Shown here: positions 1 through 17,221 of the stretch, one piece after another | How the letters are laid out: each line of letters begins with the position of its first letter | How positions within the stretch are numbered: the stretch's first letter is position 1 | DNA from: Irineochytrium annulatum | Lineage: Eukaryota; Chytridiomycota; Chytridiomycetes; Chytridiales; Chytridiaceae | Length of the DNA: 17,221 bases | Reading direction: 5' to 3' | NCBI GenBank assembly: GCA_027600665.1 | Contig: JADGJL010000612.1 | Location: 1-17,221, forward strand | Notes under the pieces: model-generated | The model's input: the letters and a program-made list of their open reading frames with translations, nothing else | The model's database searches: none | Told to the model about the DNA's origin: nothing | Made by a program: the position numbers and the translations under genes

Positions 1-690
1 AAGTCAAGTGTAGGAAAGAAGGAAGTATAGACTGAAAAGAAACCTGGGCAAATGAGCCCCACTCTTATAACGTAAAGCAAAACCCGATAGAGACCGTTAT
101 ACGACACTACAAGAAACTGGGGTACGATGGCCCCCCTTTTAAATAAGTGTACGATTCACGATTAAATAGGGTCGTAGTAAACAAGAAAAGAAAGTGAGGG
201 GGAAGAAACACGAAGAGAATGTTGGTAGAAAACTACATGTGAACCGAGGTAATCAAGTCCGATTAAAAAGGCAAAAATCAATGGAGAATTCTCCATAAAT
301 ACAACAAAACGGAACGCAAGGCCCCCACCCGATCGTCACAGGCGACAATGGCCGAAGGAAGAGAAATTGATGGGGAGGGGGTATTACTAAGTATAGCCTT
401 TAAAAAAACGACAAAAGAAGATAGGCTCCGACACATAAGTTACAAGAGAGAGACATGCATCTCACGGGCAAATGTGAAAATAGACGTGTGCTTAAAAGAG
501 ATTAAACAAGTCTAGGAAAGAGAATAAAAGCTCTATATAAAAGTCGAGCAAAAACGTCAGGCAAAAAACGTCGGTAAAGAAAAAAGGAAACCCCAACCCT
601 CACGTCCAAAAAAATAAAGAAAAAAAAGTGAATGCATCCGGATCCGCCTCCTCTCGCAGTGTAAGGCCTTGCTCGCGCCAAAGCGAAAGA
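1..690. other. Gene-free purine-rich 3' flank of the zinc-finger gene
   Basis: I see no convincing coding region, RNA gene or terminal repeat here. The plus strand is strongly A/G-rich with many short A runs, so a transcript reading through from the minus-strand zinc-finger gene would be T/C-rich. The likeliest content is the 3' UTR and downstream flank of that gene. I found no AATAAA on the minus strand. Confidence 0.5.
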
Positions 691-2226
691 TCACAACTCA
701 GCTTCGGTCTCGAAGCCGACGCTCATGCCGTCGTCCGCAGAGGTGTGGAGGCCGCAGCGCTCGAGCACGTGGTCGGGGAGGTTGATCTGCCGGCCGTCGG
801 CCATGACGGCGGCGGCCTGCTCCTCGAGGGCGCGATGGCGGGCGAGCTGGTCGGGACGGGTGAAGCCTTGGTTGCAGCGGGGGCACTTGTACGGCCTGTC
901 CTCGGCGTGAAGCTGTTTTAAAAAAAAAAAAAAAAAAATCCGGATATCAGCAAAAGCGATCAAGGCGTTGAAGGAGGAGGCAAAAAGAAGGACGTACCGT
1001 GCGCGTGTGCCTCTGCAGGTCATGCTTCCTCGCGAAAGCGGCCCTGCACAGCGTGCAAACGTGCGGCCTCTCGCCCGTGTGGCAGAAGACATGGCTCTTG
1101 AGGTTGTACTGCCTCGGGAAGACCCTCCCGCAACCCTCGTAAGGGCACTTGAAGACCTTGGCGGCGCCGGAGATCTGGCTCGCCGAGAAGGCCGCGGACG
1201 ACTGGCGCCGCGCCGCGGCGCCTTGAAGGCGCTTCATCTTGATGGGCGACGGGATTCCGGTGCCGTCAAACTCGAGAGGTGGGGACGGCGGGGCCTTGAC
1301 CTTGTTCCTGGGCGGCTGGGCGAGGACGACGTTCAAGGGCGACGCGGCGTCCTCTTCGGGCTCGATATCGAAGAAGGCCGACCGTCCGGCGGTGCTCGCG
1401 AGCGAAGACGCCTGTGCCGGGGTGGCGGGCGGGTAGAACATTGGCGCCGAGCCACCGTAGCCGGGGTGTCCGTGGGCTGCCGGGTGCGGGTATGGGTAGT
1501 ACCCGTGGTGGTGGTGGTGGTGTGGCGGCGGTGTGGCCATCATTGAGGCTGACATGGGGGTCATCGGATGGTGTCCCTGGCACGGGCAGGCACCCGCGGG
1601 CTGAGGCGCGTAGTAAGGCGCGTGGTGGGGCCAGGTGGGCGGTGGCATGGCGTATTCCGCGGGCGCGTAGGGGCCTGGGTGCTGGAGGCCGTGGTGCGGG
1701 TGGTACGGCTGGGGGTGGTGCGGCATCGGCGACGCGCTGGCGTTGATGATCTGCTGGTCAGACAACCTAAACACAGAGATTAATATTCCTTTCGCTAGGG
1801 CGGGAATGAACACGACTATTACCCCTCAAAAAGCGAGTTTAGATTGAAGTCCGTGGGCCTCGTAAGGATCTGCAGGTTTGACGCGCGCCTACGCGGGCTG
1901 GTGGCCAGCGGGGAACCGGCCGCAGACGAGGCCGGCGAGAGCGTCGCGACGTCGGGCGGGCTGCGCGCCCTGAAGCTCAATGCCGGGGACGAGAGCGCGC
2001 TGACGGTGGGCGATGCATCGCCAGCAAAGTCAATGAGCGTGTTCTCTGCTTCGTTCATGTCCGGAGCCCAGAGGAAGTCGTTAGGCGACGCGGTCGCGGT
2101 CTGGTTCAGCTGGGGTGAGGTTGGAGCGTCCAGGCCGCCGAGGTCGTCGGTGAAATGGTCCCGCTTTGTGTCGGCGAGATCGCTGGCCAGGCCGGCGGCA
2201 GCGAGGGCGTCTGTGAAGCTGGTCAT
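691..2226 (-). CDS. C2H2 zinc-finger transcription factor, Crz1-like
   Basis: Three exons, 2226-1823, 1766-998 and 912-691, join in frame to 464 aa; the introns are 56 and 85 nt. Residues 1-330 are low-complexity and probably disordered, rich in Pro, His, Ala and Ser, with a run of six His. The C-terminus carries tandem zinc fingers. Finger 1 has C342, C347, H360 and H364. Finger 2 has C372, C375, H388 and H393, with intron 2 falling between its two zinc-binding histidines. Finger 3 has C401, C404 and H417 but no fourth ligand nearby. A TGERP linker joins fingers 1 and 2. The FARKHDLQRH segment of finger 2 and the irregular third finger resemble the calcineurin-responsive factor Crz1, but I see no clear PxIxIT docking motif. 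A nuclear DNA-binding role follows from the fold; targets are unknown. Other C2H2 regulators remain possible. Confidence 0.8.
920..938. repeat. A19 homopolymer (T19 on the transcribed strand)
   Basis: Nineteen consecutive A on the plus strand lie inside intron 2 of the zinc-finger gene. On the sense strand this is a T tract immediately upstream of the CAG acceptor that ends at 913, so it probably serves as the polypyrimidine tract. Its length may vary between strains or in sequencing. Confidence 0.9.
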
Positions 2227-2401
2227 GATCGCTTGTGATCGGCGTGGTGCGGGGGTGTGTGTAAGACGGGATGGCGCTGTTCGCTGAGGGCGGCGACGAA
2301 GCTGGCGTGAAGCGGGCGAGAAAGCTGGCGAGCTGGCGCGAAGCTACAAGCCGGGGCAGAAAGAACGATGGCAGGGATAGCTGAAGCGCAGGGGTGCGCA
2401 G

Positions 2402-2408
2402 CTTTATA
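2402..2408 (-). promoter_or_regulatory. Possible TATA box of the zinc-finger gene
   Basis: The minus strand reads TATAAAG here, after a run of T, about 176 nt upstream of the zinc-finger ATG at 2226. Position and sequence fit a TATA element with a leader of roughly 100-150 nt. This rests on motif match alone. Confidence 0.3.
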
Positions 2409-2521
2409 AAAAAAACGCAGCTCGCACACCGGCTGGTCGGATCTTAGCAGTGGTGCTGGGTTCCGAGTCTGCTGTATTATAGACCCTGGTCTTTGAATTT
2501 CTCTCTTCTTCTTCATCGGCC

Positions 2522-2541
2522 CGTGTCGTGTCGTGTCGTGT
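2522..2541. repeat. (CGTGT)x4 tandem repeat
   Basis: Four perfect copies of CGTGT lie about 300 bp upstream of the zinc-finger ATG. This is a short pentanucleotide microsatellite with no evident function. Confidence 0.9.
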
Positions 2542-3539
2542 CGGTGGCAAGGAGGGGAAGGAGCGGAAGGTGCTAAACTGTGTACCACCTCAGATCCTCC
2601 TCATCTCGCTCGTCTTCCGTCACGTCTTCATATCGTCTTCGCTTCGCTTTTGACAAATGCAAAATGCCACCGTTTCCTGTTTTGCCACTCGGCGCCACCA
2701 ACCGACGCCCAACCAAAAGCGCGAAGCACTGGCGCTTGGGTCTGCGCAATGTCAGCAAAGCGTGGTCCGCGGTGGTAATGACTCCGAAGCACCGGAATCT
2801 TGGCCAGCTTCTTCATCTGCATCGGAAACTGCCCAGATCCCACGATCCTGATGATGGCCGGCTGCTGGGTTTTTGGCAATCGACTTTCACGAGGGTTGCG
2901 CCCGAAGCGTACGCCAAGCGCCACGCGGTAACAACCTAAAACGCATGACTCAAGACTGCTCGTTGCCCCGTTGGCTCGTCGGCCTGCTCGTTGGCAGCGA
3001 AGTCACGTAAAGCTATTGACTACGTCAAAATCACCGCATTCCTTCGGGCTTGCCCTTGGTGGGAATTTGTGATCTTAAGCCAGGTGGGTGCTTTACATTG
3101 ATGACATCAAATGCCCGCCTGGGAGATGGGCTGGAGGGCTGGAGGATTGGCGATTTTTTTATTTTACCGCGTACTCTAAGCAATGGCATGGTTTGAAATA
3201 TCTGTTGTTGCTGCCGTCATTGCATGTGCGTGGCATAGTTATAATTCTTACACTTCCACCCACTAGCTGCATGGATTCAACATTTGAACTGGTGCGGGTG
3301 CCCGTCGCTCCCCTGTGTCCTGCTCGCTAACAAATCGGCTTGCCTGCTAGCCGTCCATCTCGGAATTATTGTCATGACAAACGACGCGGACGCCATCTGC
3401 GCTACGGTGATAATCACATTTATATGACTACGACATTTAGATACAGTTAATAATAATAAGCAGCCAGAAATGCACGAAGGCCAAAACAATAACAGCGAAG
3501 ACGGTAAGGACTGCCTTCGACACAACCGCAGCAACCGAA

Positions 3540-4959
3540 TCAGCGACCTGCACGCCGATTCGCCTCCCCAAAATACCGCCTCATCTCCCCCACGATCAAA
3601 AACGTGACGGCTGACGACGGGCCAGACTTTAGGATGCTGGGAAGCAGGCCCTTATAGAGCGCGCCGATCCCCTCATGCCTCACGATCTGCGTCGCGCAGG
3701 TCAGGATGCCCCGATACCGCGGAATCCCCTCCATGACGTACGAGTTCCGGTCGGGTCCCTGCACTTGTAGGCGTTTTCTGAAAGACGTGGTGTCAACATT
3801 GCGCGCACCAGCCAGCACAACCAACCTGACAACATCAAAGGGCATCACGGCCGTCTTGCTCACGATGCCCGCCAGCCCGCCGCTCACAAAGTCCTCCGTC
3901 GCCATTTTCGGCAGATATCGGCTTCCCTAATGTCGCCGAGAGCGCTTGAAGTAAGTCTTTCGCTTGCACATAGCAACGGGACCATGATATACCTTTAGCC
4001 GTTGCAGCGACTCCTTAAATATCCGCTGCGACTCGAACATGATACCCATGTACGGCATGATCTGGAACACGGACGGCCAGACGCCTCGGTAGAACCCGCC
4101 CAGACCCTCCTTTGCGTAGATTGTCCGAAATGCGTCAAAGAAGCCCTTATAGATCTGCAGAGCGAAATGAGTCGTCGCGCAAGGGCTCCAGCGATCAATC
4201 AAATGCATACCCTCGTCTCTCCTTCAAGGGCAAATCGAGTTCTGAGCAGATCGAAAGGGTATGTCGCCACCGTCGCAATGCAACCGGCCACCGCTGCAAG
4301 CAAAAAAACCATTACGAATAGGCCCTCAACAACAAGCTTTCCTCCTTACATCCGCTTAATATCGTCAGCATCCCCTTCGCCAACGCCACGTCGTTTGATC
4401 GAGCCCATAACTACAGCAACGAGTCACTAAGGCAAATCGCCTCGTGTCAACATACGCTGTCTATGATCCGACCCATCTCCGCGTAAATAAAGAATTGAAC
4501 CGCGCCATAGGCCAGGTACAGATATTCGGCCGACAAATTTCCCTTCCACAGACCCTATCGACACCCTCGTCAATGACCACACACACACACACACACACAT
4601 AGGGCAAGAATACTTTGATCCGCCAAACACGTACCCGTAACCCTTCCTCCTTCACGATCAGCCTCGCGGCCTGCATGATGCCGGTATACTTCGGCGGCGG
4701 CTCGCTCATCGCGACGCCTTGGCCCTGGAACAGCTTCCGAGACGTCGTCTGCATCTGAAATCTAGAACGTTGTATCACTCCATGCATAACCCTTCAAGAG
4801 GGGGAGGGGAAGTGAAAAGGCAAACCTTATCTTGACGACGTCTAACGGGGCGATGACGAAGCGGGACACAACGCCGGCCGTCGCGCCGGCGAGGCCATTC
4901 TGGAAGGGCGTCACGCCGGAGCCGCGGCCCGCTCGGCTGGGCTGGCGATCCTCCCCCAT
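3540..4959 (-). CDS. TPC1: Mitochondrial thiamine pyrophosphate carrier (SLC25A19/TPC1 type)
   Basis: Eight exons, 4959-4826, 4761-4635, 4554-4456, 4410-4350, 4293-4211, 4154-3993, 3926-3826 and 3777-3540, join in frame to 334 aa, close to the family's usual 310-330. The three-repeat SLC25 architecture is complete, with signatures PLDVVK (38-43), PFDLLR (153-158) and PFDVVR (251-256). The flanking segments KIRFQMQ, LLRTRFA and SKT...KRLQVQG, together with WKG, FYRG and YKG, match the thiamine pyrophosphate carrier subgroup. Such carriers sit in the inner mitochondrial membrane and import the cofactor for matrix dehydrogenases. The start at 4959 places the first helix at residue 20, as in relatives. 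Intron 2 contains a (GT)11 microsatellite. Intron 7 (48 nt) has no in-frame stop, so a naive reading would add 16 residues after the third signature. Substrate is inferred from similarity; another nucleotide or cofactor carrier is possible. Confidence 0.88.
4578..4599. repeat. (CA)11 microsatellite in carrier intron 2
   Basis: Eleven CA units lie inside the 80-nt intron spanning 4634-4555. On the sense strand they read as GT, creating many potential donor dinucleotides within a very short intron. Confidence 0.92.
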
Positions 4960-5451
4960 CGGCCGCCACCTAACCGGGGCCTGTTGAAATGCACTTGGGA
5001 GGAGAATTGACGAACGCGCTGAAAACGATTAGACCGATTGCATTCGTGATAGACCGCGCCTCTGAACGCCGTTCCGGCCCTAGACGAGGACTGCTCATTC
5101 CTGCAGCCCAAAAAGCATGCATGATACATATCACATGACTAGACCACCACCCATCATCCATGCTTTCACTCAAGAATATCCATATGACCAGCAAGACGAT
5201 TATAGACAGATGGACGAGTGTAATATTCGATAGCAAAGATAGAGCCGCATAACAAATGATAAAAATTGGGGCGAAGTTTTGACAAGCCCATAAAACAGTA
5301 AGAAGAAATAAATAGCAAGAACCTTGCGCGTATAAAGTTGACATAAGCATGTCAACTAGGGCGTTCAAGTTCCGGTAATTACATAAAATAAATAAACGGG
5401 CCGCGTCCAAAGTCGAAATTTGAGTAAGACGAGTCAAATATCTCAATAAAA
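4960..5451. other. Intergenic region between carrier and esterase genes
   Basis: About 490 A/T-rich bases separate the esterase stop from the carrier ATG on the same strand. This should hold the esterase 3' UTR and the carrier promoter. One minus-strand frame is open across nearly the whole interval and is listed separately. I see no other feature. Confidence 0.6.
4970..5350 (-). CDS. Doubtful small hydrophobic ORF
   Basis: From the ATG at 5350 this frame encodes 126 residues and stops 10 nt upstream of the carrier ATG. The same frame is open back to 5644, overlapping the esterase 3' end in another register. The first 75 or so residues are strongly hydrophobic and could form two or three membrane segments; the tail is polar. 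I do not recognise the protein. T-rich non-coding DNA readily yields hydrophobic frames, so this may be UTR. It is listed because the stop-free length is unusual for such A/T-rich sequence. Confidence 0.12.
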   Translation of the reverse strand: MLMSTLYAQGSCYLFLLTVLWACQNFAPIFIICYAALSLLSNITLVHLSIIVLLVIWIFLSESMDDGWWSSHVICIMHAFWAAGMSSPRLGPERRSEARSITNAIGLIVFSAFVNSPPKCISTGPG

Positions 5452-7438
5452 TTAGACCGGAAGCAGCTGGGGCGCGACATCGATGAACGAGTAAATGTCG
5501 TTCCAAAACTGGCATTTGGCTTGCATGCCCGCGTCCGCCACGGCGGTATAGAACGGAGCGGCCGTCAGGGCCGATGGGCCATCGAACCTGAGCATCTGCC
5601 CGCCGCCGTTGTTGAGCGCAAGATTCTTCTTGTACTCCGGCCACGGGCCGCCGCCTGTCATGAGCTTCACACCGACGTTCGGGTCACCGGTGGTGGCGAA
5701 GTTAACCCAGCCCTGGCTGACGGACGCGCCGAAGGCCGTCTCGGTGCGAAGCATGAACCTCGTGTTGTTAAAGACGAAGGGGATCTCGGCCCCGTCGAAG
5801 ATACCGAGCCTTTCCCTGAAGATTCTTGGATCCTCAATCAGCTTCTTGACCAGGTTGGGGACATAGTTCCACTGGTACTTGTAGACGGCGTGAGGGTTGG
5901 TCGCGGTCGAGAGGGCGTCCGCAAGGGCGCGGGCTGAGCATCCCCAGACGGCGTCGCCGAAGATATTGGCAGAGATAACGAAGGCGTCGTAGTCCGTGGT
6001 CGGGAGGCCTCCGTAGAGTGTGATGATTTGGTTGTACTGGGCCCCGGATAATCCGGGGAATTGGAATGCGAGCCAGAACTGGAACTCATCCGTCGATGTG
6101 ACACCCGTAAAGATGGTACCTGATCATATAATTAGTTTCTGGGAGGAACAGGAAGGACGGAGAGCGCCACCGATATTTCACCTTCGTTAACGGTGGTGCC
6201 GACGATGACTGGGACGCTGGCAAAGTTCTTCTGCGCCGCAAGGTTTATCGGCTTGTCCAGGAGAACTACACCGTCAATTATGGGCTGGTACAAGTATCCG
6301 TACGCCTCCGTCACTTTTACATCCGCCTGAGCCAGAGCGATGGCGGGAATGCTTCTTAGGCAGGCGAGAGTGATAGCCGAAGCGGCAGCCGAAGCATCGG
6401 GTGAAGGGCAGCCGACCTCGAGGGCGAGGGCCTTGTAGAGCGGCTGCAGCTCGAGCGCATGAACGCCCTCGAAGAAGACGGGGCCTGTTAACAAAATAAT
6501 CTATCAGAGTACGGCGGATGTACGAACGATCGGTTTGCCCTTACCCGACTCAATGATGGCTTGGTCGAAAACCGGGCCGACGGCCGTGAAAAGATGGGTC
6601 GCGATACTGATAGCGCCGGCCATCTGGCCCCACGCAGTGACCTTGTTTGGGTTGCCACCGAACTTGGCAATGTGCGTCTTCACCCTGCGTAAGAGTATGC
6701 AGTGAGCGAGAGGGAACAACGAGGCGGTGTAAAATGCTAAGCGTACCACTGCAGAGCCATCCTTTGGTCAAGAAGTCCCACGTTGGTGTTGCCTTCGGCA
6801 ATCAAAGAGTCCGAAGCCAACCAACCGAAGGCGCCGAGCCGGTAGTTGATCGAGACGAAAATCACGTCGCTGTATTCGAGCAGGTGCGTGGGGTCATATA
6901 CCTCCTGGTCGGCCGAACCATCGGTGAAGCCTCCTGTTCCTGTAAAAAGAGTTAGGGTGTACAACCATATCAACGTTGACTGCAGGCAGAGAGATAGAAC
7001 CGCGTACCTCCGTGGATCCACACCATGACGGGCAGGTCATCAGACGCCACCACGCCCTTCGGCGCATATACGTTCAGATACAGGCAGTCCTCAGAAATCG
7101 TGAGGGGCCCATGCAGCGACGGGATCTGCGGGCAGCCGGGGCCGAAGGCGTTCGCGTTGATGGAGCCAAGCTGGGTCGTGATGCTTACGGGGGCCTTGAA
7201 GCGCAGGTCGTTAATTGGCGCGACGGCGTACGGGATCCCGAGCCAATTCACGACGCCCTTGTCGCTGACGAAGCCGGTAACCTGAGCCTGAATTGGCGGA
7301 ACGCGGTGGTTAGACGCGGCAGGGATGGGACGGGCCTCGACTTACGTATCCGACATCGACAGTAAGCGGCTGGGAGAAACCGGCGTAGACGGCGGGCAGG
7401 AGTGCCAGGAGTACGGTGGAAGCGAGGCGAACGAGCAT
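5452..7438 (-). CDS. Secreted type-B carboxylesterase-fold protein, apparently catalytically inactive
   Basis: Six exons, 7438-7346, 7287-7008, 6939-6747, 6684-6545, 6484-6182 and 6119-5452, join in frame to 558 aa, the usual length for the carboxylesterase/cholinesterase (COesterase) family. Residues 1-19 form a signal peptide (hydrophobic core LLALLPAVYA), so the product should enter the secretory pathway. Family landmarks are present: GIPYA, SEDCLYLNVY, WIHGG (121-125), NYRLGAFGWL, GLLDQRMALQW, FGGNP, NEGTIF, and DGAEIPFVF near the end. The nucleophile elbow, normally GESAG, reads GQMAG with Met at 210. The catalytic His position holds Asp at 445. The acidic residue Glu336 is kept. Hydrolase activity is therefore not expected. 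Intact splice sites, signal peptide and frame argue against a decaying pseudogene. A binding or adhesion role, as in other inactive members of the fold, is conceivable but unproven. Confidence 0.88.
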
Positions 7439-8226
7439 TGGAGTGGGGAGCTGATCGAGATGGGGAGCGGAGGTGTCGGGAGACGCCGCCTTTTAATAAT
7501 GCGAGCCGCCATCACGGGCCGCCATCACCGGCTCAAGGCAGGCCTGGCAGCATCGCGCCCAGCGCAACCGCGATTTTGGTACTGACAGTCAAGCGATCTC
7601 AAAAACAGGGAGTTGCTTGATTGAAAGATTGCTGGGCCGCCAGGCACCAAGCTGAGCCGCGGGCGATGGGTCCCCTCCGGGTCAAGGCGGAGGAGCGTTG
7701 CAATCACGCGACCATCCCTCACACGCTTATAGACTCCCTTTCTCAATAAATTCGCAACAGAAAGACTTGCACTTACTGTGGTATTATCAGAGCTTCTATG
7801 TTGTTACCCACTATACTTACACACGTTACAGCAAGGAATTACAGGAAGTCGTATCACGTCTCAAGCACTCACGCGTTGATAAGCTCTGGGCCACTGGCAG
7901 CGGTGCCTTGATCACCATTATTGGATACGTAATAGCATTCCAACCCTCGACCCCTTGATAGCTGTTCTGTTGTCCGCCACCTTTGCTTTCCGGTGATTTC
8001 GAGCCCAAAGCTTGAACATTCAAACTCTGCGGATCTAGTTAGCTACTGTTGTTGGTATTTTACAATGGTCATGCATCCTGGAGAAGTACTGTCTCCAATA
8101 AAATACTGTCATGCTGCAATCGCGCAATCACAAGCTAAAAGCCTTCTCGGTTCCTCTCCGCTGCCCAGGGTAAGCTCCAGAGTGTTACTTGCCCCAAAGA
8201 GTAGCGGCAACCTTCATAGCTAGCAA
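7439..8226. other. Intergenic region between esterase and MED31
   Basis: Nearly 800 bases contain the esterase promoter side and the MED31 3' flank. Open frames here are short, often lack an ATG and have no recognisable domains. I see no RNA gene or repeat. Confidence 0.55.
7490..7498 (-). promoter_or_regulatory. Possible TATA-like element of the esterase gene
   Basis: The minus strand reads TATTAAAAG 52-60 nt upstream of the esterase ATG at 7438. Spacing and composition fit a TATA-like core promoter element. This is motif-based only. Confidence 0.3.
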
Positions 8227-8854
8227 TCAACCCCGACCACCAATCCCTTCGATGCCGGTTTGCCCATTCTCGATTACCCCCGCGCCCTTGACATCCACTT
8301 CCATAGCGTCAACCCGTGCCACATCCTGCTGCAACATTCCGACGCCCACAGCTCCCGCAACACCGTCTTCTCCACCGACGAACGTCGCGTCTCCTGACGT
8401 CGCGCGCCCCCCAACCTCCTCCTCAAACGGCCCTGGGTTCTTGGCTCGCCAATTGTGCCAATGAAAGAACTCTTTCTGGTGAATGAATTGGACGGTCGCC
8501 TCAGATGCCACGGCGGCGCGGAACTCCGGATGCTGAAGGTGGGAGAGCATCTCGAGGCAGTATGGATATCTGAAAGGTTCCAAATTGTGGGCAGAGAATA
8601 ATTGGAAGATTTGAAAATACTTACACTATATACTTGGCGTATGCCGGCTCGCGCCAGTAGTTGAGGTATTTGAGGTAGTTCAGGAATGCGGGATCATTGA
8701 AGTACCGGTTCTGGGCGAGGACTGCTCGGCACGTTGAATTCAAACGTGGATCCGGATAAGAAGACTTACATTGAAGGTATTTAGGGTTCGCGAGGCATTG
8801 CACAAACTCGAGCTCGCGCATCCATCGCAGGTTGCTGGTCTCGACACTCTCCAT
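8227..8854 (-). CDS. MED31: Mediator complex subunit 31 (Soh1)
   Basis: Exons 8854-8770, 8721-8625 and 8569-8227 join to 174 aa. The conserved MED31 core is unmistakable: [20 protein letters not shown], then [36 protein letters not shown], and [13 protein letters not shown]31 sits in the Mediator middle module near MED7 and supports RNA polymerase II transcription in the nucleus. The first in-frame ATG is at 8854; the open frame extends upstream only through non-ATG codons. Residues after about 115 form a Gly/Val-rich acidic tail absent from the compact family core. Intron 1 (48 nt) has no in-frame stop, so retention would insert 16 residues into the core. The gene is divergent from EAF6 with 44 bp between the start codons. 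Confidence 0.95.
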
Positions 8855-8898
8855 TAGGCGGCGTACTTTTGACGACAAAGGCTTGACGCCGAAATGAA
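8855..8898. promoter_or_regulatory. 44-bp bidirectional promoter interval, MED31/EAF6
   Basis: Only 44 bp separate the MED31 ATG (minus) from the EAF6 ATG (plus). No TATA box is visible. TTGACG occurs twice on the plus strand, at 8869 and 8883. Core promoter signals must be shared here or extend into the coding sequences, so leaders should be very short or the two transcripts should overlap. Confidence 0.6.
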
Positions 8899-8902
8899 AT
8901 GA
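8894..8902 (+). promoter_or_regulatory. Two-codon upstream ORF overlapping the EAF6 start
   Basis: ATG AAA TGA lies immediately before EAF6, and its stop overlaps the main start in an ATGA arrangement at 8899-8902. If transcripts begin upstream of 8894, ribosomes would either leak past the first ATG or terminate and reinitiate on the overlapping start. If transcription begins later, it has no role. Confidence 0.4.
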
Positions 8903-9404
8903 GTGAGCCTGCTAAAGCCTCATCTGCAACGCCAGCGGCTGGCGCCGCATCCGGCGCTGCATCCGGCGCTCACCCTGCGGCTGCCAAAAGTGAGCCGTCT
9001 ATGGAGCAGCTTGCGGAGGCGGAGCGCGCGCTGTCCGAGCTCCAGGGCCGCAAGAAACGATTGGAGAAGGAGCTGGTGATTGCTTGACCACCGCAGAGTC
9101 TTCTGGGGATCTGCAATTGATATTTTTTTTGGCGTTCGTGTAGGCGACTATTGAGACGAACATCTGGAACTACGAGGTATGTCCCGACAATGTCATCCAA
9201 ATGATTAAGTTTTGGTCACAGGGCTCGTACTTGGAGGAAACTCAAGCCTACGGAAATATTGTAAAGGGATACGAGGGTTACCTTGGGGCACGATCGGACA
9301 AAAGGAAGCAGAAGGTCTACGACTCGGACCGAATTTTCTCAAATTCGTCGTCTACTCATGTGAAGGCGCTGGACACCACCGGCGCGAGGTCGGGAGGGGT
9401 TTGA
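8899..9404 (+). CDS. EAF6: NuA4 histone acetyltransferase subunit EAF6
   Basis: Exons 8899-9075, 9144-9176 and 9222-9404 join to 130 aa, near the family's usual size. An Ala/Ser/Gly-rich N-terminus of about 30 residues precedes the coiled-coil EAF6 domain ([20 protein letters not shown], then [14 protein letters not shown] and [11 protein letters not shown]). A basic segment, DKRKQK, and a Ser-rich C-terminus follow. EAF6 is an accessory subunit of the NuA4 (and, in some fungi, NuA3) histone acetyltransferase complexes, acting on chromatin in the nucleus. The second exon is only 33 nt. Intron 2 (45 nt) is a multiple of three with no stop, so retention would add 15 residues in frame. The gene is head-to-head with MED31 and convergent with the coiled-coil gene. 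Confidence 0.92.
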
Positions 9405-9780
9405 TTTACTATTAAGGCGTTGTTGCTGCTGTGTTGTGGATTATTTGGGCTGATGCGCATACTACTCACGGGTTGATTGCTCGGGGGCTTGCCAGCTTTT
9501 TCTTAATATTATGTGATTTTATTAGGGTTAATTGTGTATGTTAAGGCACTCCGATTGGTTAGAAAGGTAGAAAAGTGAATACAGTAGATGACGATTTGTT
9601 GGAGAGACGAGTATGCCGTAATTGCACAATGCTAGGCGGGAATAGGAGGTGCCCCAGAGCGACTTGGATTGTTTTGTATTCCCTCGTTCGTTTGCGTTGT
9701 TTACATACAGTGCTATCTACAATCATGCAGTCTACATAGTAAAAGTCGATATCGAGCAAGCGCTACAGCATAGAAAATGA
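9405..9780. other. Convergent intergenic region, EAF6 / FAM184
   Basis: This A/T-rich stretch lies between the stops of EAF6 (plus) and the FAM184-like gene (minus) and should contain both 3' UTRs. I see no gene, clear AATAAA signal or strong hairpin. Confidence 0.55.
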
Positions 9781-12700
9781 TTACTGTGAAACCGGGAGTG
9801 ATTCGTCGTGATTAGTACTAGCGGGTATAGGGAGAAATTCATATGTACGTCTTTCGTACTCGCCGACCGGCCCGAAGTCCGCTTTTTCGTTCCCTGCGAG
9901 CCCCTTAAAACATGAATAAGGGTGGCAATCGCGACGGGCTTTGCTTTTCTCCCTTCTATTTACATGAAGGAAGGGATGCATATGAGAACTTCCGATGGCA
10001 AAAGAAAACAAACCTTGCCCGGGCTACCCTTTAACGGCTCAATCACGCCGACGAGCGGGTTCTTGTTAAAAATCTTATTAAAGTTCGCCTCCCGGTTATT
10101 GAGTTCGAGCTTGCAGTAGTCAAGCTCCTCCGCGAGGGCAGCAGCGCGTCTTTTCCGCCTCCGGATATCCTCTTCCAAGTCCGCTATCCGCTGCAAGTCG
10201 ACTTCCCTCGGCTCGCGATTTATATACTTCAAATCGGCGTCCTGAAGCTGCTTCGCCTGGTTCGCGATCTGCTTCTTCAAGAAGGTTTGCGCTCTGAGGA
10301 CAAAAATATATCAACGCTCACGGAATGGAATCGATATGCGAAGTAGCGCCGAGTTGGCACACGTACTTTTCAAACTCGGTAAGCATTTTCTGCGCCTCGG
10401 CAAGGTGATCTTCATTGACCTGCCGGATATTTTCCACCGCTTCAGCCGCGAGCTCAGCCTCCCTGCTTTGAAGCTCCCGCTCGCTGTCGATCCGCAGTTG
10501 TTCAATCTCCTTCTCCTTCCGCTGGAGCTCGCGGTCAAGAGCGTACACCTTGTCCTTCAGCGTAGAAATATCTTGCCGCAAACTGGCCGCGGTGGCCTTG
10601 TAAAAAAAAAAAAAAAAAATAAAAGAAAGAAAGAAAGAAATTAGCGTAACTGCTCTTACGAGCGCACAATTGGTTCTTTTTGTTTCCATACCTCATGCGC
10701 CTTGATAACGTCCTTCAGCCCGTCAATCTCCTTCATCCGTATCGCCATCCTCCCGTCATGTTCGTCCCCAAGCGCCCGAAGGTCCGCCATCCTCTGAATG
10801 TTCATGTTGAGGACGACCTTCGCCGTCTCCTCGACGTGCGCCTCGATGCACTTCTCCAACTCAATCTCCGCCTCCTTCTTTGTCTTCGCGACCTCCGCAA
10901 ATCTGGCGCTCTCGGCGTCCCGCTTGAGCGCCAGCGTGTTAATGGTGTTCTGCTGTCGGATCTCGTCGAGCTGGCGCTTCTGGCTCGACTCGAGCTCGGC
11001 GAGCTGCTGTTTATGCTTTCGCTCAAGGTTCTGAAGAGCGATCGTCGACGAGACTTTAAGCTGGTTTTCACGCGTCGAGGCGTCGAACTCGAGCTGGCGG
11101 CGCTCGGTCTCGAGGGTGGCCGTGTGGGTCTGGTTCATGAACGACACCACGCGCGAATGTTCCTATGATTGCGTGGTTGCATAAGCGCGAATTCGAAGAG
11201 AGAAATGTCATTTCGTAAAATTACCTCCTTGAGGTCGACAACAGCTTTCAAAAGCGATCCCTTCTCCTCCCCTGAAAGTGCGATTTGATCATCGAGCATC
11301 TTCTTTGTCGCTTCCCACTCCTCGGCCGCCGCGTTGTTCGCGTCTGTCACAACCTGCATCTTCTCCGCAAACTCGGCTTCTGCTTTTTGCAGTGCCGCCT
11401 GAGGATAGGAAATCAATTAGCAACGATATCATATGCACGCATGACTGGCTGGCAAGATAACCTACAAGTTGGGCACGGTGATGTTCAAGAGTAAGTGTGT
11501 CGCGAAGACCTTCCATCTCGCGCGTGTGTTCGACGGCCCTTGTTTTTTTGGTTAAAGATCATTACATCTACCGAATAACGCAGGTCACTCACATTGTCTC
11601 CTGTAGCTCGATTTTTTCCTTCCGGAAGACCTCGTTCATCTCCGCCCGGATCTGATCATCAATCCTGACCATCTTCTGGAACAAGTCCGCCTTGTCGTCT
11701 TCAAGCTTTTTTACCGTTTGCTCCAACCGCTAAGAACGCCAGCGACGAGTTTAGATTGTCCGAATTTCGTCGAAATCGACATAAAATGAAAGCTACTACT
11801 TACATGAACCTTATCGTTTAACCTAGCGATCTCCTTCACCTTCTCGCTCAGCACCCCCTCGGTCTCAACGAGTCTCGTCCTGACGCCCTCCCGCTCCCCT
11901 TCCACCCTCTTAATCTCCGCCTTTAGCTCCCCCCGTTCGACAGCAAACCTCTCGTCCGCCGCCCTCCGCTCCGCCTCCATCTTCTCGTACAGGTGCGCAA
12001 TCTCGGCCTTCAGCTTCAGTCGGACGTCTTCCATCTCGCGCCGGACGTCTTGGAGCATCTTTTCGTATGAGGCCCTTTGACCGTCGAGCTCGGCAGTGAA
12101 ACGAGCTGTAAGCTCGTTTTCAAGACGGAGGAGGGCTTCTTGTTTATCCTAAGTAACGTGAGGAAAGTTACAATACCCGACCCTGACCTCCAGCATATCG
12201 ATTCGCATCTGTTCCATTTCAGCAATCACTTCCTTGTGGGCTCGATCTAAGAAGGCGACATTAAGACGCAGGTAACAACACATCTAGGACACGCACCGCT
12301 CTCGACTTTCGCAACAATGGCGTCGGCCTTCTCACGTGTCAACTCCTGGATCTTGTCATTGAGCTCCCGGATGGTGCTGTAGTTGTGGATTGTTAAAAGC
12401 CGAGAACTTTTTTTTAGTCCCCCAACCTGAGCGCGGACTCCAGGTTCGATGTCAGGTTCGCGACCTCTGCCTGAGTCTTCTCGAGCAGTTCCTCGGACGC
12501 ATGCATCCTCTCGTCCGTTAGAGCCTGAACTCGCACGCGCTCCGCCACGTCCTCCTCAGCTGCCGCGAGCGTCTGAACTGTTCGCGGGAAGTGAGGTGTT
12601 TTAGCGACTCTGTGGAGCAACGCTAAGCAGGGCACGGGAGCTTCGACTCACTGGTTTCGTGCAGCTTCGCAGAGGTGAGCGTGAGTTCCTAAATTACCGC

Positions 12701-14185
12701 ACGTAAGCTCCACAATTATACTAAAGCAACGAGGGAAGACAATGGGTAAAACAGTCGACCTTTTTGTATGTGTCCGCGCGCATCGTTTCGGACTGGACCT
12801 GGTACTCGAGGTTTGCCGTCTTAACGGCTCTGTCCTCGACCTCCTGGAGCAGTGCGTGGATCGAGGCGTCCTTTCTACGTACCAATTTACCCGCGGTAAG
12901 TTCGATAGCGCCTCACACCGAAGAAAGAAAAAATCACTGGCACTCAACTGGTGAATAACCTCCTGCGCTTCAACATACTTATTCGTCATTTGGTCAAGCG
13001 AAACTTGAAGCTTTTATCACGTTACTTTCAACCATCGCTGCGCGGAAACCAAAATAGAAAACCACCTACCCGAGACACGTCGTCATTTAGTTTCTTCTCC
13101 GTATCGTCTAACGTCACGGCCGCCTCCTTCAGCCGCTGATCATAATGCCCCCTCAAATCTTTATTTTCCACAAGTGCACTCCTCAACTGCTCCTCAACCT
13201 AACCAAATCCGTCAATACCCGCAATGCTCTCCTCACCCTCATATCTCTGCGCACGAAACTCACAATCTTAACCCTCTCCATCAGCGAATCCTTGATCTTC
13301 TCGTCCGTGATATTATCCGCCTGCTGCCTCAACTTGCTCTTATGCTCCGCCTCCATCTTCTCAATCTTCTCCGCGTGCTCCGCCTCCATCTCCTTCATCC
13401 GCCGCTGGTAGTCCACCACAAGGCCCGACACTTCCTCCTCGTGCTCGGCACGGAGCTCGTGTGCGGATTCGACCAGCTCTTTTGAGGCTTTCGCGAGGCT
13501 TTTGGAGTGACTTGACTCCATTTCGTGGTAATTACTGGATTCACACGATCAGACGGGCCGCCGGACATAATATTCAAAATGCCCCAACCTCTCCAGCTTC
13601 TCATATCGCGCCCGCAGGTCCTTCTCCTCCTCCTTTACCGCGTGGATCTCGGCCTCGTTGGCCGCGATCGTCTCAAGGTACGTTTGGATGACGTCCTCGT
13701 GCGCCTGCAGCCGGATCGTACTCTCCTCCAACCGGCCCTGCAGGTCCTGGATCTGCCCCGTCCCATCTCGTATTGCCTAGCGTATCAACACACATGGCGT
13801 TATACTCCCTCCACCATGACCGCAAAAACGAAACGTAATCGACAACGGACCTCGGAAAGCTCATCTTCATAGGCGTCGATCAGGCTCTGGACCTCCACGT
13901 TGTGATCCTCGTTCTTTGTGTTAAGATAGTAGATGACCTTGGTCAACTGCGCAATCTTCTTCGACATCTTGTAGACCACTGCAATGTCATGCAACAAACG
14001 CTCCGTCAGCACTCTCCCTCTATACAAAGGCAGTCCGCAAGCAAGGCCCCACCATCTGGAGGAGCCTGGATCCCCTTTGGGCCCGGCCCGCCAGACGCAA
14101 TGGCCCCGTTCGACCCGGACGCTTCGTCGGTCTTCCGCCGGCCGGACCGCACTCGGGCCCGGCCGCTCGAGTTATTCGACGACAT
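9781..14185 (-). CDS. FAM184-family coiled-coil protein
   Basis: Proposed exons: 14185-14026, 13978-13851, 13776-13589, 13534-13264, 13198-13070, 13010-12949, 12874-12760, 12688-12652, 12577-12427, 12376-12297, 12246-12188, 12148-11804, 11729-11593, 11538-11466, 11398-11225, 11162-10692, 10596-10367, 10293-10014 and 9903-9781, giving about 1070 aa, close to animal FAM184A (about 1140). Both conserved ends are present: MSKKIAQLTKVIYYLNTKN from residue 58, and LELNNREANFNKIF followed by VGVIEPL near residue 1020. Between them lies almost continuous Glu/Lys/Gln-rich coiled coil. The first 55 residues are Ser/Gly/Pro-rich and probably disordered. Function is poorly known; a cytoskeletal or flagellar role in a zoosporic fungus is only inference. 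Introns run 39-110 nt. Two junctions are uncertain: exon 6/7 (12949/12874) and the final intron, where acceptors at 9904 and 9894 compete. The stop at 9783-9781 is the same in both C-terminal models. Confidence 0.82.
10602..10640. repeat. A18 run plus GAAA repeats in a FAM184 intron
   Basis: Eighteen A are followed by a short GAAA tandem, all inside the 95-nt intron 10691-10597. On the sense strand this is a TTTC-rich then T18 tract directly upstream of the AAG acceptor, so it probably acts as the polypyrimidine tract. Confidence 0.85.
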
Positions 14186-14878
14186 CGAACGCTCTCTTTA
14201 TCCCCGGGCGATCCTCTTGGGTCGCCGTCTGGTGGTGGGGTGCGGGGCCTTCGATGAATGAGGCCCTCACAACGCCTGTCGTCAAAGTTATGGGTTTGTC
14301 CTGATGATTTGCGTGGACTGCGTGGACTGCACGGAGGTCTGCGAAAGTACTTTATTGGAAGTATCTCTTAGCGTCCTCGGACGAGTCAGGTAAAAAGAGA
14401 TGGGACATACTAGAATGCTTATGCAAGGGTTCAAAAGCAAATGAACAGGAAATAGAATGAGCAAACCGAAAACAAGAGACTGACAGAGCGATTAACGAAC
14501 AGTGTCACATGTCCATAAAAAAAGCCGGTGAGCGGGGGAACATGAACGGGAAAAATGAATGACAAGCACCCTTTTACGAGTTAGGACAAACGGGGAAGGC
14601 AACAAACAATCACGACCAAACACAATCGAGGAAGATGAGGAGAGCTTGATGCTAGTCACAAATCAACAAGGGGGTTAAATACGAGCAAAAAACAGGCCAA
14701 AGAGACAAATGGGAAAGAGATACAAGCAATTATAAAACATAGCGAAATGCAGACCCCGGGGAAAAAATCTCCCGCCACCGTCACTCCCATAGTGTCGCTC
14801 CCAATCCGCGCACAACCCGGCCAAGGGAGCAAACGTCATTCTTCCCTTAGAAAACCCACCGATCTTGTATTGCTCCCA
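14186..14878. other. Intergenic region upstream of FAM184 and downstream of the antiporter
   Basis: The first hundred or so bases are GC-rich and should be the FAM184 leader and promoter. From about 14390 to 14760 the plus strand is A/G-rich, like 1-620, and lies just downstream of the minus-strand antiporter stop. It is probably the 3' UTR and flank. No gene or RNA is recognisable. Confidence 0.5.
14311..14328. repeat. 9-bp tandem duplication
   Basis: GCGTGGACT is present twice in direct succession about 125 bp upstream of the FAM184-like start codon. It could be a regulatory duplication or chance. Confidence 0.7.
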
Positions 14879-17093
14879 CTACTTCGAGATCGACCTCTCC
14901 TTATGCCACTGCACCGTGATAACACTTGCCCCACACTCCCGATCCACCCAAAGCTTCATAGCCGTGTTCCCATAAAAGCCCGCCCCCATGACTACCGCGT
15001 CCCCTGGCTCCCCAGCCGCCTCCTTACACTTCGTCATAACGCTCTGAACCGGGGCGCCCGTCTCGCACTCCTCGAAGTCCACCGTTCCACCGCGCACGGC
15101 GCCCTGCAACGCCTTACCGGCAGCGGCGAGGTACGCGCGATCGGCCTCGACGGCGGTGGCGTCGAGACCCACGGGGATAAGGTGGAGGACAAATAGGCGG
15201 ACGCCGGAGCGACATCCCTTCGCCATGTGGGCGGCGACGTGAAGGGCCTCGCGGTCGTCGGCGGACCCAAGGAAGGGGACAAAGATGCGCTGGGTGGCCT
15301 CCCCGGGGCGGGTGGACTCGTCGTCGTCGTCGTCCTCGGCCTCGTCCGTCGATGAATTGTTGTCGGCATTCGTCACGGCGAGCCGCTTAGACTCGCTGGG
15401 GTTTGATGAGGAGTTCCCCCGCTTCCGGTTCAACTCGCGGAGAACTCCGAAGCCGCGGTCGATAAAGACGGCGACGGAGCACCGGGCTTCGCGCTGGACG
15501 GCGTCGACCAGGGAGTGGATGTGGGCCTCGTCGACCAAGGAGGACATCTCAGCCGAGTGCTGCCAGGGGATGACGACGAGATTCGATTCGTGGTCGTCCG
15601 CGGCGGACGCGATCTGGTCCGGGAACTCCTCGATGTTCGCAACGGCCAAGACGGAGGCAACGGGGATGCGGTTCAGATGGCCGAAGGTGCGATAGATGGA
15701 CATGACGGGGTCGGCGCGAAGCGTGGCGTCGGTGTCCGTTGCCATCATGACGGTCGAGATACGATCGGAGAGGCGAATGAGGCGGAGGGCGACGACCTTC
15801 ATCATTGCCCCGGGGTGGTTGAGCATCTCGGTGAGAGCCATCATGGAGGGGACGGCGGGCATACCGGGGAGGTAGCAGAGGAGACGCAAGGGGCGAGGGT
15901 TGAAGGAGTCGGAGAGCTTAGAGAGGGCGATAGCGCCTTTATCGTCGTCGGTTTCCGCGCCGTTAGTGGTGGGTTGGGAGGACTTTTTCAAGGATTTGGG
16001 GAGGATGAAGGAGAGCAAGGGAATCGAGAGCACGTTCGAGAAGAGGACGGCGATGATGAGGATGGTAAAGACTTTAGCGTTGATGACCTCGGCCTTGACG
16101 CCGATGTTGAGGATGACGAACTCAAGAAGACTATTATAATGATTGCGTTTTAGATGTGTAATTATGCAAAGAAGGCACTTTTTAAGACCTACCCCTTGGT
16201 GTTCATGAGGAAACCCATGCCGGCCGACTCCATCCAGCTAAGCTTGGACTTATAAAGACGCGATGCTAAGAAGACGCCCAAAATCTTCCCGAAACTCCCG
16301 ATAACGACAAGAAGGACCACGAGGCCCCACGACTCGCCGTCATTCATGAGATCTACACGTGCGCTCAGACCGACATCAACGAAGAACTATTTACGAGGCG
16401 TTATAAAATCGTTCCAAAGCAAGGACATAAAAAAAGTCCACTCACGATAGGCAAGAACACAATGTTAATCATATCCTCCAAATTCTCCACCAGATGAATG
16501 GCAAACGAATGACCATGAGGCACGATGACACCCACCAGAAACCCCCCAAACATGGCATGCGCGCCAAGAGCCTGCGTGAAGAACGCCGAGATCAACACCA
16601 TGGCCAGCACCCCAAACACCAGAATCCCCTGCGCTGCATTATCAGCACCATGCGCGTGCTCGACCCACCGCGCGAGCACGGGTCGAACAAGGAACCACAG
16701 GAAGGCGGCGTAGGCGATCATGACGAGGAAGATCCACAGCGCCACGATCTGGTGCGCCGTGTTGTTCACGAGCGCGATGACGAAGAGGAGGAACCCCCAG
16801 GCGATCACGTCGTCCACGGATGCGGCGGCCATCGTGGCCTGCCCAAGGGGATGGTTGAGGAGCTTCCGTTCCGTCAGGATGCGCGCGATGGCCGGGAAGT
16901 GCGTGAGGGACATGACGGCGGCGACAAAGACGAAGAAGACGGTGTAAGATGTCCCCGGGTCGGCGAAGTCGTTGAAGAGGACGGTGGCGGCGCCGATGGA
17001 GGCAACGAAGGGGACGGTGATGCCCGCGACGGAGACGACGACGGAGCGGCGAAAGTTCCGGAGGAAGCGGTGAGGGTCTAATTCCAGGCCGAC
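14879..17093 (-). CDS. KHA1: Kha1-like K+/H+ antiporter (CPA2 family), 5' part outside the window
   Basis: Exons 17093-16446, 16386-16193 and 16130-14879 give the C-terminal 697 residues; the start and first membrane segments lie beyond the right edge. The fragment opens with VGLELDP and contains the core transport segments: THFPAIARILTE, then the VDDVIAW motif (the aspartate pair typical of the ion path), FFTQALGAHAMFGGFLVGVI, FLPIFFVDVGLS, GKILGVFLASRL and NTKGLLEFVILNIG. A cytosolic tail of about 360 residues carries two Usp-like halves, PLRLLCYLPGMPAVPSM and RIFVPFLGSADDREA, joined by an acidic linker with five Asp, as in fungal Kha1 and plant CHX proteins. Yeast Kha1 works in the Golgi in K+ and pH homeostasis; the same role is inferred here. 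The exon begins after an AAAAAG acceptor preceded by a pyrimidine tract and a CTAAT branch-like site. Confidence 0.9.
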
Positions 17094-17221
17094 CTTTTTG
17101 AAGGCGGGAGGGAAGGGATATCAATTAGTTGACAGAAGCGATCCACAGCATCTCCCCTAAATCTACCCTCGTTCCTATAAACAACCCGACCAAGCTCCTC
17201 ATCATCCTCCTCCCTTCCCTC
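17094..17221 (-). other. Probable intron at the truncated 5' side of the antiporter gene
   Basis: Upstream of the acceptor at 17094, the frame continuing into the antiporter meets a TGA within about 45 nt. No hydrophobic segment of the kind that precedes GLELD in the family is visible. The region is probably intronic, which would make this intron at least 128 nt, the longest here. An upstream exon ending in it cannot be excluded. Confidence 0.4.

What the first reader, a model, noticed from the sequence alone, without database searches (positions are those of the whole stretch)
5452..7438. Secreted carboxylesterase-fold protein with Ser and His of the triad replaced
The nucleophile elbow, normally GESAG, reads GQMAG (Met210, codon at 6623-6621). 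The His position, normally in a GxxHGxE context, is Asp445 (codon at 5796-5794). The acidic residue Glu336 in NEGTIF survives. The three positions fall where the family's triad normally does. Two independent losses in an otherwise intact 558-aa, signal-peptide-bearing, correctly spliced gene point to selection for a non-enzymatic role. Inactive members of this fold act as binding or adhesion proteins in animals; a secreted fungal counterpart would be notable.
Basis: partly seen in the sequence, partly recalled or inferred. Interest (0 to 1): 0.75.

Follow-up and report, generated by a model that had tools for sequence, protein, structure and literature searches.

The report
Secreted fungal esterase lacking its chemistry
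A chytrid fungus carries an intact gene for a secreted esterase-like protein in which two of the three residues needed for catalysis have been replaced, so it most likely binds something rather than cutting it; similar dead esterases are already known from other fungi, so this is a good new example rather than a new kind of thing.

Summary
The gene (minus strand 7438-5452, six exons) is HK101_009642 of the chytrid Irineochytrium annulatum. It is an intact carboxylesterase-family member (PF00135, E 2.1e-98) in which the nucleophile Ser is Met210 and the catalytic His is Asp445, with Glu336 kept. AlphaFold gives a full cholinesterase-type fold (pLDDT 90.8).

Two things change the picture. First, a paralog in the same genome (HK101_000267, contig C22) has also lost Ser (to Glu) and His (to Leu), and has a GPI-like tail. 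Five other native paralogs keep the triad. Intron sharing and trees favour two separate losses, but one shared loss is not rejected (AU p 0.10, 0.30). Second, fungal dead carboxylesterases are already in print: VdtD, and a powdery-mildew clade lacking Ser and His. The claim of a first fungal case therefore falls.

One correction: the annotated acceptor of intron 2 adds two residues to the oxyanion loop, a length seen in none of 289 relatives. An acceptor 6 nt downstream restores the motif (556 aa).

Best reading: a secreted, selectively kept pseudoenzyme with a binding role. Ligand and partner are unknown.

The parts
7346..7438 (-). exon 1, begins with ATG at 7438-7436
   Evidence: identical to deposited protein
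7382..7438 (-). putative signal peptide, residues 1-19 (MLVRLASTVLLALLPAVYA)
   Evidence: read by eye: basic n-region, hydrophobic core, A-x-A-like end (VYA); no signal-peptide program was run
7008..7287 (-). exon 2, ends in the oxyanion-loop motif (I-H-G-G)
6747..6939 (-). exon 3 as annotated; probably starts at 6933, which removes two residues and restores HGGGF
6934..6942 (-). double acceptor CAGGAACAG of intron 2 (annotated site after 6940, likely site after 6934)
6545..6684 (-). exon 4, holds the nucleophile elbow GQMAG
6621..6623 (-). Met210 codon at the position of the nucleophile Ser
6182..6484 (-). exon 5
6183..6185 (-). Glu336 codon, retained acid of the triad (NEGT)
5452..6119 (-). 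exon 6, ends with TAA; no GPI-like tail
5794..5796 (-). Asp445 codon at the position of the catalytic His

Best explanation
HK101_009642 is a secreted pseudoenzyme of the carboxylesterase/cholinesterase fold that arose by duplication inside a small chytrid esterase family. Shown by sequence: Ser and His of the triad are replaced by Met and Asp, while fold, cysteines, signal-like N-terminus and, with the likelier splice site, the oxyanion loop are kept. Inferred: it cannot do serine hydrolysis, it has been kept by selection for something else, and it most likely works as a soluble binding protein. In this reading it holds an ester-like or cationic small molecule in the old active-site gorge, where Glu336 and Asp445 now give two carboxylates and no nucleophile, or it docks a protein on the surface that this fold commonly uses for partners (the partner and adhesion rivals overlap with this second half). 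The sister-family protein HK101_000267, equally dead and probably GPI-anchored, would do a similar job on the cell surface.
Against: No ligand, partner, expression data or ortholog is known. The relative-rate test shows it evolving somewhat faster than active paralogs in 5 of 5 comparisons, at p<0.05 in 1 of 5; P0003 is faster than active P0002 (p 0.012) and C1028 (p 0.048) with P0004 as outgroup, though not than P0002 with P0001 as outgroup (p 0.77). That fits partly relaxed constraint. The loss could be recent, in which case the conserved fold reflects an active past. P0003 keeps only 74 of 101 conserved columns. The simulation assumes a uniform substitution rate.
Confidence: 0.6

Rival explanations
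1. A regulatory or scaffold subunit: the dead protein pairs with its active, probably GPI-anchored paralogs through the four-helix bundle of this fold and tunes their stability, location or activity.
For: Five paralogs with intact triads in the same genome, three of them (P0002, P0004, C1028) with GPI-like tails read by eye. The C-terminal helix 536-548 is present in the model. Several members of this fold dimerise through that bundle (PMC5943944, passages read).
Against: No co-expression or interaction data; the dimer interface was not analysed; divergence from the active paralogs is large (39-44% identity to four, 34% to C486).
Confidence: 0.18
2. A dirigent-like auxiliary of a secreted oxidase, as VdtD is for the laccase VdtB in viriditoxin synthesis.
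For: Functional precedent in fungi. The genome holds multicopper-oxidase domain matches at five places on four contigs.
Against: None of those matches, and none of the 20 ketoacyl-synthase matches, lies on the window's contig C671. Domains found in six window frames scanned are a C2H2 finger, a mitochondrial carrier, Med31 and a cation/H+ exchanger. VdtD has Asp at the nucleophile, not Met. The contig is only 17 kb, so a wider cluster cannot be judged.
Confidence: 0.08
3. An adhesion protein like the neuroligin/glutactin group of animals.
For: Same fold and same loss of the triad in that group (PMC5943944 passages).
Against: No transmembrane segment or GPI-like tail seen in this protein (by eye). 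No neuroligin is among the 60 best solved chains shown of 156. The partner domain type of neurexins (Laminin_G_2) gives a single match in the assembly, on contig C2 (29.9 bits, cut-off 22.9), not pursued.
Confidence: 0.1
4. A decaying gene: catalysis lost by drift after duplication, with the frame still intact because the loss is recent.
For: Mildly raised rate; no ortholog to show long persistence.
Against: No stop, frameshift or broken splice site in 1677 nt. At least three nucleotide hits fall on two catalytic codons while conserved columns elsewhere are kept at nearly the level of active paralogs. 4 of 1000 neutral runs stay stop-free. A probable decayed copy in this genome, the truncated C571 piece of P0002, looks quite different.
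Confidence: 0.12
5. Still an enzyme, with an altered mechanism that uses the Glu336/Asp445 pair or a water.
For: Oxyanion-loop glycines and Ala211 are kept with the likelier splice site; two carboxylates sit at former triad positions.
Against: No nucleophile or general base at the usual places; no known member of the family works this way (recalled, not searched).
Confidence: 0.04

Closest known systems
HK101_000267 (P0003), paralog in the same genome
   Same: COesterase family, both Ser and His lost, intact frame with seven introns
   Different: Ser to Glu (GQESG), Glu to Asp, His to Leu; Ser/Thr-rich hydrophobic C-terminal tail suggests a GPI anchor (by eye); tree and introns place it nearer active P0002 and C1028
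Powdery-mildew carboxylesterase clade of Erysiphe necator HI914_00624 (PMC10470754, section 21 read)
   Same: Fungal carboxylesterases, HI914_00624 predicted secreted, that lack Ser and His of the triad
   Different: 22 members, all from powdery mildews in that paper; HI914_00624 varies from 1 to 31 copies among isolates; sequences were not fetched here, so kinship with the chytrid protein is untested
VdtD of Paecilomyces variotii (PMC6600887, passages read)
   Same: Fungal carboxylesterase-like protein without the nucleophile; has a non-catalytic role
   Different: Ser replaced by Asp; sits in a polyketide cluster with a laccase; what it has at the His position is not stated in the passages read
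Neuroligins, glutactin, gliotactin, neurotactin, thyroglobulin ChE-like domain (PMC5943944, passages read)
   Same: Same fold, no functional triad, protein-binding roles
   Different: Animal proteins, membrane-bound or part of a larger protein; the chytrid protein shows no such attachment
Aspergillus niger EstA (1ukc) and lipase 2 (1thg; Geotrichum, recalled)
   Same: Best sequence relatives among solved chains
   Different: The nucleophile position is Ser in both (alignments)

Membership tests
Carboxylesterase family PF00135 | Profile match over the curated cut-off along the whole domain | tested here: met
   331 bits against a cut-off of 27, residues 26-502 on profile 4-489 of 515
Carboxylesterase family PF00135 | Cholinesterase-type alpha/beta fold | tested here: met
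Catalytically active type-B carboxylesterase | Nucleophile Ser in GxSxG | tested here: not met
   Met210
Catalytically active type-B carboxylesterase | Catalytic His | tested here: not met
   Asp445
Catalytically active type-B carboxylesterase | Acidic triad residue | tested here: met
   Glu336
Non-catalytic cholinesterase-like adhesion proteins (neuroligin group) | Lost triad on this fold | tested here: met
Non-catalytic cholinesterase-like adhesion proteins (neuroligin group) | Attachment to the cell membrane | tested here: not met
   Reading frame ends ten residues after the C-terminal helix, without hydrophobic tail; judged by eye, no predictor run
Non-catalytic cholinesterase-like adhesion proteins (neuroligin group) | Sequence kinship with neuroligins | tested here: inconclusive
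   No neuroligin among the 60 best solved chains shown of 156; no tree with neuroligins was made
VdtD-type fungal dirigent proteins | Shares ancestry with VdtD | not tested
   VdtD sequence not obtained
VdtD-type fungal dirigent proteins | Lies in a polyketide cluster beside a laccase | tested here: not met
   No Cu-oxidase_3 or ketoacyl-synthase match on contig C671 in the whole-assembly searches; the contig ends with the 17-kb window, so genes further off are unseen
Powdery-mildew dead carboxylesterase clade | Secreted, lacks Ser and His | tested here: met
   secretion judged by eye
Powdery-mildew dead carboxylesterase clade | Falls in that clade | not tested
   Sequences not in hand; nearest listed relatives are paralogs of the same genome

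The most novel reading that the evidence does not exclude
One chytrid genome has turned two secreted esterases into binding proteins independently. In both, the former triad ends with two carboxylates and no nucleophile or base (Glu336 + Asp445 here; Glu + Asp in HK101_000267), that is, an anionic pocket for a cationic ligand or metal: one soluble, one on the cell surface, working as a matched pair.
Probability: 0.1. Interest if true: 0.7.

Novelty: new member of a known kind. Interest (0 to 1): 0.42.

Why it matters
Dead enzymes of this fold became synaptic adhesion proteins in animals and a stereochemistry-steering protein in moulds. Finding two in one chytrid, with active paralogs in the same genome as natural controls, suggests that this step is taken repeatedly in fungi too, and gives a tractable pair for asking what such proteins bind. 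It also shows that the label 'carboxylesterase' in chytrid annotation and secretome counts can be wrong about activity.

Tried and rejected
Search for orthologs: three database searches gave no protein nearer than the paralogs. Each scored only about 8,000 candidates and listed 120, and the third listed Blyttiomyces and Cladochytrium proteins that the first two had not, so absence is weakly shown. The named chytrid or early-fungal relatives from other species (Synchytrium 3, Blyttiomyces 2, Cladochytrium 1, Hyaloraphidium 1, Calcarisporiella 2; placement of the last two genera recalled) keep Ser, acid and His: 9 of 9.

One shared loss for both dead paralogs: the tree of 13 rows puts P0003 with active P0002 and C1028 (95/95), the trees of 20 and 22 rows likewise (96/96; 91/88), and introns agree: P0003 shares columns 89, 224, 387 and 604 in phase with C1028, whereas P0001 shares columns 53 and 224 in phase with P0003 and has an intron at column 387 one base off. 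Forcing P0001 and P0003 together is not rejected (AU p 0.101 and 0.296), so this stays open. Intron places of the paralogs rest on my own spliced models, not on RNA; the P0002 gene was not available.

dN/dS: not attempted. The paralogs are 33-54% identical in protein and silent sites would be saturated. A test with relatives was not possible (no relatives held for this assembly).

A displaced nucleophile: considered for P0003 (GQESG has Ser one place later). Rejected for function, because the flanking Gly pattern of GxSxG and the His are both lost. It does not apply to the window protein, which has Ala there.

Papers: eight searches listed no dead carboxylesterase from a chytrid. Two lists were cut (20 of 53 papers, 15 of 249), and the library holds open-licence papers only. 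The JACS paper on VdtD (Hu 2019) was seen only as a reference.

Full report
What is there. The minus-strand gene at 7438-5452 has six exons and five GT...AG introns of 58-68 nt and gives 558 codons without a stop. It is 100% identical to the hypothetical protein HK101_009642 of Irineochytrium annulatum, a chytrid that NCBI places in Chytridiales. Pfam calls one full-length COesterase domain (331 bits, E 2.1e-98).

The triad. Met210 (6623-6621), Glu336 (6185-6183) and Asp445 (5796-5794) fall on the triad columns. In 290 aligned family members (311 rows in hand, 21 over 850 aa dropped) the nucleophile column is Ser in 285, Met in 1, Glu in 1, Ala in 1, Arg in 1 and Gly in 1. The acid column is Glu 283 and Asp 7. 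The His column is His 276, Thr 9, Gln 2, Asp 1, Leu 1 and Gly 1; the Gly row and one of the Gln rows are P0006 and P0010, which an earlier alignment left as gaps there. Three of 290 lack both Ser and His: this protein, its paralog P0003, and P0293, a metagenome protein named only as a para-nitrobenzyl esterase.

A second dead paralog. The species has seven members of this family that look native: the window gene, P0002, P0003 (contig C22), P0004 (C205) and genes on C1028, C59 and C486. P0002 itself was not found in the held assembly; only a truncated C-terminal piece on C571 was (92% and 87% identical parts). Five of the seven have GESAG, an acid and His. P0003 reads GQESG / NDGS / GVRLSSE (DNA). 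Three further matches (C226, C766, C657) have lower GC3 (0.51-0.56 against 0.74-0.83) and look bacterial; C226 and C766 have no introns in my models.

Gene model. The annotated acceptor of intron 2 gives HGGTGGF. Among 290 rows only this protein has 10 residues in that stretch; 288 have 8 and one has 9. The sequence at the site is CAGGAACAG, and the second AG gives HGGGF. A spliced alignment to P0002 also chose the second AG, but it moved the acceptor of intron 1 by 6 nt as well, which the family alignment does not favour, so I lean on the loop length. I take the 556-residue form as likelier; no RNA evidence was available.

Is it decay? The frame, splice sites, codon-position GC (0.59/0.44/0.77) and a TATA-like TATTAAAAGG about 60 nt upstream of ATG (seen in the sequence, not tested) look like a live gene. 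Of 101 columns conserved in at least 85% of 165 other rows, it keeps 80, the five active paralogs 82-89, three Synchytrium proteins 83-87, Calcarisporiella P0017 81 and P0003 74 (22 rows over 700 aa dropped). All six cysteines are shared by 11 of 11 rows. In a neutral simulation started with Ser and His in place, 4 of 1000 runs were free of stops when both had been replaced; the median was 920 substitutions, against 23 to the first stop. Against this, relative-rate tests show a mild excess of change in the window protein in 5 of 5 comparisons (p 0.041, 0.205, 0.075, 0.089, 0.178), and in P0003 against P0002 (p 0.012) and C1028 (p 0.048) with P0004 as outgroup, though not against P0002 with P0001 as outgroup (p 0.77). 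I read this as continued constraint on the fold with some relaxation or change of constraint.

One loss or two? Trees of 20, 13 and 22 rows put P0003 beside active P0002 and C1028 with support 96/96, 95/95 and 91/88, and leave the window protein outside. P0003 shares with C1028 three intron positions in phase (columns 89, 387, 604) that the window gene lacks or has one base off. The alternative, P0001 and P0003 as one clade, is not rejected (AU p 0.101 and 0.296); it appears in 4% of 200 bootstrap trees.

How it may work. Without nucleophile and base it should not hydrolyse esters. What remains is a secreted shell with a gorge, probably an intact oxyanion loop, and two carboxylates where the triad was. 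A binding role, to a small molecule or a protein, is the most economical reading. It lacks the Ser/Thr-rich hydrophobic tail that P0002, P0003, P0004 and C1028 have, so it is likely released, while P0003 is likely held at the surface. These localisations are read by eye.

What is already known. VdtD is a carboxylesterase-like protein with Asp for the nucleophile, and its disruption changes the atropisomer ratio of viriditoxin; the authors propose a dirigent-like role (PMC6600887, passages read). In Erysiphe necator, HI914_00624 falls in a clade of 22 powdery-mildew carboxylesterases that lack Ser and His (PMC10470754, section 21 read). Animal dead members are reviewed in PMC5943944 (passages read). 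The chytrid pair is thus a new member of a known kind. I found no chytrid case in the paper searches listed (two of the lists were cut).

Surroundings. Of six other window frames scanned, five matched Pfam: a C2H2 zinc-finger protein, a mitochondrial carrier, a Med31-like frame, a Na+/H+ exchanger and a CHX/Usp-type frame. Multicopper-oxidase domains exist elsewhere in the assembly (five matches on four contigs) and ketoacyl-synthase matches at 20 places, none of either on the window's contig. Nothing nearby suggests a biosynthetic cluster or a partner.

Noticed in passing
alignment; P0003, P0269, P0273, P0293: Of 5 proteins without Ser at the nucleophile, 4 have Ser one place later (G-E/Q-x-S-G); among 285 with Ser only 5 have Ser there. 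P0269 (Grifola) and P0273 (Mycena) keep the His, so a displaced nucleophile or a shared route of loss is worth a look.
   Followed up: partly
P0204, P0234, P0244, P0247, P0286, P0289, P0295, P0301, P0303: Nine proteins, eight of them named (Aspergillus, Colletotrichum, Polyplosphaeria) and one unnamed, keep Ser and the acid but have Thr in the aligned catalytic-His column; the alignment was not checked further.
   Followed up: no
L025 (G000:C571:16860-17254): Truncated C-terminal copy of P0002 (92% and 87% identical pieces), a likely decayed duplicate or a misassembly; the full P0002 gene (7862-base contig) was not found in the held assembly.
   Followed up: partly
G000 contigs C226, C657, C766 (L001, L004, L002): Carboxylesterases that align best to the metagenome protein P0011 and have loci of GC 0.48 suggest bacterial contigs in the chytrid assembly. 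C766 also carries ketoacyl-synthase frames, as does C325 in very long frames.
   Followed up: no
window 14879-17120, minus strand: Na+/H+ exchanger and CHX17/Usp-type domains in adjacent frames, probably one intron-bearing cation/H+ antiporter gene.
   Followed up: no
window 8227-8625, minus strand: Med31 (SOH1) match, 33.5 bits, upstream of the carboxylesterase gene; coding exons appear split over several frames.
   Followed up: no
window 9960-14171, minus strand: Long run of coiled-coil-like frames across several exons (by eye); the one piece tested had no Pfam match (10656-11162).
   Followed up: no
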